Shown here one piece after another: positions 1 to 64,000 of a DNA stretch of 64,000 nucleotides (positions are counted from its first letter, which is position 1; every line of letters starts with the position of its first letter). Both the position numbers and the translations under genes were made by a program. The DNA comes from a virus. The notes under the pieces were generated by a model. That model was not told the DNA's origin. It saw only the letters and a list, made by a program, of their open reading frames with translations, and did not search any database. The stretch spans positions 1 to 64,000 of the IMG/VR virus record IMGVR_UViG_3300042542_003555; one strand, given 5' to 3'.

Positions 1-135
1 CATTCCATTATAACCAATAGAAACAATTCTATCTTCTTTAACTATAATAGCACCAACTTGTAAACGAACTGCTGATGATAATTCAGCAAATCGTTTTGCT
101 ACATCCATGTATGCTCTAATATATTTTTGTTTCAT
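1..135 (-). CDS. dCMP deaminase, N-terminal part (cut by window edge)
   Basis: The 45 visible codons start at an ATG (133-135) and run off the left edge. The translation has the N-terminal helix and first strands of the zinc-dependent deoxycytidylate deaminase family: a KRFAELSSAVRLQVGAII stretch, then KEDRIVSIGYNGM at the window end, which in this family continues as NGMPxG before the catalytic HAE motif. The enzyme makes dUMP from dCMP for phage thymidylate synthesis. The zinc ligands lie outside the window, so catalysis cannot be judged. Two tRNA genes lie directly upstream. The family call rests on the N-terminal motif only. Confidence 0.8.
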   Translation of the reverse strand, partial: MKQKYIRAYMDVAKRFAELSSAVRLQVGAIIVKEDRIVSIGYNGM

Positions 136-147
136 AATAATCTTTGG

Positions 148-221
148 TGGGCCGGGAGAGGTTCGAACTCTCTATCTCCCGATTATGAGTCGGATGCCTA
201 TACCATATATGCTTCCGGCCC
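148..221 (-). tRNA. tRNA with CAT anticodon (Met or lysidine-type Ile2)
   Basis: A 74-nt cloverleaf folds on the minus strand. The 7-bp acceptor stem GGGCCGG/CCGGCCC is followed by discriminator A. The anticodon stem TCCGA/TCGGG carries loop CTCATAA with anticodon CAT at 185-187. The T arm GAGAG-TTCGAAC-CTCTC is perfect. No CCA is encoded. The anticodon arm core CGACTCATAATCG matches bacterial tRNA-Ile2 as I remember it, so the tRNA may be modified to lysidine and read AUA rather than serve as elongator Met. It forms a pair with the tRNA-Arg gene 9 nt away. Confidence 0.9.
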
Positions 222-230
222 ACGTTTTGG

Positions 231-302
231 TCCGGCGTGAGGGAATCGAACCCCCATTAAGAGTTTAGAAGACTCCTGTCCTATCCGTTGAACGAACGCC
301 AG
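231..302 (-). tRNA. tRNA-Arg (TCT)
   Basis: A 72-nt cloverleaf folds on the minus strand. The acceptor CTGGCGT/ACGCCGG pairs with one G-T wobble, the discriminator is A and the D stem is GTTC/GGAC. The anticodon stem GGAGT/ACTCT has loop CTTCTAA with anticodon TCT at 267-269. The T arm GGGGG-TTCGATT-CCCTC pairs with one wobble. It reads AGA, a favoured arginine codon in AT-rich phage genes. CCA is not encoded. The gene lies between the 90-aa gene and the CAT tRNA and is probably co-transcribed with them. Confidence 0.93.
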
Positions 303-575
303 TTATTCTTGATAATTTATCTTATTGACAAATTTAAATTTCTGTTCTTCTGTCCACTCTTGAAGATACGCATTATCTTTGTTAAATACCTTCAAATATT
401 CTGCATCATCTATTTCACGAACAGAGGTGATATTTTCATCAACATGATATTGAGAAAATTCTTTTAAGTTTCCATCATTACAAACAACCTCGTCACATGC
501 ATGTCCTTCTTCTTTGGCTTCCACAACATAACGATGACGAAAGATACTCACAGTTTCAACCAAATATTTCTTCAT
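303..575 (-). CDS. Hypothetical protein, 90 aa
   Basis: I do not recognise this small protein. It begins MKKYLVETVSIFRHRYVVEA and reads as an alternating strand/helix domain with many acidic residues (EAKEEGHACDEVV, DENITSVREIDDAEY). The chosen ATG (573-575) has AAGGAA 6 nt upstream. The longer reading from an ATG at 611 would overlap the gene upstream and has no comparable ribosome site. It is the last protein gene of the small 0.3-1.0 kb cluster, before the two tRNA genes. The ribosome site and packing support it as real. Confidence 0.7.
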   Translation of the reverse strand: MKKYLVETVSIFRHRYVVEAKEEGHACDEVVCNDGNLKEFSQYHVDENITSVREIDDAEYLKVFNKDNAYLQEWTEEQKFKFVNKINYQE

Positions 576-585
576 AGTCATTTCC

Positions 586-786
586 TTATGCATCAAACAT
601 ATTACGAACAATTTTATCTTTGATCATTGCAGGTACGCTTTGATATGGCCATTCAAGCCAAAATGGACAACCGTTGTTCCACTTACTGTTACGAATAAAA
701 TAGCCATATTCATCCAAATCTTTTTTGTTCTTAGGATTGAATATTCTACGATTATACATTGCCTGTGATAATTTATTCAGAATCAT
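586..786 (-). CDS. Hypothetical protein, 66 aa
   Basis: Small protein of unknown function with a central aromatic stretch (GYFIRNSKWNNGCPFWLEW) and basic residues near both ends. Its ATG overlaps the stop of the upstream 66-aa gene as ATGA (783-786), which suggests translational coupling, and GGAG lies 9 nt before the ATG. A second possible start (MYNRRIF) lies nine codons inside. No signal peptide or membrane segment is visible. Confidence 0.65.
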   Translation of the reverse strand: MILNKLSQAMYNRRIFNPKNKKDLDEYGYFIRNSKWNNGCPFWLEWPYQSVPAMIKDKIVRNMFDA

Positions 787-983
787 TTAACATACTCCAG
801 GTTATCTTTACGCATATAAAAAACTTTAGGGTGTTCAGATACTTCCTTAATGATAGGAAGAAATGCAACACCATCTATGTCCTTTACGGGCCAGTGAGAA
901 TAGGTGTAATAAACCTCATCAATATGAAGTCGATTACGAACTTTCTGTAAGATTTCTTTAGGTTTTTGATAAGATTTTTTCAT
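783..983 (-). CDS. Hypothetical protein, 66 aa, possibly leaderless mRNA
   Basis: Small, basic protein of unknown function (begins MKKSYQKPKEILQKVRNRL; aromatic centre EVYYTYSHWP). It is the first gene after a strong sigma70-like promoter whose -10 (998-993) puts the transcript start about 3 nt before the ATG at 983. No Shine-Dalgarno sequence is present, and no other in-frame ATG lies near the N terminus. Translation may therefore be leaderless, or use longer transcripts reading through from hsp20. It overlaps the next gene by 4 nt (ATGA). Confidence 0.65.
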   Translation of the reverse strand: MKKSYQKPKEILQKVRNRLHIDEVYYTYSHWPVKDIDGVAFLPIIKEVSEHPKVFYMRKDNLEYVK

Positions 984-992
984 AGTGTATAT

Positions 993-1021
993 AGTGTATC
1001 ACAGGCAAATTCAAATGTCAA
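993..1021 (-). promoter_or_regulatory. Early sigma70-like promoter, extended -10
   Basis: On the minus strand TTGACA (1021-1016), a 17-nt spacer and TACACT (998-993), with TG one base before the -10 (extended -10). It fires toward the 66-aa gene at 783-983. The 9-bp word ATACACTAT is tandemly duplicated here (999-991 and 990-982), so the -10 has a second copy just before the start codon. Confidence 0.75.
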
Positions 1022-1023
1022 CA

Positions 1024-1044
1024 GGTGGGGCATTGCACCCCACC
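1024..1044 (-). terminator. GC-rich hairpin after hsp20 (weak terminator candidate)
   Basis: Perfect 7-bp inverted repeat GGTGGGG/CCCCACC with a 7-nt loop, 11 nt after the hsp20 stop codon. No U-tract follows, so it is not a classical intrinsic terminator. It may act as a 3' mRNA-stabilising hairpin or separate hsp20 from the promoter directly downstream. Confidence 0.4.
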
Positions 1045-1055
1045 ATTACTACCAA

Positions 1056-1499
1056 TTACTTGGATTCTGTTTCTTTAATTGCAATTTTCTTAACAGTTTC
1101 TTGTGCATGGTAGAGATTTTCTAACCAAACTCTTAGCATTCCATTAACCATTTCAGCATCACCAACTTCTACTTTGTCGGCAATTGTAAATGTACGTTGG
1201 AAGGCACGGTTAGCGATTCCTTTGAACAGATAATCTTCACTTTCATTATCTTGTGTGGCACCTTTGATAACCAACTTGTTACCTTCTACAGTAACTTCAA
1301 TATCAGATTTAGCAAAGCCAGCAACTGCCATTTCAATGACATACTTGTTGTCTTTTACTTTCTTAATATTGTATGGTGGCCAGTTTGGTGCATTTTTGGC
1401 AATGTTGTTTGCGGTATCTTGTAACTGATCAAACAGCTTGTCGAAGCCAACGGTGAAGGGTTCGTAAACGGAACGGGAAGGGAATAGATTGAGAGTCAT
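1056..1499 (-). CDS. hsp20: Hsp20 family small heat-shock protein
   Basis: A 147-aa alpha-crystallin-domain chaperone of the IbpA type. The N terminus has the aromatic IbpA-like segment (FPSRSVYEPFTVGFDKLFD), followed by the crystallin domain with NKYVIEMAVAGFAKSDIEV, NKLVIKG, the GIANRAFQRTFTI edge strand and the NGMLRVWLE region. Small Hsps hold unfolding proteins; in T4-like aquatic phages they are thought to help virion assembly or host proteostasis. The chosen ATG has AAGGAGA 5 nt upstream; a longer frame reaching 1559 would start inside the promoter. The gene has a combined early/late promoter and a leader hairpin. Confidence 0.93.
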   Translation of the reverse strand: MTLNLFPSRSVYEPFTVGFDKLFDQLQDTANNIAKNAPNWPPYNIKKVKDNKYVIEMAVAGFAKSDIEVTVEGNKLVIKGATQDNESEDYLFKGIANRAFQRTFTIADKVEVGDAEMVNGMLRVWLENLYHAQETVKKIAIKETESK

Positions 1500-1529
1500 G
1501 TAAGTCTCCTTAGTTAAGCGAGTTAATAA

Positions 1530-1556
1530 ACTGTAGACCCCGAAGGCATCTACAGT
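1530..1556 (-). promoter_or_regulatory. 5'-leader stem-loop with cUUCGg tetraloop (hsp20)
   Basis: On the minus strand ACTGTAGA (1556-1549) pairs with TCTACAGT (1537-1530) around an inner CC-TTCG-GG, giving a stem capped by the very stable CUUCGG tetraloop. It begins within a few nt of the predicted transcript start (about 1554). Its place at the 5' end suggests mRNA stabilisation. It does not cover the Shine-Dalgarno sequence. Confidence 0.65.
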
Positions 1557-1558
1557 CA

Positions 1559-1589
1559 TATTTATATCACACTAAGGATATTTTGTCAA
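1559..1589 (-). promoter_or_regulatory. Overlapping early (TTGACA-N17-TATAAA) and late (TATAAATA) promoter of hsp20
   Basis: On the minus strand TTGACA (1589-1584) is followed by 17 nt and TATAAA (1566-1561), with TG one base before the -10. The same -10 extends to TATAAATA (1566-1559), an exact T4-type late promoter. One site could therefore serve host sigma70 early and gp55 late. The -35 overlaps the regA stop codon. Confidence 0.8.
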
Positions 1590-1990
1590 TCTCTTTGTAT
1601 TTTCTTGCCAATATTGTACTTAGGTACCAGCTCCCAATCATCTTTCTCACGGAAGCCAATGATCTTGATTTGAGATAAACCAACTTGTAGATTTTCCACT
1701 TGTTTTGGATTTACAAGTTTTACCAAACCCCAATCTTCTAATAATAGAGCGATAGTATTTCTACGTGCCAAGTCATTATCAGTAATATCAGTTGGTTTGC
1801 CATCTAATGCAAACAGTTCTTTGAAATGAACTATGTAATATTTACCTTGTTTATGTAAAATGTGGCAAGATTGATACAGTAGTTTTTCTTTTTTGGATGC
1901 TACACCAATACGAGTCAATGTTTCACGAACTTTCAGAAAATCATCTTTCGCATTAAGTGTCACCTCTATCATATCTTCTATACGAATCAT
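1586..1990 (-). CDS. regA: RegA translational repressor
   Basis: A 134-aa homologue of T4 RegA, the RNA-binding repressor that blocks ribosome access on early phage mRNAs, including clamp and clamp-loader genes and its own. Family features are clear: MIEVTL at the start of the core, FLKVRETLTRIGVASKK, LYQSCHILHKQGKYYIVHFK, the LLEDWGL segment and C-terminal WELVPKYNIGKK. The ATG overlaps the gp62 stop (TAATG), with GGTGA upstream. An internal ATG six codons in matches the T4 start. Order gp44-gp62-regA is as in T4, but hsp20 follows instead of DNA polymerase. Confidence 0.95.
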   Translation of the reverse strand: MIRIEDMIEVTLNAKDDFLKVRETLTRIGVASKKEKLLYQSCHILHKQGKYYIVHFKELFALDGKPTDITDNDLARRNTIALLLEDWGLVKLVNPKQVENLQVGLSQIKIIGFREKDDWELVPKYNIGKKIQRD

Positions 1991-2379
1991 TATTTTGTCA
2001 CCCCGCCTTTATCTATTTTTGTTTTTATATAAGCGATTTGTTCATCAGACAAGATCCGTAGTGCCTCTTTGGCCTTGCTATCAGAGTATCCAAAATACTC
2101 TTTAATGCAAGCTAGATTCTTGTCAACCTCAGACTTCTGCCACGGTTGAAATTTCCGTTTCATAGGTCTGATAGTATTTAGAAGATAGTGGTATTGAAGC
2201 TTTTTATCTAAAAAGTGATTTGTATTCATCTGATTGACGTATGGAACACAATCTAAATGATAGGACAAAGCACGATTTACAATGAATGGATTATAGTCTT
2301 TTTCGTCATTTTCATCCAGAAGAACATCTTTCTTAGACTGAAGAATTGACGGTACGACTTCTTTGAATATGTCTGCCAT
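1990..2379 (-). CDS. gp62: Sliding-clamp loader small subunit gp62
   Basis: A 129-aa protein at the T4 gene 62 position. gp62 and four gp44 subunits load the gp45 clamp at primer termini. Visible family-like segments are NPFIVNRALSYHLDCVPYVNQMN and HFLDKKLQYHYLLNTIRP, followed by a basic KRKFQPW stretch. It is shorter than T4 gp62 (187 aa), as in other aquatic T4-like phages. The gene shares one nt with the gp44 stop (TAATG) and one with the regA start, so all three are translationally coupled. The assignment rests mainly on position. Confidence 0.88.
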   Translation of the reverse strand: MADIFKEVVPSILQSKKDVLLDENDEKDYNPFIVNRALSYHLDCVPYVNQMNTNHFLDKKLQYHYLLNTIRPMKRKFQPWQKSEVDKNLACIKEYFGYSDSKAKEALRILSDEQIAYIKTKIDKGGVTK

Positions 2380-3314
2380 TATGCAAACTCACACTCAACC
2401 ATCATTTCAGTCAAACATGCCATCAGATTAATTTCTTGGTCTGCGGCAAAGGCTGCTTGATATTGATACTTAGCCAAAACCAGCACGGTAGGAGGTATAG
2501 AACTAGACTGCAAATACTCATACATGTTATCGTATAGTTTACGATAGATACGAGCAGGGTCATTGTCTAGATTGTTTGTGACCCATTTACGAGCAGCAGC
2601 AAAGTCTTTTTCTTTGAGTGCTGTAATCAGTTCTTTTGTTTGAATGTCAGATACGGAAGAAAGAATACCTTTATCGATAGTTCCAGATGCAGAGTATCGT
2701 TGAAGTTCATTTAGAATACGACGATTATCTGGAAAGTGTTTTGTGATAACTGCGGCAACAACTTCTTTATCGTAAGTGATATTTTCTTCACCTAGAATCC
2801 ATTCAACCCGTTTCATAAATTGTGTAGCTAGTTTAGCTTTGCTACCATTTGTCTTGAAGTCAACAACGGCACAGCGGGAATGAATCGGATCAATAATACG
2901 ATTCTTGAAGTTGCAAGTAAAGATGAAAGAGCAATTCGATGAAAATTCTTCAATTGCTCCACGTAATGCAGGTTGTGTTGAGTTTGGATTTAGATAATCT
3001 GCTTCATCAATAATAATGACTTTGCGACCACCAGTAAGACTGACTGATGAAGCATAATTTTTGATTTTGTTTCTGAGAACATCAATACCCGATTCATCAG
3101 AGCCATTGATGATGATGTAATCACAACCTACTTCATCACACAAGGCTCTTGCAATTGTAGTCTTACCTACGCCCGCTGAACCAGACAGAAGAAGATTGGG
3201 AATCTCTTTTCTGTCAACATACTCCTGAAAAGTTTTCTTCAGACTATCATGAAGAATACAGTCTTCTACTTTACGAGGGCGATACTTTTCTACCCAAAGA
3301 ATTTGGTCGTTCAT
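2379..3314 (-). CDS. gp44: Sliding-clamp loader ATPase gp44
   Basis: A 311-aa AAA+ clamp-loader large subunit. Walker A is GSAGVGKTT at residues 45-53, Walker B is IIIDEADYL near residue 100, and the SRC arginine-finger motif appears as HSRC. The N-terminal WVEKYRP is the RFC-type opening. It hydrolyses ATP to open and place gp45 on DNA. GGAG lies 7 nt before the ATG. The stop overlaps the gp62 start. Length matches T4 gp44 (319 aa). Confidence 0.97.
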   Translation of the reverse strand: MNDQILWVEKYRPRKVEDCILHDSLKKTFQEYVDRKEIPNLLLSGSAGVGKTTIARALCDEVGCDYIIINGSDESGIDVLRNKIKNYASSVSLTGGRKVIIIDEADYLNPNSTQPALRGAIEEFSSNCSFIFTCNFKNRIIDPIHSRCAVVDFKTNGSKAKLATQFMKRVEWILGEENITYDKEVVAAVITKHFPDNRRILNELQRYSASGTIDKGILSSVSDIQTKELITALKEKDFAAARKWVTNNLDNDPARIYRKLYDNMYEYLQSSSIPPTVLVLAKYQYQAAFAADQEINLMACLTEMMVECEFA

Positions 3315-3352
3315 TCACATGCTCCATAATAAAAAACATCTTAATTATTGAA

Positions 3353-3568
3353 TCAGTATTGATTCAATTCACCACTAATCATACCAGCAACATCCAAATA
3401 TCCTTCTTCAACAATCACATTACCATTTGACAATATAATCACAGTTTTTCCAATATATGGTTCCATTTCTGGAGTTGCTGCTTTCACTAGAGCAAAAACT
3501 GACACAACATTTTTTGGATTAATTGAAATAGAGTTTTTTGTTTCGGCTTCTGTAAACGTAAGTAGCAT
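3353..3568 (-). CDS. Hypothetical 71-aa protein between clamp and clamp loader
   Basis: Small protein inserted between gp45 and gp44, two nt after the gp45 stop. GAGGAA precedes the ATG. The sequence looks all-beta: SINPKNVVSVFAL, GKTVIILSNGNVIVEEGYLD, then a short helix. The pattern of a residue-position loop followed by TVIILSNG resembles the small FlbD-like fold, but I cannot confirm that by eye. It lies inside the clamp operon and so should be expressed with it. T4 has no counterpart at this place. Confidence 0.75.
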   Translation of the reverse strand: MLLTFTEAETKNSISINPKNVVSVFALVKAATPEMEPYIGKTVIILSNGNVIVEEGYLDVAGMISGELNQY

Positions 3569-3570
3569 AA

Positions 3571-4248
3571 TTATTCCTCAAAGGTTGATGAATCTTTTTC
3601 AGTTGCAATCCAATATTCAATTGGATCTTTTTTATTTTTGAAATGAGAAATTCCTTTTGATGAGACAGTAACTTCATAGCTACCAGGAATCATCTTGAGA
3701 TTCTCAGTTTTAAACACCGATTTGAATACTTTATCTGTTTCACCAATCTCAACAGAGTTGACATTTGCAGCATCATTTTTTGCATCAAAAGAAGTCAATT
3801 TCAATTTACCATTGACACCTTCAATTGCAACATGTGGAGATTGAAGTACATTTGCTGTTCTCATAATCCAATCATAATCTGATTCTTCAAGAGTAAATGA
3901 AACATCTTGAGATGGCATAATAACAGTTTTGTCGGGAGGTGTAACAATCATACTCTTATCAGTAAAACGATATTTAATCTTACTACGACCACCAAGCGAA
4001 TTAATGAGAATATGCTTTTCATCAAATTCAAGTTCTGGTGTTTCTTTTCCTAGAGATAAAACTGATAGAAAGTTATTCAAATCATAGACTGCAAATTCTT
4101 GCGGAATATCTTCTTGCAAAGTAGCCTGTGCCAGAACAGTTTTTGTGGATGAGACCGTTGATAGTGTGCTACCTTTTTTGAAAAGAATTCCAGAATTAAT
4201 TCCAGAAAAATTCTTCAGAATGATAAGTGTTTCATTTGAGAGTTTCAT
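3571..4248 (-). CDS. gp45: DNA polymerase sliding clamp gp45
   Basis: A 225-aa clamp that tethers DNA polymerase and, in T4-like phages, activates late transcription through gp55. Features include the opening MKLSNETLIILKNFSGINSG, the LAQATLQEDIPQEFAVYDLNNFL region and the second half with GSYEVTVSSKGISHFK and IEYWIA. Length matches T4 gp45 (228 aa). The start at 4248 is chosen because GGAG sits 6 nt upstream; an in-frame ATG four codons earlier would use part of that same site as coding. It overlaps the end of the upstream gene by 17 nt. Confidence 0.95.
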   Translation of the reverse strand: MKLSNETLIILKNFSGINSGILFKKGSTLSTVSSTKTVLAQATLQEDIPQEFAVYDLNNFLSVLSLGKETPELEFDEKHILINSLGGRSKIKYRFTDKSMIVTPPDKTVIMPSQDVSFTLEESDYDWIMRTANVLQSPHVAIEGVNGKLKLTSFDAKNDAANVNSVEIGETDKVFKSVFKTENLKMIPGSYEVTVSSKGISHFKNKKDPIEYWIATEKDSSTFEE

Positions 4249-4552
4249 TTGTTTCTCCATTATGTAAAGAGTACATTATATCATGTTCATATAGAAACAT
4301 CAAGCAGCACATCGCATGTGCCAAGTGATGTAAACCAGATTCGGGGTCAAATTGTTCTCCTCTTTTCCATGCCCATATGTGTCTTTCCATTGCATCAAAG
4401 TACCTACGTTTTGAATCGGGTACTTTTTTCCAATTATCACGTTCATATTTTTGAGCACCAAAGGTTAAAACCTTTACTGTTTCTTCTAATGCAAGAGGAG
4501 GTAATAGGCCGTACTCTGATTTACCACCATCAAATTTACGACCTTGACCCAT
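4232..4552 (-). CDS. MazZ/DUF5664-type dATP/dGTP diphosphohydrolase
   Basis: A 106-aa member of the family once called DUF5664 and now linked to MazZ, the dGTP diphosphohydrolase of 2-aminoadenine phages. Family motifs: RKFDGGKSEYGLLPP at the N terminus, VLTFGAQKYERDNW, the RYFDAMERHIWAW helix and the metal-binding helices EQFDPESGLHHLAHAMCCL. It probably hydrolyses purine dNTPs in the cytoplasm. No PurZ is visible in the window, so a Z-genome is not implied. Its ATG overlaps the glycosyltransferase stop (TAATG) and its end overlaps gp45. Confidence 0.82.
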   Translation of the reverse strand: MGQGRKFDGGKSEYGLLPPLALEETVKVLTFGAQKYERDNWKKVPDSKRRYFDAMERHIWAWKRGEQFDPESGLHHLAHAMCCLMFLYEHDIMYSLHNGETNETLK

Positions 4553-5448
4553 TACATTTCTCCAACGAAGTTTGCAATTGCTGGCATATCACCATGGAAG
4601 TGATAAGTTCCAATATGTGCGGTTTTCATCCATGGACATAGATAGATTTTTCCACCAATGTTTCTCCACCACTGACAGAACATATAATCTTCAGACAGAT
4701 ATCGGTGAGAAGCTTCTTCTTCTTTACCTAGAAGTTTTTTTGCTTCTGATTCTACATCTTCACCTTTTGCTGCTCTCTGTAGTAATTGATGAGCATCTTC
4801 AAATGTGTACCCCTTATCAATTACAGTATCGAAGTAGGCATGAATCATTCTTGAACCATCAAAATGTGCTTGTCCTACATGATCTGGTTTATAGTTGAGA
4901 TGTGGATAAGCATCTGCAAATTTTGCAAACACTTCACGTTTTACCATCATGAAACCAGTACCGATTTCCATAACTTCAAGAGGTTCAGTTACATTAAATT
5001 GTGCTGTTCCTTTTACAGGATTAAAAACAAAGTCACCTGCAAGTTTTTCTAAGCTTTGTGGTTCCATTTCTGGATGTTTTTGTAGTCCAGATTTAATGTT
5101 TTTCCACTTGATTGCTTTTTTAGGATAAGGACCACCAATAACGTCTTTGTCCAAAGCTAAAAGAGCAATAACATCTCTAGGATCAAAATTAATATCTGAG
5201 TCTAAGAACAATAAATGTGTGCAGTCTGAGCGACTTAGGAATTCATCAACAAGATAATTTCTTGCTCTTGTAATTAGAGATTCGTTAAATAGAAATGAAA
5301 ATTTTGTAGCAATACCATATTGCATACACATACCTTGTAAGTCAAGGCAAGATTTCATATATAGGCCATGATTCATGCCACCATACATTGGGGTAGCAAT
5401 GAATATACTTTTTTTTCTTAGTTCTTCTGTTTTAATGCTTATTTCCAT
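4552..5448 (-). CDS. Glycosyltransferase-like protein, 298 aa
   Basis: Predicted cytosolic nucleotide-sugar glycosyltransferase of the GT-A type. After an opening strand IFIATPMYGGMN there is a helix with SLITRARNYLVDEFL, then LLFLDSDINFDP, whose DSD is the metal-binding DXD motif, near residue 84. GGPYPKK and the IGTGFMMVKREVF acceptor-side motif follow, and the C terminus has AHIGTYHFHGDM. The acceptor (DNA base, host surface glycan or virion) cannot be told. It is the gene just downstream of the winged-helix unit's terminator and couples to the MazZ-like gene. Confidence 0.78.
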   Translation of the reverse strand: MEISIKTEELRKKSIFIATPMYGGMNHGLYMKSCLDLQGMCMQYGIATKFSFLFNESLITRARNYLVDEFLSRSDCTHLLFLDSDINFDPRDVIALLALDKDVIGGPYPKKAIKWKNIKSGLQKHPEMEPQSLEKLAGDFVFNPVKGTAQFNVTEPLEVMEIGTGFMMVKREVFAKFADAYPHLNYKPDHVGQAHFDGSRMIHAYFDTVIDKGYTFEDAHQLLQRAAKGEDVESEAKKLLGKEEEASHRYLSEDYMFCQWWRNIGGKIYLCPWMKTAHIGTYHFHGDMPAIANFVGEM

Positions 5449-5464
5449 ATTGACCTCTAGGTGT

Positions 5465-5497
5465 AAAAAAAGGAGAACTACCTTTTGAGTAGTCTCC
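5465..5497 (-). terminator. Rho-independent terminator after the winged-helix gene
   Basis: On the minus strand GGAGACTAC (5497-5489) pairs with GTAGTTCTCC (5481-5472) with one bulged A, followed by seven T (5471-5465). It begins 16 nt after the stop of the 90-aa gene, before the glycosyltransferase ATG. Confidence 0.85.
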
Positions 5498-5513
5498 TTT
5501 TTGTTTTCATGGA

Positions 5514-5786
5514 TTAGTTAGCAAAACTAAATCCACCTTTCAAAGCAGCTTGTACAAGCTTGCGGGTAGGTGTACCCATCTTGTAGTATTTTACTCTGCT
5601 GCCATTGTCGAGAGTTTTAGTGTTGGTATAGATGCAGTAACCTTCACGGCGAAGTTCCTCAATACGAGCAGAAACATTTTGAACACCGAAACGGCGTTGA
5701 GCTTGTGCAACTGTGAAAGTGTTGTAGCCTTCTTTTTGTTTCAAGGCATTCAACATGCGCTGTTTGGCTGATAGCTTTTGTGCCAT
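5514..5786 (-). CDS. Winged helix-turn-helix protein, 90 aa
   Basis: Small, basic, predicted DNA-binding protein. The AKQRMLNALKQKEGYNTFTVAQAQRRFGV segment gives helix 1, helix 2 and the turn; NVSARIEELRREGY is the recognition helix, and CIYTNTK...GSRVKYYKMG forms the wing. This matches the phage/bacterial HTH_39-like winged-helix type. GGAG lies 8 nt before the ATG. It is the only gene here with both its own strong sigma70 promoter and its own intrinsic terminator, suggesting high early expression as a regulator or nucleoid-binding protein. Its target is unknown. Confidence 0.82.
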   Translation of the reverse strand: MAQKLSAKQRMLNALKQKEGYNTFTVAQAQRRFGVQNVSARIEELRREGYCIYTNTKTLDNGSRVKYYKMGTPTRKLVQAALKGGFSFAN

Positions 5787-5818
5787 ATCATGATCTCCTA
5801 ATAAAAAATAACAAAGTT

Positions 5819-5844
5819 AAAAAAATCCTTGCATAATCAGCAAG
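5819..5844 (-). promoter_or_regulatory. Leader stem-loop plus T-run (possible attenuator)
   Basis: On the minus strand CTTGC (5844-5840), loop TGATTAT and GCAAG (5832-5828) are followed by GA and seven T (5825-5819). The stem is short (5 bp) but begins right at the predicted transcript start (about 5845). It could be a weak attenuator or a protective 5' hairpin. Confidence 0.4.
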
Positions 5845-5851
5845 TTTTCAC

Positions 5852-5880
5852 ATCATATCATTATGTAGTGTGTGTGTCAA
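5852..5880 (-). promoter_or_regulatory. Early sigma70-like promoter of the winged-helix gene
   Basis: On the minus strand TTGACA (5880-5875), a 17-nt spacer and TATGAT (5857-5852), with TG one base before the -10. It lies in the 111-nt gap after the methyltransferase gene and fires into the 90-aa gene. Confidence 0.85.
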
Positions 5881-5897
5881 GTATTTCAGTGGTAAAC

Positions 5898-7469
5898 TTA
5901 CGGTTTATAGAAAACGAATACCGGTTCGTATTTTAACCATAATCCATTAACCTTGCAGAAATTCTTTGCTTTTGGTAATCCAGTCTCAGTATCAACTCTA
6001 TTACCACCAGGCATTTGAGCCAAAGACATTTTTAGTTTACCTTTATATTGCATGCCAAGTTCTTCTAGAATCTTTCTGCTATCTTCTTCAAGAGGTAACA
6101 TGTCACCTCCAAAAACAGCGTCGGCAATATTCCACAAAAGATAACGGTCAGACTGTAACCATTCAACAGCAGTTTCAAGCGTGGGTCGTAAGAAACCTTC
6201 TCGCCATTCTTGATATTGCCCAAACTTTTTATATGATTGTGTTGGGTCTTCTGAATATGCTTCTTTAGCAAAGTAAGGAGGTGATGTAAAGACCAGATCA
6301 AGTTTACCTTTATGCTTTTGGAAGTTTGGGTCATCTCTTATAACTTCTGAACCTAGTTGGTAGATTTCTGTTTCTGTGTGGGAGTGTTCATCTGCCCAGA
6401 GTCCACCTTTGTTAACATTCTTACGATAGAAATCAGCGACTTCATGATATTTTGTACGACCAGGAGTGGTATTATGATCAGTGTTAGGATCAGTCCCAAT
6501 ATAAAGAATATGACGGTCATCACGAATAGACATAGAGCCGAGAAGACGCCCAGACCAACCACTAGAAGGATCATAAATGCGGATAAGAGGTTGTCCAACC
6601 AAGTGCTGTGTAAATTTTTCATATAAGTATTTTGCAGTTAAAGGTGGAAAGTTTACAGCATACTGACAAAATGAAACTCTAAATGCTTTGAGTCCAACTG
6701 GAAATAATTTCTGTTTAAATTGATACGGGCGAATTTGATAATATTCTGACTTATCATAGTCAACATTAGTTTTGCATTTATCTGGAAGATTTAGCTTCTC
6801 AATATCATCTTTATGTATATACAAATATTTTTGATTTTTTAATTCTTCATTGTAGCCAGTATATTCTTTGTCTATATCTTTGGGTTGGAGCCAGTAGTCC
6901 CATTTTTCCTGTTTTCTAAATTCTTTTTCGAACTCCTCAATCCATCCAACAGCATCATTGGATACTGGAAGATATCCATAATGTTCTGATTCGCTTGCTT
7001 TAGCAACAAAAGAATAATGGTAAAAAGAATCCCGTTTAAAATGACGGGTAGCATATGTGATAAAAGTGTCAAGTAGTTCGTCCTTTGCAAAATAATCATA
7101 GATGGATTTACCATCATCTTTTTTTGTATAGTTGATGCGAGTCTTCATCATGGTGGGAAACCATTGATTAACTGCATTACCCACAACGCTTGTATTTCTT
7201 ATCACATCTTTTTCGCCTGTTAACTCATCAACCGCTTCAAATTTGTGTATAGGGAAAGAATGCATCTGATTGAATTGTTCTATGATTTCTTGTTCATCAT
7301 AGCCAACTCTAGGTGGAAGATTGTGATTATCCCACAAGTCAACGACGGTTTTACGAAGTTCTATTACCCACTGACGAAATTCGTCTTTGGACATCCAAAG
7401 AACTTCTTCAAAGTATTTATTGACTGGTGAATCTAACAGTTCACGATTCTTTTCATAAAACCATTTCAT
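5898..7469 (-). CDS. DNA methyltransferase (N6-adenine or N4-cytosine type)
   Basis: A 523-aa protein with an SAM-dependent amino-methyltransferase core in its C-terminal half. Motif I appears as IYDPSSGWSGRLLGSM (near residue 295), an acidic motif II position is in YIGTDPN, and the catalytic motif IV is DLVFTSPPYF (near 395). The order I then IV fits gamma-like enzymes; TSPPY also occurs in N4-cytosine enzymes. The first ~280 residues are of unknown fold and may recognise DNA. No restriction endonuclease is adjacent. Its ATG overlaps the upstream oxygenase stop (ATGA, 7466-7469), so the two are coupled. Confidence 0.87.
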   Translation of the reverse strand: MKWFYEKNRELLDSPVNKYFEEVLWMSKDEFRQWVIELRKTVVDLWDNHNLPPRVGYDEQEIIEQFNQMHSFPIHKFEAVDELTGEKDVIRNTSVVGNAVNQWFPTMMKTRINYTKKDDGKSIYDYFAKDELLDTFITYATRHFKRDSFYHYSFVAKASESEHYGYLPVSNDAVGWIEEFEKEFRKQEKWDYWLQPKDIDKEYTGYNEELKNQKYLYIHKDDIEKLNLPDKCKTNVDYDKSEYYQIRPYQFKQKLFPVGLKAFRVSFCQYAVNFPPLTAKYLYEKFTQHLVGQPLIRIYDPSSGWSGRLLGSMSIRDDRHILYIGTDPNTDHNTTPGRTKYHEVADFYRKNVNKGGLWADEHSHTETEIYQLGSEVIRDDPNFQKHKGKLDLVFTSPPYFAKEAYSEDPTQSYKKFGQYQEWREGFLRPTLETAVEWLQSDRYLLWNIADAVFGGDMLPLEEDSRKILEELGMQYKGKLKMSLAQMPGGNRVDTETGLPKAKNFCKVNGLWLKYEPVFVFYKP

Positions 7470-8569
7470 GATAATATTATCTCTTTAAGATTTTTGTCTG
7501 TGACTACATCAACAACCAGATGTATTCTATCTTCATCGCCTTCATTGATGACTGTATGTGGTTTTCTCGTATCAAGTACCCAACACTCACCAATTTGCAT
7601 GTTTACTTCTTTTTTGTTTCCTGTTGGTTCCCAAACACCAAACCTAACTTTTGGATTAGTTCTAATAGGAAAATGAAGCCTAGATAAACAATTAATGTTA
7701 AGACCAGAATCTGGATCAACTTGGTCTGTATGACGGGTAAGCTCACCACCGCCAGGAGTAAGACGCATGAACCTAATACGATGTAGTTCTGCATCGCCCA
7801 AAAACTCAAGTAGCTTATCAACTTCTGGAAATTCTTTGCGAAGGAATGTATCTTGCAGATAAAATTCTTCATCTTTATGTTCCTCTTTCCATTTCTTACT
7901 CATCTCAATCGGTTTCTCAATACGCATAATATCTGGTGTATAACCACGTAAAGATATTGCAGACCAAGACTTTTTCTTATTGTAGTTGCTATAATGATTC
8001 TGGTATTTAATATTTAGGTTTTCTAGTTTGACTGCAATTTTCTCTATGATATCAGAATCAACAGGAATATTCAACTGTTTTATGGCAATCTTTTCTACAG
8101 GGTCAACAAATAGAGCCGCTCTTGGTATTACACCTTCTTTGAAGTATATACTATAGATTTCACCAAATGTGGTGATTTTACTTCCAACATATTCAAAGTA
8201 ATGTTGTGCAATAAGTTTGGTAGTTTTGTCTTCTGCCCAAACATATAACCAAGTATTTCCTTCCGCTTTTTCACAAACATCTTCAATATAATCAACAGTA
8301 CCACGAAGTTTAGTAATAACATAATCGCCAGGTACCTTGATCGCAATATTTACATTTTGGTACATAGTGATGGGAGAAGACTTACTTACCTTAGTTTGAA
8401 CATAAGAACCATCTGCATGTATACGCAAATGTCCTTTGTGTAAATCTTCCGCTATGTTATTCTTTTTGTACTCTGCAAAAGGTGAATCTGCAAACTTATT
8501 GTAGTCTGCATACAGAGACTCAAGGCCTTTGAGGTAATCCAGTCCGTACCCGTGTTGCCAATCTTTCAT
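7466..8569 (-). CDS. Aspartyl/asparaginyl beta-hydroxylase-like 2OG-Fe(II) oxygenase
   Basis: A 367-aa protein whose C-terminal ~120 residues match the 2-oxoglutarate/Fe(II) beta-hydroxylase fold: RHTDQVD supplies His280 and Asp282, SRLHFPIRTNP follows, and DTRKPHTVINEGDEDRIHL supplies distal His338 and the cosubstrate-binding Arg348. The N-terminal ~230 residues are not recognised. The start (8567-8569) has AGGA 7 nt upstream and overlaps def by 50 nt; a frame extending to 8662 would overlap more. It ends in ATGA overlap with the methyltransferase. The substrate is unknown: protein, nucleotide and DNA are all possible. Confidence 0.82.
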   Translation of the reverse strand: MKDWQHGYGLDYLKGLESLYADYNKFADSPFAEYKKNNIAEDLHKGHLRIHADGSYVQTKVSKSSPITMYQNVNIAIKVPGDYVITKLRGTVDYIEDVCEKAEGNTWLYVWAEDKTTKLIAQHYFEYVGSKITTFGEIYSIYFKEGVIPRAALFVDPVEKIAIKQLNIPVDSDIIEKIAVKLENLNIKYQNHYSNYNKKKSWSAISLRGYTPDIMRIEKPIEMSKKWKEEHKDEEFYLQDTFLRKEFPEVDKLLEFLGDAELHRIRFMRLTPGGGELTRHTDQVDPDSGLNINCLSRLHFPIRTNPKVRFGVWEPTGNKKEVNMQIGECWVLDTRKPHTVINEGDEDRIHLVVDVVTDKNLKEIILS

Positions 8570-9134
8570 TTGCTTTCCTATAACGGTGAATAAGTTTATC
8601 TTTCTTTTTCTTGGCTGTTTGTAGTGCCAAAGGTTTTGCCTTGATAGTGTAACGAACACCATTCATGTGGTCAAGTTCATGTTGAAAACATCTAGCAGTT
8701 ATACCCGAATATGTTGCTGTCTTTTTTTCACCATTGAAGTCTTGATATTCTACAGTAATACTTTCTGGTCTAGTGATATGAACAAACAATAACGGGTAAG
8801 ACAGACAACCTTCTTCCATATGTGCTGTTGCGTCAGATGTGCTGATGATTTTTGGATTAAAATGTGCAACATAATCATTACCTGCACCCATTACAAATAC
8901 TCTATATCTTAATCCACACTGATTGGCAGATAGACCCAGACCATTATGGTAGATGCATGTTTCTACTAATTGTGATGCAAGAAATACTGGATCAGTTGGT
9001 GGATTACTAAAATCAAATTCAGGCATTACCTCATCTAAAATAGAAGATTTTTCTGGTACAAGTTCCAATACTTTAACCTGCTGTACTTTTGTACCAGATG
9101 GATCATCTGTACTAATTCTAATAATATCACTCAT
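8520..9134 (-). CDS. def: Peptide deformylase
   Basis: A 204-aa metalloenzyme that removes the formyl group from nascent proteins. All three signatures are present: GLGLSANQCG (65-74, for GxGxAAxQ), EGCLS (108-112, metal ligand Cys110) and QHELDH (151-156, ligands His152 and His156, catalytic Glu153). The C terminus has a lysine/arginine-rich helix longer than in phage minimal forms. Phage deformylases of T4-like aquatic phages are thought to sustain host or phage protein maturation. The ATG overlaps the gp46 stop (ATGA), placing it in the gp47-gp46 operon. Confidence 0.95.
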   Translation of the reverse strand: MSDIIRISTDDPSGTKVQQVKVLELVPEKSSILDEVMPEFDFSNPPTDPVFLASQLVETCIYHNGLGLSANQCGLRYRVFVMGAGNDYVAHFNPKIISTSDATAHMEEGCLSYPLLFVHITRPESITVEYQDFNGEKKTATYSGITARCFQHELDHMNGVRYTIKAKPLALQTAKKKKDKLIHRYRKANERLATRVRTGLPQRP

Positions 9135-10846
9135 TTTGCTATCCTCGAAAAATTGTTTTTCTTCTCGAAACGAATCACGCTTCTAAATTTATCAAATAAC
9201 TGATCACCTTTATGCGATATAACAAATACGTTGGTATCTTGACCAATATCATACATCAACTTTAAAAATTCATCAGTACCTACAGTATCTAGGCTACTGT
9301 CAAATACCTCATCTAATATGAGCAGATTAGTATTAACACTATTCTTCAACTTTGCAATCTGTCTCCATGTGAACAATATAGCCAAATCAATTCGCATTTT
9401 CTCGCCTTCAGAAAAATTGTGATAGCTAAAGTCATCACGATGGCGAGATTTGATAGTTTCTTCAAAATTTTCATTTAAGTTAAAGTTAATAAACGAATCC
9501 ATTGCAGTCAAATACTTGTTGATAAGTTTATTCATAATTGGAAGATATTGTTTGATAATCTTTGTTTTGATACCAGTATCTTTCAATAATGTTCCAGCAA
9601 ATTCATAATATTGTTTTTCATCTGCTATTTGTTTTTGTTTTTTAACAAGCTCGGTAAGTTTTTCTCGTAACTCTTTAAGCTTTGTGTTCTCTTCCTCAAG
9701 GTTATCTTTTCTGGTTGAGAGTTCTGCAATTTCTGCATTAAGTTTAGCCACGTATTTGTTGATTGCTGTGATTGATGCATTGTGTTTTATCACCTCCGAA
9801 TTATGTTCATTGATATGTTTTGTAATTTTTAACATCTCATTTACAATATTATTTGCATCCGCAATCTTCTTTTCAATATCAGTTAACGCTGTTGATATGT
9901 CGCCTTTTTTAACCTGCTTCTCTAGTATTTGTTTTTCTTTCCAGTCTTGTGTAATTGTTTGTTTACATGTTGGACAATCATGATTATCTTCGTAGAACTT
10001 AACTTCTTTATCCAGTTTTCTCAAATTATTTGATAACTGAGTTTCAAGATTTGAGAGTTTAGTTTTCTTTGCATCTACTGCATCTTTATTTAGGATTTTT
10101 GAAGTTAGTGCATTGATGTGTTTCTGAATCAGTTCAATGTCAATCTGCAAATGACCTATTTGTGTTTCACTTGTGATTATTTCTTGTTTTTTCTTTTCTA
10201 TCTCAGCATCATTGTGTTTCTTGTGTTCTTCAATGTTTTGTTTCTGTAATTCAATTTTTTCTGCTGTTAGGTCCATATCATACTTTATTTTAGCAGAAGC
10301 ATCTTTAATCTCTACCATCTTTTCTTTGACCAAACTATTCATTGAAGAAAAAATTTGAATGTCTAATAAATCTTCAATGATATTACGGCGGTCAGCAGCC
10401 GATAATTGCATAAATGGTGTGAACGATGCCGAACCTAGAATAACAATCTGTGTGAATGATTTGAAGTTGAGTTTGAGAATATTTTTCTCTAAAACCTCTT
10501 GATAATCTCTTGATGCTGCATCTTGATTCAATAAATTACCATCTTGATAGATTTCAAATATATTTGGTTTGATACCTCGAATAATCTTATATGATTTCTT
10601 ACCAACTTTAAATTCGATTTCTACGATACATTCTTTTTCATTGATAGAGTTTGGTAGTTGAGGTTTATTGATTTTACGAAATGGTTTACCAAATAGACCA
10701 AATGTCAAAGCATCAAGAATGGTTGATTTTCCCGATCCATTCGATCCGATAATTAGTGTATTTGGTGAACGTGTGAAATCAATCTCTGTAAACCAGTTAC
10801 CGGTAGACAGAAAATTTTTCCATCTAACCTTTTCAAATATAATCAT
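9131..10846 (-). CDS. gp46: Recombination nuclease ATPase subunit gp46 (Rad50/SbcC-like)
   Basis: A 571-aa SMC-type ATPase that works with gp47 to resect DNA ends for recombination-dependent replication. Walker A is GSNGSGKST (34-42). Two long coiled-coil arms flank a zinc hook with CPTC (near residue 290). The signature motif FSEGEKMRIDL and Walker B LLILDEVFDSS follow, with an H-loop as ISHKG. Length is close to T4 gp46 (560 aa). The ATG overlaps the gp47 stop by 4 nt and its end overlaps def. Confidence 0.97.
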   Translation of the reverse strand: MIIFEKVRWKNFLSTGNWFTEIDFTRSPNTLIIGSNGSGKSTILDALTFGLFGKPFRKINKPQLPNSINEKECIVEIEFKVGKKSYKIIRGIKPNIFEIYQDGNLLNQDAASRDYQEVLEKNILKLNFKSFTQIVILGSASFTPFMQLSAADRRNIIEDLLDIQIFSSMNSLVKEKMVEIKDASAKIKYDMDLTAEKIELQKQNIEEHKKHNDAEIEKKKQEIITSETQIGHLQIDIELIQKHINALTSKILNKDAVDAKKTKLSNLETQLSNNLRKLDKEVKFYEDNHDCPTCKQTITQDWKEKQILEKQVKKGDISTALTDIEKKIADANNIVNEMLKITKHINEHNSEVIKHNASITAINKYVAKLNAEIAELSTRKDNLEEENTKLKELREKLTELVKKQKQIADEKQYYEFAGTLLKDTGIKTKIIKQYLPIMNKLINKYLTAMDSFINFNLNENFEETIKSRHRDDFSYHNFSEGEKMRIDLAILFTWRQIAKLKNSVNTNLLILDEVFDSSLDTVGTDEFLKLMYDIGQDTNVFVISHKGDQLFDKFRSVIRFEKKNNFSRIAK

Positions 10847-11913
10847 TGTTCAGTATTGACCGCTTCAATGTAAAGTTCTTTGAGTATGTTTTTTAGTTTG
10901 TTTGCGTCCAAATTATCATCTTGGATGGCATCAACATAGTTGTTTAGGATAGTTAAAGTATCCTCTGCTTGATCAATTATATCATCATTTACACCTTCTG
11001 TCAAGTCTGTAAAGTCCTCAACAATGGTAATATCGGCTGGGTTTGTTTGGTATAGGTTATTGACAAATACATCAAACAGATATGGATTAGTTTTGTTCAA
11101 TACCACAACCTTAACAAATTTATTGATATATGGCGCCATATCAAAATTGGTTATTTCTTTTACTTCTTTTTCTTTGTCATCATAGACAATCTTGTGAAAC
11201 ATCACATTAGGATTTTGTACAAACTCCAAATTACGATTGTCCAAATCAAAAATGTGAAAGCCTCTTGGATCATTATAATCTTGCCACGTAAGCTCATACG
11301 GGTTGCCCAAGTAGTATATACCATCCGCATTAGACCTATGATGATAATGACCGCTAAAAGTGAACTCAAATTTTCTAAAAATGTCACGATGCAATCCTTC
11401 CTCTGATGGCATGCCTTTGTGCATAGCAAATCCTGCTATCTCAAAATGACCCATACAAATATCAGAAGTAGACTCTTTAATGAATTGCATGGATTGTTCA
11501 TAATTATCTGCACAAATCCATGGTATCATACAAACTTGATGTGGTCCAACATGAATATGTTCTGGTGAATCAATCACATGAATATTACCATATTCTTGTA
11601 ATAATAAATCTACAGAATTCACCTCATTGGTATTCTTGAAGTATGTATCATGATTGCCTGCCAACATGAAGACTTCAAACCCTTCTTCATGTAGAGTGTC
11701 AAAGAACATTTCTTTAGTTCGTTTCAGACTATAAAAGTTTATGTACTTTCTTCTGTCAAAAGTATCGCCGAGAATTAGAACTTGACGAATGCCTTCTTCT
11801 CTCAGTTTAGGAAAGAAAGTTTCGGTATAGAATTTTTCATAATAGTCTAAGAAAACTATAGAGTCGTTCCTAGCTCCAAAGTGCTGATCAGTAATGATTG
11901 CTACTTTTGACAT
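10843..11913 (-). CDS. gp47: Recombination nuclease subunit gp47 (Mre11/SbcD-like)
   Basis: A 356-aa calcineurin-type metallophosphoesterase, the nuclease partner of gp46. Its metal-binding motifs appear in order: TDQHFGARND, LGDTFDRR, AGNHDTY, GHFEIAG and GHYHHRS. The C-terminal third (after about residue 230) corresponds to the capping and gp46-binding region. Length matches T4 gp47 (339 aa). Its start overlaps the end of the nucleotidyltransferase gene by 13 nt. Confidence 0.97.
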   Translation of the reverse strand: MSKVAIITDQHFGARNDSIVFLDYYEKFYTETFFPKLREEGIRQVLILGDTFDRRKYINFYSLKRTKEMFFDTLHEEGFEVFMLAGNHDTYFKNTNEVNSVDLLLQEYGNIHVIDSPEHIHVGPHQVCMIPWICADNYEQSMQFIKESTSDICMGHFEIAGFAMHKGMPSEEGLHRDIFRKFEFTFSGHYHHRSNADGIYYLGNPYELTWQDYNDPRGFHIFDLDNRNLEFVQNPNVMFHKIVYDDKEKEVKEITNFDMAPYINKFVKVVVLNKTNPYLFDVFVNNLYQTNPADITIVEDFTDLTEGVNDDIIDQAEDTLTILNNYVDAIQDDNLDANKLKNILKELYIEAVNTEQ

Positions 11914-12362
11914 TCATCATATTCCTTATTCATTTTTCTCATTCTTTCCACTTCAGCATCATATATGCGTTTTCGTAATGAAGAACTGCTATATGGATGT
12001 TCTCTTTCATGATAGTGCAATTCAATACCATGATCCAAACACCATTGCTTGCCCGTAAAATCTTTTGTTTTGTATTCATCACCAAGAAAACGAATATCAA
12101 TATGCTGAGTCTTTAATATATTCAACAAATCTTCTTCTGTGTGGTATACAATAACTTCATCTACGTATCTACATGCAGAAACACACGCATATCTCTCATA
12201 GATGGACATTACCGGTTTATTTTTTGTGTCTGGTCTATCCACAGTGGGATCAACTTGTATTGCCACAATCAAATAATCACAATGTCTTTTTTCTTCTTTC
12301 AGCATGGTAACATGACCAGCATGAAACAAATCAAACGTACTACAGTTGAATCCAATTTTCAT
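11901..12362 (-). CDS. Cytidylyltransferase-like nucleotidyltransferase
   Basis: A 153-aa member of the HIGH-type nucleotidyltransferase superfamily, closest in look to glycerol-3-phosphate cytidylyltransferase (TagD-like). The opening MKIGFNCSTFDLFHAGHVTML carries HxGH (His14, His17); VAIQVDPT and RPVM-like NKPVMSIYER follow, FLGDEYKTKDFTG matches the GxD region, and YSSSSLRKRI is the C-terminal signature. It likely makes a CDP- or ADP-activated compound, but the substrate is unknown. The ATG has AGGAG 7 nt upstream and starts 4 nt after gp55. Confidence 0.87.
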   Translation of the reverse strand: MKIGFNCSTFDLFHAGHVTMLKEEKRHCDYLIVAIQVDPTVDRPDTKNKPVMSIYERYACVSACRYVDEVIVYHTEEDLLNILKTQHIDIRFLGDEYKTKDFTGKQWCLDHGIELHYHEREHPYSSSSLRKRIYDAEVERMRKMNKEYDECQK

Positions 12363-12366
12363 TATA

Positions 12367-12900
12367 TCACTCCTGAAGAAACTTTTCAATACCTTTAGGC
12401 TTGTTTGCCTCTTTTTTCTTGCGCTTTCCTTCTTCAAAGTTTTCTATGAACTCGGCAATATTATCGTAGAGTTCAAACTGCTTTGTTGTACCATCTTCAA
12501 ATTCCATCATCTCATATTCATCTAATATACCAACTTGTTCGGTAGCTTTATATTTGACATATAACTGTTTCTTTTCTTTTTGGATACGACGGAGAAAAGC
12601 AAAGTAGATAATCTGTGTGAAATAAGCAAATGGATTTTTTGATTTATTTGGATCAAAGTTTTCAAAATACATCAAACAGTTTTCAATACCATCACCAATC
12701 ATTTCATCTCTGTGTGGATAATTGATAAAGTTTGGTTTGTGTGACAAACCTTCTGCAATCTTCATAAAACATTCACCTATGTAATTTGGTACTATAGGTT
12801 TAATGAGATTATTCTTTTTGGCTTCTTTGCAGTCTTTCTTGTACTGGACAAGTGCTTTGAGAAAATCCTCATTATTGACATAGTGTTTTTGTTTACTCAT
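12367..12900 (-). CDS. gp55: Late-transcription sigma factor gp55
   Basis: A 177-aa minimal sigma-family protein that directs host RNA polymerase to TATAAATA late promoters with clamp gp45. The region NPFAYFTQIIYFAFLRRIQKEKKQ is the sigma region-2 core, preceded by the helices with YPHRDEMIGDGIENCLMY. The C terminus GIEKFLQE is a short hydrophobic/acidic tail like the clamp-binding motif of T4 gp55. The ATG at 12900 is preferred; an in-frame TTG at 12927 lies beyond it. Exact and near TATAAATA elements upstream of virion genes fit this role. Confidence 0.93.
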   Translation of the reverse strand: MSKQKHYVNNEDFLKALVQYKKDCKEAKKNNLIKPIVPNYIGECFMKIAEGLSHKPNFINYPHRDEMIGDGIENCLMYFENFDPNKSKNPFAYFTQIIYFAFLRRIQKEKKQLYVKYKATEQVGILDEYEMMEFEDGTTKQFELYDNIAEFIENFEEGKRKKKEANKPKGIEKFLQE

Positions 12901-12920
12901 AAGTTTACCATAAAAAAGTG

Positions 12921-12949
12921 TTGACAAGGTCTTAACATACCGTTATACT
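12921..12949 (+). promoter_or_regulatory. Consensus sigma70 promoter on the plus strand
   Basis: TTGACA (12921-12926), a 17-nt spacer and TATACT (12944-12949) read on the plus strand, opposite to all genes. The predicted start is near 12956, and transcription would run antisense into the 125-aa gene and uvsW. An inverted repeat ACATAC/GTATGT (12935-12940, 12952-12957) straddles the -10. No plus-strand gene of convincing quality follows. Confidence 0.6.
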
Positions 12950-12972
12950 GAGTATGTCCAGAATGATGCTGA

Positions 12973-12987
12973 TAATAGGACCTATTA
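12973..12987. repeat. Odd palindrome, operator-like
   Basis: TAATAGG-A-CCTATTA is a perfect 7-bp inverted repeat with a single centre base. It overlaps the stop codon of the 125-aa gene and lies about 17-31 nt downstream of the predicted start of the plus-strand promoter. It may be a protein-binding site. Confidence 0.45.
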
Positions 12988-13362
12988 CTGAAGTGTGTAG
13001 TATTCTTTCTCTTCCATTGCTTCAATCATACTCATGATTTCATCATCGTCTAGTTTATCAGTTTCTTCTTTTGCTTTAGCCAAATTAGATATTGTTTTCA
13101 AAGTACCTAGATAATGATCAACGAATATATCAGTAGGTTCAAATATGGTTAATATATCATTGTCTCCAATTGCACATTCATTGACTTTTATGATTGAAGA
13201 TGGTGCCCAATTAGCCAGAGTTAGAATTTGTTTTTGATTTCTGAGATCATCATGCATTTCAATAATCATTGCATCTCTAATATAAGTAGAATAATTTTCT
13301 TCTTTAATATAACCGATGATATCAGTTCCAGTCTTTAATCGGACTATTTTAATTTGTTCCAT
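12985..13362 (-). CDS. Conserved hypothetical protein, 125 aa, possibly Sm-like
   Basis: Between uvsW and gp55. The N terminus MEQIKIVRLKTGTDIIGYI followed by DAMIIEMHDD and the strand-rich LTIFEPTDIFVDHYLG resembles an Sm/Lsm-like beta-barrel opening; the C terminus is a highly acidic helix (KEETDKLDDDEIMSMIEAMEEKEY). No known T4 gene matches by eye; it is unlike gp33, the late co-activator found near gp55 in T4. The start overlaps the uvsW end by 14 nt, which suggests coupling. Confidence 0.78.
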   Translation of the reverse strand: MEQIKIVRLKTGTDIIGYIKEENYSTYIRDAMIIEMHDDLRNQKQILTLANWAPSSIIKVNECAIGDNDILTIFEPTDIFVDHYLGTLKTISNLAKAKEETDKLDDDEIMSMIEAMEEKEYYTLQ

Positions 13363-14878
13363 TCTTGAGTCCTATCTTGTAGAGTTTATAAGGAAACCCT
13401 TCATCAGTATATATCTTTGTTCTTTCCACGAAATGCCTTAGTGTGAAGTTCATGTGTTTGCCGACTCGAAGGTCATCGGCAATATCATAGAGGGTTGCCT
13501 TCTGTTTGGTGTCTCCTTTTCTAAGTCCTCTTCCAATTGACTGAAGGTTCCTGATTCTCGATTTGCTGGGAGACGCAAAGATAATGTTATGTAAATTGCG
13601 AATATTAATGCCGGTACTAAAAGTACCAAAAGAAGCGACCACAATGGCATCTTGTTCCTCCTCCATAATTTGTCTTATATTTTCTCTGTCTTTAACATCG
13701 GTATCGCCATGAATAAAGAATACTTTTCTATTGCCTATATTCTTGGCATTGGTAATCCAATCATACAACAATTTCCCATGCTTGTCAACATATTGATAGA
13801 GAATTAATGTATTATTACCGAGTGATAGTGCTAGATTTTTTATGAAACGATTTCTAGCTTCACATTGAATTAAATATGCTATTTCGTCTTTATATTCTTT
13901 CTTCTTTAATTCTTTAGCTATTTCTTCTGGATGTTTAAGCACAAGACACTTAATATCAAATTCTGCTAACTGACCTCTTTCTATCAAGTCTTTAGTTTGA
14001 GTGACTCTTTCTACAGGTCCAAATAAACCTTCAAGTACCAGTTTGTGTGTTTTTGTACCATCTAATGTGCCTGTCAATCCAATACGATATTTCGTATTAG
14101 TACAAGAAGTCATAATGGTAGCGAGAGATTGAGCTTTGAACAAATGTGCTTCATCTCCTATGATAAAGTCGAACTGTTCGAAGTATTCTGATGGTAGTTG
14201 ATACAGAGATTGCCAAGTTGAGATAATCAGATTCTTCTCTGAATACTTATCTTTACCTTGATATACTCTGTGTATATTTGCTTCTACATCAAAATTATTA
14301 TAGCTAGAATAGTCAGCAAAGTCAGAATATAACTGTTCTACTAGTGATGTAGTCGGGACTATAATTAACCCTTTGTGGCCCTTATAGTCAAGGAATTGAC
14401 GTACAAAAAGATAGATGATGAGTGACTTACCTGATGCTGTAGGAGATAATAACAATGCTCTCCTATGACGCATACCATGAACAAAAGCATCTAGCTGATA
14501 GTCTGTAGCTTGAATTGCTTTACCGTGTGCATGAAGGTTTAATTCGTCTGTGAACTTCTTGGCTAAGTACAGAGAAAAGTCATCAGTCAAATCGGGTCGT
14601 GGATCTCCATACTCAATTTCATAGCCACGTTCTTCTGCAAACTTCTCTATGTATGGTAGTAGTCCGAGATAAATGTTATTGCTTCTTAGGTCAAAAAGCC
14701 GTATCTTTCCATCCCATACTCTATTACGAAATGCTGGTGTAAATTGATAACCAGGAACAAAGAACGTAAAATATTCTGATAGTTCTTTTGCTAGATGACG
14801 TTCACATTCTATGTGTGCGTATACTTCATTCTTTTTTGTGATTGCAAGATTATCTTGCGCCTTGGATAAATCGCTCAT
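13349..14878 (-). CDS. uvsW: RNA-DNA/Holliday-junction helicase UvsW
   Basis: A 509-aa SF2 helicase that unwinds R-loops and branched recombination intermediates and helps switch T4-like phages from origin to recombination replication. The N-terminal ~110 residues form the small DNA-binding domain (VPGYQFTPAFRNRVWDGKIR). Helicase motifs: SPTASGKS (145-152), GDEAH (241-245), GLTGTLDG (motif III), FIHGDTDVKDRENI and QSIGRGLRKGD (motif VI). The start overlaps the uvsY end by 29 nt. Confidence 0.96.
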   Translation of the reverse strand: MSDLSKAQDNLAITKKNEVYAHIECERHLAKELSEYFTFFVPGYQFTPAFRNRVWDGKIRLFDLRSNNIYLGLLPYIEKFAEERGYEIEYGDPRPDLTDDFSLYLAKKFTDELNLHAHGKAIQATDYQLDAFVHGMRHRRALLLSPTASGKSLIIYLFVRQFLDYKGHKGLIIVPTTSLVEQLYSDFADYSSYNNFDVEANIHRVYQGKDKYSEKNLIISTWQSLYQLPSEYFEQFDFIIGDEAHLFKAQSLATIMTSCTNTKYRIGLTGTLDGTKTHKLVLEGLFGPVERVTQTKDLIERGQLAEFDIKCLVLKHPEEIAKELKKKEYKDEIAYLIQCEARNRFIKNLALSLGNNTLILYQYVDKHGKLLYDWITNAKNIGNRKVFFIHGDTDVKDRENIRQIMEEEQDAIVVASFGTFSTGINIRNLHNIIFASPSKSRIRNLQSIGRGLRKGDTKQKATLYDIADDLRVGKHMNFTLRHFVERTKIYTDEGFPYKLYKIGLKNGTN

Positions 14879-15287
14879 GTGTCATATGTTCACGAAGTTG
14901 CCATGTTCTGTTGGCCAACTCTTTGAGTATAGCTGTACAGACTTCAACGACTTCTTCATGATATACCTTTTTCTCTAGAAGTTTAATCAAATCACCATCA
15001 CTCTCTAGATATGTATTCACATCGGATTTCAAGGTAAACCGAAACGGTTCCCAACCATATTCTTTTAGTTCATCTTCATCCATCTTACCCGTATAGTATT
15101 CCCATTTGACTTTCTTCATTCTGTGATAATCAAATGTAGCTTTCTTGACAGCAATTCTGTGTTTAGTCATAATATTAAGATATTTGCTGTGGAGATTTGG
15201 AATACGAATAATCTCACGGGAAGGTTCGGTCTCGTCAACAACAGAGTCTTTTTCCCAAAAGGATAATACTTGTTCTAGATTTTCCAT
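14850..15287 (-). CDS. uvsY: Recombination mediator UvsY
   Basis: A 145-aa protein at the standard position between gp3 and uvsW. UvsY loads the UvsX recombinase onto gp32-coated single-stranded DNA. T4-like features: RIPNLHSKYLNIMTKHRIAVKKA, the helix with KVKWEYYTGKMDEDE, and a C-terminal helical hexamerisation region (CTAILKELANRTWQLREHM). Length is near T4 UvsY (137 aa). The gene follows a strong early promoter. UvsX itself is not in the window. Confidence 0.9.
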   Translation of the reverse strand: MENLEQVLSFWEKDSVVDETEPSREIIRIPNLHSKYLNIMTKHRIAVKKATFDYHRMKKVKWEYYTGKMDEDELKEYGWEPFRFTLKSDVNTYLESDGDLIKLLEKKVYHEEVVEVCTAILKELANRTWQLREHMTHERFIQGAR

Positions 15288-15318
15288 AATAATTAAAGAT
15301 AGAATATAACCAGTTTCA

Positions 15319-15348
15319 ATTATAACATAGATGATTATTTGTTGTCAA
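15319..15348 (-). promoter_or_regulatory. Consensus sigma70 promoter of uvsY
   Basis: On the minus strand TTGACA (15348-15343), an 18-nt spacer and TATAAT (15324-15319), both exact consensus hexamers. It lies between gp3 (late) and uvsY (early), with the -35 overlapping the gp3 stop codon, and marks the border between the structural and recombination blocks. Confidence 0.9.
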
Positions 15349-15875
15349 GTTTTTTTGACATCATACCAAGAATATCTAAATGTTGCCGTGGCAGTCATGG
15401 TTGGCGTATCGGCATCTGTGGCATTAAACTGAATGGCAGATAAAGACACAGGAAAAACATCGGTGAACTTAACAGAAAGCTTTGGATTGTTCAGTGCGGT
15501 TAATACTGTTAACACACCATCAGAATATTGTGGTTTTGGTGAATTTCTAGAAACCGAAGATAGATTTTTTAAATTCCTGTATTCTTCAAAGTCAGTTGGA
15601 AAAGTCATACCTCTTAACCAATTATGAATCTCTAACCACGAATTCATATCTTCATCCACAATAAACGTAATATTTAATGGCTCATATACAAGTTTATCAC
15701 CAGGAATATAAAGGTCAACAAAAGGTGTTGGACGCACTATTTCTGATGTGGATACGCCAGGCAAATTAACTTCTTGACAAAAGTATTGAGTATTACTTAT
15801 TCTGGGAAAAGTCAATACAAACTTTGTAGATTGTAAAAAGTTAGTATTTTGTGGTTGAGGAATTAATTGCGGCAT
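15345..15875 (-). CDS. gp3: Tail completion/sheath-stabilising protein gp3-like
   Basis: A 176-aa beta-rich protein, the same length as T4 gp3, at the gp3 position (gp23-gp3-uvsY) known from aquatic T4-like phages. It shares tube-protein-like features: NFLQSTKFVLTFPRI, CQEVNLPGVSTSEI, PGDKLVYEPLNITFIVDEDMNSW and a C-terminal strand TATATFRYSWYDV. gp3 caps the tube end before head joining. Position drives the gp3 call; the fold could also be called a generic tail-tube relative. It is preceded by an exact late promoter and GGAG. Confidence 0.8.
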   Translation of the reverse strand: MPQLIPQPQNTNFLQSTKFVLTFPRISNTQYFCQEVNLPGVSTSEIVRPTPFVDLYIPGDKLVYEPLNITFIVDEDMNSWLEIHNWLRGMTFPTDFEEYRNLKNLSSVSRNSPKPQYSDGVLTVLTALNNPKLSVKFTDVFPVSLSAIQFNATDADTPTMTATATFRYSWYDVKKT

Positions 15876-15892
15876 GTTATCTCCTTATGGAG

Positions 15893-15900
15893 TATTTATA
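15893..15900 (-). promoter_or_regulatory. T4-type late promoter (TATAAATA) for gp3
   Basis: Exact TATAAATA on the minus strand, 18 nt before the gp3 ATG and immediately after the T-run of the gp23 terminator. Confidence 0.85.
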
Positions 15901-15901
15901 T

Positions 15902-15930
15902 AAAAAAAGAGGCTCCTTTTGGGAGCCTCT
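15902..15930 (-). terminator. Rho-independent terminator after gp23
   Basis: On the minus strand AGAGGCTCC (15930-15922) pairs with GGAGCCTCT (15916-15908) around a short loop, followed by seven T (15908-15902 region). A second, imperfect hairpin around AGCCACC/GGTGCT (about 15935-15954) sits between it and the gp23 stop. Confidence 0.92.
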
Positions 15931-15962
15931 CTTAAAGCACCACTCTTTGGTGGCTTCATCAA

Positions 15963-17288
15963 TTACATCAGATTCTTAACACCGAAGATTCTGTAGTAAA
16001 CATTGCTACGTGCTGATAGAGCACCATTGCCTTTTGTGATACCTTCAGCAAATGGGTTAGCTACCATGCCGTAACGAGTCTTGAATCCAATCTTTGGTTG
16101 GAATGTATACTGGTCAACAGCACGAACCATTTGTAGAGGAACGTATGGGCAGTAGAACAGACCAGCGTCATAAGGTGATGTACCCTTATATCCAACTGTT
16201 ACTAGTTCTTGGTTGCTTGTGTATCCACCGAAATATGGATCGATGTATACTTTGATACGTCCATGTAGCAATCCAGCGAATGTATTGCCTGTGTCATCTA
16301 CTTGCAGATCAGCTTGTAGAGCAGGTGTATATTGCAGAACACCAGCCATAGCCATAGCGGAAGCAACGTCTGAAGAAACGATCAGAACGTTACCTTTTCC
16401 TCTACGAGTCTGCTTTGCGATAACGTTAGCATCACGTTCAATTTGGAAAATTAGACCTTTGAAACGCTCAACTGACCAACGGCCATTTGAATCTGTGTCT
16501 AAGTCAAAGTAACCAGCAGTTGTTGTACCATACTGAGCACCAGCAACAGCAGTTGCATAGATTGTACGGATAACTTCACGGTTGATTTCAGCTAGAATTT
16601 CTGTAGACAGAATGTTGCTTAGTTCTGTCTCAGCATCTAGACCATGAATTGCTTTCAGGTCTTGTGCTAGTTCTAGTGAGTATTCAGCCTTTAGCGCACG
16701 GCTTTGAGCAGTTACGGAAACTTTCTCAATGCTGAATGCCATTTGCTGGAATGCAGCGTTGCTCTCTGAACCCAAGAATTCAGCAGTTGCAGTTGGTAAG
16801 CCAATACCTGTTGTATAAGCGTTAGCTGCAAGGCTAGCAATTGGGTTAGTACCAACGTCAGTTGCTGGAGTACCAGCAAAGCCGTATGGATTGTTTTGTG
16901 AGCTAGTACCAGAGAAGATTGTGTTAGCTTCGTTGTAGAAAGCTTCACCACCATTTTGGTTAGCATATCTTGCTCTCATTGCAAAGATCAGTCCTGTAGG
17001 ACCTGTCATTGGCTGAACGCCAGCAACATCATAAGCAATCAGATTAGGTAATGCACGACGGACTAACGAGATCAGGATTGGATCAAAGTTCTGAACACCG
17101 CCTGTGATGTTAGTTGGACCTACTGAAGTTGTTTCGTTCAGCAGACCAGCGTCTTGTTGCATAGCTGCTTGCTGGTTCTCAAGAACCATTGCAGTAACAG
17201 CCTTCTTATATGGGTCCTTAATTGCTTCTAGTTCTGGATGATCCAGAACAGGAGCCCATTTCTGTTTTAGTTGTTCGGAAAGATACAT
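15963..17288 (-). CDS. gp23: Major capsid protein gp23
   Basis: A 441-aa precursor of the major head protein (HK97 fold). The N-terminal delta region has LKQKWAPVLDHPELEAI and ends at LLNE-TTSVG; LNE52 matches the (I/L)xE site cut by prohead protease gp21. The mature protein begins near residue 53 with NITGGVQNFDPILISLVRRALPN and has the conserved GVQPMTGPTGLIFAMRARY. Somewhat shorter than T4 gp23 (521 aa), as in cyanophages. It has a strong ribosome site (AAGGAGAC), a near-consensus late promoter and a strong terminator. Confidence 0.98.
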   Translation of the reverse strand: MYLSEQLKQKWAPVLDHPELEAIKDPYKKAVTAMVLENQQAAMQQDAGLLNETTSVGPTNITGGVQNFDPILISLVRRALPNLIAYDVAGVQPMTGPTGLIFAMRARYANQNGGEAFYNEANTIFSGTSSQNNPYGFAGTPATDVGTNPIASLAANAYTTGIGLPTATAEFLGSESNAAFQQMAFSIEKVSVTAQSRALKAEYSLELAQDLKAIHGLDAETELSNILSTEILAEINREVIRTIYATAVAGAQYGTTTAGYFDLDTDSNGRWSVERFKGLIFQIERDANVIAKQTRRGKGNVLIVSSDVASAMAMAGVLQYTPALQADLQVDDTGNTFAGLLHGRIKVYIDPYFGGYTSNQELVTVGYKGTSPYDAGLFYCPYVPLQMVRAVDQYTFQPKIGFKTRYGMVANPFAEGITKGNGALSARSNVYYRIFGVKNLM

Positions 17289-17316
17289 CTAAGTCTCCTT
17301 TTTGTTATTGGTTTTT

Positions 17317-17324
17317 TATTTATT
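17317..17324 (-). promoter_or_regulatory. Late promoter candidate (AATAAATA) for gp23
   Basis: AATAAATA on the minus strand, one base off TATAAATA, 29 nt before the gp23 ATG. It overlaps the gp22 stop codon. The same variant at the same distance recurs before gp19 and gp13. Confidence 0.55.
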
Positions 17325-18468
17325 TCGCCAAAGTTTTTGTAATAGCCTGAGCGTAAGCATTCATCATTGGATCTGAAGATTTTGGATCTTTCTTATCTTC
17401 ATCATCAATTTGAATTTCTTCATTCAGATCAGACGATTCGGCAGCTTTAACTTGACTTGGGAAATATGATTCCTTGATTGTCTCTAGTTTCTCTCCGAAA
17501 TCTTCTTCAGTAGTAAATTCAAGACTCTCTGCGAGTGCTTTGACTTTTTCTACTTGAGTCTGTGTAAGGCCTTCACAAGCTGCGTGGATAGCCTCCATTT
17601 TTCTGTGTTCGTTAATCGCTTTTGTGAACTCAACGTTCTTTTGAATTTCTTCGTTTAGAGCGTCTTCTAGTTCTTCAACACGACCAACTAATTCTTCTAC
17701 AGCGTCAACTTTTTCTTCTGGAATATCAATGTATGATTCTACGAATAGATTACGCAGTTTACCAATGAATTCTTCAACGATTTCGGCACGTAGACCTCTT
17801 TCGACTGCTAGTTCATTTTGTTGCATCCATTCTTCAACCATATAATTCAAATATTCATCCAGTTTTTCTGCTAAGTCTTCCTTGATTTGTTCAACAGCAA
17901 CTTGGAATTCTTCTGTCAAATTAGTTTCCATTGACTCAACAATAGTTTCTACTCTTGATAGAACAGCAGCTTCAAAAATAGTTGTTGCTTTGTTTCTGAA
18001 TTCTTCAGATAGGTTCTCACCTTCTAATAGAGCAGCAACATCGTCAGACATATCAATGCCTTCATGATATGATTGGAATGTAGCGCCTGGATTCATAGGC
18101 ATTGTTTGTGGTGCCAATTTACCAGCGATACGGTCACGAATGTTAGCCATATCTGTAGCATCTGATTGCTGAATTGTTCTTAGATCACCACGACCCATTG
18201 TTTCTTGTGGTTGTGATGCTAGTTTCTTCATTGGCTCTGAACCCACAGGAGGTGTTGCTCCTGGAGGAGTTGCTGTTGGTGTACCTTTAGTGTAATCTGG
18301 TGCATCATCATCATTTTTGGTTGGATCGTCACCGATTGAACCTACATCTTTTGTGCCATAAGCCACGCTTGATGGAAGTCTTGAAGTTTGATCTTGGCCA
18401 CCTCTTTTAGATGCAACAGATGCGTCTAAAATTTCCTTAGCGGCTTCAGAAAGATTAAATTTAGGCAT
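17320..18468 (-). CDS. gp22: Prohead core scaffolding protein gp22
   Basis: A 382-aa acidic, mostly helical scaffold around which gp23 assembles; it is later degraded by gp21. The N-terminal ~130 residues are low-complexity (DDPTKNDDDAPD, TATPPGATPP). Then come EGENLSEEFRNKATTIFEAAV, a segment typical of gp22 in this group, a long coiled-coil stretch and the AESLEFTTEEDFGEKLETIKESYF region near the C terminus. Longer than T4 gp22 (269 aa). Preceded by an exact late promoter. Confidence 0.94.
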   Translation of the reverse strand: MPKFNLSEAAKEILDASVASKRGGQDQTSRLPSSVAYGTKDVGSIGDDPTKNDDDAPDYTKGTPTATPPGATPPVGSEPMKKLASQPQETMGRGDLRTIQQSDATDMANIRDRIAGKLAPQTMPMNPGATFQSYHEGIDMSDDVAALLEGENLSEEFRNKATTIFEAAVLSRVETIVESMETNLTEEFQVAVEQIKEDLAEKLDEYLNYMVEEWMQQNELAVERGLRAEIVEEFIGKLRNLFVESYIDIPEEKVDAVEELVGRVEELEDALNEEIQKNVEFTKAINEHRKMEAIHAACEGLTQTQVEKVKALAESLEFTTEEDFGEKLETIKESYFPSQVKAAESSDLNEEIQIDDEDKKDPKSSDPMMNAYAQAITKTLAK

Positions 18469-18499
18469 TTTAGAAATCTCCTTGTTTTTCTATATTGGA

Positions 18500-18507
18500 T
18501 ATTTATA
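18500..18507 (-). promoter_or_regulatory. T4-type late promoter (TATAAATA) for gp22
   Basis: Exact TATAAATA on the minus strand, 32 nt before the gp22 ATG, in the short gap after gp21. A GGAG ribosome site lies between it and the ATG. Confidence 0.85.
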
Positions 18508-18508
18508 A

Positions 18509-19153
18509 TTAAAGTTTTTTTATGAAGTTTTCAAATATGCGTAGACTTACTTCTTCAATCTCTTTTCTACTCGCTTTTTTAATTTGCTGAATAGCTTTTG
18601 ATTGATCCATTTCTGTCCAAACGCCATCTACTAACATCCATTCTTTGCCTTCCATAATACCCTCAACAAAAGCTCCGGGTGCGGAAGGATCTGCTACAAT
18701 ATCAGCCGCTGTGGCAAGATAAAAATCTGGTTGAACTACATTAACTCCATTGACATTTTTAAGAGAACCCATACCTCTAGACGAAACACCTAAACATGCT
18801 CCACCTTCAATAAGTTTCTTAGCAATGTTTCCCATCGGGGTGTCTAAGATTTTTGCTTTACCAATCCATTGAGTACCATCCTCATGTAAAGATGATATAA
18901 GAATTGCTGTACGTTCTAGATTGATTGTAGGTGTATCAGGATGACCTAATTCACCAAAAGCACGATTTTTGTTAATGTATTCTTCTGTGTAACGATGAAC
19001 TTCTTTTTTCATCGTATTGTATTCGTACAGGCGGCCGTTTTTATTTTTCTTTTCGGCAACAAGAAACGGACCTTGAATGTATAATTGTTTTTGGCCGTCT
19101 TTATCTTCTGTGAGATATTCAACAGTCTCAAAAACTTCTTTAATTAGTTTCAT
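18509..19153 (-). CDS. gp21: Prohead core protease gp21
   Basis: A 214-aa serine protease with the herpesvirus-assemblin-like fold. It cuts scaffold, internal proteins and gp23 at (I/L)xE sites during head maturation. Catalytic His71 lies in FGELGHPDTPTINLERTA, and the catalytic Ser is in LGVSSRGMGSL (124-125). The N terminus MKLIKEVFETVEYLTED has its own possible cleavage site. Length matches T4 gp21 (212 aa). Its ATG overlaps the upstream gene's stop by 4 nt. Confidence 0.96.
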   Translation of the reverse strand: MKLIKEVFETVEYLTEDKDGQKQLYIQGPFLVAEKKNKNGRLYEYNTMKKEVHRYTEEYINKNRAFGELGHPDTPTINLERTAILISSLHEDGTQWIGKAKILDTPMGNIAKKLIEGGACLGVSSRGMGSLKNVNGVNVVQPDFYLATAADIVADPSAPGAFVEGIMEGKEWMLVDGVWTEMDQSKAIQQIKKASRKEIEEVSLRIFENFIKKL

Positions 19154-19584
19154 ATTCCCATTGCCTTTCTTTTACCTATGGATCTTTGTCTTTTTCTTAG
19201 TGCCTGTTGTAGTTTTGCTCTACGCTTGTATCTAGATTTAACGGCACCTAATCTTCTTTTTTGTTGTTCCTGTGATGACATACGAACCATTTTTCCACCA
19301 CGTATTGTGTACCCTTTTATGGCAGAAAACTTCTTTCTTGTCTGCATTTTTCCACCACGAACACGCACACGTACAACTTTAACTCTACCTGCTTTTTGAC
19401 TATTTTTAGCCTCGTTTAATTCTTCTATACTTAAATCACAATCTAGTTCATCATACATTTCATAAACTAGACTCAGTTTTTTTTCAAACAATTTTGCTTT
19501 AATTTTTTGGTTAATGAATTGTTCTAGCTTCTCTTTAGCTTCTATTAATTTACCTTCAAGAACTAGATTAACAATCTCTTTCAT
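19150..19584 (-). CDS. gp68: Prohead core protein, gp68-like
   Basis: A 144-aa protein just upstream of gp21. The N-terminal half is a charged helix (EIVNLVLEGKLIEAKEKL), and the C-terminal half is extremely basic (VKVVRVRVRGGKMQTRKKF, IRGGKMVRMSSQEQQKRR, KRRAKLQQALRKRQRS). This two-part design and position resemble T4-like gp68, a minor prohead core component. LIE15 near the N terminus fits a gp21 site. The basic tail would suit binding of the acidic scaffold or DNA. The name rests on position and composition. Confidence 0.75.
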   Translation of the reverse strand: MKEIVNLVLEGKLIEAKEKLEQFINQKIKAKLFEKKLSLVYEMYDELDCDLSIEELNEAKNSQKAGRVKVVRVRVRGGKMQTRKKFSAIKGYTIRGGKMVRMSSQEQQKRRLGAVKSRYKRRAKLQQALRKRQRSIGKRKAMGI

Positions 19585-20133
19585 TTATGGGGTGACGCTA
19601 TATGGCGGATAGTTAAATGCAGCAGGATCATTAAACTGACCACGTTGATAATACGCATTATCTTTACGTAGTTCTAGAATGATTGTATAACTTGCATTTG
19701 CAATTTGTCCACGGGTGTGAATACTAATATCACCGTTTGTATTGGCATTCACACTAGGATTTCTAATAGTAATCCAATTTCCAGCACCATCATATTCTCC
19801 ATTACCCTGCATGAACAAAATTGGAATTCCAGAATCTGGCTCTGCATTCACATGATTATTTGCTCTCCAATATAGTTCTACTGATCCTGATCCTGTATCC
19901 GTATCATACCAGCAACGATTAACAGTCAACCCATAATATGGTTTAGCTGTGTTACTTACGCTTAAACCACTTCTTAAAGGAACATTATTAGCATCTAATG
20001 CACCATATAATGTGTTTGCTTGAATTCTAGCAATATTTTCTTCTTGTGCTGAACCATCAAAAAGGCCAGTTAATTTAATAACCGCCATTTGTGTATCGTC
20101 TTTTAGAACTTGATATGAAAATGCGTTAGCCAT
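19585..20133 (-). CDS. Putative virion structural protein, 182 aa
   Basis: Located between the gp68-like and 165-aa genes, inside the prohead cluster. The sequence is all-beta: TQMAVIKLTGLFDGS, RSGLSVSNTAKPYYGLTVNRCWYD, SVELYWRANN, NGEYDGAGNWITI and ASYTIILELRK. There is no T4 counterpart at this site. The beta-sandwich pattern and neighbourhood suggest a capsid decoration or head-associated protein. That is inference; no named family is recognised. Confidence 0.75.
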   Translation of the reverse strand: MANAFSYQVLKDDTQMAVIKLTGLFDGSAQEENIARIQANTLYGALDANNVPLRSGLSVSNTAKPYYGLTVNRCWYDTDTGSGSVELYWRANNHVNAEPDSGIPILFMQGNGEYDGAGNWITIRNPSVNANTNGDISIHTRGQIANASYTIILELRKDNAYYQRGQFNDPAAFNYPPYSVTP

Positions 20134-20136
20134 TCT

Positions 20137-20634
20137 TTAATCCTTAGTTTTATAAGTTACATGTTTCCAAGCAAAATCTGCTACTTTTTTAAAGTGACTT
20201 TTACTTTTATGAGCCATTTGAGAAATCTTTTCTTTGTTCTCATCATTCACCGCACCATGTACTTTCAAAATAGCATTTGCTGTTTGTACATCAACTTTCA
20301 TTGAAGAACCGTCTTTAAATTTGACTGACTTTGCCTGACTATTATTTACAATGTTCTTCAAATGATGCATTACATTTTCTTCTAATGGCTCTAATTGCAA
20401 TTCTACTTCTTCGTTTGCCCAGTTTTTTACTTGATATGGTATAGTAATATACTTATTTAATTTATCTATCTGATAAAGAGCAACACGTTGCCCGTTTGGA
20501 AATTCACGAATCGATCTTCTACGCATCACAAGAGTTGGTGGAGGATCTGCCGGCTTAGAACTAAACACGCCAGGCATACCATCAATGTCTTCATCTATCT
20601 TGTGATCGGCAATAAAATCTTTTAGAGATTTCAT
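20137..20634 (-). CDS. Hypothetical head-associated protein with capsid-targeting-like N terminus
   Basis: A 165-aa protein of unknown function in the prohead cluster. Its N terminus, MKSLKDFIADHKIDE, resembles the capsid-targeting sequence of T4 internal proteins (MKTYQEFIAEA) and contains IDE15, a possible gp21 cleavage site. The body is basic, with RRRSIREFPNGQRVALYQID, a beta segment and a C-terminal helix rich in Lys and His. It probably enters the prohead core. Its start overlaps the end of the gp67-like gene by 4 nt. Confidence 0.75.
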   Translation of the reverse strand: MKSLKDFIADHKIDEDIDGMPGVFSSKPADPPPTLVMRRRSIREFPNGQRVALYQIDKLNKYITIPYQVKNWANEEVELQLEPLEENVMHHLKNIVNNSQAKSVKFKDGSSMKVDVQTANAILKVHGAVNDENKEKISQMAHKSKSHFKKVADFAWKHVTYKTKD

Positions 20635-20840
20635 TCTTCGTCAATTCCTTCTTCTTGCTCATCATTCAGTTCTTCTGAATTGTCATATTCTTGCTCTTGT
20701 GTAACTAAGCCTTGTGCAATTTCTTGTTTTTTCATTTCAATGTGTGAATGAACTCTATCTTGAATGTCAGCATAAAGAGCATCACGCATTGCCACTGCAT
20801 CGTCTTGAATTGCATAATCTATAATTGCTCTGGTATTCAT
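20631..20840 (-). CDS. gp67: Prohead core protein gp67-like
   Basis: A 69-aa protein directly after portal gp20, the place of T4 gene 67. The N-terminal helix with DDAVAMRDALYADIQDRVHSHIEMKKQEIAQ resembles the gp67 type, and the C terminus is strongly acidic (EELNDEQEEGIDEE), as in T4 gp67 (80 aa), which is an internal scaffold component needed for head shape. Preceded by an exact late promoter. Confidence 0.78.
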   Translation of the reverse strand: MNTRAIIDYAIQDDAVAMRDALYADIQDRVHSHIEMKKQEIAQGLVTQEQEYDNSEELNDEQEEGIDEE

Positions 20841-20872
20841 AATTTTCCTTTATTTAAAAATACGACAAATTT

Positions 20873-20880
20873 TATTTATA
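20873..20880 (-). promoter_or_regulatory. T4-type late promoter (TATAAATA) for gp67 and the prohead genes
   Basis: Exact TATAAATA on the minus strand, 33 nt before the gp67 ATG, overlapping the stop codon of gp20. AAGGA sits between it and the ATG. Confidence 0.85.
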
Positions 20881-22612
20881 ATATTCTTGTCAATCTTCTT
20901 ACCATAGAATTTTCAGATAAACTTAAATCGGCAGATGAATTAACTGCTTTAGGTTTTCTCTGTTGTGGCTTTTGTGTATCTATTGCAGAATTCTGTTGTG
21001 GTGCCTGTGAAAGATTTTGCTGCGACATTGTATCTTGTTGCTGTTGCATTTGTTGTTGCTGTGCATCCATTTGGATATCAGTCATCATTTTTTGTTGTGC
21101 AACAGCATTTTGCACTTCAGTAGGCACTTCAAATCCTGCTTTCTTTTCATCATCAATTTCTTTATCAATGAGTTTGATTTCATCATCGTCCATGCGTAGA
21201 ACATTTCTACGTATCCAACCCATCGAATAATATGTTCCGGTATATGGATCAACTTGCTGCAACAGAGTTAATCTATTTGCCATTAGTTCTGCTTCTTTTA
21301 GTTCAGCGAAATTATTATCTTTAATAAAGTCATAGTACATATGTTCTTTGAATTCTGTGAATTCCACATCAGTACATACGCCTTTTAGTACACATTGAAT
21401 TCTCAATGCTTGATCAAATAATTCGGAAAACTTGTTACGTAATCTGTCAATAAATTTTGCAAATTTTAATTCATCTCTAGTAATTTCAGATGAACGACCA
21501 ATAGTAAAACCAGAAGATGATTCTAATCGTGAGATAGGTACGCTTAGTGATTTGTATAGTTTCTTCTCAAAATATTTTACGTCCTCTAATTCACCTAAAT
21601 TTTGACCACCAGGCAATGTGGTAATCTCTGTTCCTTTTCCACCTTCTCTACGTGGTAACCAAAAGTCTTCCATCATTGATAGAAACTTACGATCATCACG
21701 AACTTCACCTGTGTTTGCATCATAAACAAGTTTGTTCTTGTACTTGATCATGATATCACGCAGATATTGTTCTGCTTTGAGTTTTGGTAAGTTACCTACA
21801 TCAATGTAAAAGATTCTACGCTCTGGTGCTCTAGAAATACGGTAGATAACAGTTGCATCTTCAATCATACGCAATTGATTAAGAGGCTTGATTGCTTTAT
21901 GTAAATATGAGAGAACAACTGCTCTACGAGAATCCATCAGACCAGAATTGATATTAATGATGGAGTCTTTTGTAATTCTTGTGCCTACTGGTCCATAGCT
22001 TGACTGTGTACCAGTAATTGCCTTGTCATTATAAATGTAATACTCATTAATTGTTGCCATTATTTCTACGCCAGTTCTTTCGTCTTTCTTTTTTCTCAAT
22101 TCACGAACTTTGCGTATTTTTCTTGGATCAACATAGCGTAATTCTTTAATACCCGCAATTGGATTTTCTCTATCAATAATAATATGATAGAACAATCTAC
22201 CATCAATGTAATATCTTCTAAAGATATCTTGAGCCATATTATTATAATTCAACAGTCTCAGGACAGTTGAGAATTCATCTTGAATTGCTTTTTTGATTTT
22301 GTCTGGCTGCTTTAAGTCATCCATAATCAATTTGACGTTTTTACCATCGTCATCTTGTACAATGGCTTCATTGATAATATCATCAATAGCAGATTCAATT
22401 TCCGGCTGCATAGCCATCTCTCTATATCGAGAGATTAGTTCTACTTCATTTTTTGCAGTACCATCAAGGTCAACATATGTACCATAATAGGCCGCAGAAG
22501 TAATCGTTAGTGCGCCGTCATCACTGCTTGGTGGAGCAAATGATTGTTGCACTAACGAATCTTCTTCAGCCTTTTGCCTCGATATCGTAAAGCCAAATAA
22601 ATTTAAAGCCAA
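20876..22612 (-). CDS. gp20: Portal vertex protein gp20
   Basis: A 578-aa dodecameric portal subunit through which DNA is packaged. Conserved regions include AAYYGTYVDLDGTAKNE, YREMAMQPEIESAIDDIINEAI, LYHIII-like RLFYHIIIDRENP, the long PERRIFYIDVGNLPKLKAEQYL and FWLPRREGGKGTEITTLPGG. The C terminus is glutamine-rich (MDAQQQQMQQQQD). The start codon appears to be TTG (22610-22612) with AAGGAGA at good spacing and no ATG nearby. Length is near T4 gp20 (524 aa). Confidence 0.97.
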   Translation of the reverse strand: MALNLFGFTISRQKAEEDSLVQQSFAPPSSDDGALTITSAAYYGTYVDLDGTAKNEVELISRYREMAMQPEIESAIDDIINEAIVQDDDGKNVKLIMDDLKQPDKIKKAIQDEFSTVLRLLNYNNMAQDIFRRYYIDGRLFYHIIIDRENPIAGIKELRYVDPRKIRKVRELRKKKDERTGVEIMATINEYYIYNDKAITGTQSSYGPVGTRITKDSIININSGLMDSRRAVVLSYLHKAIKPLNQLRMIEDATVIYRISRAPERRIFYIDVGNLPKLKAEQYLRDIMIKYKNKLVYDANTGEVRDDRKFLSMMEDFWLPRREGGKGTEITTLPGGQNLGELEDVKYFEKKLYKSLSVPISRLESSSGFTIGRSSEITRDELKFAKFIDRLRNKFSELFDQALRIQCVLKGVCTDVEFTEFKEHMYYDFIKDNNFAELKEAELMANRLTLLQQVDPYTGTYYSMGWIRRNVLRMDDDEIKLIDKEIDDEKKAGFEVPTEVQNAVAQQKMMTDIQMDAQQQQMQQQQDTMSQQNLSQAPQQNSAIDTQKPQQRKPKAVNSSADLSLSENSMVRRLTRIL

Positions 22613-22663
22613 GATATTTCTCCTTACATTACAATACTGTTAATTTCAATTTTTTGTGAAAAA

Positions 22664-23251
22664 TTATCCAGGATTTTTCTGATCCGTAGTATCACTGATC
22701 CAATACTGATATGCAAATGTTATTGTAAATTCTTCGATAGAGTCGTTATCTCCCCAATTTAAATCGATAGGAGAAACGTCTACTGGGAAAGCATCTACAA
22801 ATGTATATTTTTTGATACCAGCTCCACCTGATTTTGAATACTGAGTGACACCCAACTGAGCAAAATAATCTAGTTTATTTGCAGGATCAGAACTTTGTCT
22901 TCTATTTCCAGCATGGGAGTTAACGTAATCTAACCATCTTTCAAATGTATTTTTAATTTTAAAATCTTCATCATTAATTACGGTTACTGTCCAGTCTGCA
23001 AAAGTTCTGTTGCCAGCAAATTTAACCTCACGACCAAAGTATGGAACATTTACTGTACCAATAGTTGATCCTGGAAGTTGAGCGGCTCTTACTAAAAATC
23101 TTGAAGTCTCTGCAATTCCTTGCCCTGCCAAGGATTGAACTCCTGGTAGTGTTTCGAGGGCTCTTGGAAGTCTTAATGTAACTTCAAATAAGTTAGCACG
23201 GGCTCCATCACCCAACATATTACTTCTGAATGAAGAAATGTTAAACGCCAT
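22664..23251 (-). CDS. gp19: Tail tube protein gp19
   Basis: A 195-aa tube subunit whose hexamers stack around the ruler to form the inner tail tube. Family features: the ARANLFEVTLRLP opening, FLVRAAQLPGSTIGTVNVPYFGREVKFAGNRTF (written here in overlapping parts: RAAQLPGSTIG, PYFGREVKFAG), DWTVTVINDEDF, and a C-terminal DAFPVDVSPIDLNW and EFTITFAYQYW. T4 gp19 is 163 aa. It follows sheath gp18 and has a GGAG site and a near-consensus late promoter. Confidence 0.96.
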   Translation of the reverse strand: MAFNISSFRSNMLGDGARANLFEVTLRLPRALETLPGVQSLAGQGIAETSRFLVRAAQLPGSTIGTVNVPYFGREVKFAGNRTFADWTVTVINDEDFKIKNTFERWLDYVNSHAGNRRQSSDPANKLDYFAQLGVTQYSKSGGAGIKKYTFVDAFPVDVSPIDLNWGDNDSIEEFTITFAYQYWISDTTDQKNPG

Positions 23252-23280
23252 TTAAATTCTCCTTATTTGTTGGTTTATGT

Positions 23281-23288
23281 TATTTATT
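23281..23288 (-). promoter_or_regulatory. Late promoter candidate (AATAAATA) for gp19
   Basis: AATAAATA on the minus strand, 30 nt before the gp19 ATG, overlapping the gp18 stop codon. One base differs from TATAAATA. Confidence 0.5.
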
Positions 23289-24996
23289 GTGCACCAACAA
23301 TTGTTGTAAATTCAGTTCCTGTACCAACTGCAACAAAGTTCAATTGAATGAAGTTGATAGAACGTGCAGGCTTGATGTATATATCACCAACAAATCTGTT
23401 TGTGTCAACTACTTGTGGTGTGTTGTTTGTTGCATCACAGACTACTCTGAAATCTGTAATACCACCACGACCTTGAACTTGTCTTAGGAATGGCTCAACA
23501 AGAGCGATAAATTGTCCACGTGTAAATTCATCATTCAATTCAAATAGAGAGAATCTTGCAGCTTGAGAAATTGATTTCTCTAATGCGATAAACAGTCTAC
23601 GAACATTGATTCTATCAAATGCTGAAGGTTTTGACTGTAGTGTTTTGTCTCCAAATAGTATTGTTCCTTGTCCTTGGAAAGAAATGACAGGATTAACACC
23701 AGCGGAATACAAAGTATCTCTATATGTTTGAGCAGGATTCCATGCCAACTTGATACAGTTTCTAATAGTTCCTCTATTAAATCCTGCTGGTGAATACCAT
23801 GGATCTCTTACAGCATCAGTGAATGCACAAGTACCAGCTACGTCTGCATTTAGTGGTATCCAACGATAAACATTGTTGTATGGATCTAATTGATATTTCC
23901 ATCCAGAATCTGCAACAGCGTAACTTGAAGTGATTCCTAATGAATTAATCCAACCGGTTACGTTTGTTGTCGTTGTTGCTGCGCTAGTTTGATTTACAAC
24001 ATCAGAGTATAGCGGAGAAACGAATGCAACACAATCACGACGAGACTCGGCTAAACTGATCACATGGTTCTGAACTGTAACTGCGGATGTTTCTCCACCA
24101 GCGTCACCGGCAATCAATAGAGATACATCAATTTGTTCTTTATTTGCAAATAAATCCCAACCATTTGTTAAATCGCCGGCCGCAGGAACTTCATCTACAG
24201 CAGCACTTAGAGTAGAACTAAAGTTTGAAGTTAATGATGCATATGTTACATTGTTTGCAGCATTTGTTCCCCAAGTGGCATTTGTTGTTGCATAGCTTGG
24301 TGGATCCATAGCATACACATATGATGAGTTATCAAACAGAACTTGTTTATAGAAGTTTGGTGATCCATCGTTTGCTTTGATAGCATTTCTTGCTTTTGAA
24401 ACAAATCCAAAAGTTTCTAGTACAGTGTTTGCTGATCCAAACTTACCACCAGCATCTACAACAACAATATGCATTTCATCATTTGTTGCACCTTTGCTTG
24501 TTGCATATTCTGATGTTCCTGGTGCTGCTGGGAAAAGGCCTTTGTATTCCCAAGTGCTAAACAGAGAGGTATTTGCACACACAGAAACTTTTAAAGAGTT
24601 TCCTAGTGTACCAGCACATCTTGCAGCAAAAGCTCCATATGCATTTCCGGAATCTACATTTAAATATGACGCCAAATATACGTCATCGTTTTCGATTAAT
24701 AATCCAACTGAGTTTGCTGTAGCATTTCTAGCGTTTGCACCTACTGCTCTAACAACGCTTAGATTGTTTCCATATGATAGGAAGTTTGATGCTGTAAAGA
24801 AAGATACCGCAGAGTTGGAATCTGGTGTGCTGAAAGTTTCTCTTAGTGTGACAGCATTGTTGATCAGAACGGGTGTATCTACCGGACCCCATGCAAAGGT
24901 ACCGACAAATGCACCAGCAGTAGTAAGAACCGCAGGAACGACCGTAGTTTGATCGATCTCTGATACGTTTACTCCTGGAGATAACTGAATTGCCAT
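23284..24996 (-). CDS. gp18: Tail sheath protein gp18
   Basis: A 570-aa contractile sheath subunit. The N terminus SPGVNVSEIDQTTVVPAV is the standard sheath opening, followed by TAGAFVGTFAWGPVDTPVLI. The C-terminal part has the conserved NVRRLFIALEKSISQAARF and the QFIALVEPFLRQVQGRGGI strands that interlock neighbouring subunits. The middle variable domain carries many Asn/Thr/Ala. T4 gp18 is 659 aa. Between gp17 and gp19 as in other T4-like phages; GGAG precedes the ATG. Confidence 0.97.
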   Translation of the reverse strand: MAIQLSPGVNVSEIDQTTVVPAVLTTAGAFVGTFAWGPVDTPVLINNAVTLRETFSTPDSNSAVSFFTASNFLSYGNNLSVVRAVGANARNATANSVGLLIENDDVYLASYLNVDSGNAYGAFAARCAGTLGNSLKVSVCANTSLFSTWEYKGLFPAAPGTSEYATSKGATNDEMHIVVVDAGGKFGSANTVLETFGFVSKARNAIKANDGSPNFYKQVLFDNSSYVYAMDPPSYATTNATWGTNAANNVTYASLTSNFSSTLSAAVDEVPAAGDLTNGWDLFANKEQIDVSLLIAGDAGGETSAVTVQNHVISLAESRRDCVAFVSPLYSDVVNQTSAATTTTNVTGWINSLGITSSYAVADSGWKYQLDPYNNVYRWIPLNADVAGTCAFTDAVRDPWYSPAGFNRGTIRNCIKLAWNPAQTYRDTLYSAGVNPVISFQGQGTILFGDKTLQSKPSAFDRINVRRLFIALEKSISQAARFSLFELNDEFTRGQFIALVEPFLRQVQGRGGITDFRVVCDATNNTPQVVDTNRFVGDIYIKPARSINFIQLNFVAVGTGTEFTTIVGAQ

Positions 24997-25048
24997 TTTT
25001 TTCTCCTTATTTTATTATAAATTGGCAGGTGTAAAAATCTGTATACTT

Positions 25049-25056
25049 TATTTAGA
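25049..25056 (-). promoter_or_regulatory. Weak late promoter candidate (TCTAAATA) for gp18
   Basis: TCTAAATA on the minus strand, one base off consensus and 53 nt before the gp18 ATG, just after the terminase stop. The only late-like element in the gap. Confidence 0.35.
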
Positions 25057-25061
25057 ATATA

Positions 25062-26756
25062 TCAGTTTCTCATAATTTGATTGAAATATTCTGCATAGAC
25101 TTCGCCTTGATTCCCTGTAACCCACACATCGCCTCCTTCTACCAAGAAAGGAACATCTAATCCATCATCCATAACAAAGCCAGCGGGAGATGTTTCTTCA
25201 TCCATCTGACTTAGTTTTTCTAGTTGAAGTTGTTTTCTCAAGTCATGGTTAACAACATCTTTAAAATACTTCTGAGTTGTCATCCATGCAAACATCACCA
25301 GAGACATGACCATATCGTCAGTCTTACCTTCTTCTGCTCTCCATGTCATTCCATCAGAAACAAATGAGGTAAATTCTGAAATAGTATCGAAATCTTTTAC
25401 TATAAGTTTGTCAGTTTCGATGAGTGTTTTAAGGTTTGTACAACCAATTCGTTTGACTTGGGTACTCATCTTAACCCCAAGTTGAACACCTCTACCAAAT
25501 CCTGCTGAAATTTGCTGTGCTTTTTTATTTCCAGTCTGCACTTTCAACACATTTTCATATTCCATTTCGCCATGTAATATCTCAGCAATCTGCGGAGTAT
25601 TATTGATTTCTATCAAGACATACGCATTATTATAATATTTGGCAGCGTTATAGATAATCGTAGGAAATAAGACAGGAGAAATGAACGAACTAGCATATTT
25701 AGCTACCTGTCGATATGGTGTTTCTGATATATCAATTACTGATAGTGCAGACAAGTCCATATTCTTACCTTCTGCAACATCTACCGTAATCGCATATACA
25801 TGATCTTTTGTCAATTCACCATCGCCTACAATAGGATGTTCGTATATATCAAGAATTTCTTCTTTGGCTATTCGTTTTCTTTCTACAGGTTCAACATACA
25901 CAAGTTGCTGTAGTTTTGAGCCAGAAATGAGTGTGTTTGTAGAACCTAAAAATTCTGTTTCAAATTCTTGTTGGAACTGACGTTCTGAAGTATTGCGAAT
26001 GGTTTCTTCACGCCATACATCATCTCTGCCTGGTACTTGTGACCAGTGAATCTCAAATGTTTTATAGTTGTTCTTTTTGTTTATTGCATCCATCCATAAC
26101 TTGTAGAACAAGTTCATACCGTTAGGAGTAGATACAATAATAATCTTTGTAGATTTACCGGATGAGATTACAGGATAAACTGAGTTGAAGAATTCGTGCG
26201 CTATGTTTGAAGGAACGAACGCAAATTCATCTAAAAATACTACGTTAAACGATCCACCACGAACTGCTGATGATGAAGTGGCAGCAGCAATAACTTTTGA
26301 TCCATTTTCTAGTTCTACAGAACCTTTATTCCATGTAATGACACCTTGCTGCAACCACATGGGAAGATTTTCATAGGCTAGTTGATACTTTGCTAAAATG
26401 TCTCTAGCTAATTGTCCTTTGTTGGCAAGAACAGCAATGTTCTGTGTATCTTGAAAGATAGAAAGCCAGAGTAGATATGCAACCGTAGTAGTAGTTTTAC
26501 CAACCTGACGAGGACACTTGGTAATAGAGAAACGATTCTCATGATATGTGCGAATCATATCACGTTGAAAATCCCACATTCTAAATGGCATCAAACCTTC
26601 ATCAACGTTGACGATTTGAATATATCTTTCAGCAAAGTAAATAGGATCTTTAGAGCATTTAATATATTCTTCTATCTGCTCTTGCGTATATTCAATTTTT
26701 ACTCCAGCTCTTTTTAAGAGTGGATTATCTCTATAGGAATCTTTATTGATGGACAT
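25062..26756 (-). CDS. gp17: Terminase large subunit gp17
   Basis: A 564-aa DNA-packaging motor. ATPase domain: CPRQVGKTTT (81-90, Walker A), VVFLDEFAF (172-180, Walker B with catalytic Glu176) and IIVSTPNGMN (coupling motif C). The nuclease domain shows VDVAEGKNMDLSALSVID with the metal-binding Asp positions and later SDGMTWRAEEGKTDDMVMSLVM. T4 gp17 is 610 aa. Its ATG shares one nt with the stop of the upstream 131-aa gene (TAATG-type overlap). It translocates DNA through gp20 and cuts concatemers. Confidence 0.98.
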   Translation of the reverse strand: MSINKDSYRDNPLLKRAGVKIEYTQEQIEEYIKCSKDPIYFAERYIQIVNVDEGLMPFRMWDFQRDMIRTYHENRFSITKCPRQVGKTTTTVAYLLWLSIFQDTQNIAVLANKGQLARDILAKYQLAYENLPMWLQQGVITWNKGSVELENGSKVIAAATSSSAVRGGSFNVVFLDEFAFVPSNIAHEFFNSVYPVISSGKSTKIIIVSTPNGMNLFYKLWMDAINKKNNYKTFEIHWSQVPGRDDVWREETIRNTSERQFQQEFETEFLGSTNTLISGSKLQQLVYVEPVERKRIAKEEILDIYEHPIVGDGELTKDHVYAITVDVAEGKNMDLSALSVIDISETPYRQVAKYASSFISPVLFPTIIYNAAKYYNNAYVLIEINNTPQIAEILHGEMEYENVLKVQTGNKKAQQISAGFGRGVQLGVKMSTQVKRIGCTNLKTLIETDKLIVKDFDTISEFTSFVSDGMTWRAEEGKTDDMVMSLVMFAWMTTQKYFKDVVNHDLRKQLQLEKLSQMDEETSPAGFVMDDGLDVPFLVEGGDVWVTGNQGEVYAEYFNQIMRN

Positions 26757-27151
26757 TATCTATTAGTCGTTCTTTTAATTTCATCATCTTTCATGTGCCA
26801 AGGAACAGTAACTTTTCTTTCCGAATGAGTTTTCATATGATTATGTAGATATGCACTTCTTGCTGCTAAACCGAATGTAGCATGATGCGTAAATCCATCT
26901 TTATCTTTTTTGGTTGAGGCAATCTGAACATTTTTGTTTTCCCAACCATCATATGATTTGGTTTTAATTCTATATCGCAAGTGTCCAGAACCACCATGTG
27001 CAAGATCATGGTTCATTAATATTCCATGTTCTTTGCTTTTTTGGATTTGTTTGTGTGCAGTTTTTGGTATATGTTTAGCCAAATCGGAACTTGACATCCA
27101 TTCAGATGTGTGTTCTTCAGATTCTTTAATATACTTTATAAAACTATTCAT
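26756..27151 (-). CDS. Unknown His-rich 131-aa protein, capsid-targeting-like N terminus
   Basis: Inserted between gp16 and gp17. The N terminus MNSFIKYIKESEE resembles the T4 capsid-targeting sequence, with IKE10 as a possible gp21 site. The rest is basic and histidine-rich (13 His), with SSSDLAKHIPKTAHKQI, a central HLRYRIKTKSYDGW strand and FTHHATFGLAARSAYLHNH. No catalytic motif is recognised. It follows the HAD gene by one nt and may share its fate. Packaging into the head and injection is inference. Confidence 0.75.
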   Translation of the reverse strand: MNSFIKYIKESEEHTSEWMSSSDLAKHIPKTAHKQIQKSKEHGILMNHDLAHGGSGHLRYRIKTKSYDGWENKNVQIASTKKDKDGFTHHATFGLAARSAYLHNHMKTHSERKVTVPWHMKDDEIKRTTNR

Positions 27152-27152
27152 T

Positions 27153-27794
27153 TTATGCTTTTGTTGTGGTTATCTTCACATGTCCTGTTTCTGGATCATG
27201 ACTAACATGATGTGCATGAAACTCCACATCTGGATGATCATCTTTTAATTTTAAAAAATGATGTAGATTTGCATGGGAATCATCATAGAGGTGTACTTTT
27301 TTATATCCATGTTTCCTAATTAAGTCACCAATAACTCTATGTTTTGCTTCTGCTGGTGAAGGAGCACCTACGTTACCAGCACGATGTACATGTATCTGAT
27401 GTGGATCAATACCGTGGTTTCTTAATGTTTTCATAAAACCGTGTTTATCATCCATATCTGAACGAGCGGTTACAATCCTAACATTTTTATTATTCCTATG
27501 TATAGCTCTCAATTTATTAATCATTTTATGAATAGGATGAGCAGACCTTTGAAATACTTTGTGTGATTTAAAATCACCATAGTCATAACTGTGACCATGT
27601 TTCAACTTATGGTCATTATATTCTGTGTTAGTCAAAGACTGAACTCTTTTACCGTGCTGATCTTTAACGTGAACTTTTAGTTTAGAATGGTCGTGGTGAA
27701 ACAAGACTTCATCCATATCAAATGCATGAAGTGTTTTAGACTTAGGATCTTTTCTTTCTTGAACTTCTTCTCTTAAATGTTTGAAGTATTTCAT
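27153..27794 (-). CDS. HAD-superfamily phosphatase (PNKP-like), very His-rich, putative internal head protein
   Basis: A 213-aa protein with HAD motifs in order: motif I FDMDEVLF with Asp26 and Asp28, motif II IVTARSD near residue 108, and motif IV LYDDS near 170. A PNK-type 3'-phosphatase role is plausible. About 31 of 213 residues are His, far above the neighbours. The first residues MKYFKHLREEVQE look like a T4 capsid-targeting sequence with a gp21 site at LRE9, upstream of the catalytic domain. It lies between gp16 and gp17 and overlaps gp16 by 4 nt. Confidence 0.82.
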   Translation of the reverse strand: MKYFKHLREEVQERKDPKSKTLHAFDMDEVLFHHDHSKLKVHVKDQHGKRVQSLTNTEYNDHKLKHGHSYDYGDFKSHKVFQRSAHPIHKMINKLRAIHRNNKNVRIVTARSDMDDKHGFMKTLRNHGIDPHQIHVHRAGNVGAPSPAEAKHRVIGDLIRKHGYKKVHLYDDSHANLHHFLKLKDDHPDVEFHAHHVSHDPETGHVKITTTKA

Positions 27795-28222
27795 TCCTTA
27801 CCTTTTAACATTTTATTTAAATCTGCTGTACTACCAACAAATATGGCTTTGTCTATTTTAGTGCTTGTTTGTGGTTCTTTTCCTGATGCTCTTTGTATTT
27901 CACGCATCTGTTTCTGTAGCATAATTAACTTTTCGTTTGCATCTGCTACGTTCTTAATCATAGTAGCAGCAACTTCAAATGCTCTTGGATGCTCAGATTC
28001 TCTGGCAATCTCAAGAATAGAATCAATGGCATCAACTCCTTTATTGATAATTTCTTCATAGTTTTGACGAACTTTGTCATAATCTTTTTCTAGATCATCT
28101 TCTAATTTTATCTCAATCTTGTCTATAGGTTTTTTTTCCTTTACCACAACGGCAGTAGACTGAACTTCTTCTGTCGGTTCTATTTCAAAGATTTCACTCA
28201 TATTTTTTTCAAACTTAGTCAC
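27791..28222 (-). CDS. gp16: Terminase small subunit gp16
   Basis: A 143-aa packaging regulator that forms a ring and stimulates gp17. The central helical hairpin has DKVRQNYEEIINKGVDAIDSILEIARESEHPRA (parts: YEEIINKGVDAI, ILEIARESEHPRAFEVA), followed by ANEKLIMLQKQMREI and a C-terminal NKMLKGKE tail. T4 gp16 is 164 aa. The start is uncertain: a GTG at 28222 has GGAG 7 nt upstream and overlaps gp15; the ATG seven codons later has no such site. Confidence 0.92.
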   Translation of the reverse strand: MTKFEKNMSEIFEIEPTEEVQSTAVVVKEKKPIDKIEIKLEDDLEKDYDKVRQNYEEIINKGVDAIDSILEIARESEHPRAFEVAATMIKNVADANEKLIMLQKQMREIQRASGKEPQTSTKIDKAIFVGSTADLNKMLKGKE

Positions 28223-29219
28223 TGTGATACTCCGTTATGGTAGTTTCAATGGTATATGTTGAATTTGAAGTAGCATTTGCTGGATTAACATATGAATGAA
28301 TTTTTACCATCATATTGTTGGCGTTTGCACTGTCAAATGAAGCTAAATTATATTCAGCAAAAGAATCTAAACCAATTATTTCAGTATTAGTTTTAAATAT
28401 TCCGTTTATGTCAGTAACCAACATTTTATTTGTTGTGTTGCTATATGACAATACGGTTGCTGTTGCTCTGGCAGTATCAAGAGAATATCCTTGATATACA
28501 AGCTCACCTATCTTAAATTTTCCAAATCCCGTAGGACTTATATTGAATAGTGCTTTTCCATTCTGTTCAAAATAATCTAAATTCATTATATTCGTATTTG
28601 CACTCTTGATAATCTTACCTTCTGAATATGATCCATATACAAAAGCTTTAGCTGTAAAATTTAAAGTCCAAATAACAATTCTAGCATCAGAATCTTGTAA
28701 GCCTTCATATTCAATATCATAGTTGACTGAATTTAAAGTAACAGGCACTTCTTTAATTACACCCATTGTGGGCACAAGGTTTAACTTGATTGTATACTCT
28801 GGTGTAAAAAATGGAAGAATATGCTCAATAATTTGAGTACCATCTTCTATGTTTCTCACATAGATGTATAATGAAAAATCAAAATTGTAAGGAACAGGAT
28901 TATATACTGTCAGTTTTGTATTGGGTGAACCTGAAGCAGCAGAAATTTTTTGATTTGTTACTTGTTTTCTTGAAGTATCATATGTCATACTCAACAAGTC
29001 AAACGACATTCTTGGTAATGTAATTTGAACTTTTTTATTTAAATCTGGATCACCCAGTAAACGAGCAACATACTTTTCTTTTGGAGAATAGATAATAGGC
29101 ACCTTGACTGTTCTATCTTCGGTGCCATCTGCTCTATATCTAGTTAAGGAAATGTTATCAAACAAACTTCCAAAACCAACTACAAGTTTACGAATGATTC
29201 TGTGATAAGTTGCTGACAT
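28215..29219 (-). CDS. gp15: Tail sheath terminator/stabiliser gp15
   Basis: A 334-aa neck/tail protein that caps the sheath end and connects to the head. Opening ATYHRIIRKLVVGFGSLFDN and the conserved VKVPIIYSPKEKYVARLLGDPDL and ITLPRMSFDLLSMTYD are typical of T4-like gp15. A C-terminal ~110-aa beta extension is longer than in T4 gp15 (272 aa). It shares one nt with gp14 and overlaps gp16. Confidence 0.95.
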   Translation of the reverse strand: MSATYHRIIRKLVVGFGSLFDNISLTRYRADGTEDRTVKVPIIYSPKEKYVARLLGDPDLNKKVQITLPRMSFDLLSMTYDTSRKQVTNQKISAASGSPNTKLTVYNPVPYNFDFSLYIYVRNIEDGTQIIEHILPFFTPEYTIKLNLVPTMGVIKEVPVTLNSVNYDIEYEGLQDSDARIVIWTLNFTAKAFVYGSYSEGKIIKSANTNIMNLDYFEQNGKALFNISPTGFGKFKIGELVYQGYSLDTARATATVLSYSNTTNKMLVTDINGIFKTNTEIIGLDSFAEYNLASFDSANANNMMVKIHSYVNPANATSNSTYTIETTITEYHSD

Positions 29220-30106
29220 TATATGTTACCAAAAGGATTAGATTCTGAAAAATCAATGATTGAACTGCTTTCTGTGCCAATTATTTTATTATCATAATCT
29301 GCATAGTATTCTGAATGTTCGTAGATATTTGTAGATGCAAGAATTCCGCTTGCATTTGATGTCGCTCCTCTTGCTGAATCTCCCACTGCAAATGTTCCTA
29401 CGATTGTATTGATATCTACATTAGCTGTAACTGAATTATAGTTAGCAATAATACCTGTCGCCTCTGCGTTTACTAACATATTATTTGGAGAAACGAATAT
29501 AGTTTCCCCAATCACAAATGTACCTGATACGCCAGTCAAAGTAAATCTCTGTGCATACGCTTCTTGTTGCTGTACGATATCAATATCTGGTATACCAGTA
29601 TCGATAGTTTCATGAGAATACTTGAACTTCTCTAATTCTAATTCATAAAAATATGGAACTCTACGACCAAGCATTGCCATGTCCATATCTTGATTAACAA
29701 ATTTGATTTCATACAATTCACCAACACCATTCAATGGTGGTATGTAAATTAAATCGCCGTCTCTTGGTCTATCATAGTCTGGATCAACAGGTACTCTTTG
29801 CAGAAAACTTCTTTTGGATACTACCACAGTCATATGGTTTTTAATTTCAAGACCAAATTTACTGAAAAAGTCTTTATCGCCTTTATAATCCATTACATTG
29901 CTAGGGTATAGCTCAATTGGATATGCTGTTGTGAACTTCTTGAGAGGGTCCTCGCCGTATAAAATATCTCTTGCTGAATCATTGATGTTGGGAATATAAT
30001 AACAGCCTACACCCATGATTTTGATTGATTCCACAATCAAATCTTCTACCAAACGTTGTTCGGTATATTTGGCGTTATAATTATTGAAATAATGATTAGT
30101 TGGCAT
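29219..30106 (-). CDS. gp14: Neck protein gp14
   Basis: A 295-aa neck protein that, with gp13, seals the head after packaging. Typical opening NHYFNNYNAKYTEQRLVEDLIVES, the YYIPN segment and GEDPLKKFTTAYPIELYP follow. A beta-rich insert has GETIFVSPNNM and GDSARGATSNASGIL repeats. T4 gp14 is 256 aa. Its ATG lies one nt from the gp13 stop. Confidence 0.94.
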   Translation of the reverse strand: MPTNHYFNNYNAKYTEQRLVEDLIVESIKIMGVGCYYIPNINDSARDILYGEDPLKKFTTAYPIELYPSNVMDYKGDKDFFSKFGLEIKNHMTVVVSKRSFLQRVPVDPDYDRPRDGDLIYIPPLNGVGELYEIKFVNQDMDMAMLGRRVPYFYELELEKFKYSHETIDTGIPDIDIVQQQEAYAQRFTLTGVSGTFVIGETIFVSPNNMLVNAEATGIIANYNSVTANVDINTIVGTFAVGDSARGATSNASGILASTNIYEHSEYYADYDNKIIGTESSSIIDFSESNPFGNI

Positions 30107-30107
30107 T

Positions 30108-30887
30108 TTAATTCAAGTAGAATTCTAATGGAGCACCATAGGAGTTTTCCATTTCTTCTTCTAGCTGTTTTATTTCTTCAATGGCATCATTGTAAATATT
30201 ATCGCCATTAAGAGTAACTCCACCTAATAACTGAACGCCTTGAAACTTTTTGAGGTTGTCTCCCCAATTACGTTTGATTAATGCTGTAGCATATCTTTTG
30301 AGCCAACGATCATCCCAGACAGCACTATAGACATCTGGATTAATTAATGCGTAACATTCAGCAACAACTATGGTTCCTACACCTGCTTGCCTTGCGCCCC
30401 ATGCCCAGTCAATAAACAATTTGTGCATGTGTCTTTGAAAGCGAATAGGAACTTCTCCGGTAAATAATAATTCCAAAGAACGCAAATGCTGCATTGTCAT
30501 TGTGTAGTTAATGTATGATGCTGAAGTGAAGTCATATAATTCATTCAAACGTAACTGATAACGCAGGTCAAACATATTGACTGTTGCTTGAGAATCTTGA
30601 ATTGGAAATATACGAGTTACACCAACAATGTTTAATGAATTGTTTGCCGCATCCTTAGTGACCGACGGACTCATATCAATATAACGTTGATTGATATCTT
30701 GTTGAGTTACTGCTTTGATGTAATACACTTTTTGCAGGCCGTCAAAATGATAGTCTTGCCAATATTGCAAGGCATCATCAATTCTATCTTCTACCTGTTC
30801 GTCATCAATGTTAATGTCAATAACAGGAAATCCTAGTCGGCGTAGACAGTAATCTTTAAATTCTTGTCTATTTGTAATTGACGCCAT
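30108..30887 (-). CDS. gp13: Neck protein gp13
   Basis: A 259-aa head-completion/neck protein. Recognised by RQEFKDYCLRRLGFPVI, DDALQYWQDYHFDG, the RSLELLFTGEVPIRFQRH segment and IDWAWGARQAGVGTIVVAECYA, all typical of gp13 in this group. T4 gp13 is 309 aa. First gene of the gp13-gp14-gp15-gp16 block; GGAG precedes the ATG and a near-consensus late promoter lies 27 nt before it. Confidence 0.95.
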   Translation of the reverse strand: MASITNRQEFKDYCLRRLGFPVIDINIDDEQVEDRIDDALQYWQDYHFDGLQKVYYIKAVTQQDINQRYIDMSPSVTKDAANNSLNIVGVTRIFPIQDSQATVNMFDLRYQLRLNELYDFTSASYINYTMTMQHLRSLELLFTGEVPIRFQRHMHKLFIDWAWGARQAGVGTIVVAECYALINPDVYSAVWDDRWLKRYATALIKRNWGDNLKKFQGVQLLGGVTLNGDNIYNDAIEEIKQLEEEMENSYGAPLEFYLN

Positions 30888-30913
30888 TTTTTCTCCAATT
30901 TATGTTATGGTAT

Positions 30914-30921
30914 TATTTATT
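30914..30921 (-). promoter_or_regulatory. Late promoter candidate (AATAAATA) for gp13
   Basis: AATAAATA on the minus strand, 27 nt before the gp13 ATG, overlapping the last codons of the upstream gene. One base off TATAAATA. Confidence 0.5.
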
Positions 30922-31327
30922 CCCAAGGCTTTTGTGGCCATACCACATTATAAGGAAATCCTTCTTGATCTGGAACATCAAGAAGTTCTTGTCTATAGGT
31001 TGCAAGTTGTGCTTTGTATTCTTCAGTATATGATGCCCAGCGTAAAGGATTATTTACAATATTGTCAAGTTCAACTAAAAGAACATTTCTATCATGCCTT
31101 GCTTGTTGTATTTTTTCATCATATGGTATATCTTCCCATTCTGCTACTGTGCCAAATTCTCCAGCTTTTGCTCTTTCAAAAATATCTCTTCCATGTTCCA
31201 TTTCGTCCCAAGGAGTAGCAGTGAATGGAAAATCTTCATCTACTCCTTCAAATCTTGCTATAACATCTATGCTGGTTTTTTCTAAACTGGTCCACTTTGG
31301 ATCCCTTGCTGATAATAATTTTAACAT
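30917..31327 (-). CDS. Phage tail assembly chaperone-like protein, 136 aa
   Basis: Lies at the end of the fibre region. The C-terminal half, ARHDRNVLLVELDNIVNN through YTEEYKAQLATYRQELLDVP to VVWPQKP, has the pattern of the phage tail-assembly-chaperone C domain (R-x-LL-x-x-x-D ... YRQ-x-L-x-D-x-P ... WP-x-P) found after fibre genes. The N-terminal half is unrecognised. The ATG at 31327 overlaps the end of the fibre gene by 1 to 3 nt. It probably helps fold or trimerise one of the upstream fibres. Confidence 0.75.
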   Translation of the reverse strand: MLKLLSARDPKWTSLEKTSIDVIARFEGVDEDFPFTATPWDEMEHGRDIFERAKAGEFGTVAEWEDIPYDEKIQQARHDRNVLLVELDNIVNNPLRWASYTEEYKAQLATYRQELLDVPDQEGFPYNVVWPQKPWE

Positions 31328-31328
31328 A

Positions 31329-32618
31329 TTAAGCAACCCTTACAAACATTGAATGTTTAACTAATGATGTTGTTTGTGTTACCGTTCCTACTGGTTTCCA
31401 AGTACCCGATGGTGTAGCACCAGCGGCTTGTGTAGAAACCTGTGTGGCATTAAGTGCTCCAGCACTTCCCCAAAATCTTAAACCTGATCCTGCTTGGTTA
31501 GTACCTGCCGTAATGGCTGTCGTTGAAGCGGCACCATAACCAAGATATGCGTATGAACCTAATTGTCCTGCCGCAACTTGTCCCGCATACCAAGATGACC
31601 AGGAACCGTTGTACAAATTTGTTGGTGTGGATTTTCTGAAATAACCATCATTTGAACTGTTTACGACAATCACATCACCTACAGTTGGGTTTTCTGCCGC
31701 AGCCGTGTTGCTGTTTATGTAGTTTACAAACAAATATCCATTGACATCAGTTCTTGGAATATTACTTGCACCCGGAACAGCACCAGCAGTAGGTAATGGT
31801 AACCCTGCCCAATAAGTAGCATTATTTGCAGTACCAGAAAACGAAGTAGCAGAAAGAGCACCTGTGCTTGGATTGAAACTATAGTTAGCATGAGTGTGAA
31901 CTGTTTCCGACGCTGCGGTAGCATTGTTTGCATCTACAAAAGTAGGAAAATAACTAGTGTTAGTCTGTATTCCTCGTGTATTAATATTCGTAGGTACTGT
32001 GTTTGCTTGACCGTAAGCAGCAGTTGCTAAATTGACTCCAGCATTTGCTGAATTAAATGCAGCTTGAGCCAATGGTATTGCAGATGTGCTTTGTGTTGTT
32101 GTATCACCAAAAGTTAACGAACCTACAGTTAATGTTCCTGTACTTGGATTAAAACTTAATCCTGTACTATCTGTGTTTACTATACTTAAACTTCCACCGG
32201 TTCCTTGAGCAAGTAAAGGATATCTTGTTGCATTAGTTGTAGTATCATCAATGATTGTTGGATAAACACCAGTGAATACTGGAGTGCCAGCATAGGTAAT
32301 TACTTCAAATGCTACGTTATCTCCTAAAGTAGCAGGAGAAGTTAATGTTATGCTAGATGTTGATGTCTCTGAAAAGTCAACAACATTATTTTGTCTGACA
32401 CCGTTGATAAACACACGGATCTGATTTTGTCCTTGTACATAATTTGGAACAGTAAATAAAGTTTGTCCTGATGTTGCAGTTGTTTGTCTAACACTATTGT
32501 TTGCAACCGTTCCTTGAACATCATATGCTTTCCAACCAGCAGTACCATAAATCCATGATTTGGTATTTGTTGAAAATATTTGATTTAATGTAGGGTTTGA
32601 AGGAAAATCAATTGGCAT
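31329..32618 (-). CDS. Tail fibre protein, 429 aa
   Basis: Fibre-like protein rich in Asn, Thr, Ala and Ser. The N-terminal ~35 residues (IDFPSNPTLNQIFSTNTKSW) form an attachment module shared with the 772-aa fibre next to it. Then come a beta domain with NQIRVFINGVRQNNVVDFSE, AQAAFNSANAGVNLATAAYGQ-type linkers, and a C-terminal tip with TPSGTWKPVGTVTQTTSLVKHSMFVRVA. Its start overlaps the end of the upstream fibre gene by 11 nt. It may be a distal or alternative fibre; the receptor is unknown. Confidence 0.82.
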   Translation of the reverse strand: MPIDFPSNPTLNQIFSTNTKSWIYGTAGWKAYDVQGTVANNSVRQTTATSGQTLFTVPNYVQGQNQIRVFINGVRQNNVVDFSETSTSSITLTSPATLGDNVAFEVITYAGTPVFTGVYPTIIDDTTTNATRYPLLAQGTGGSLSIVNTDSTGLSFNPSTGTLTVGSLTFGDTTTQSTSAIPLAQAAFNSANAGVNLATAAYGQANTVPTNINTRGIQTNTSYFPTFVDANNATAASETVHTHANYSFNPSTGALSATSFSGTANNATYWAGLPLPTAGAVPGASNIPRTDVNGYLFVNYINSNTAAAENPTVGDVIVVNSSNDGYFRKSTPTNLYNGSWSSWYAGQVAAGQLGSYAYLGYGAASTTAITAGTNQAGSGLRFWGSAGALNATQVSTQAAGATPSGTWKPVGTVTQTTSLVKHSMFVRVA

Positions 32619-34926
32619 TTAATTTACCTCTTAGTTCATCAATTTGTTTTTGTTGTTCTTTGATTGCCTCAATTAACAGTCCTATCATGTTTTGATACAT
32701 TACAGATTTTCCATCGTTAGATTCAACTACCAAATATGGTAATGTCTTTTCTACTTCTTGAGCAATTACACCCATACTCTTTTGACCGTTGTCTTTCCAG
32801 TTATACTCAACACCTCTTAGCTGTTTAATAGTATCAATAGGATTTTGAATCGTTGAAATATTTGTTTTTAGTTTTTCATCTGACGTTGAAGTAATAACTG
32901 TAGATGATAGTGTTCCTGTTGATGGAACATAAGTTAGTTTGGTACTTGAAACATCTACATCTGATAGTGTTCCTGATATTGTAGCAGAAAATAATGGATA
33001 ATGTGTTGTAGAATTTGCAGTTTCATTCGTGATTGTTGCACCTACTGGTCCTGCAAGTTGTGCATTTGTAATCAATCCAGTAATCTGTGTGTTGGCAATG
33101 CGTAGTGCTGTTTGTGCAGCCCAGATAGGAACACCACCAACTCCAGCCATTAACAACTGACCCTGCGTACCGACAGAAGTAAATGTGGTATTACCTACTG
33201 CTGCTTGATATAAAATAGCATTTGCAGAACCACCACCAACTGATGCTGATGTTGCAGAGGTACTAAAGTCTACCCACTGTGAAGAATTACCATCATTGAT
33301 GTATGTGTACATTGTACCGTCATTACTATCTACCCATCTATCACCAACTGTGTTTCCTGATGCTGGTGGTGATGTATCGTATGTCAATGCACCACTACCT
33401 CCACCACCTCCAGATGCAGTAGAGTTGATTGTAATAGTTCTTGTAGTAGTACACGCAGAGATACTGATATTATTACCAGCAGTAATTGTCAATGTGTCTG
33501 CATTACTATTTGGTGTTATGTTGACACTGTTTGCTGCAATTGTGGTAAATCCTGTCTGTACCGCAGCATTCGCCTCATTATATGCTGCTTGAGCAAATGT
33601 GTTAACACTAGTGATATTGGTATTCTGTAGAGTGTTTACTGCTTGTAATGCTACAGTATTACCAGAAGCATTATTAGCTTGACCGTAAGCAGCAGTTGCT
33701 AGAGTCACGCCAGCATTAGCAGAATTAAATGCTGAACCCGCTAAAGTGTTTATGCTAGTGATATTAGTATTTTGAGCAGTATTAACCGCTTGTAATGCCA
33801 CAGTATTACCAGAAGCATTATTAGCTTGACCGTAAGCAGCAGTTGCTAGAGTCACGCCAGCATTAGCAGAATTAAATGCTGAACCAGCAAAGGTATTAAC
33901 ACTAGTAATATTGGTATTTGTGGTTGTCATCTGTGACTGTAGAGCCACAGTATTACCAGAAGCATTATTAGCTTGACCGTAAGCAGCAGTTGCTAGAGTC
34001 ACACCGGCGTTTGCAGAGTTCCAAGCATTGGTCATCGTGCTGAAAACATCTAATCCATTTACTGTAGCACGGGTAGAAATTAAATTAGCTTTAACTACAT
34101 TTGCATATAGGTTTGCATAAGCAAAGGTTGGATTAGCAATATTAATTAAAGTATTACTTAATACTTGCTGTGTATATCCTTCAAATAATATCCATTCTTT
34201 TTGAATAGGATCTCTGAAGAAACCAGTATGTGTTTCACCTGAAGGTCCTCCATAATTTCCAACAAAACCAATATCTAAAGCATCAGTTGTGATATTACCA
34301 TTTGCTAAAAAGATTAATGAATCGGTGATTGATAAGTCATTGGTAGTAATAGTTGTTGAGTTACCTAGTACAATTAAGTTTCCTTCAACTACTAAATTAT
34401 TTTGTATAGTTACATTACCTGTTATTGTTCCACCGGTAGTGTTAAATTTCAGGTTTGCTGTATTGTATGCTGCTTGAGCAAATGTATTTGTTGAAGCAAT
34501 CCAATTATTTTGTGTATTGTTAATTGCGCCTTCAGCATTAGCTTTACCATATGCTGATGTTGCTAGTGCATCTGTGTATCCAATATTTGTATTGGTAGTT
34601 GTCATCTGTGCCTGTAAGGCTACAGTATTACCAGAAGCAGTATTAGCAGCATCAAATGCCGCTTGCGCTAAAACACCAGAGTTTGCTGTATTATATGCTG
34701 CTTGTGCAAAAGTGTTGATGCTAATAATTGCAGTGTTTTGAGTTTGATTAATTACATTTTGAGTATTAGCTTCACCATAGGCTGCTCTTGCTAAAGTATC
34801 AGCACCAAGAATTATAGCATCGATTGATTGAATATCCCATGCGTACCCATTCCATACCCAGGTTTTTGTACCAACGGTATAGACTTGATTTAATGTAGGT
34901 GATGATGGAAAATTAATTGGCATCAA
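32608..34926 (-). CDS. Tail fibre with C-terminal S74 self-cleaving chaperone, 772 aa
   Basis: N-terminal attachment module INFPSSPTLNQVYTVGTKTW, AQAAYNTAN linkers, a beta domain, three tandem 49-aa repeats around residues 290-440, and the C-terminal intramolecular chaperone of peptidase S74 (endosialidase type). The cleavage site is TS-TSDEKLK, with Ser682 and Lys687 as the Ser+5 Lys dyad, followed by GVEYNWKDNGQKSMGVIAQEVE and a final coiled coil. The chaperone trimerises the fibre, then cuts itself off. It overlaps the next gene by 4 nt (ATGA). Confidence 0.9.
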   Translation of the reverse strand: MMPINFPSSPTLNQVYTVGTKTWVWNGYAWDIQSIDAIILGADTLARAAYGEANTQNVINQTQNTAIISINTFAQAAYNTANSGVLAQAAFDAANTASGNTVALQAQMTTTNTNIGYTDALATSAYGKANAEGAINNTQNNWIASTNTFAQAAYNTANLKFNTTGGTITGNVTIQNNLVVEGNLIVLGNSTTITTNDLSITDSLIFLANGNITTDALDIGFVGNYGGPSGETHTGFFRDPIQKEWILFEGYTQQVLSNTLINIANPTFAYANLYANVVKANLISTRATVNGLDVFSTMTNAWNSANAGVTLATAAYGQANNASGNTVALQSQMTTTNTNITSVNTFAGSAFNSANAGVTLATAAYGQANNASGNTVALQAVNTAQNTNITSINTLAGSAFNSANAGVTLATAAYGQANNASGNTVALQAVNTLQNTNITSVNTFAQAAYNEANAAVQTGFTTIAANSVNITPNSNADTLTITAGNNISISACTTTRTITINSTASGGGGGSGALTYDTSPPASGNTVGDRWVDSNDGTMYTYINDGNSSQWVDFSTSATSASVGGGSANAILYQAAVGNTTFTSVGTQGQLLMAGVGGVPIWAAQTALRIANTQITGLITNAQLAGPVGATITNETANSTTHYPLFSATISGTLSDVDVSSTKLTYVPSTGTLSSTVITSTSDEKLKTNISTIQNPIDTIKQLRGVEYNWKDNGQKSMGVIAQEVEKTLPYLVVESNDGKSVMYQNMIGLLIEAIKEQQKQIDELRGKLNAN
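33600..34040 (-). repeat. Three tandem 147-bp repeats within a fibre gene
   Basis: Near-identical 147-bp units begin at about 33661, 33808 and 33955 (exact spacing 147 and 147). Each encodes a 49-aa unit containing AFNSANAGVTLATAAYGQA and ASGNTVALQ. Divergent copies occur in other fibre genes (near 31996, 36300 and 56010). Confidence 0.85.
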
Positions 34927-35222
34927 ATTGCCTCAAGTTCTGTAACAGGTATGTTTTGTCTTGCCACCGCTGCGATCTCAGCCGCAACCCTGTCTTTCTC
35001 GGCCTGCCACACTGTGATTACTTGTTGAAACTGATCGAACGATGTAATTTCTTCGTTGCCTGTCATTTTTTTAGTAACAGGGTCTTTGCGTTCAATTTCT
35101 CCATATGTATCATACCATTGCACTGCGTGAATAGTGACATCCATGAAAGACAAATCTAGATTACCATAACCTTCACCATCTACGGAAACACTGTTGTCAT
35201 CGGGCAGAATAGTTACTCTCAT
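34923..35222 (-). CDS. Hypothetical fibre-region protein, 99 aa
   Basis: Small protein between fibre genes. The N-terminal half looks beta (MRVTILPDDNSVSVDGEGYG, DVTIHAVQWYDTYGEIE), the C-terminal half is a helix (FQQVITVWQAEKDRVAAEIAAV). This two-part form is common in small helper proteins in phage fibre regions, but I cannot assign a family. ATGA overlap with both the upstream and the downstream gene suggests tight co-expression with the 772-aa fibre. Confidence 0.75.
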   Translation of the reverse strand: MRVTILPDDNSVSVDGEGYGNLDLSFMDVTIHAVQWYDTYGEIERKDPVTKKMTGNEEITSFDQFQQVITVWQAEKDRVAAEIAAVARQNIPVTELEAI

Positions 35223-35530
35223 TGTTTTGCTCCTATTAAAACTTGTTGTGCCGGATGGACACCTGCCGCAGCAAGTAATACTTGTTGGCCAACTTCGTTA
35301 GCCTTAACCATTTCATTGCGGAATGATTCTACTGCTGCTCCTGTCTGCCGTTGTTGTTGGCTATTTTCTATCATAAGCATAGGCATCCACGCCATAGAAC
35401 AAGCCCACTCATCGACTTCTTTGCCTGTGTTTGGATTCGTGCCACGCACTTGAGTAAACCATGCACAATCAAGTTGTCTACAAGGGTTAAAATTGTCCAG
35501 TGGACATCCATTTTTAGGTTTTAATTCCAT
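35219..35530 (-). CDS. Conserved hypothetical protein with Cys cluster, 103 aa
   Basis: The N-terminal part has four Cys in the spacing C9-x7-C17-x4-C22-x21-C44 around CAWFTQVRGTNPNTGKEVDEW, which suggests a metal-bound or disulfide-stabilised fold. The C-terminal half is helical (GAAVESFRNEMVKANEVGQQ). I recall similar proteins in other aquatic phages without a known role. It lies between two fibre genes and shares 1 to 4 nt with each, so a structural or assembly role is likely by context only. Confidence 0.75.
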   Translation of the reverse strand: MELKPKNGCPLDNFNPCRQLDCAWFTQVRGTNPNTGKEVDEWACSMAWMPMLMIENSQQQRQTGAAVESFRNEMVKANEVGQQVLLAAAGVHPAQQVLIGAKQ

Positions 35531-37125
35531 TAGTCTTTACTCGCAATAATTAAATCAACATAAGAAACAGCAAGGTTGATTGCTGTGCCGGAGAATGAGT
35601 GGTTGTGTGAGCCGCCACTACCTGCGCTACTTGTGCCAAAAGTAGCACCTGCTGTTTGCGCTACGCCAACGTATCCCGCAACACCGCTGTTACCTCCACC
35701 CCCATCCGTACCAGTAATTGTGTCTATATTATGAGAGTGACTTGGAATTTGCGAAGTGCTTAGTGTTGTACTACCTACCGTACCACTCACGCCTTGAGAA
35801 GCAAACGCCGTGGTAAACGCAACAGAACCGCCAGAGCTTGCTGAACCAGACACCACACGCAATGCTTTGTTGTCATGTGTAATTTGTTTAGTCCATCCAG
35901 TGGGAGCTGCCGTCTGTTGGAACAACATAAGTGTGCCAGAAGGAAATGAACTTCCACCAGCTGTAGCCCATGACAAGGTACCGGAACCATTAGTTGACAA
36001 TACTTGACCAGTTGTACCATCCGCAGTAGGTAGAGTGTATGTGGTTGATCCAGCAGCGGCACCGGGCGCTAAACCAACATAACCAGATGTTGCGCCACTT
36101 AATCTTAATGTACCTTTTACATCAAGTCTGGACCCCGGCGAAACAATACCAATCCCCACATTGCCAGTGATATTTAAGTTACCATCTAAAGTTCCAGATG
36201 TATTAGCAAGCGCATTATTTGCTTTAGTAAAAGCAGCACCCGCAAATGTATTAATGCTAGTAATATTAGTATTTTGAGTAGTATTAACTGCCTGTAGTGC
36301 TACAGTATTACTTGAAGCATTATTAGCAGTGTCTCTAGCATAATCATCTACACCAGTAGATGGCACTACTTGTCCTGTAGAAGTAGTTACTGTCAAACTA
36401 CCGTTTGTATTACTTAATCTCAATCCACCCAAATCAATTGATCCTGGCCCAACATATAGTGAATGCCAACGATTAGTATCTGAACCAAGATAATAAGTAT
36501 TTGTTGTGGCCGGTGTTAAGTTGCCAGTAATACTGGAACTTCCTGTTAAAGGAATTGCATTGTTTGCTTTATCAAATGCAGCCTGAGCAAGCGTATTGGT
36601 GTGAACTGTGTTTGATGATGCAGCAGTAGGTCCTGTTTCTGCCCAGGTAGGATTAGAAACATTACCAAAATTTGTATATTCAAAACCAGTGTCGCTATTA
36701 ATCCATATATCGCCAGTATTTGCTACTGCTGGTGTTGTGTTTTGATAAAAGAAATCTGTTTTTGTATTTGCTTCATCAAAAGCAGCATTGGCTGTATTGT
36801 ATGCTGCTTGTGCTAAAGTACCATCACCTCCACCACTTGCGGTAGAATTGATTGTAATTGTTTTGGAAGTTGTATTTGTTGATATCGCAATATTATTACC
36901 AGGAACAATATTTAAGATATCTGTAGGACTGGTAGCAATAATAAGAGAGTTATTGGAATTGACAGTTGAAAACGTTTTTTGGTTTTCAATTGCTTTAATT
37001 CCAACACCATTCTTATAGAACAGTTTTCCATCAGCATAGTTAATCGCCAACTCACCATGCGCTAGGTCAGCTGGAGTATTACCTGTTTGTCCTGATTTTC
37101 TTAACTGTATTGTTGTGTTTGACAT
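35530..37125 (-). CDS. Tail fibre with collar-type HxH tip, 531 aa
   Basis: N-terminal module NTTIQLRKSGQTGNTPADLAHGELAINY, a paralogue of the start of the 609-aa fibre. Then linkers with AQAAYNTANAAF, a beta segment GTLDGNLNITGNVGIG, and a C-terminal collar/tip domain: SGTLMLFQQTAAPTGWTK, IPSHSHNIDTI and GGSHNHSFSG. The paired HxH motifs resemble the iron-binding tip of T4 gp37/gp12-type fibres. Probably a receptor-binding fibre. Confidence 0.87.
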   Translation of the reverse strand: MSNTTIQLRKSGQTGNTPADLAHGELAINYADGKLFYKNGVGIKAIENQKTFSTVNSNNSLIIATSPTDILNIVPGNNIAISTNTTSKTITINSTASGGGDGTLAQAAYNTANAAFDEANTKTDFFYQNTTPAVANTGDIWINSDTGFEYTNFGNVSNPTWAETGPTAASSNTVHTNTLAQAAFDKANNAIPLTGSSSITGNLTPATTNTYYLGSDTNRWHSLYVGPGSIDLGGLRLSNTNGSLTVTTSTGQVVPSTGVDDYARDTANNASSNTVALQAVNTTQNTNITSINTFAGAAFTKANNALANTSGTLDGNLNITGNVGIGIVSPGSRLDVKGTLRLSGATSGYVGLAPGAAAGSTTYTLPTADGTTGQVLSTNGSGTLSWATAGGSSFPSGTLMLFQQTAAPTGWTKQITHDNKALRVVSGSASSGGSVAFTTAFASQGVSGTVGSTTLSTSQIPSHSHNIDTITGTDGGGGNSGVAGYVGVAQTAGATFGTSSAGSGGSHNHSFSGTAINLAVSYVDLIIASKD

Positions 37126-37128
37126 TTA

Positions 37129-37740
37129 CTAGAAACTTCCGCCATCCTTGAGAATTTCATCCGATATAATTAATTCTTCCAAGTCTGCACCATCTACTGT
37201 CACTTGTGCAGCCTTAGCCTCATCAATTTTTTTTCTTTTGGCAGGAGTTAATTTTAAATAGTCAATTTGATCATTTAGTTCTTTGATTGCATTCTCATGT
37301 TCTTTTTTGAGAGTTTCAATTTCAGAACCATATTTGCTATGCACATTTTCCAATTCCTCACGGGTCTTGCCCAACTCATTTCTGAAAGTGTCAACATGTT
37401 GCAACTGATGCTTGACACTTTCATATTCTGATTTAACAACCGAGAGATCATTTACTTGACCTCTCAGAGTGTTGATGGTATTAGTATGCACATTTATTTC
37501 ATTTTGAAGTTGCTGAATTCTAGCATTATCAGAAGAATTTTTAATTGTTTTTGTTGATTCTAATTCTTTTTTTGTAGAATCAACAGTAGAAGTCAATTCT
37601 TCAATTTTTGTTTGCAACTCCTTAATAACATTTTCAGTTAACTTTAAATTTGCTTGTAGAGAAATGCTTTTAACAATGCTATCTTGCAAAGTCTTCGACA
37701 TTATATCTACATAGTATTCAACATATTTTTCTTGGCTCAT
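37129..37740 (-). CDS. Coiled-coil fibre-region protein, 203 aa
   Basis: Almost entirely heptad-like coiled coil from about residue 15 to 160 (ENVIKELQTKIEELTSTV, RIQQLQNEINVHTNTINTL, ELGKTREELENVHSKYG), then ADLEELIISDEILKDGGSF. The C-terminal DGG-x-F ending matches those of two neighbouring fibre genes. It may be a structural stalk, or a helper that binds the same site as the fibre C termini. No membrane segment. GAAATG-type weak ribosome site with GGAG nearby. Confidence 0.75.
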   Translation of the reverse strand: MSQEKYVEYYVDIMSKTLQDSIVKSISLQANLKLTENVIKELQTKIEELTSTVDSTKKELESTKTIKNSSDNARIQQLQNEINVHTNTINTLRGQVNDLSVVKSEYESVKHQLQHVDTFRNELGKTREELENVHSKYGSEIETLKKEHENAIKELNDQIDYLKLTPAKRKKIDEAKAAQVTVDGADLEELIISDEILKDGGSF

Positions 37741-37778
37741 TTCAAACTCCTATCATTTAAAAAATTATATATTCATTA

Positions 37779-37786
37779 TATTTAGA
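37779..37786 (-). promoter_or_regulatory. Weak late promoter candidate (TCTAAATA)
   Basis: TCTAAATA on the minus strand, 39 nt before the coiled-coil gene's ATG, overlapping the stop codon of the 609-aa fibre. One base off consensus; the same variant occurs before gp18. Confidence 0.35.
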
Positions 37787-39611
37787 ATGCGCCTCCATCG
37801 AGAACATATGAATAACGAATCTCTTTTGTATTTGAGTTATAGAATGCAATACCATCATAAGTTGCATCTTGTGTTTCTGTATAACGAACAGGATTAACAA
37901 AGAAGCCAGATGTTGATGGGCTTAGATTTGTTCCAGAGGCATTCAATATGATACTACTTGCGGCTGCTGATTCAAAGCCTGCAAACTTACCAATCGCTAT
38001 GCTGTTTGCACCAATTGCAGTAGTATTTCCTTTACCTGCTTGTGTACCAATTGCAATAGAGTCTGCACCTTGTGATCCACCAGTATCGTAACCTAACGCA
38101 ATACCATACTGTCCTTGTGCCGATCCAGCTGAGTTACCAATTGCGACACCATATGAACCCTGACTGGTCATCCCAGCATTGATACCAATTGCAACAGCAG
38201 TTTGTCCTTGATTGACATTACCAGCACCGTAACCAATTGCAACACCATAGGCACCTTGATTATTGTAACCAGCAGAATCACCAATCGCAACTGCTTGTAA
38301 CCCTTGAGTTATTGTACCAGCATTTTGACCAAATGCTACTGCATCACCAGCAGTATCTTTGATAATTGCACCATTGGCTAACTGTATTCCCGAACCATTG
38401 TGTACTAACAGACCATTTGTACTTTGAATTGATAATGAGAAAGCACCATTTGCAATAGATGTTGGTGTCAGTGCATTGTCATCTGCATAGGAGAATCTTC
38501 CGTTTGCAGTATCAAAGTAAACTAGGTTAGTTGTTCTTGCATTAGGAATACTCGGTGCAAAAACACCTCCACTAACACTTAGAACTTGATTAACTGTGAT
38601 TGAATTTACTGTTACATTACCATCAAATGTAGATTCGTTTGAATCCACATAGAACATATTTGAACCAGAACTGCCTGTGTTATATAAATCAAGAGTCGCA
38701 GAGTTATCACTATTCTTTAGTTGTAAACGATTTGCTGAGTTAACAACTAGGTTACCATCTAATGTTGCTCCATTATCTAAGTATGGAGCATTGGCAAAAT
38801 ATGCATTGCCGTTAGCATATAACTGAGAACCAGACTGAAGTGTTAGAACATTCAGTACGTTAGAAGTATTTGCAGTTAAGTTTGCTCTTAGTGTTGCTAG
38901 TGCAAAACTATTAGAGAACGGCGTAATAACGTTTGCTGTTGGTTCTGTTGTATAGTCATTGAACAGATAGTATTGTTTATCTGCTGAGTGGCGATAGAAA
39001 CCAGTATGTTTTTGAGTACCATCGTTATAGTGACCGACAAAACCAATATCAACTATGTCAGAAGTGTTGTTTGTAGCGAGTTGAATTAACGAGTCACCAA
39101 CTTTAAGAGTATCAACATTGACGATTGTTTCTGTACCAAGAACTATTAGGTTTCCTGATATTTGAACACTAGAATCAATGTACTGCGTAACAATAGGAGT
39201 GTTTGCACGGAAAACAGTATTATCTACATTAAACGTTACTGTATTTGCTGTGACTGCTGATGTAATACCAGAAGCACCAACAAATCCAAGGGTATCTGTA
39301 AGCAGATTAATTGCATCAGTTCCAGTATCACCAGAAATATTAAGTGTACTAGAGATTGCTGCGGTACTAATATTAGTAATTACACCATTAGCACCCACAC
39401 GAATGATAGGAATAGCTGTGGTGGAACCATACTCATTTGGAGTAATTCCAAAGTTTTTATATCCACCAATCTCTAAAGCACTTACTCCGTCTGGTGTACC
39501 AATGAATAGATTATTGGATGTGTATGAGTAGGCTAATTCACCTGCTGCTAAGTTTGCTGGTGTCGCTGTAGCAAACGAGCGTTTAATGAGAATTTCTGTA
39601 TTAGAGGCCAT
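37782..39611 (-). CDS. Tail fibre with YadA-like beta-roll repeats, 609 aa
   Basis: N-terminal module NTEILIKRSFATATPANLAAGELAYSY, a mid section with SVQISGNLIVLGTETIVNVDTLKVGDSL and a FVGHYNDGTQKHTGFYR domain shared with the 772-aa fibre. Around residues 425-560 there are about eight degenerate 14-16-residue repeats of the form AVAIG-x-x-AG-x-x-x-QG, as in the left-handed beta-roll head of trimeric autotransporters. It ends in SYVLDGGAF. Probably a trimeric adhesin-like fibre. Confidence 0.85.
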   Translation of the reverse strand: MASNTEILIKRSFATATPANLAAGELAYSYTSNNLFIGTPDGVSALEIGGYKNFGITPNEYGSTTAIPIIRVGANGVITNISTAAISSTLNISGDTGTDAINLLTDTLGFVGASGITSAVTANTVTFNVDNTVFRANTPIVTQYIDSSVQISGNLIVLGTETIVNVDTLKVGDSLIQLATNNTSDIVDIGFVGHYNDGTQKHTGFYRHSADKQYYLFNDYTTEPTANVITPFSNSFALATLRANLTANTSNVLNVLTLQSGSQLYANGNAYFANAPYLDNGATLDGNLVVNSANRLQLKNSDNSATLDLYNTGSSGSNMFYVDSNESTFDGNVTVNSITVNQVLSVSGGVFAPSIPNARTTNLVYFDTANGRFSYADDNALTPTSIANGAFSLSIQSTNGLLVHNGSGIQLANGAIIKDTAGDAVAFGQNAGTITQGLQAVAIGDSAGYNNQGAYGVAIGYGAGNVNQGQTAVAIGINAGMTSQGSYGVAIGNSAGSAQGQYGIALGYDTGGSQGADSIAIGTQAGKGNTTAIGANSIAIGKFAGFESAAASSIILNASGTNLSPSTSGFFVNPVRYTETQDATYDGIAFYNSNTKEIRYSYVLDGGAF

Positions 39612-39638
39612 GTTACTTCCTTATTGTTGTTATTTGTT

Positions 39639-39646
39639 TATTTATG
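39639..39646 (-). promoter_or_regulatory. Late promoter candidate (CATAAATA) for the 609-aa fibre
   Basis: CATAAATA on the minus strand, one base off TATAAATA, 28 nt before the ATG, overlapping the stop codon of the 87-aa gene. Confidence 0.5.
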
Positions 39647-39905
39647 TAAATATGCCACCGTCAATAGTTGCTACTACTGTTGCTGTGTTTGAAAACACTA
39701 AGTTACCTGTCATTGTATCACCAGTTTTACTTACTTTAGTATTTGCTGTATTGTATGCTGCTTGTGCTAACGATAAGGCAGTGTTAGCAACGGTTTCTGC
39801 ATCGGTTGCGCCAACAAATGTCGCAGTTGTGCTGACGGTTTGTTGATTACCTTGATTAACCCTAACGCTTATCTGTTGTACTGGATTGACTATTACGTTA
39901 GGCAT
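39642..39905 (-). CDS. Small fibre-like protein, 87 aa
   Basis: Short relative of the fibres: an N-terminal beta segment (NVIVNPVQQISVRVNQGNQQ), one ANTALSLAQAAYNTANTKVSK linker and a KTGDTMTGNLVFSNTATV segment (a common phage fibre motif), ending in IDGGIFT. The DGG ending matches the neighbouring fibre proteins. It may be a proximal connector or a cut-down fibre. It starts one nt from the upstream gene. Confidence 0.75.
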   Translation of the reverse strand: MPNVIVNPVQQISVRVNQGNQQTVSTTATFVGATDAETVANTALSLAQAAYNTANTKVSKTGDTMTGNLVFSNTATVVATIDGGIFT

Positions 39906-39906
39906 T

Positions 39907-40254
39907 TTAGTTTCTTGTTACTGATGGTGAAACAAATATTTGTCCTTCTAATACACGGGTAACATTTCCTGATGCGGTTTCTGTAATAATAACATCATAC
40001 ACTAGTTTCTGCATTGAACTTACATTGGAAGTTGTTGCTGAGTTTGCAGACAACTGAATAATACCAGAGTTGGCATTATATACACTTGCAGTAAAATTAA
40101 TAGCAACGTTTGAAGAATAATAAGAAGTTCTTGCTTGGCTCTTTACAGTAAAACCATTGAGATTGTAGGGTGCACCAGTGTTATCCGCAAGGGTCATCTG
40201 CGTAGTAAATGTGGTTCCTTGTTCTAGGAAAAGGTCTTGATACCCGCTAGGCAT
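39907..40254 (-). CDS. Putative virion protein with Ig-like beta fold, 115 aa
   Basis: All-beta small protein: DLFLEQGTTFTTQMTLADNTG, YNLNGFTVKSQARTSYYSS, SGIIQLSANSATTSNV and KLVYDVIITETASGNVTRVLEGQIFVSP. The order of strands resembles the N-terminal domain of BppU-type baseplate/fibre proteins, where incoming strands grade into a T-x-x-V-LEG-x-I-x-V ending. A structural connector role is likely from context. GTTCC-type weak ribosome site. Confidence 0.75.
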   Translation of the reverse strand: MPSGYQDLFLEQGTTFTTQMTLADNTGAPYNLNGFTVKSQARTSYYSSNVAINFTASVYNANSGIIQLSANSATTSNVSSMQKLVYDVIITETASGNVTRVLEGQIFVSPSVTRN

Positions 40255-40263
40255 GATGTTCCT

Positions 40264-40611
40264 TTATGGTGTATTTGCTGATGCTTGATTAATCGTTATA
40301 CCGTACTCTTTTAGTTTTTGTTCTAATAATCTTTGAACTAATTCTTCGGTTGTTGGTGTTGTGCTTGATGGTGGTTCAGGATTAGTTAATTCTTTTGGAA
40401 GATGTTCTTCTGGTATATATTTTACTGTTTGTTCAGTTTCATCATAGAAAAAAAACTGAGGATCTTTGACATCAAAAGAATATTCAGTGTTTACAAAAAA
40501 TAAAAGATCGGCAACATCAAATTCTTCATCGTAAAAATAACAAACTCTTGATCCTAAGATATTATTATCCTTATCATAAACTTTTTCATCAGGATTAATT
40601 AAAGCTAACAT
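40264..40611 (-). CDS. Small adhesin-associated protein, copy 2 (115 aa)
   Basis: Follows the 290-aa glycine-rich adhesin. Its first ~75 residues (LALINPDEKVYDK, VCYFYDEEFDVADLLFFV, DPQFFFYDETEQTVKYIP) parallel the 82-aa protein that follows the other glycine-rich adhesin: an ALI-x-P start, then F-x-VA, then an FYFD/FFYD-x-x-x-x-TVK strand. The C-terminal tail adds PSSTTPTTEELVQRLLEQKL. It may be a dedicated chaperone or cap for its adhesin; the function is inferred from position alone. Confidence 0.75.
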   Translation of the reverse strand: MLALINPDEKVYDKDNNILGSRVCYFYDEEFDVADLLFFVNTEYSFDVKDPQFFFYDETEQTVKYIPEEHLPKELTNPEPPSSTTPTTEELVQRLLEQKLKEYGITINQASANTP

Positions 40612-40626
40612 CGTTTTCTCCGTTTA

Positions 40627-41499
40627 TTAGTATTCAACAATAACTATTCCACTAAATCCTGCGGTTCCACCAGCACCGCCGTTTGAACAACAACCACCGC
40701 CACCGCTGCCGCCTCCACCACCGCCTCTTCTATTAAAAGGTCCAGTTCCTGGTGTGCCAGCACCAGCCGGCGACAGACCTGGTCCTGCCGTACCTCCGGT
40801 ACCTACGGTTGCACCAGAAGCACCGCCGCCGCCTCCACCACCGCCACCTCTGGCAGGAACCGCCGGTGCCGCAGCACCATTACCGCCATTGACTCCACTG
40901 GCAGCACCACCTGCACTACCAGGAACAAAAGGCGATCCGCTATTATTGCTAGAAGCACCTCCTCCTCCACCACCACCACTACCAATAGTTACCGGAACAG
41001 CAGTGACGGGAAATGGTGCTGATAAAATCTTGACACCGTATCCACCTAAACCAGTAAAGGTTTGAGGTATACAACCAGTTCCGCCTGATATTCCAGAACC
41101 AGAAGTTCCATATTTTCCCGTTGAGAATCCATCAAGAATTAAATCAGCACCCGGAGCCGTGCCCGATGCTGATACAGTTCCGCCCGTAGCTGTTTGATAT
41201 GAACCAAACGATGTAGTTCCTCCACTAGCGCCAGCACCGCCAGGTTGGCCAGATGAGCTGGCACCTCCTGGCGCACCTCCTCCGCCACCCACTACTGTAA
41301 CCTTTAATTTAGTCGTTGAAGGTGGAATGTTAAATGTTCCTGGTGATGTAAACACCGTCATATTACTGAAACCACCAGCAGGAATAGCTGAAGGTGCAAT
41401 CTGTGGTCCAGTAATCAATCCAGTAATCTGTGTATTCGCTACAAATCCAGTGATATTTGCAGATGCACCAAAGCCCGCTAAGTTTCTATTAATACCCAT
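40627..41499 (-). CDS. Glycine-rich tip adhesin, copy 2 (290 aa)
   Basis: The N-terminal part carries ANTQITGLITGPQIAPSAIPAGGF, also found in the other adhesin. After a beta segment SPGTFNIPPSTTKLKVTVVGGG, the C-terminal two-thirds are glycine-rich loops (GGAPGG, SGGGGGGGA and a GGGGSGGGG run, with CC in the loop) and the chain ends GIVIVEY. This resembles the polyglycine-sandwich adhesins (gp38-type) at phage fibre tips. The loops are where receptor specificity is usually set. Confidence 0.85.
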   Translation of the reverse strand: MGINRNLAGFGASANITGFVANTQITGLITGPQIAPSAIPAGGFSNMTVFTSPGTFNIPPSTTKLKVTVVGGGGGAPGGASSSGQPGGAGASGGTTSFGSYQTATGGTVSASGTAPGADLILDGFSTGKYGTSGSGISGGTGCIPQTFTGLGGYGVKILSAPFPVTAVPVTIGSGGGGGGGASSNNSGSPFVPGSAGGAASGVNGGNGAAAPAVPARGGGGGGGGGASGATVGTGGTAGPGLSPAGAGTPGTGPFNRRGGGGGGSGGGGCCSNGGAGGTAGFSGIVIVEY

Positions 41500-41513
41500 T
41501 TAAGACTCCACTA

Positions 41514-41762
41514 TTATACTACTGTGTTTGTTGTATTTGATCTTGGTACGGGTGCAGGTGGTGTTGGTTTTACTTTGATGGTATTGTCTGCGGTGTCAAA
41601 ATAGAATTGATCCGCAACCACATCGTCATCACAGTCAACCCAATGTAGTTCACCAGCAACATCAAAAATGTTCTGTGGTTCTTCTACTTGTGCAACTCTG
41701 TAACCTGCTGTTCCATCAAAATTGTTAATTTGCTCTTGAGGACTAATTAACGCTTTTTTCAT
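41514..41762 (-). CDS. Small adhesin-associated protein, copy 1 (82 aa)
   Basis: Follows the 406-aa glycine-rich adhesin and precedes the second one. Sequence elements KALISPQEQINNFDG, GYRVAQVEEPQNIFDVAGEL, HWVDCDDDVVADQFYFD and NTIKVKPTPP parallel the 115-aa protein after the second adhesin. The Asp cluster and proline-rich end stand out. Probably a helper for the adhesin; no named family recognised. Confidence 0.75.
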   Translation of the reverse strand: MKKALISPQEQINNFDGTAGYRVAQVEEPQNIFDVAGELHWVDCDDDVVADQFYFDTADNTIKVKPTPPAPVPRSNTTNTVV

Positions 41763-41793
41763 TTGCTTCTCTCCATCTAAATTAAATTAAAAA

Positions 41794-43014
41794 TTAGTAT
41801 TCTACGATGACTACACCTGATGCACCAGCGCCGCCACCAACAAGCGCAGCACCCGGAGGGTTTGCACCACCACCAGAACCACCACCACCATATTGTCTTC
41901 CGGCAAAACCGCCGGGACTATAACCCCCGGTCGATTTTGCTCCTGCCCCCAAATAGCTATCTCCTCCCGTAGGACCAGCCACACCTATTCCACCCGTGAA
42001 TGGAGCACCCCCACCCGCACCACCAGCGATGTTTAAATCACCACCAGATCCAATACCACCACAAGTGCCAGGGGCAGCAGATGGGCCGGAACTACCACCA
42101 GACCCTCCTGTTGCACTAACTGATGCTGGAGATCCGAATGATGATGTTCCACCTGCTCCGCCCGCACCTCCTGCTGGGCCCGCTGTTCCGGCAGCCCCAA
42201 CAGTTACTGGATATGGAGTTGCGGCAGAAACAGGAATTATCTTAATGGCAGCGCCGCCGGCACCTCCAGATGATCCGAAATAAGGATCACATCCAGGTTG
42301 ATGTCCGCCTGCTCCACCTCCCCCACCACCTACGACAGTTACTTTAATTTTTGTTGTAGAGGGTGGTGTAGTAAATGTTTGACCTGGTGTAGTTGAAGTA
42401 AAAGTTGTAATATTAGTAAACCCACCCGATGGAATTACACCTGGTGCAATCTGTGGTGCCGTAATTAATCCTGTAATCTGAGTGTTTGCAATACTCAATG
42501 CGGTCTGTGCAGTCCAATATGGTTTACCAGCACCCGCACTGGTCAATAAGTGACCTGTTGTTCCTACATCAGTATTGGATGTGGTGTTTGCTGCTGATTG
42601 ATAGATGACTGTACCTGCTGCACCTCCAGCAATATTTGCAATGGTGTTTACAGAATATGCGTAGACAGTAATAATATCATTTAATGCTGCTGCCGTAGAT
42701 AATGTAATACTTGTTCCGTTTGATGCTGTGAATTCTATCAGAGAATCAAGTAGAACACCATTGAGGAATACTTGTACATAACCAACAGTATAACTTACGC
42801 TAAACACGGTTTGTCCTGCTGTTGCAGTAAACTTTGTTTGTGTATAGGTTGTTGCTCCAACACCAGCACCAGCACCTGAAACTGTTGCAGCAGTCGCACT
42901 GGTAATTCTTCCTTGTGCGTCAATCGTAATAATAGGTACCAATGATGAAGAACCATAAGTATCAGCAACAACACCAGTGTTAGCTAGAACCGAACTTGTG
43001 ACTTTTGTTGTCAT
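41794..43014 (-). CDS. Glycine-rich tip adhesin, copy 1 (406 aa)
   Basis: N-terminal fibre module VTSSVLANTGVVADTYGSSS with IITIDAQGRITSATAATVSG, a beta domain VGYVQVFLNGVLLDSLIEFTA, then ANTQITGLITAPQIAPGVIPSGGF, shared with the 290-aa adhesin, and a glycine-rich C-terminal half (GGGGGGAGG, GGAGGAGGTSSFGSP, GGGSGGGA) ending GVVIVEY. Its start overlaps the stop of the 888-aa fibre (ATGA). It is likely mounted on that fibre and sets receptor range. Confidence 0.85.
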   Translation of the reverse strand: MTTKVTSSVLANTGVVADTYGSSSLVPIITIDAQGRITSATAATVSGAGAGVGATTYTQTKFTATAGQTVFSVSYTVGYVQVFLNGVLLDSLIEFTASNGTSITLSTAAALNDIITVYAYSVNTIANIAGGAAGTVIYQSAANTTSNTDVGTTGHLLTSAGAGKPYWTAQTALSIANTQITGLITAPQIAPGVIPSGGFTNITTFTSTTPGQTFTTPPSTTKIKVTVVGGGGGGAGGHQPGCDPYFGSSGGAGGAAIKIIPVSAATPYPVTVGAAGTAGPAGGAGGAGGTSSFGSPASVSATGGSGGSSGPSAAPGTCGGIGSGGDLNIAGGAGGGAPFTGGIGVAGPTGGDSYLGAGAKSTGGYSPGGFAGRQYGGGGSGGGANPPGAALVGGGAGASGVVIVEY

Positions 43015-45677
43015 TTGTTATCACCCTTTAAACTGTCTATTTCTCGTTTTAATTCTTTAATCGCTTCAATTAATAATCCTACCATGTTTTGATACATGAT
43101 AGATTTTCCGTTTTCGTTTTCTGATACTAGATATGGTATAATCTTTTCAACATCTTGTGCTATCAGACCCATACCTTTATCACCAGTGTCTTTCCAGTTG
43201 TATTCAACACCTTTCAACTGCATTACAGTATTTAACGCATCTGCTATTTCTACTATATTTATTTTCTGATTTATATCAGATGTTGAAGTCATCACAGTAG
43301 ATGACAGAGTTCCTGTAGATGGAACATAAGTCAGTTTACTACTTGACGTATTAGCGATAGTTAGTACACCAGAAGTTTGTGATGTAAATGTAATATATCT
43401 GGTATCAGAACTTGCAGTTTCATCACTTAATCTTGGACCTACTAGACCAACAATGCCTGTGTTTGCGACAGAACCCGCAGATCCAGTTACACTAGCAGTA
43501 AATGTTACTCCAGAGTTTGCTTTGTTGCTGACATATGCCGTGGTAGCAATCTGTGTATTACTTACAGCAATGTCAGCAGTTGGTGCTAAAGGATATCCAA
43601 TAAATGTTGGAGATGCTAGTGTTGCTTTTCTGCTCTCTAAGTCATTGATTGCCAACTGAATTGTGTTAGCACCAGCATCAATACCACCTTGTGGTGAAGT
43701 AAATGCAATATTATTTGCATAGTATGGATTGTTAATGAATCCATCTACTTCAAGAAGAATAGCATCGTTGAGTGAAGGTGCTACTGTAAACGAAATCGTT
43801 GAGTTAGAAATATTTGCAGTATACTCAGATTCAAACTGTCTGACACCATTGATGTATGCTCTCAGTTGTGTTGCAGCAGAGAACGTTGGTGTCGTATAGG
43901 TTACTTGAGTACCTGATGCAGTATAGGACAGTCTTGTTGAGTTGATGGTTGTTCCTGGTGTTGCACCTCCACCACCTCCACCTCCACCGGCTGCCCAATA
44001 GTAGTTTCCAACACCACCAGTTGTTAACACATATCCCGCAACAGCACCAGACGGTAACAAATTGGTCAATGCACCTGTAGCAGAAGTTCCTCCAGTACCA
44101 CCTTGTGCTAATGCAAGAGGTGATGAAAGAGTTAAACTTGCAAATGTTGGTGAAGCTGTACTTCTTAAATCTTGTGATGTATTAACGGTTAGTACATTTG
44201 CAGTACCAGATATAGTAAGACCATTCCCGCTATTGAAAGAAATTACTCCATTACTTGCAACTGCAACACCAGACGTACCAACAAATGTTCCCCCACCAAT
44301 ATTTGCTCTGTTAAATGCTGCCTGTGCAAACACATTAACACTAGTAATATTAGTGTTAGTAGTAGTCATCTGTGCTTGTAGTGCTACAGTGTTACCTGAT
44401 GCTCCGCCGCCAGTGTTTGCTGTACTAAATGCTGCCTGAGCAAAAGTGTTTAATGCTGATATATTTGTGTTTTGGGTATTGTCTACACCTTGTAGATAAC
44501 TTAAAATAGTATTGGCTGCTTTTGAACTTGCAAGTGTCGATGAACTTGTAGAATTTGTAGAATCGCTGATCAGATTAGCGATAAGAATTCTAGAATAACC
44601 AAGAGTTGTTACATCCTTTACTTCCCAATAATCTTGAATTTCATTCCATCTAATTTCAGCATTAGCATTTCCTGGTCCTCTATATGAACCAAAAGTTCCG
44701 TTTTGTGGAACTGACGCATCAGCATTAATAGTTAAAGTATCTGAATTGTATACTGTGTCACCATTAACTACAAAGTTACCTTGAACAGAAATTGTGTTTG
44801 CTACAAGGCTGTCTACGTATATGTCTGATCCATTAGCATCGAGTGTATTCGATACAATAACATATGGACTTGTTACACTAGTATTTGCTATTAAATTGTT
44901 TGATCGTACATTACTTGATGCAGTAATTACAGGTGCCCAGATATATTGTCCAGCAGAAACATAATTGCTTCCGTATGCTGTTGTCGTTGTAAATGTTGTT
45001 GTGTTTACTGTAGAGTTAGCCTGAACTGCATTGATGTGTGCAGTACCACTTACTACTAATGTTGGTGATGTTAGTTCGGTATTTGCTTGTACTTTATCAC
45101 CCAACACATTTGCAGATGCAGTAACATCTTTAGAAACAACATGATTGGTTGTTCGAACAATCTGTGATGTTACATTTAGTCCAACAGTTAGATTGTTTGC
45201 AAAATTAACATTACCATTTTGAACATTTAATTTTAATGGTCCTGCTGTTGCTGAACCTATATAAACATTACCATTGGCATCAATAACTGTTGAGTTTGCT
45301 GGTGCTTGTCCTGATCCACCAGGTTGACTATTAATGCGTATCGCTAATCCGCTACCTGATTGTGTGATATTGACTACATTGTTGCTGTCATTGGCAATAA
45401 AATAATTGTTTGACGAACCAATAATCTGACCATCAATCTGCATATTCTTTTGAACATACAGAGAAGAACCAATACCAGAAATTTGCAGTTGACCTTGAAT
45501 AGTAGCATTGTTTGCTACTTGCAAACCAAGACTAGGAGAATTTAGAAATAAAGTTCCTGTTGGCTTGATAAAATTATTAGCTGCAAAATCATTGTTTTCT
45601 TGGGCCAGTTTGTTTGTTGTAACTACCCAATCACCAAATGTGTTTGCATAACTTAGTAGAGTAACGGTATTAGCCAT
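43011..45677 (-). CDS. Long tail fibre with C-terminal S74 chaperone, 888 aa
   Basis: The longest fibre. N terminus LLSYANTFGDWVVTTNKLAQEN is an attachment domain, followed by LNSPSLGLQVANNATIQGQL-type strands, many AQAAFxxANxG linkers and a beta domain TQLRAYINGVRQFESEYTAN. The C terminus is a second S74 chaperone, with TSTSDINQK giving Ser800 and Lys805 as the dyad, then GVEYNWKDTGDKGMGLIAQDVE and a closing coiled coil. It overlaps the upstream small gene by 8 nt. Confidence 0.9.
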   Translation of the reverse strand: MANTVTLLSYANTFGDWVVTTNKLAQENNDFAANNFIKPTGTLFLNSPSLGLQVANNATIQGQLQISGIGSSLYVQKNMQIDGQIIGSSNNYFIANDSNNVVNITQSGSGLAIRINSQPGGSGQAPANSTVIDANGNVYIGSATAGPLKLNVQNGNVNFANNLTVGLNVTSQIVRTTNHVVSKDVTASANVLGDKVQANTELTSPTLVVSGTAHINAVQANSTVNTTTFTTTTAYGSNYVSAGQYIWAPVITASSNVRSNNLIANTSVTSPYVIVSNTLDANGSDIYVDSLVANTISVQGNFVVNGDTVYNSDTLTINADASVPQNGTFGSYRGPGNANAEIRWNEIQDYWEVKDVTTLGYSRILIANLISDSTNSTSSSTLASSKAANTILSYLQGVDNTQNTNISALNTFAQAAFSTANTGGGASGNTVALQAQMTTTNTNITSVNVFAQAAFNRANIGGGTFVGTSGVAVASNGVISFNSGNGLTISGTANVLTVNTSQDLRSTASPTFASLTLSSPLALAQGGTGGTSATGALTNLLPSGAVAGYVLTTGGVGNYYWAAGGGGGGGGATPGTTINSTRLSYTASGTQVTYTTPTFSAATQLRAYINGVRQFESEYTANISNSTISFTVAPSLNDAILLEVDGFINNPYYANNIAFTSPQGGIDAGANTIQLAINDLESRKATLASPTFIGYPLAPTADIAVSNTQIATTAYVSNKANSGVTFTASVTGSAGSVANTGIVGLVGPRLSDETASSDTRYITFTSQTSGVLTIANTSSSKLTYVPSTGTLSSTVMTSTSDINQKINIVEIADALNTVMQLKGVEYNWKDTGDKGMGLIAQDVEKIIPYLVSENENGKSIMYQNMVGLLIEAIKELKREIDSLKGDNK

Positions 45678-45900
45678 TTGAACCTTTTTCTAATAGTTTC
45701 AACATCAAAGATTTAATCTCTGTCATATCTTCTTTGATGCCAGCAATTTCTTCCTTTACTGTATTTATTTCTTCTTTTTGGGTCTTGAGCATACGTGCCT
45801 TAGCATAATATTCATTTCTGGCATCTTCGTCTGTGTTTATAATTGCCATACTTTTTGTGTCCCTAACATAATTTGTTCCAGTAACTCGTACCAGTGACAT
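45670..45900 (-). CDS. Conserved small virion-associated protein, 76 aa
   Basis: Short protein between the 730-aa baseplate-type gene and the long fibre. The N terminus SLVRVTGTNYVRDTKSMAIINTDE is extended, then a coiled coil (YAKARMLKTQKEEINTVKEEIAGIKEDM) fills the rest. I recall similar small proteins at this place in cyanophages. It may trimerise or connect fibres to the baseplate. Starts one nt after the upstream stop and overlaps the fibre start by 8 nt. Confidence 0.75.
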   Translation of the reverse strand: MSLVRVTGTNYVRDTKSMAIINTDEDARNEYYAKARMLKTQKEEINTVKEEIAGIKEDMTEIKSLMLKLLEKGSNG

Positions 45901-45901
45901 A

Positions 45902-48094
45902 TTAGATTCCTGTTCCTGATGGTAATGCTAACGCACGTAGGTCTGACAGATATGGTACTTTTGGACTATCATCTGATGCAAACACTACCTTGATAGCAAA
46001 TTGACTGAATTGTGTATAAGTTTTACCGTTTGTACTTTCATATGAAATAAAGTTATCTGCTACATTGTTTGTTCCTGGAGCAAATTCATATTCAATTAGG
46101 TTGTCTTTGGCTAATGAGTACACATTAGGATTACCAACTTGCGTCATCAGTTGCCAATAACCATCTTCAAACGGTTGTGTATCATCTCGGTTCAGAATCT
46201 TATAGTATACATAAATTCCTGTACCTAATGGTTTGTATGCTGTACAGAATACTCTCAAGTCGCCCGAATCGTTTCCTTGTGTCAATACAACTTTCTTAGT
46301 GAAATATCTTGCGAATGAGTTTCCACCACTACTTGAAGTTTCACCGTATACAACAACATTTGCTGGACTTGTGTTAGCACCTGTAATTGTAATGGTTGGT
46401 GTAGTGATATATCCTGATCCTTCATTGATCACATATACTGAAGAAATAACATCTGATGTTCCATTATTTGCAACTGTAAATCCTAAAGTTGCAGGATCGG
46501 AACCAATGTCTGGAGCACTAATAACGATTGATGTGTTTGCTGGGTCTGTGTATCCTGAACCTGTATTTGCTACGGAGATCACATTGTTTGATATACCCAT
46601 ATTGTTAATGATATTCTGCACACTATACACAGTAACACCATCATCTGAGATGATTGGGCTAACATTTGGATCGGTAGATGATAATGTTGCATACATTGAG
46701 AATGTATCATTGATTGTTTTAATCAATGCTCTTTGTCCTCTACCATCATCAAATGTAATATCATCTTGTGTTGGTGATCCTAGTTTACCGGGAGTTGCAG
46801 AGAATGGACCAATAGGAACATTTCCTTCAGCAAGAACCGCAGTATATGAATAATTAATATTTGTGCTAGTTGGTACAAAGTCTGTCGTTGTTAAGTTGAC
46901 AGCATCAGACCAGGTAGTTGTTCCAAAACTACCAAATAAGTTTGTCATATTGTTGGCATCAAGCTTATATTGAATATCTTGACTGCCAAGTTTTCTATAA
47001 GGTAATCCTTTTGGAATAGAAAACTGAATTGCTGGTGTGACAGAAGTATTGAATATGCACCTATCGATAACAAACATTAATTGCTTAGACTGATCTACTT
47101 GCCATGTGATAGAGTTTTGCGATTCAAACAAACCACCAACATATGGTGTCTGACCAATTTTTGATGTTTCGGTTGGGTTAGGATCAGTAGGCAGTGCTTT
47201 TGCTGTAGAAGGAACTGCTGTAGAATTCTGTTGAGCATAATATATGGTATAGTCAGCACTACTTGTTTCTAACATAAATGCATACAGAACATCGCCTTGA
47301 ATATAAACAGGAGCTTTAAATACAAACTCTGTATATGTCGATGCATCCAAATAATGAGGATTTTGTGATGTTACAACTTGATTTGCATTTAGTGTCACTG
47401 ATGAATAGTCTAATCTTTGCCCGTTTGGATATCCATTTAGTGTGCCAACGATTGATAATGTAACTGGAACATTAGTCGTTGGCTTAGAACGGAAAAACAC
47501 CTTTACTGAACGAAGAAAAATTCCATTAGGAAAGTTGCTCTTATTAACAATAAACGTTTGAGCAATAGGATCACGATAAGTAACAGTTTGTACAACTCTT
47601 GTTCTTACTAGCTGATTTTCTCTTTGAGATACTTGTACAAATGCACTTGCGGCTGAGTCAACAGATGGCGCAAACTCAAGTTTCTGTGATGTTGTTGCAA
47701 GACCTGATGCAGTGAAAGTTGCTTCAGCAAATGTAGTTGCTGTAGTGGGATCAGAAGAAACTAATCTATTGTCAACTCTAAAAACTCTATTTCCTGTTTG
47801 AAATATGCCGCCAGGAAGATTGAATATACCAACAAAATTTCCAGCTTCATCAGTTGAAAATTTAGATAGTGTATTTCCTTTTTGTATAGCATCAGCAATG
47901 GTTGTAATTTGATTACCATTGAAGTTATATTGTGATGTCACATCTCCAACTTTTGTATTATATCCTAATGATACATTAATAGGAGTATCAAGAGTTACAA
48001 TTTTGTTGATATGATCATATGCTGTAACAGTTGCAACATCAGTTGACGTTGATCCTATATACTCTGTTGGTTCTACTTTATATACGTAAGGCAT
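45902..48094 (-). CDS. Baseplate/virion structural protein, 730 aa (looks like C-terminal part of the DUF4815-type protein)
   Basis: Large beta-rich structural protein. It contains RVVQTVTYRDPIAQTFIVNK, GIFLRSVKVFFRSKPTTNVPV and NGYPNGQRLD, segments that I associate with the C-terminal half of single long DUF4815-type proteins in cyanophages. Two GSGY beta-repeat units (ANTGSGYTDP, INEGSGYITTP) follow, and it ends with SPKVPYLSDLRALALPSG. It begins 23 nt after the 1805-aa gene. The split between the two genes is unusual and is noted separately. Confidence 0.85.
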   Translation of the reverse strand: MPYVYKVEPTEYIGSTSTDVATVTAYDHINKIVTLDTPINVSLGYNTKVGDVTSQYNFNGNQITTIADAIQKGNTLSKFSTDEAGNFVGIFNLPGGIFQTGNRVFRVDNRLVSSDPTTATTFAEATFTASGLATTSQKLEFAPSVDSAASAFVQVSQRENQLVRTRVVQTVTYRDPIAQTFIVNKSNFPNGIFLRSVKVFFRSKPTTNVPVTLSIVGTLNGYPNGQRLDYSSVTLNANQVVTSQNPHYLDASTYTEFVFKAPVYIQGDVLYAFMLETSSADYTIYYAQQNSTAVPSTAKALPTDPNPTETSKIGQTPYVGGLFESQNSITWQVDQSKQLMFVIDRCIFNTSVTPAIQFSIPKGLPYRKLGSQDIQYKLDANNMTNLFGSFGTTTWSDAVNLTTTDFVPTSTNINYSYTAVLAEGNVPIGPFSATPGKLGSPTQDDITFDDGRGQRALIKTINDTFSMYATLSSTDPNVSPIISDDGVTVYSVQNIINNMGISNNVISVANTGSGYTDPANTSIVISAPDIGSDPATLGFTVANNGTSDVISSVYVINEGSGYITTPTITITGANTSPANVVVYGETSSSGGNSFARYFTKKVVLTQGNDSGDLRVFCTAYKPLGTGIYVYYKILNRDDTQPFEDGYWQLMTQVGNPNVYSLAKDNLIEYEFAPGTNNVADNFISYESTNGKTYTQFSQFAIKVVFASDDSPKVPYLSDLRALALPSGTGI

Positions 48095-48117
48095 TTATTT
48101 TTCCAATAAAATAATAG

Positions 48118-51100
48118 TTATTTATTGTTAACAATACAAGCTAACTTTCCAAAAATCTTAAATAGTAGCATTACAGATTTTTGAGTGAACTTGCTTTCAT
48201 CATCTTTGAATGCTTTGATTAGAATCAAATTAACTAGCTTATTATCTAACTTACCAAAATAGTTGTTTAGTAGATAAGCACCATACACAGTATTCTTTCC
48301 AGCTTCTGTGAATTTAATCAGCAAATCGGATGCTCTTTCAGACGTTATGTATTCTCTCTCGGCCACTTTACGAAGAACACCACCTTCTCCTATAATGGAT
48401 GTTGTACCATACCCATTAACTTGATATGTACCATCTCCATCTACCCATAGATTGTATACGGGTTTGCCTTCTGCTGGAACAACATTGAATGGTTTGATTT
48501 GTTTTGTTCTACCTAACCAAGGATACGCTTCATAAATTTCATCCGAAATAGGACTACACAATTCACCATCAATATATAATGGGTGATTGATTGTTGCAAA
48601 TGGTTTCTCATCTTCTTTTACTGAATATAGTTGTTCAAATTTCGTATCAAGTGTTTTTTCAACGAAAGTAACTGTATTAACTTCTCTTTTCTTCCAATTG
48701 TATACTTTATCACCAACTTGAACTTCACTAATTTTCTTAGTTGAACCATCTGCAAGAAGCACTAAACTATCCTCAGTAAAACATCTTCCTCGGCGGCGTG
48801 GTGGTGGAGGAGGAACATATGTTGCTGTTTGAACTGTGTATGCAAATATGTATGTCGATGTAACACTAAGTTTCGTTCCTACATAATAGTTTGCAACATT
48901 AGATGCATTACCATCTAGTTTAACTTTTGTTACTCCAGTGAACCATGCTCCACCTTCAGGCATAACAACAACCTGAGCAACACTATCATAGTTTGTGTTT
49001 GGTGGACTTGTTGATTCAAATACAATTTCATCTGCGGCATTCTTAATAACAACAGCAATACCAGAAGGACCAGGAGATCCAGTTACAGACCAAGCAAGTG
49101 TTTTTGTTCCTAATGATGCTACGTTAAGGCTTGCTTGATTAACTGTTGTTGGGTTTGCAGCACCAGAAATGATTGTACTTCCATTTGATGTTAAGGTGTA
49201 CGCTCCAGATGACGAAACTTGAACTGTATATGTACCAGTATCTTCTGGAGTGATAGCAAAGGTTGCTGAGTATGATGCTGATGCATTTAAATCACCCCAA
49301 ATACCATATTGATTCAAGAACGTTCCCCATGCATGAGAGTTTTGAACTTTATAGAGTTGTAATCCACCAGTTATGGAGTTATTATAACTTCCACCAACAC
49401 CACTGAGCGTTCCTGATGTGGATAGTTTAGCAGTTGCCGCAGCAGTATTTAATGTTCCGCTTGCTGTTGATGATGTATATGTTCCACCAGAATTAAATAA
49501 CGCATTCTGGAAAGTGTTTGTTGGAACATATGATGGAGCACCTTGCAGCGTTGAAAGATATAATCTTACATTACTTGTGTTTGGATATTTGTATATCGAA
49601 ACAACACGTCCTGTTGCATTAAATGCGTTATTGTAATAGAATCCAACAATATCATCTTCATTAAATGTACCAGTTACACCAGTTAGTTCTAGTGTGTTTG
49701 GTGAAGTGAGATAATTATCAACACTAACTCCATCAAACCATGCAGAAACTGGAGTGTTAACTAATAATCCTTCTGCTCTGAATATTAACTGTTGTGGTCT
49801 AATATATGGTAAAACAGAGATATTTGTAATATAACCATTACCTAATCCAACAGTAGATGATACTTGTTGATAGTTACCAGCAGTAGTTATGGTTTGTAGT
49901 TGATCTTGGTATGATCGAGTTGTCGTTGTTGTAGTAACTGCTCTACCAGATGAAGATGTTGATGTTGAAACTATATCATATGATGTTCCAGGAATAGTTG
50001 TCCAATCACCAGCGTTTACAACATTGACTCCGTTTGTTTGTTGATATACTTCAGTACCTGGATTTACAATCAGCAACGAAGGTGCTTGACTATTGTCTAC
50101 CCAGTTATCCATAGGTGGAGTAATTCTCGCAACGCCTTGATATACAGCAACATTAAATGGATTCAGACTGATAGTTGAACTAGCAAGCGACTGAATAACC
50201 ACATTTGATGATGTATATGGTAGAGTAAAAATATTAGTTGATGTACCACCAATACTTGAAACCGCAATGTTGTTGAATGTTCGAAGTGTTCCCAGTGAAT
50301 TTAGAACAATTGGGTTTTGCAGTTGATAGTTATCAACAGTATTGATAGGACTTAATCTTCTTTTAGTCGTATTAATCTTTGCTGCGTAGTCAGGATTTGC
50401 TGTATCAGCAGCAGAGAAAGAAGAAAAATCATCTACCAAAATACCATTTTTAAATCTATTCAGTCCATTTACATCTGGCACTTGTAATGATTGTGCATTT
50501 GTTTCCAGTAAACTTAGAGAGGCATAGTATTCTAGATCGTTAACTCTTGTTTGCAGATCAGTGATATCTTTTTTGATCCAGTTCTTATTTAATACCTTTT
50601 CGATGGATAGGTTTGCTTGACCACCACCTGGTACCTCACCTGGAATATATGCTGTATATGGATCATAAGATAGATTTGCTAATACTAATGACCCATCTGG
50701 TTCTTTTGGTAACGTTGGGAATATAGATGGAGTTCCTTGTACCATCAAGAATGCTCTATCTTTTGTTAGAACAAGTTTATCTTTTCTTCCCAGATAATAA
50801 TCATAATCACTGACATATTCGCTTAGGTTTTCTGGAATTAAAATACCTGTATCATCTGCTGCTGGGTTACCGGTATAGTTGAATTCAAATGCTGCTTGTG
50901 CATTTTTTCTCACAGGTCTGAAATCAAGTGCATCGGCAAGACGATATACTGTTCCGTTTGTGCTGATATATGTAGAAATTTCTTGATATACTTCAGGTGA
51001 AGATGAGTTTGGTGCAAGGTATGAATTTACATCAAAGTATCCATCACCACCAGTATGTGAATAGTAATCAAATACAACTAGAATATTGCCTTTTGGTTTA

Positions 51101-53535
51101 TTTGCACCAGCAACAAGAACTAAAGATGCATGATCATAATAGTTATCTCTTTGCCCATTATCTAATCTAAACAGACTAGTAACATCATAAGCAGCATTAG
51201 ATAGCATTGCACTTGTTGCTGCTGTGCCTGGAGATTTTGTATCAATGATCTTTCTAATTTTCTTCACATCAGAAACATATAGTGAAGTGATTGATCCAAT
51301 ATCAGCATTTTGAATGTAGGCTTGACCTTTATTTAAATCAAGATATGTGTTATTGATTACGCCACTAGGACCAGCAATACTTGCAGATGTTGTGTTTCCT
51401 GTTACAAGATTTTTTGTTTTTAATATATTGGTTACATTGTCCGCATTTGAAACATTAACTGCTGCTATTACATCAACAACAATACCACCATAAGTGTCTG
51501 TTGTGAAGGTTACTGTCTTTTTGTCGCCAGAAAGAACTACAGTCTCACCAGATGATGTGAAGTCTAATATCTTTCCAGTCGCTCTATTAATGATTGTAAA
51601 GTTTTGTTTAACGGCATCTGAAGATAATGTTCCAGTACCCAAGAATGTCAGAGGAGTGCCAGCACCAATAGTGATGGTCAAAACGTAATTTGGTCCAGAA
51701 GAAGTAAATGTTTTTGCACGGAATACTTTAGTTGAAACATAATCACTGTTGCTGATATTTGCAACAAATGGATATCCAACTAAGAATAACATTTCTGGTG
51801 CATTTGGATTTTCAAGAATAGTGTCACCAGAAGCTACACCATTGAGTTTTCCTGCATTAGCAATATCTGCTGTAGCAATGATTACATTACTACTGTTTCT
51901 TGCAACAATAGAGTCAACAATTGTAGTCGAGAATTTCAAACTGAATTGTGTTGTGCTATCTGGTGTAACTGTAAATGGTGCATCAACTGTTGCTGTTCTG
52001 GTTGCTCCATTATATGAAACAATTCTTCTAATATCACCCACACTTGTTCCACCCGTGATAACAATAGTTGTAGAATAGTATGCATTTGCGGCAGTTGAGA
52101 ATTTACCACCAGCACCAGTGCCTGAGAAAGTAATTGTCGTTGGTGTTCCTGATGATGCTATTCCATTTAATGCATTTGTATTGATATCAGAAACATATGC
52201 CTTGTAGACATATGATGGAGTATTAGCATTTGATGTTGAACTTGAATACTTTAAGTTTCTTATACGTGCTGAACCAACTAATGTTGAGGCATATGTGGCT
52301 GTATTAGTCGTTAAAACATCAACGTTAGGAGTACAATGCAGATCAATGACTGGCATTGTAGTAACATCAAATGTTCCGTTTGCTGATGTTACTGTGAAAT
52401 AGCTGCCATAGTCAACAAATACAGCATTATTATTGATTGCATCTGTTGTTCTTGCTCTATTGATGCCACCCAATACTTCATCGGATTGATTTTCGATTCT
52501 ATAACCACGAACGTAAGCAAGTCCTTTACCAATCTTCAAATCATATTGTGCTGAATTCACTGTGTTTGCAGATGGTGTTAGCTTAAATTCATCAACAATA
52601 TAGTCACCATTGCTTTCGAAATCTCTCTTTGCAAAGTAATCATCGATAACAGAATAAACACTGTTATCTACTTGTTTGATAATAGTTCCATTACTTACTC
52701 TTACAAGTTCAATAAACTGATCATCATTTCCTGGTGTTAGTGGTAATGAAATAAGATCAAGACCAATCTTGAATCTATCAGCACCAGGTGCTTGATAGTT
52801 AGATGCACCAACAGCAGGATCTAATAATGAAGGATCGTTAACATAGTCAACAATTGTTTCCGTGATAGAAAGACCAACACGATATGATGGTGTATTGCTA
52901 TACTTGTCCAGAACAATAGTTTGTGGTGAAACTTGTACAAAATGTCCAATTGAATACTTGCTAAATGTTCCATCAGGATTCGGTGTTGATGAAATATTAT
53001 ATCCATTTACAATATAAAAAATACCTTGAGAAATGGATGCAGTAGATGTTTTTCCGGTGCAAGTGCTGAAGCCAGTAGAACCAATTGTTGTTGCTGTAAA
53101 GTTTGATCCATCAGTACAGAAGATTTGCATATTGTCTGTGAACTGAACACCAGAGTAATATGAAACATATAACGTAGGTGGATCTGCTTGTGAAGCTTCT
53201 GTCGTTGCAATTACTTTTGCTCTTACGATTCCTTCAGCATCTTGAATATCTTTGTTTAGAAAATTTTCAGCTATAACTTCTGTGCCAATTAGTGTTGTAA
53301 GATTTAACTTTACGTAATAGTTATTAAGGTTAGTTGTTACTTTACCACCAGAAACTGGAGAGTTCTGTGTGAAAATATGATCAGCAAAATTACTGATCTG
53401 ATTTTGTAGAATCGTTTGAGCCTGTGTTAATTCTCTCGCCTGAACCGCAAATCCTGGCTTAAATAGTATTCTATGAAAATTCTTTGTTGGGTCAAAATCA
53501 TCAAAATACGGATCAACGTTAAAATTTAGAGCCAT
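48118..53535 (-). CDS. DUF4815-type baseplate protein with C-terminal Hint (intein-like) domain, 1805 aa
   Basis: The N-terminal ~800 residues match the DUF4815 structural type (DPYFDDFDPTKNFHRILFKPG, VQARELTQAQTILQNQI). A long beta-rich middle and an inserted domain (about 1400-1510, SHAWGTFLNQYGIW) follow. After a P5/RRRGR linker (1575-1584) there is an intein-like Hint domain, 1585-1715: CFTEDSLVLLADGSTKKI (Cys1585, block A), VGDKVYNW, TINH (1648-1651, block B) and KPVYNLWVDGDGTYQVNG (block F-like). No C-terminal His-Asn. A 90-aa helical tail follows. Likely self-cleaves at Cys1585 or links to another nucleophile; not a splicing intein. Confidence 0.85.
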   Translation of the reverse strand: MALNFNVDPYFDDFDPTKNFHRILFKPGFAVQARELTQAQTILQNQISNFADHIFTQNSPVSGGKVTTNLNNYYVKLNLTTLIGTEVIAENFLNKDIQDAEGIVRAKVIATTEASQADPPTLYVSYYSGVQFTDNMQIFCTDGSNFTATTIGSTGFSTCTGKTSTASISQGIFYIVNGYNISSTPNPDGTFSKYSIGHFVQVSPQTIVLDKYSNTPSYRVGLSITETIVDYVNDPSLLDPAVGASNYQAPGADRFKIGLDLISLPLTPGNDDQFIELVRVSNGTIIKQVDNSVYSVIDDYFAKRDFESNGDYIVDEFKLTPSANTVNSAQYDLKIGKGLAYVRGYRIENQSDEVLGGINRARTTDAINNNAVFVDYGSYFTVTSANGTFDVTTMPVIDLHCTPNVDVLTTNTATYASTLVGSARIRNLKYSSSTSNANTPSYVYKAYVSDINTNALNGIASSGTPTTITFSGTGAGGKFSTAANAYYSTTIVITGGTSVGDIRRIVSYNGATRTATVDAPFTVTPDSTTQFSLKFSTTIVDSIVARNSSNVIIATADIANAGKLNGVASGDTILENPNAPEMLFLVGYPFVANISNSDYVSTKVFRAKTFTSSGPNYVLTITIGAGTPLTFLGTGTLSSDAVKQNFTIINRATGKILDFTSSGETVVLSGDKKTVTFTTDTYGGIVVDVIAAVNVSNADNVTNILKTKNLVTGNTTSASIAGPSGVINNTYLDLNKGQAYIQNADIGSITSLYVSDVKKIRKIIDTKSPGTAATSAMLSNAAYDVTSLFRLDNGQRDNYYDHASLVLVAGANKPKGNILVVFDYYSHTGGDGYFDVNSYLAPNSSSPEVYQEISTYISTNGTVYRLADALDFRPVRKNAQAAFEFNYTGNPAADDTGILIPENLSEYVSDYDYYLGRKDKLVLTKDRAFLMVQGTPSIFPTLPKEPDGSLVLANLSYDPYTAYIPGEVPGGGQANLSIEKVLNKNWIKKDITDLQTRVNDLEYYASLSLLETNAQSLQVPDVNGLNRFKNGILVDDFSSFSAADTANPDYAAKINTTKRRLSPINTVDNYQLQNPIVLNSLGTLRTFNNIAVSSIGGTSTNIFTLPYTSSNVVIQSLASSTISLNPFNVAVYQGVARITPPMDNWVDNSQAPSLLIVNPGTEVYQQTNGVNVVNAGDWTTIPGTSYDIVSTSTSSSGRAVTTTTTTRSYQDQLQTITTAGNYQQVSSTVGLGNGYITNISVLPYIRPQQLIFRAEGLLVNTPVSAWFDGVSVDNYLTSPNTLELTGVTGTFNEDDIVGFYYNNAFNATGRVVSIYKYPNTSNVRLYLSTLQGAPSYVPTNTFQNALFNSGGTYTSSTASGTLNTAAATAKLSTSGTLSGVGGSYNNSITGGLQLYKVQNSHAWGTFLNQYGIWGDLNASASYSATFAITPEDTGTYTVQVSSSGAYTLTSNGSTIISGAANPTTVNQASLNVASLGTKTLAWSVTGSPGPSGIAVVIKNAADEIVFESTSPPNTNYDSVAQVVVMPEGGAWFTGVTKVKLDGNASNVANYYVGTKLSVTSTYIFAYTVQTATYVPPPPPRRRGRCFTEDSLVLLADGSTKKISEVQVGDKVYNWKKREVNTVTFVEKTLDTKFEQLYSVKEDEKPFATINHPLYIDGELCSPISDEIYEAYPWLGRTKQIKPFNVVPAEGKPVYNLWVDGDGTYQVNGYGTTSIIGEGGVLRKVAEREYITSERASDLLIKFTEAGKNTVYGAYLLNNYFGKLDNKLVNLILIKAFKDDESKFTQKSVMLLFKIFGKLACIVNNK
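48119..48126 (-). promoter_or_regulatory. Late promoter candidate (AATAAATA) for the 730-aa gene
   Basis: AATAAATA on the minus strand, overlapping the stop codon of the 1805-aa gene and 24 nt before the 730-aa gene's ATG. One base off TATAAATA. If active, the two genes need not be co-expressed. Confidence 0.45.
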
Positions 53536-53544
53536 TTTTTTCCC

Positions 53545-54927
53545 TTAGTATCCTAATACAAATCTTAATTGTTCTATACCATCCGCACTTCTTTGAATTG
53601 AGCTTCTGTTTTCCACAAACATGATGTGACCAGAAAAGATATCATAATCGGGGTTACTTATTGTGGTAGTAGTTCTTGCTGTACCAGATGTATCACCAAA
53701 AAGAGTGCTGTTAATCACAGGAGTTCCTGTAGTATTTAGTAGTCTAATTACACCCGTAGCATCGTCAAAACTAAGCACAGTTGCTTTAAAAAATGCTGTT
53801 GCTAAACTTGTGCCTTGATATACTATTTCATCACTGAGATAGGTACCAGTTCCACTTACTAGAACTAAATCCGTAGTGGTTTTATAGATTGCTGAATTGG
53901 CCGGACTTGGATAACTTGCACGGGAGTATGGGTTTACAATAATTCCAACTTGACGAAAATCAATATCTGTTGGTACTATTCCATTCTCATCACCTATAAA
54001 CTCTGTCGTAAACATTACATGTGAACATCCCAATTCTGAAATAGGATCTGTTCCATGACCAGAGATAGGCGATACTGGCGCAATTGCTGTTGCTCCTGAA
54101 CCTTCAGATGAACTAATAATTACATTTGCAAACGTATACCCAGAACCTTGGTTTGTTACTGTAATGTCTGTGACTACGTTTGCTGAAACTTGTACTGAAC
54201 CTGTTGCTCCGGTACCATCACCAACTATACTTACAGTAATAGGATTAGTTATTGGGTTATATCCTGAACCACCATTTGTTACATTGATTACGTCAATGTT
54301 ACCTGATCTAGCTGGTGTTGTTTGCCATGGTGGAAAATACAGAGATGTTGGTCCCGTTCTACCTATAGGTATTGGCATCCAAGTTGTGTCCATGAATTTT
54401 AATTTTGATCCAATGTCAACAGTATAGATATATTTCCATTTGTAGCCATCAGAACCTATATAAAGATTATTTGATGAATATGTACCTGGTTGAAAATACG
54501 GCTCATCAGTTGCAGCACCACCATTGTCATTCCACAGGCATTTGAATACTTGATCGTAACGATTTTTTACATAGAATTCATATATTAAAAAACCATTTTC
54601 ATCTTGTTCCAACATATCAACATTGTCTTGATAATAATCATACACTGTGCCAGATACCCAATCAAATCTTTCAATGACAGGAGAAATATTGTTGATACCT
54701 ATTTTTTTAGTAGCAAAAACATTCTTATAAATCTTTTTCAGATTCATTTGATCTTGTGTTGGCTGCGGAGGCGCATTTTCATTTGGCCAAGGATCGACTT
54801 TTGCTAGAAAACAATAAAAAGTTTCTAGGTAATCGCTTGTAGAAAATATTTGAGCAACAGGAGAATAATAGTGTTCTCTGACTCCTGTTAGTTTTGCTGC
54901 ATATGTGATTATATTTTTATCTGCCAT
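53545..54927 (-). CDS. gp8: Baseplate wedge protein gp8
   Basis: A 460-aa wedge subunit. It has the gp8-type opening region PVAQIFSTSDYLETFYCFLAKVDPWPNENAPP and C-terminal GHIMFVENRSSIQRSADGIEQLRFVLGY, both characteristic. A beta insert near residues 220-290 carries two GSGY units (NGGSGYNP, NQGSGYTF) absent from T4 gp8 (334 aa), which explains the extra length. In T4, gp8 dimers join gp6, gp7 and gp10 in the wedge. It lies 9 nt upstream of the DUF4815 gene. Confidence 0.93.
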   Translation of the reverse strand: MADKNIITYAAKLTGVREHYYSPVAQIFSTSDYLETFYCFLAKVDPWPNENAPPQPTQDQMNLKKIYKNVFATKKIGINNISPVIERFDWVSGTVYDYYQDNVDMLEQDENGFLIYEFYVKNRYDQVFKCLWNDNGGAATDEPYFQPGTYSSNNLYIGSDGYKWKYIYTVDIGSKLKFMDTTWMPIPIGRTGPTSLYFPPWQTTPARSGNIDVINVTNGGSGYNPITNPITVSIVGDGTGATGSVQVSANVVTDITVTNQGSGYTFANVIISSSEGSGATAIAPVSPISGHGTDPISELGCSHVMFTTEFIGDENGIVPTDIDFRQVGIIVNPYSRASYPSPANSAIYKTTTDLVLVSGTGTYLSDEIVYQGTSLATAFFKATVLSFDDATGVIRLLNTTGTPVINSTLFGDTSGTARTTTTISNPDYDIFSGHIMFVENRSSIQRSADGIEQLRFVLGY

Positions 54928-54937
54928 GATTTATTTA

Positions 54938-56839
54938 TTAAGCGTTTTGAACTGATACGAATGTGTTTGCTAAGTCACCATCAATACTAAAGTACCTCAA
55001 GTATGCAGAACTAGTTGCTGACATATTAAATGTTGTAGAATTGATAGTAGAATTTAGTGCTGTACAACCATGAGTAACTGTTCTCTGATTACCGCTAGTA
55101 TTGGTTAACCAAACTTCAACTACTTTACCATAAACAAAATTTGAAAGTGTGATAGTTAAATCCGCAACCAATTCTGCTTTAATCAATGATGTTGTTGAAA
55201 AATCAATTGTAAAGGCTGTCTGAGCACCCTGTAAAACTGTTGGTGTATAAATGAATCCTTTTTCTGGACCAACAGTACCAGTAAAATAAACAGAATCAGC
55301 ATTAAATGAAGCAATTTCATTAACAACATTTGAACCTGTTGGTGTATTCCAAAATCTTATTCTGGATCCACGATTTGTATCCGAATGATTTTCAGTAGCA
55401 ACAAAATCAATTCTTGCATCACCAAATGGTGCATATCCTGTAGTACCATAAGAGTTACCAGCAATACGCAACAGAATATCATTGTTCTGTGTTGGTGTTG
55501 GCGCACTTACTGTACCTCTGGCTGCTCTACCGGCAATGACAGGGTATGCTGTATTTGAAGTACCAAAAGAATCAATCAACACTCTAGCAGGTGTATTTGC
55601 TTTACTGGTCAATTGCATCAATGTACCAGCCTGTGTAGGAGTTTGTGAACTTCCTGCTGCTGTGATGGTAAAGGCGGCTTCTGTTGCACTAAAGTTGCTG
55701 TTTGCAAGAACCATGGTGCTGTTGACAGTTACAGCACCCGTCATGTAGGTGTTTGCAATCATTGACACATTGCCCGTAAGTGTTGAAGTACCACTTACAA
55801 TTAGATTACCTGTTGTGATGGGACCTGTAGAACTTGTTGTTCCTAGAACTGTAACATTTCCTGTTATATTTAAACTTCCATCAAATGTTCCTGATGTGTT
55901 TGCTAATGCATTGTTTGCTTTAGTGAATGCCGCTTGCGTAAAAGTATTTACTGAAGCAATATTGGTATTCTGAAGATCATTAATTGTTTGTAGGTATACA
56001 GTATTACTTGATGCATTATTAGCTTGAGCATAAGCAGCAGTTGCTAAGGCTACACCAGCATTTGCTGAAGTCCAGCCACTATTGGCTGTAAATGAAGCCA
56101 TTGAAGCATAGGTATTAACTGAACTGATATTTGTGTTCTGAGTGACATTAATTTGTCCTTCTGCATTCGCTTTACCATATGCAGCTAAAGCTAATGTGTT
56201 AATTGCTACTGTATTTGCACCCGCTGTGTTTGCGGCAGCAAAGGAACCTTGTGAATAATCCGCTGCTACTGCTGCGGTGTTCTGAGATGTTCCATCTGCA
56301 AAGATGATAGGTTTTTTAGTTAATCTAAATCCCGTATTATCAATCATTCTGGCAACAACATTTGCTTGTTCATAGCCACCAAGAACAAACTCAATTTGTT
56401 TACCTGATGTAATTGAACCAAGCATCAAGTTACCGCCAGGGTTACTTGTTCCACCACCTGCAACAATCAAATATCCATCCAATGGACTTATATTGTAATT
56501 GGAGTTATTAATACCCAAATCAACATAGTAAGTTGTATCTGTTCCTGTGTCGGCAGTTGCAACATAATCTGCCGATCCATTTGCTACACTATTTAACAGA
56601 TTAACTTGCAAATATGCTTCAGAATCTCCAGCAAACTGTGCAACCACATTAGGAAAAACAACAGGATTATCTCCAACATTCAACACGTTATTAGCATATA
56701 ATCTCTCAGCTAATTGTGTTGCGGTAAATTTACCTGTTATTCCTGTGGGAATATCAACACCAAGAAAGAGACTGTTTGATGTATTTGCATTCAGTCCTCC
56801 TGGAATATTTGGTAATTGTGAAATTTTTACTGTTGACAT
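54938..56839 (-). CDS. Fibre-like baseplate/virion protein, 633 aa
   Basis: N-terminal module VKISQLPNIPGGLNANTSNSLFLGVD, as in other aquatic T4-like structural proteins. The centre has NTNISSVNTYASMASFTANS, SANAGVALATAAYAQANN and AAFTKANNALANTSGTFDG repeats like those of the fibre genes 20 kb away. The C-terminal part is a separate beta domain (IKAELVADLTITLSNFVYGKV, VEVWLTNTSGNQRTVTH). It lies between gp7-like and gp8 genes, where T4 has none. A baseplate-attached fibre is likely; its exact role is unknown. Confidence 0.8.
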   Translation of the reverse strand: MSTVKISQLPNIPGGLNANTSNSLFLGVDIPTGITGKFTATQLAERLYANNVLNVGDNPVVFPNVVAQFAGDSEAYLQVNLLNSVANGSADYVATADTGTDTTYYVDLGINNSNYNISPLDGYLIVAGGGTSNPGGNLMLGSITSGKQIEFVLGGYEQANVVARMIDNTGFRLTKKPIIFADGTSQNTAAVAADYSQGSFAAANTAGANTVAINTLALAAYGKANAEGQINVTQNTNISSVNTYASMASFTANSGWTSANAGVALATAAYAQANNASSNTVYLQTINDLQNTNIASVNTFTQAAFTKANNALANTSGTFDGSLNITGNVTVLGTTSSTGPITTGNLIVSGTSTLTGNVSMIANTYMTGAVTVNSTMVLANSNFSATEAAFTITAAGSSQTPTQAGTLMQLTSKANTPARVLIDSFGTSNTAYPVIAGRAARGTVSAPTPTQNNDILLRIAGNSYGTTGYAPFGDARIDFVATENHSDTNRGSRIRFWNTPTGSNVVNEIASFNADSVYFTGTVGPEKGFIYTPTVLQGAQTAFTIDFSTTSLIKAELVADLTITLSNFVYGKVVEVWLTNTSGNQRTVTHGCTALNSTINSTTFNMSATSSAYLRYFSIDGDLANTFVSVQNA

Positions 56840-56842
56840 GTT

Positions 56843-59674
56843 TTATCCTAATAAGATGATTCTATCGTCTTCCGTTACGATTGTTTCTCCAGACTCAGTA
56901 ATTAGTTCTGGGAAGTATTGTGTTCCTATTGGTCCATAAATAACTATCTGATTTTGTTTAGTAACATCTCCTCCGGCAGAGAAAGTTCTTAAAACGCTTA
57001 GGTTTGCTCCAGCGTTTGCTGTTACCGCAGAGGAAAGAACGATATTACCTGCAACATAATCTATAGAAGAAACTGTTCTTATGGCACCATTTACCCTTAC
57101 CTGATCTCCTACATATACAATATCTTTTAGGGGATAAGCAGTGTTACTATAAACACCATTATTAATGATATCATAAGTGCCAGTTAATGATAGTATATTT
57201 ATTGTGGTACAGGATGAAACCGCAGAGATTCTTGCAACATTCGGGAAAGTTAACCAAGTATTAGCAGCAATAGTAATCGTATTTGTTGCTGGATTAATAG
57301 ACGTAATTTCCGAATGAACATTTGGACCATTTGTTGGTCCTAGAGAAATTGTGCTGTTCGCAAAGATGAAGTTTGCAATGTTTACACCAGAAGCAAGATT
57401 GTAGAATGTGATTACATTGCTACTTAAATTTGCAAAATCTGTTCTAATCACAGCATTTGCTGAAGCAACATTAGTATAGAAATATAAAGTTTTACCTATT
57501 GATGTGGCTTCTAACATACGCAAATCTAAACTATTGTTAGATTTGAGAGCATATCTACCAATGACTTTCATACCTGCTGGATGTAGCAGACCCAATAGAA
57601 CTTCTCTGTATTTGCTAATCTCCTTGTCTACAGTAATTTGATAAGTGAAGTTATTGTAATCATCACTCTGTAGGATACTGAACGCACTAGGCTGTCCTCT
57701 GCTATCCAAATACTGACCTTGACTAAATGCCAATCCATTCAGGAATGTTGCTGTTGCTTTAGCTGTGCCATCACCATATGTACGAACACCAGAAGAAAAT
57801 TCTGGACTACCAACATAGAAATAGTTCTCTGCATAGTTTGTGGGATCAATATCTAAAACTAAATTCTGATCGGAAACTTTTAGTTGTAATGCTGTGTTTG
57901 GTGTTGAACTATAGTTATAGATTCTCAATCTATATTTTGATTGCGTTGTTATTAAATTAGGTACTAATAATGAGAAAGAATCTATGTAGGCAGAATATGA
58001 AGCTGATGATACGTTCGCACCTTGAAAAATTACGTTTCCTGTTTGTGCAATCAGGTTTGTGTCTACGTTAGAAACAATAATATCTTGAACTTTTAATGAT
58101 ACGTTTGGTGCAGCAATATAATCTTCACCTAAATTTGTTGCTGTGATTGTTGTGATTGATCCAATTCTATCTGTTACCGGAGTAAATGATGCACCTTGTC
58201 CTAAGATACCATCAATGTAGATTGATGCATTTGAACCACCTGATGTTGATATGGTCAATATAGGCAGTGCGTCAAGACGGTATCCCAATCCACCGAGTGG
58301 ATAAGTTCCATCACCAGGAACAAATTCTACTTCGGTGATCGCTCCATTGGCTGCCACGTTGATGACATTTGCATGGGCGCCATATCCAGAACCACCAGTA
58401 AATACAATTTGATCGTTTGCTGCATAACCAATACCTGGGTTTCCTATTTGTATTGGGGCTAATATTCCTAATGATCCCAAATCACCTTTTGCTGATGGGT
58501 TGTCTGTTGGGTATGTTGAAATTGCTCTGACACCGATTGCCGCAGCAGAACTGATGCCTCCACCACCATTAACAACACCAACAGATGTGATGGGGAAAGC
58601 AAAGAATGACGTTGTGTTTGGAAACGAATTTGCTAAAGATGTATTAGCATTTGCAGTTGAACTAAGACTGATAAAACTATATGTTGCATTCCCAATAGGG
58701 ACGCTTGCAGCATAAGTTATACCATAGCCTATGATTCCTGATACGTTGGCTACATATCTATCTGTGTCATCAAAGTTTGCTACTTGTGCTATAGCGCCTG
58801 ACGCATTAGTTAATGAGATGATTGTATTTGAGTTAGCATTATATCCATAACCACCAGTTATGGTATTAATTCTTTGAATAGAACCTTTTGTTGTTTCACT
58901 GACGATAGCAGTAGCACCAACTCCTGTATTAGCATTTAATCCACCAACAAAGACAACAGGGTCACCTTCCTTGTATAGCTGACCTCTATTATTTGGATCA
59001 ATTCTAACCTGGTTGATTTGACCAATTATCTTTGCTCTAAGAACATTACCATCAAATAAAACTGGTTGATTAAAAGCATCTACCACTTTAACAAACTCAC
59101 CCGTTTCAAAAACTCTAGTTACATTTGAAATATAAACTTCAGTCTTTGTGTTTGCTATTACTGCATTTTCAATTGTAGCGATTGTCTTTGATGTTTCACC
59201 AAACAATCTTAGATTTGTTGTGTCTAAGAAATTGATATCGTCGGAAGCCAAACGAACACTTCTTGCAACATACCAAACTCCATCGGATGCTCTTAGTACA
59301 TAATCTTTTGTGTTGAAGTAATCAAAGTCAGAATCATACAATAATCTAAAAAGAAAACTATATGACGCTGGTGTTCCTTTTGATTTATATAATTGTCTGG
59401 CTAGTTTTACTGCTTTCTTCTTGTCTACTAGAATATCATCTGGAAAATTAGGAAGAAAATCATTGACAAAGTATTCTACAAACTCATTTGTTGTTTCATC
59501 AATATCTTTATAACTAAGTAAATTTTTTGAATAATCCAACACCTTCCCATTCTGTTCAAGCCACTCATAGTATGCCTGTGTAAACTCGATAAATTTGGAA
59601 TAGTCTGGATTGTCCCTGATAAAATCAGGAAACTGTGAAGGTATTAATAAAGAGGTCTTTTTATCTGTAGACAT
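56843..59674 (-). CDS. gp7: Baseplate wedge protein, gp7-like
   Basis: A 943-aa protein immediately after gp6, at the T4 gene 7 position (T4 gp7 is 1032 aa). The N terminus is helical (LIPSQFPDFIRDNPDYSKFIEFTQAY and ARQLYKSKGTPASYSFLFRLLY), then comes a long beta region with at least three GxGY repeat units (TGGYGYNAN, GNPGIGYAAN, GGSGYGAHAN). The closing segment ITESGETIVTEDDRIIL is a separate beta hairpin motif. Sequence alone does not prove gp7; the call is from order and size. Confidence 0.8.
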   Translation of the reverse strand: MSTDKKTSLLIPSQFPDFIRDNPDYSKFIEFTQAYYEWLEQNGKVLDYSKNLLSYKDIDETTNEFVEYFVNDFLPNFPDDILVDKKKAVKLARQLYKSKGTPASYSFLFRLLYDSDFDYFNTKDYVLRASDGVWYVARSVRLASDDINFLDTTNLRLFGETSKTIATIENAVIANTKTEVYISNVTRVFETGEFVKVVDAFNQPVLFDGNVLRAKIIGQINQVRIDPNNRGQLYKEGDPVVFVGGLNANTGVGATAIVSETTKGSIQRINTITGGYGYNANSNTIISLTNASGAIAQVANFDDTDRYVANVSGIIGYGITYAASVPIGNATYSFISLSSTANANTSLANSFPNTTSFFAFPITSVGVVNGGGGISSAAAIGVRAISTYPTDNPSAKGDLGSLGILAPIQIGNPGIGYAANDQIVFTGGSGYGAHANVINVAANGAITEVEFVPGDGTYPLGGLGYRLDALPILTISTSGGSNASIYIDGILGQGASFTPVTDRIGSITTITATNLGEDYIAAPNVSLKVQDIIVSNVDTNLIAQTGNVIFQGANVSSASYSAYIDSFSLLVPNLITTQSKYRLRIYNYSSTPNTALQLKVSDQNLVLDIDPTNYAENYFYVGSPEFSSGVRTYGDGTAKATATFLNGLAFSQGQYLDSRGQPSAFSILQSDDYNNFTYQITVDKEISKYREVLLGLLHPAGMKVIGRYALKSNNSLDLRMLEATSIGKTLYFYTNVASANAVIRTDFANLSSNVITFYNLASGVNIANFIFANSTISLGPTNGPNVHSEITSINPATNTITIAANTWLTFPNVARISAVSSCTTINILSLTGTYDIINNGVYSNTAYPLKDIVYVGDQVRVNGAIRTVSSIDYVAGNIVLSSAVTANAGANLSVLRTFSAGGDVTKQNQIVIYGPIGTQYFPELITESGETIVTEDDRIILLG

Positions 59675-61749
59675 TATTGCAGTTTAGCAGTTAAATTCAC
59701 AACAACAGCGTTAGGATCAAAAGGATCCACTGTAATTATTCGATTAAACGATGATGATATAATTGTCGTTGCTGGGTTTGCAGTTATAGTTAATTCTGCT
59801 AGTTCATTACTTACAGTAACAGGATTGAACGAATTCAATTGAACAAGTCCAGTCTCGTAGTCTACTGTACCAATAGGATCAGTTAAAATGATTTTGACAC
59901 CAGATGCATTGTAATAATATGTTCTCAGTGCACCTAATCTACCTTGAATATTTGCAATCGCTACACCTAGTGTTCCTGTTGTGTCTCCTTCTGCTGCCGT
60001 GATCGATACTACAGCACTGGTATAACCAGAACCATTATTGGTCATATTGATTTCTCTGATAGTACCATTTGAATTGATTACGGCAACCGCAGTTGCACCA
60101 GCTCCATCTCCAGTTATTGTTACTATTGGTGCGCTTTGATATTTAATACCAGGATTGATAATTGAAATAGAATCAACACCACCAGTAGATGAAGGAATTT
60201 CTTCAATGAAAACATTTGTTATCGTGCTGGTTAAATTATCTGGGTCTCTAAATGTCATCGCAGGAGTGCTTGTGATACCACTCTGGAACATGCCTTTTGC
60301 TAATTTAGTACCAAAATTTAAATTGTAATTTGTTGGAATTGTCAGTGAAGGAAAAAATTTCTTCTGCGTCTGTACGATCAATTCATTCGTTATGATAGAA
60401 GAATCAACAGATAATATGGCACTGGTAATATCTGTTTCTAAAAATGTTGAGTTGAAAGTATTCAGCAAGTTTGTTGCAGTGTTTGCAATCGTATTTTTAA
60501 TTGTTTCTCTAAGTTGTTCTTGTGATAGTGTTGTCTTTCTTGGATCATAAAGAACATTTGTCGTTATCTTCAAATACGTATAATCTGGATCAATTAATGT
60601 AGGCTCAACTGTTAACACAGAAATTGGCTTAATAACATCTTGTATAATTCTTTGCTTCTGTGTATCTGTGAAGAAGTATGCACCCGCAGGTTTGATTGAT
60701 ACAAATACTTGTCCATAAACTGGAGGATCATTTTCTTGTCCTCCCCAAACATTAACAGCATCAAAAGAATAACCTAAGTTATTTTGTTGAATCAACGTAA
60801 TATAGTCATTTTTGGATACTGCACGATTTTGTGCTGAGTATGATTTTGGTGCTTGATATTTAATTGATTCTATCGTTTCTGCTTGTCCACCATTAGATGC
60901 AGAGAAGATAGGTGAAACTAATGGTGTTCCACCAGTAGCCGTTGTCAATGTAAAATTGTTTGCACCTGCTGCGGCTGTACCGCTTGTCTGCACAAAAGTA
61001 ACAATGATAGCAGAACCGTCAACTAATTTTTTACCTAGTATACCATCACCAAAATATATTTGATAGTTACCATTAAAACTCTCTTGCAAGAAATATACCT
61101 TTGATGATGAATTCAAAGTTAATGCATCAGTGGCCAATGTATATACATCAAAAACACTTGATGTTGGATTAGGATATACTCTTACTGAAAGTGTGGTTGT
61201 ATCAATAGTTTCTTGAGGTAAATCGAACAATGCATCAGGATTAGAACTCTCATCATACGTGAAGGTGTATGTAGATGGTATACCTTGTTTGATGTTTAAA
61301 TTATTGAATGTTGCAACACCACCAACTATATTTGATGTATATGAATCTGTAGTAACAAAGTTGTAGTTTATTCCATTGACTCTATCAGACAAAAATGATG
61401 AAAATTTTGGAAGAGTGTATGCACTTCCAGTAAGTCCCGAAATACTCAAATTGACTACTGCTGAAGGAGCAATCGCTGATCTTGGCGTATATCCTAAAAG
61501 CTTGGCATGAGAAACAACAGAATTTCTTTGTAGTGCAGAATCTAAGAACATTTCATTTGCTACCATATTTAGGTAGTATGCATTGTATTGGGTATTATAT
61601 GTTAATATGTCTAGTAGAGTGCTGATACCTGAACCAGCAAAATTATAATCTTTAAATGTGTCTTTAGATTTTAAGAATGTTGCTAAACTAGTTTTGATAT
61701 TATCAAAATCTAAGTCTGCTACTTGATTGTATGTATTGGCTGTGGCCAT
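59674..61749 (-). CDS. gp6: Baseplate wedge protein gp6
   Basis: A 691-aa wedge protein of the baseplate J-like family (T4 gp6 is 660 aa). Opening LDFDNIKTSLATFLKSKDTF, then GISTLLDILTYNTQYNAYYLNMVANEMFLDSAL and HAKLLGYTPRSA are the family hallmark. The middle has YNAQNRAVSKNDYITLI. The C-terminal region has two GSGY/GIKY units (INPGIKYQSAP, NNGSGYTSA). gp6 dimers form the baseplate ring. It shares one nt with gp25 and one with the gp7-like gene. Confidence 0.95.
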   Translation of the reverse strand: MATANTYNQVADLDFDNIKTSLATFLKSKDTFKDYNFAGSGISTLLDILTYNTQYNAYYLNMVANEMFLDSALQRNSVVSHAKLLGYTPRSAIAPSAVVNLSISGLTGSAYTLPKFSSFLSDRVNGINYNFVTTDSYTSNIVGGVATFNNLNIKQGIPSTYTFTYDESSNPDALFDLPQETIDTTTLSVRVYPNPTSSVFDVYTLATDALTLNSSSKVYFLQESFNGNYQIYFGDGILGKKLVDGSAIIVTFVQTSGTAAAGANNFTLTTATGGTPLVSPIFSASNGGQAETIESIKYQAPKSYSAQNRAVSKNDYITLIQQNNLGYSFDAVNVWGGQENDPPVYGQVFVSIKPAGAYFFTDTQKQRIIQDVIKPISVLTVEPTLIDPDYTYLKITTNVLYDPRKTTLSQEQLRETIKNTIANTATNLLNTFNSTFLETDITSAILSVDSSIITNELIVQTQKKFFPSLTIPTNYNLNFGTKLAKGMFQSGITSTPAMTFRDPDNLTSTITNVFIEEIPSSTGGVDSISIINPGIKYQSAPIVTITGDGAGATAVAVINSNGTIREINMTNNGSGYTSAVVSITAAEGDTTGTLGVAIANIQGRLGALRTYYYNASGVKIILTDPIGTVDYETGLVQLNSFNPVTVSNELAELTITANPATTIISSSFNRIITVDPFDPNAVVVNLTAKLQ

Positions 61750-62165
61750 TATCTAGTCCTCTTTAATAGAAGATTTAGTGTTGTTGACGCAGTATTATTG
61801 GCAATATAGAAGGTTATGGTTGCAGTATAACCATTTTCATCATTATTCATTCTAACTACAATTGGTGATGTAATTTGATCTGAATCATCAAAAGAAACTC
61901 TAGGCTCATAGTTCTCAATACATCTTCTTATCTCATTTTCAATAACAGCTTCCATTTGCCTGCTTGTGTTTTCAAATAAGAGACCAGTTAAATTCGAACC
62001 TAGTCTTGGCTGAAAAGGTCTTTCATAAAAATTTGTAAGCAATAGATTTCTGACGGAACGAAGCACAGCTTGTTCATCGTAACTGATAGCTACATCTCCA
62101 GTAGCAGGATTTCGATTGAAAGTCAAATCCAGGTCAGAATATATTTTTTTAAGTGTTTTTGCCAT
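61749..62165 (-). CDS. gp25: Baseplate wedge protein gp25
   Basis: A 138-aa wedge/sheath-initiator protein of the gp25 family (T4 gp25 is 132 aa). Features: YSDLDLTFNRNPATGDVAISYDEQAV, ESVRNLLLTNFYERPFQPRLGS-like VRNLLLTNFYERPFQP, FENTSRQMEAVIENEIRRCIENYEPRV and the beta tail. It nucleates sheath assembly and joins gp6. No lysozyme catalytic residue is needed for this role. Confidence 0.96.
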   Translation of the reverse strand: MAKTLKKIYSDLDLTFNRNPATGDVAISYDEQAVLRSVRNLLLTNFYERPFQPRLGSNLTGLLFENTSRQMEAVIENEIRRCIENYEPRVSFDDSDQITSPIVVRMNNDENGYTATITFYIANNTASTTLNLLLKRTR

Positions 62166-62172
62166 CTACTAT

Positions 62173-63057
62173 TTATGTTGCTATTTTAGACTTTAAGTAG
62201 TCGGTTCCTACTAAATTATTAATTAGATAGTTTTGTGTATTGCTTATATTTGAAAATCTACTTAAAAATGCGTAATCTCTGTTTACTTGTATGGTAGCTT
62301 GATAAAACGTCCAATCATCATCAATTCTGCGATATACTTGATTATAAAGTCCTCTAAATGAGACATTCATTGTTTGCATTTGAGATGCAGACAGTGTGCA
62401 AGTATTTGACCATCCTAATATAGGAGAATACACTCTTGTTGTATTTGTATTGATTAAGTTTGTATAATAATTAAATGTAGTCACATTTCCTGAAAGTTCG
62501 TCGCCAATAAACAAACTAGTCATTGCACCTAGACCACCAATGGCATTAGCAATACCATTAGTCTTATTTAACATGAAAGTATTCTCATTACCATATGTCA
62601 TAACAGAATCAAAAGTTGGGGATAATTCAGTTGCAGTATTTGCAGAGACACCCGAAACATTGTTTGTATGAGAAATAAAGTTACTCAATAACAAAGTCAC
62701 CGCTACTATATTATTTGCATTTGACAGATATGAAATATTGTTTCCATCAGCACCAAGAATTGAATTCACTACATCCTGTGCACCAGATGAAGTAAAGGTT
62801 ACATTAATCATGGTACTACCAAATGAGTTAATAGTGCTTATTAAATTGCTAGTTACGTTTTTTACAGGATTTTTATAATATGTTGACCTACTAATTGGTC
62901 CGTTTTGCAAATCTGTTTTTTGCCAAGAACTAAATGTGATACTGTTTGAACTCGCATTTAGCATGTTCTTTGCATCGTCACTTATGTTAATTGCATCGCC
63001 AAATTTACTCGAATCAAACGTATATTCATATCTCTCAAAGACACTATTTGCTGACAT
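62173..63057 (-). CDS. Unknown virion structural protein, 294 aa
   Basis: Located between the gp5-like spike and gp25. Rich in Asn and Ser, with a mixed fold: FERYEYTFDSSKFGDAINI, ARSSNSITFSSWQKTDLQN-type strands, SSGAQDVVNSILGADGNN, and a C-terminal conserved stretch YNQVYRRIDDDWTFYQATIQ. No family recognised, though similar proteins occur at this place in cyanophages as I recall. A baseplate or hub role is likely by position. Confidence 0.78.
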   Translation of the reverse strand: MSANSVFERYEYTFDSSKFGDAINISDDAKNMLNASSNSITFSSWQKTDLQNGPISRSTYYKNPVKNVTSNLISTINSFGSTMINVTFTSSGAQDVVNSILGADGNNISYLSNANNIVAVTLLLSNFISHTNNVSGVSANTATELSPTFDSVMTYGNENTFMLNKTNGIANAIGGLGAMTSLFIGDELSGNVTTFNYYTNLINTNTTRVYSPILGWSNTCTLSASQMQTMNVSFRGLYNQVYRRIDDDWTFYQATIQVNRDYAFLSRFSNISNTQNYLINNLVGTDYLKSKIAT

Positions 63058-63066
63058 AATCTATCC

Positions 63067-63969
63067 TCATGCTGAAATTAATGGTGGTGTAAATCCTGGT
63101 TTCGTTGCTGCTGGTCCTTCTCCTGCATCTGGAACAATTGGAAGTCCTGTAGCTCCTTCTGGATGTGGATGAAAGTGAGTATTATATGTTACTCTTAGTT
63201 TTGATAGTGACCCAAATATATCTCTTGTGTAGATAGTATTCATGATTCCTATGTTTCCAAATAATCCATTGAATGTTGGTGCAGAAACGGACGTTAGTGC
63301 TATGACAACTCCTGTAGGTAATACTGGTCCAGGTAAAGTAAACCCCACGTTCAATCCGCCCAAAGTTTCAATGCCACCATAGGCAAACAATTTATAACCC
63401 GCAGATATGTTTTCTCCTGCTGTAATACTGTTACCAACTCTGAGTGCACCCGCAACCGTCAAGTCTCCATTCACAACAACACTATTACCTGTATTTAGGT
63501 AAATATTTGGTGCTGTAATAGGATTAATGGAATCTAATCCAGTGCCTGCTGTGATGTTTATATCGCCACCCGAAGTAACTTCTAGGTCTCCATCTGCAAC
63601 AATTGTTCCTGTGCCTTTTACAATTGCATTTAAATTTTCATTTATCTGTGCAAATACGCTTCCTCTTACTTCAAGCTTTGCATCAGCGTATACTTGAATA
63701 TTACAAACACCTTCAATTACAATATTGTTATTGTTGACAACAACTGTAAAATTGTTTCCTGCTATGGTAGTTTGCATTGAACCATCTGGCTCTATCCAAA
63801 CTTGAGTATTACTTTTGGCATGTTGCAATATGATTTGTTCATTATCTGGTGTATCATCCAAAATAAACATGTGACCCGCTTCTGTTTGCTGCCCATGTAT
63901 ATATGGATATGTTCCGGGGTTAGGAGAAGTTGCTACACCTACACTACCTAATGGAAGATTATATGCCAT
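63067..63969 (-). CDS. gp5: Baseplate spike, gp5-like (no lysozyme domain), 300 aa
   Basis: Central needle protein, equivalent to the C-terminal beta-helix of T4 gp5 or to VgrG. After a short N-terminal lead it has repeats of short strands (WIEPDGSMQTTIAGNNFTVVV, NIVIEGVCNIQVYADAKLEV, GDLEVTSGGDINITAG) typical of a triple-stranded beta-helix. The C terminus THFHPHPEG (His265, 267, 269) resembles the metal-binding HxH tip. No OB-fold or lysozyme domain is seen, unlike T4 gp5 (575 aa). AAGGA precedes the ATG; a possible end of an upstream gene (stop 63981-63979) lies at the window edge. Confidence 0.82.
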   Translation of the reverse strand: MAYNLPLGSVGVATSPNPGTYPYIHGQQTEAGHMFILDDTPDNEQIILQHAKSNTQVWIEPDGSMQTTIAGNNFTVVVNNNNIVIEGVCNIQVYADAKLEVRGSVFAQINENLNAIVKGTGTIVADGDLEVTSGGDINITAGTGLDSINPITAPNIYLNTGNSVVVNGDLTVAGALRVGNSITAGENISAGYKLFAYGGIETLGGLNVGFTLPGPVLPTGVVIALTSVSAPTFNGLFGNIGIMNTIYTRDIFGSLSKLRVTYNTHFHPHPEGATGLPIVPDAGEGPAATKPGFTPPLISA

Positions 63970-64000
63970 TATTTTTCCTTAAAATATCGTCACGTTCACA

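Follow-up and report, generated by a model that had tools for sequence, protein, structure and literature searches.

What does an intein-like domain do at the C-terminus of a phage baseplate protein? This question is raised by an open reading frame on the minus strand, at positions 48118-53535 of the window, i.e. the whole stretch of 64,000 nucleotides that was analysed, taken from a virus record with a length of 160,983 bases (IMG/VR IMGVR_UViG_3300042542_003555). The encoded protein of 1805 aa shows profile matches to DUF4815 (PF16075, 1.3e-57) and phrog_358 (2e-234), and represents the first part of VrlC, which is regarded as a component of the two-layered baseplate (PMC7029224). An earlier note had read an intein-like Hint domain into its C-terminal part. 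The relevant features, all on the minus strand, are as follows.

48784-53535, minus strand: N-terminal 1584 aa, first part of VrlC/DUF4815 (PF16075, phrog_358; alignment to the contiguous HTVC008M and Mosig VrlC)
48784-48819, minus strand: linker YVPPPPPRRRGR, residues 1573-1584 (sequence)
48391-48783, minus strand: Hint domain, residues 1585-1715, ~131 aa (Pfam Hint families, AlphaFold2, Foldseek, 59-sequence alignment)
48781-48783, minus strand: Cys1585, Cys1 of the module and predicted to be the nucleophile in the N-S acyl shift (invariant, 59/59)
48658-48660, minus strand: Glu1626 (module Glu42), aligned with Hedgehog Asp46 (invariant, 59/59)
48583-48594, minus strand: TINH, the TxxH motif, residues 1648-1651 (module Thr64 and His67 invariant, 59/59)
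48397-48417, minus strand: NGYGTTS, degenerate last splicing motif with T-S replacing His-Asn (alignment)
48121-48390, minus strand: five-helix domain, residues 1716-1805, 90 aa (AlphaFold2 helices, conserved Gly168)
45902-48094, minus strand: separate gene for the second half of VrlC (phrog_358 positions 1313-1621; aligned to the C-terminal parts of HTVC008M and Mosig VrlC)

The 1584-aa N-terminal part, a predicted baseplate component, is presumably the cargo of the Hint module. At its end lies a beta domain that weakly resembles PA14 at residues ~1427-1463 (0.045) and for which the AlphaFold2 model was poor (pLDDT 51). The linker of most relatives contains runs of Pro and Gly (alignment of 14 relatives), and the residue directly before Cys1 is Gly in 32 of 57 relatives; the VrlC of this virus carries Arg1584 at this position instead. 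The gene for the second half of VrlC begins 23 nt after the Hint-bearing reading frame, and the whole record contains a single copy of the module. Of note, the neighbouring tail-fibre-like gene (43011-45677) encodes a C-terminal Peptidase_S74 domain (2.7e-13), and the next one (41794-43014) a C-terminal Gly_rich_2 domain (6.8e-12).

The C-terminus of this VrlC is a Hint domain, in which the fold, the profile, the Block A cysteine and the Block B TxxH motif of the Hint superfamily were all found. In a profile search, the end of the protein matched three Hint families, PF01079 (2.9e-6), PF05203 (1.1e-5) and PF14623 (Vint, 3.2e-5), each match of this sequence lying slightly below its curated cut-off, and these families matched 41, 39 and 34 of the 59 family members, respectively. 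An AlphaFold2 model of the module, built with 59 relatives, was confident (pLDDT 95.2, pTM 0.89) and showed a Hint fold at module residues 1-131 and five helices within residues 135-218. When compared with the PDB using Foldseek, it matched the Tetrahymena BIL2 domain (1e-7), Vint (2.5e-7) and Hedgehog (7e-5), and also gp41-1 and other inteins, all over the Hint part alone. The Hint similarity is beyond chance, and Pfam, the predicted fold and Foldseek agree on the domain that the earlier note had proposed for this DUF4815-type protein. Cys1585, CFTEDSLVLLADGS, TINH (1648-1651), YNLWVDGDGTYQVNG (1694-1708) and the linker were likewise found where they had been placed. The extent of 48391-48783 given at that time holds for the Hint domain and stops short of the end of the module, since the 90-aa helical domain belongs to it; the whole module, Hint plus helical domain, thus spans residues 1585-1805 (221 aa, 48121-48783, minus strand). 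Several proteins from uncultured phages named "Hint domain containing protein" were among the matches in a viral structure library, so that the Hint fold in phages is already annotated, and a search of open-access full text yielded papers on phage inteins but none about Hint modules at the C-terminus of virion proteins.

In the alignment of 59 sequences, Cys1, Phe2, Glu42, Thr64, His67, Trp89, Trp113, Asp117, Asn123 and Thr127 are invariant, and the catalytic residues remain so down to a family identity of ~33%; the conservation of TxxH and YNLWVDG is partly inflated in this count, because the scans of viral contigs used such motifs as patterns, one of them FxTxNHP and YNLWVDG. Cys1 and Glu42 are outside these patterns, and Cys1 is also kept in loci that were recovered later by way of VrlC second halves. 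The Block A cysteine and the TxNH histidine required for an acyl shift, which had been noticed in this one protein, are present throughout the family (Cys1, Thr64 and His67, all 59/59). The C-terminal His-Asn, which had been noticed as missing, is found in none of the 59, and the family ends in T-T/H-S in its place (Thr127 in 59/59, Ser129 in 55/59). Most of the pairs tested gave a dN/dS ratio of ~0.1 or below, for the Hint and the helical domain alike (for the latter, dN 0.115 and dS 2.19 against L039), and by this measure the module is under purifying selection. The helices of the C-terminal domain were predicted at module residues 135-142, 148-160, 163-179, 182-192 and 198-218, and a Foldseek search of the PDB gave no structural match for this domain. 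Its position is that of the adduct-recognition region that follows the Hint domain in Hedgehog, with which no similarity was seen.

Scans of viral contigs yielded 37 and 68 loci. One more contig, which had been binned in a bacterial metagenome-assembled genome, was returned as well and also carries VrlC pieces. About 60 distinct relatives of the module were found in all, on uncultured phage contigs. Protein searches did not find the module in isolated phages, and the weak matches were partial and resembled other Hint/intein domains. The megaphage Prevotella phage Lak-B2 (L106) showed a weak Hint-like match of 69 residues that starts with CC. Every member whose end is complete carries the module at the C-terminus. 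Its partners include VrlC, the gp5 baseplate hub (N-terminal part), tail-fibre-like proteins rich in Gly, virion structural proteins and some short proteins of unknown kind. On the tree, 21 changes of partner label are required for 15 groups, clearly fewer than with shuffled labels, and strongly supported branches give at least two changes each for VrlC site A and gp5; therefore, the module was mostly inherited together with its partner, yet switched partners several times. Three relatives (L047, L048 and L052) have a hydrophobic, membrane-like stretch right before Cys1.

Some of these proteins carry more than one Hint domain. The most extreme case is L068 (1571-7084), a single phage protein with seven, six of them head-to-tail followed by the terminal module; four neighbouring units are 81-93% identical, and only one Lys separates each from the next (...LVHNK-CFIAGT). 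In VrlC or fibre-like proteins of L045, L021, L081, L084, L085 and L087, a terminal T-T-S module is preceded by one to four Hints of the His-Asn (HN) type, and the VrlC first halves of L198, L199, L224 and L234 end in three tandem Hints, at least two of the HN type, without a terminal module. The upstream HN-type Hints keep His-Asn and mostly have no acid at position 42. HN is lost throughout the terminal modules, even where an HN-type Hint lies in the same protein.

In HTVC008M and Mosig, VrlC is one chain of ~2000 aa. Wherever VrlC carries the module, it is broken right after it: at about 30 loci the module closes the first half, and a new gene, usually no more than 35 nt away, encodes the second. 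At least three break points were seen, at HTVC008M positions ~1322, 1370 and 1475. The dependence between split and module was tested starting from VrlC second halves, and the loci found in this way were 23 split with a Hint domain, 83 split without it and 44 contiguous, which rules out the Hint domain as the cause of the split. Where VrlC is split without a Hint domain, the first half terminates in S74 (PF13884, 2.8e-9 in L216; also L226), in a Gly/Asp-rich tail or in one of two further helical modules, which have a Cys following the linker; the same beta domain and YVPPPP linker stand before different modules. Therefore, the Hint module is interchangeable with other modules, and VrlC itself does not need it, since many VrlC first halves carry none. 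The helical module starting with IIC(T/N/Q)KL follows the linker in L113, L117, L127, L146, L187, L188, L191 and L223, and has a relative with 40% identity in the isolated Synechococcus phage SynMITS9220M01; the second one, starting with CVVAT, occupies the same place in L114, L124, L125, L141, L155 and L183. Neither type gave anything significant in Pfam or NCBIfam.

Taken together, we consider it probable that the module processes itself at the C-terminus of a phage virion protein and thereby releases the baseplate part. Release of the N-terminal part through an N-S acyl shift is a well-supported prediction. We infer the reaction, its timing and its role in assembly as follows. Cys1585 would attack the Arg1584-Cys1585 bond, and this N-S acyl shift, aided by Thr1648 and His1651, would produce a thioester. 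Since there is neither a His-Asn nor a C-extein, splicing cannot follow, and N-terminal activation without splicing is predicted from the missing C-terminal His-Asn; splicing is excluded by anatomy, as the module ends the protein. Water or a small nucleophile, probably activated by Glu1626, would then resolve the thioester, which would free the 1584-aa baseplate part, now with a new C-terminus, from the departing 221-aa Hint and helical domains. This departure would probably occur after the module has aided folding or assembly, like S74 at the same place in other phages. Points against this reading are the Arg in place of Gly before Cys1585, the lack of the module in the isolated phages searched, and the many VrlC first halves that do without it.

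The nature of the nucleophile distinguishes a hydrolytic release from a Hedgehog-like transfer, in which a specific small molecule (a lipid, sugar or amine), bound by the helical domain, attacks the thioester and leaves a covalent adduct on the baseplate protein. The order cargo-linker-Hint-helical domain is also found in Hedgehog C-terminal parts, purifying selection acts on the conserved helical domain, and the invariant Glu42 stands at the Asp46 position and is mostly missing from the related HN-type phage Hints, which makes attack by an activated nucleophile plausible. However, an acid at this position is not exclusive, as it occurs in 3 of 20 HN-type Hints of related phage proteins, and Glu42 is not diagnostic because the Clostridium thermocellum BIL also has a Glu aligned there. 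Moreover, the helical domain found no structural counterpart in the PDB, and nothing points to a particular adduct. Hydrolysis is favoured as somewhat more likely than specific transfer, which we regard as unlikely. A broader version, in which such modules are phage Hedgehog-type transferases whose helical domain recruits the nucleophile and whose Hint domain attaches it covalently to the new C-termini of baseplate, hub and fibre proteins, for lipidation, crosslinking or surface attachment, is slightly more doubtful still.

A domain that does not react at all, and is retained on the particle as a structural element, is improbable: Hint folds can persist as scaffolds, but Cys1, Thr64, His67 and Glu42 that stay invariant at such low identity are hard to explain without catalysis. 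The position of the break, right after the module in a protein that is one chain in HTVC008M and Mosig, could suggest that the N-terminus of the second half attacks the thioester of the first half and restores a single chain. Such a ligation is very unlikely, as the second halves start with unrelated residues (MKPI, MAYT, MPYN, MSYT, MATS and MGYN) and share no conserved Cys, Ser or Thr nucleophile, nor do they carry a C-intein part; most split loci are Hint-less, and the module also occurs on proteins without any second half. Finally, inteins are common in phage genes, and one locus of the same scan (L101) is an ordinary endonuclease intein, so that the module could be a decaying or selfish intein that was inserted in VrlC and broke the gene. 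This is the least probable reading, since the module contains no endonuclease, shows no decay at a dN/dS of ~0.1, is always C-terminal with its own helical domain on many different partners, and split VrlC exists without it. Self-processing with release of the baseplate part is thus the reading that we retain. The intein-like Hint domain of the earlier note stands and is conserved in 59 sequences, so that its interpretation is supported in part, with thioester formation and cleavage or transfer standing as predictions; what that note had omitted are the helical domain, Glu42, the split of VrlC and the interchangeability of the module.

In virion proteins, self-cleaving modules at the C-terminus are mainly known from S74-type chaperones. 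The present Hint module, with the full N-terminal cleavage set and an unmatched helical domain, fills an S74-like niche in baseplate, hub and fibre proteins, and to judge from these sequences a known protein-cutting chemistry probably operates in the building of phage particles. What stands out is that the module sits on virion proteins, has a conserved helical domain, joins a broad set of partners and fills this niche. Whether phages use thioester chemistry to release or decorate virion proteins has become a testable question, the Hint arrays in related proteins represent a second unexplained use of the Hint fold, and such domains could become new cleavage or ligation tools.

Compared with known systems, the nearest solved structures to the module are BILs (6tmm/6y75 and 2lwy). 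B-type BILs contain the splicing motifs except the C-terminal one, are predicted to undergo N-terminal cleavage and are found in variable proteins (PMC7765530). The module likewise has the Hint fold and these motifs minus the C-terminal one, as in the sequence definition of this type, and differs in that it ends the protein and has the five-helix domain, the invariant Glu42, the T-T/H-S ending and a location in phage virion proteins. In functional terms, B-type BILs are defined by demonstrated N-terminal and atypical C-terminal cleavage. A-type BILs differ by their conserved His-Asn end, which only the HN-type Hints upstream in some relatives possess. Inteins differ by a C-terminal Asn, a Cys, Ser or Thr at position +1 and a C-extein. 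Fractured genes with split inteins resemble the present case in that the VrlC gene is broken beside a Hint domain, but its second gene has no C-intein and Hint-less splits are commoner. Vint of Tetrahymena (8r2c) was the second best distinct solved structure (E 2.5e-7), and Pfam Vint matched more than half of the family (34/59). Eukaryotic Vint is linked to VWA proteins (PMC2362128), whereas no VWA is present here. Peptidase_S74, the endosialidase chaperone, is a self-removing C-terminal module that also terminates VrlC first halves (L216, L226), in the position of the Hint module, with a fold and chemistry unrelated to those of the latter. The Hog domain of Hedgehog is likewise a C-terminal Hint without His-Asn, with a CF start, an acid at Asp46 and a helical region that follows, and Foldseek matched the module to Hedgehog 1at0 and 6tyy, although hhalign was confident over the first 30 residues only. 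It differs in being an animal domain with a known adduct, and its Asp or His activates cholesterol (PMC7765530), whereas the module has Glu42 at the Asp46 position. By its sequence, the module fits the definition of a B-type BIL, and it resembles Hog in its layout.
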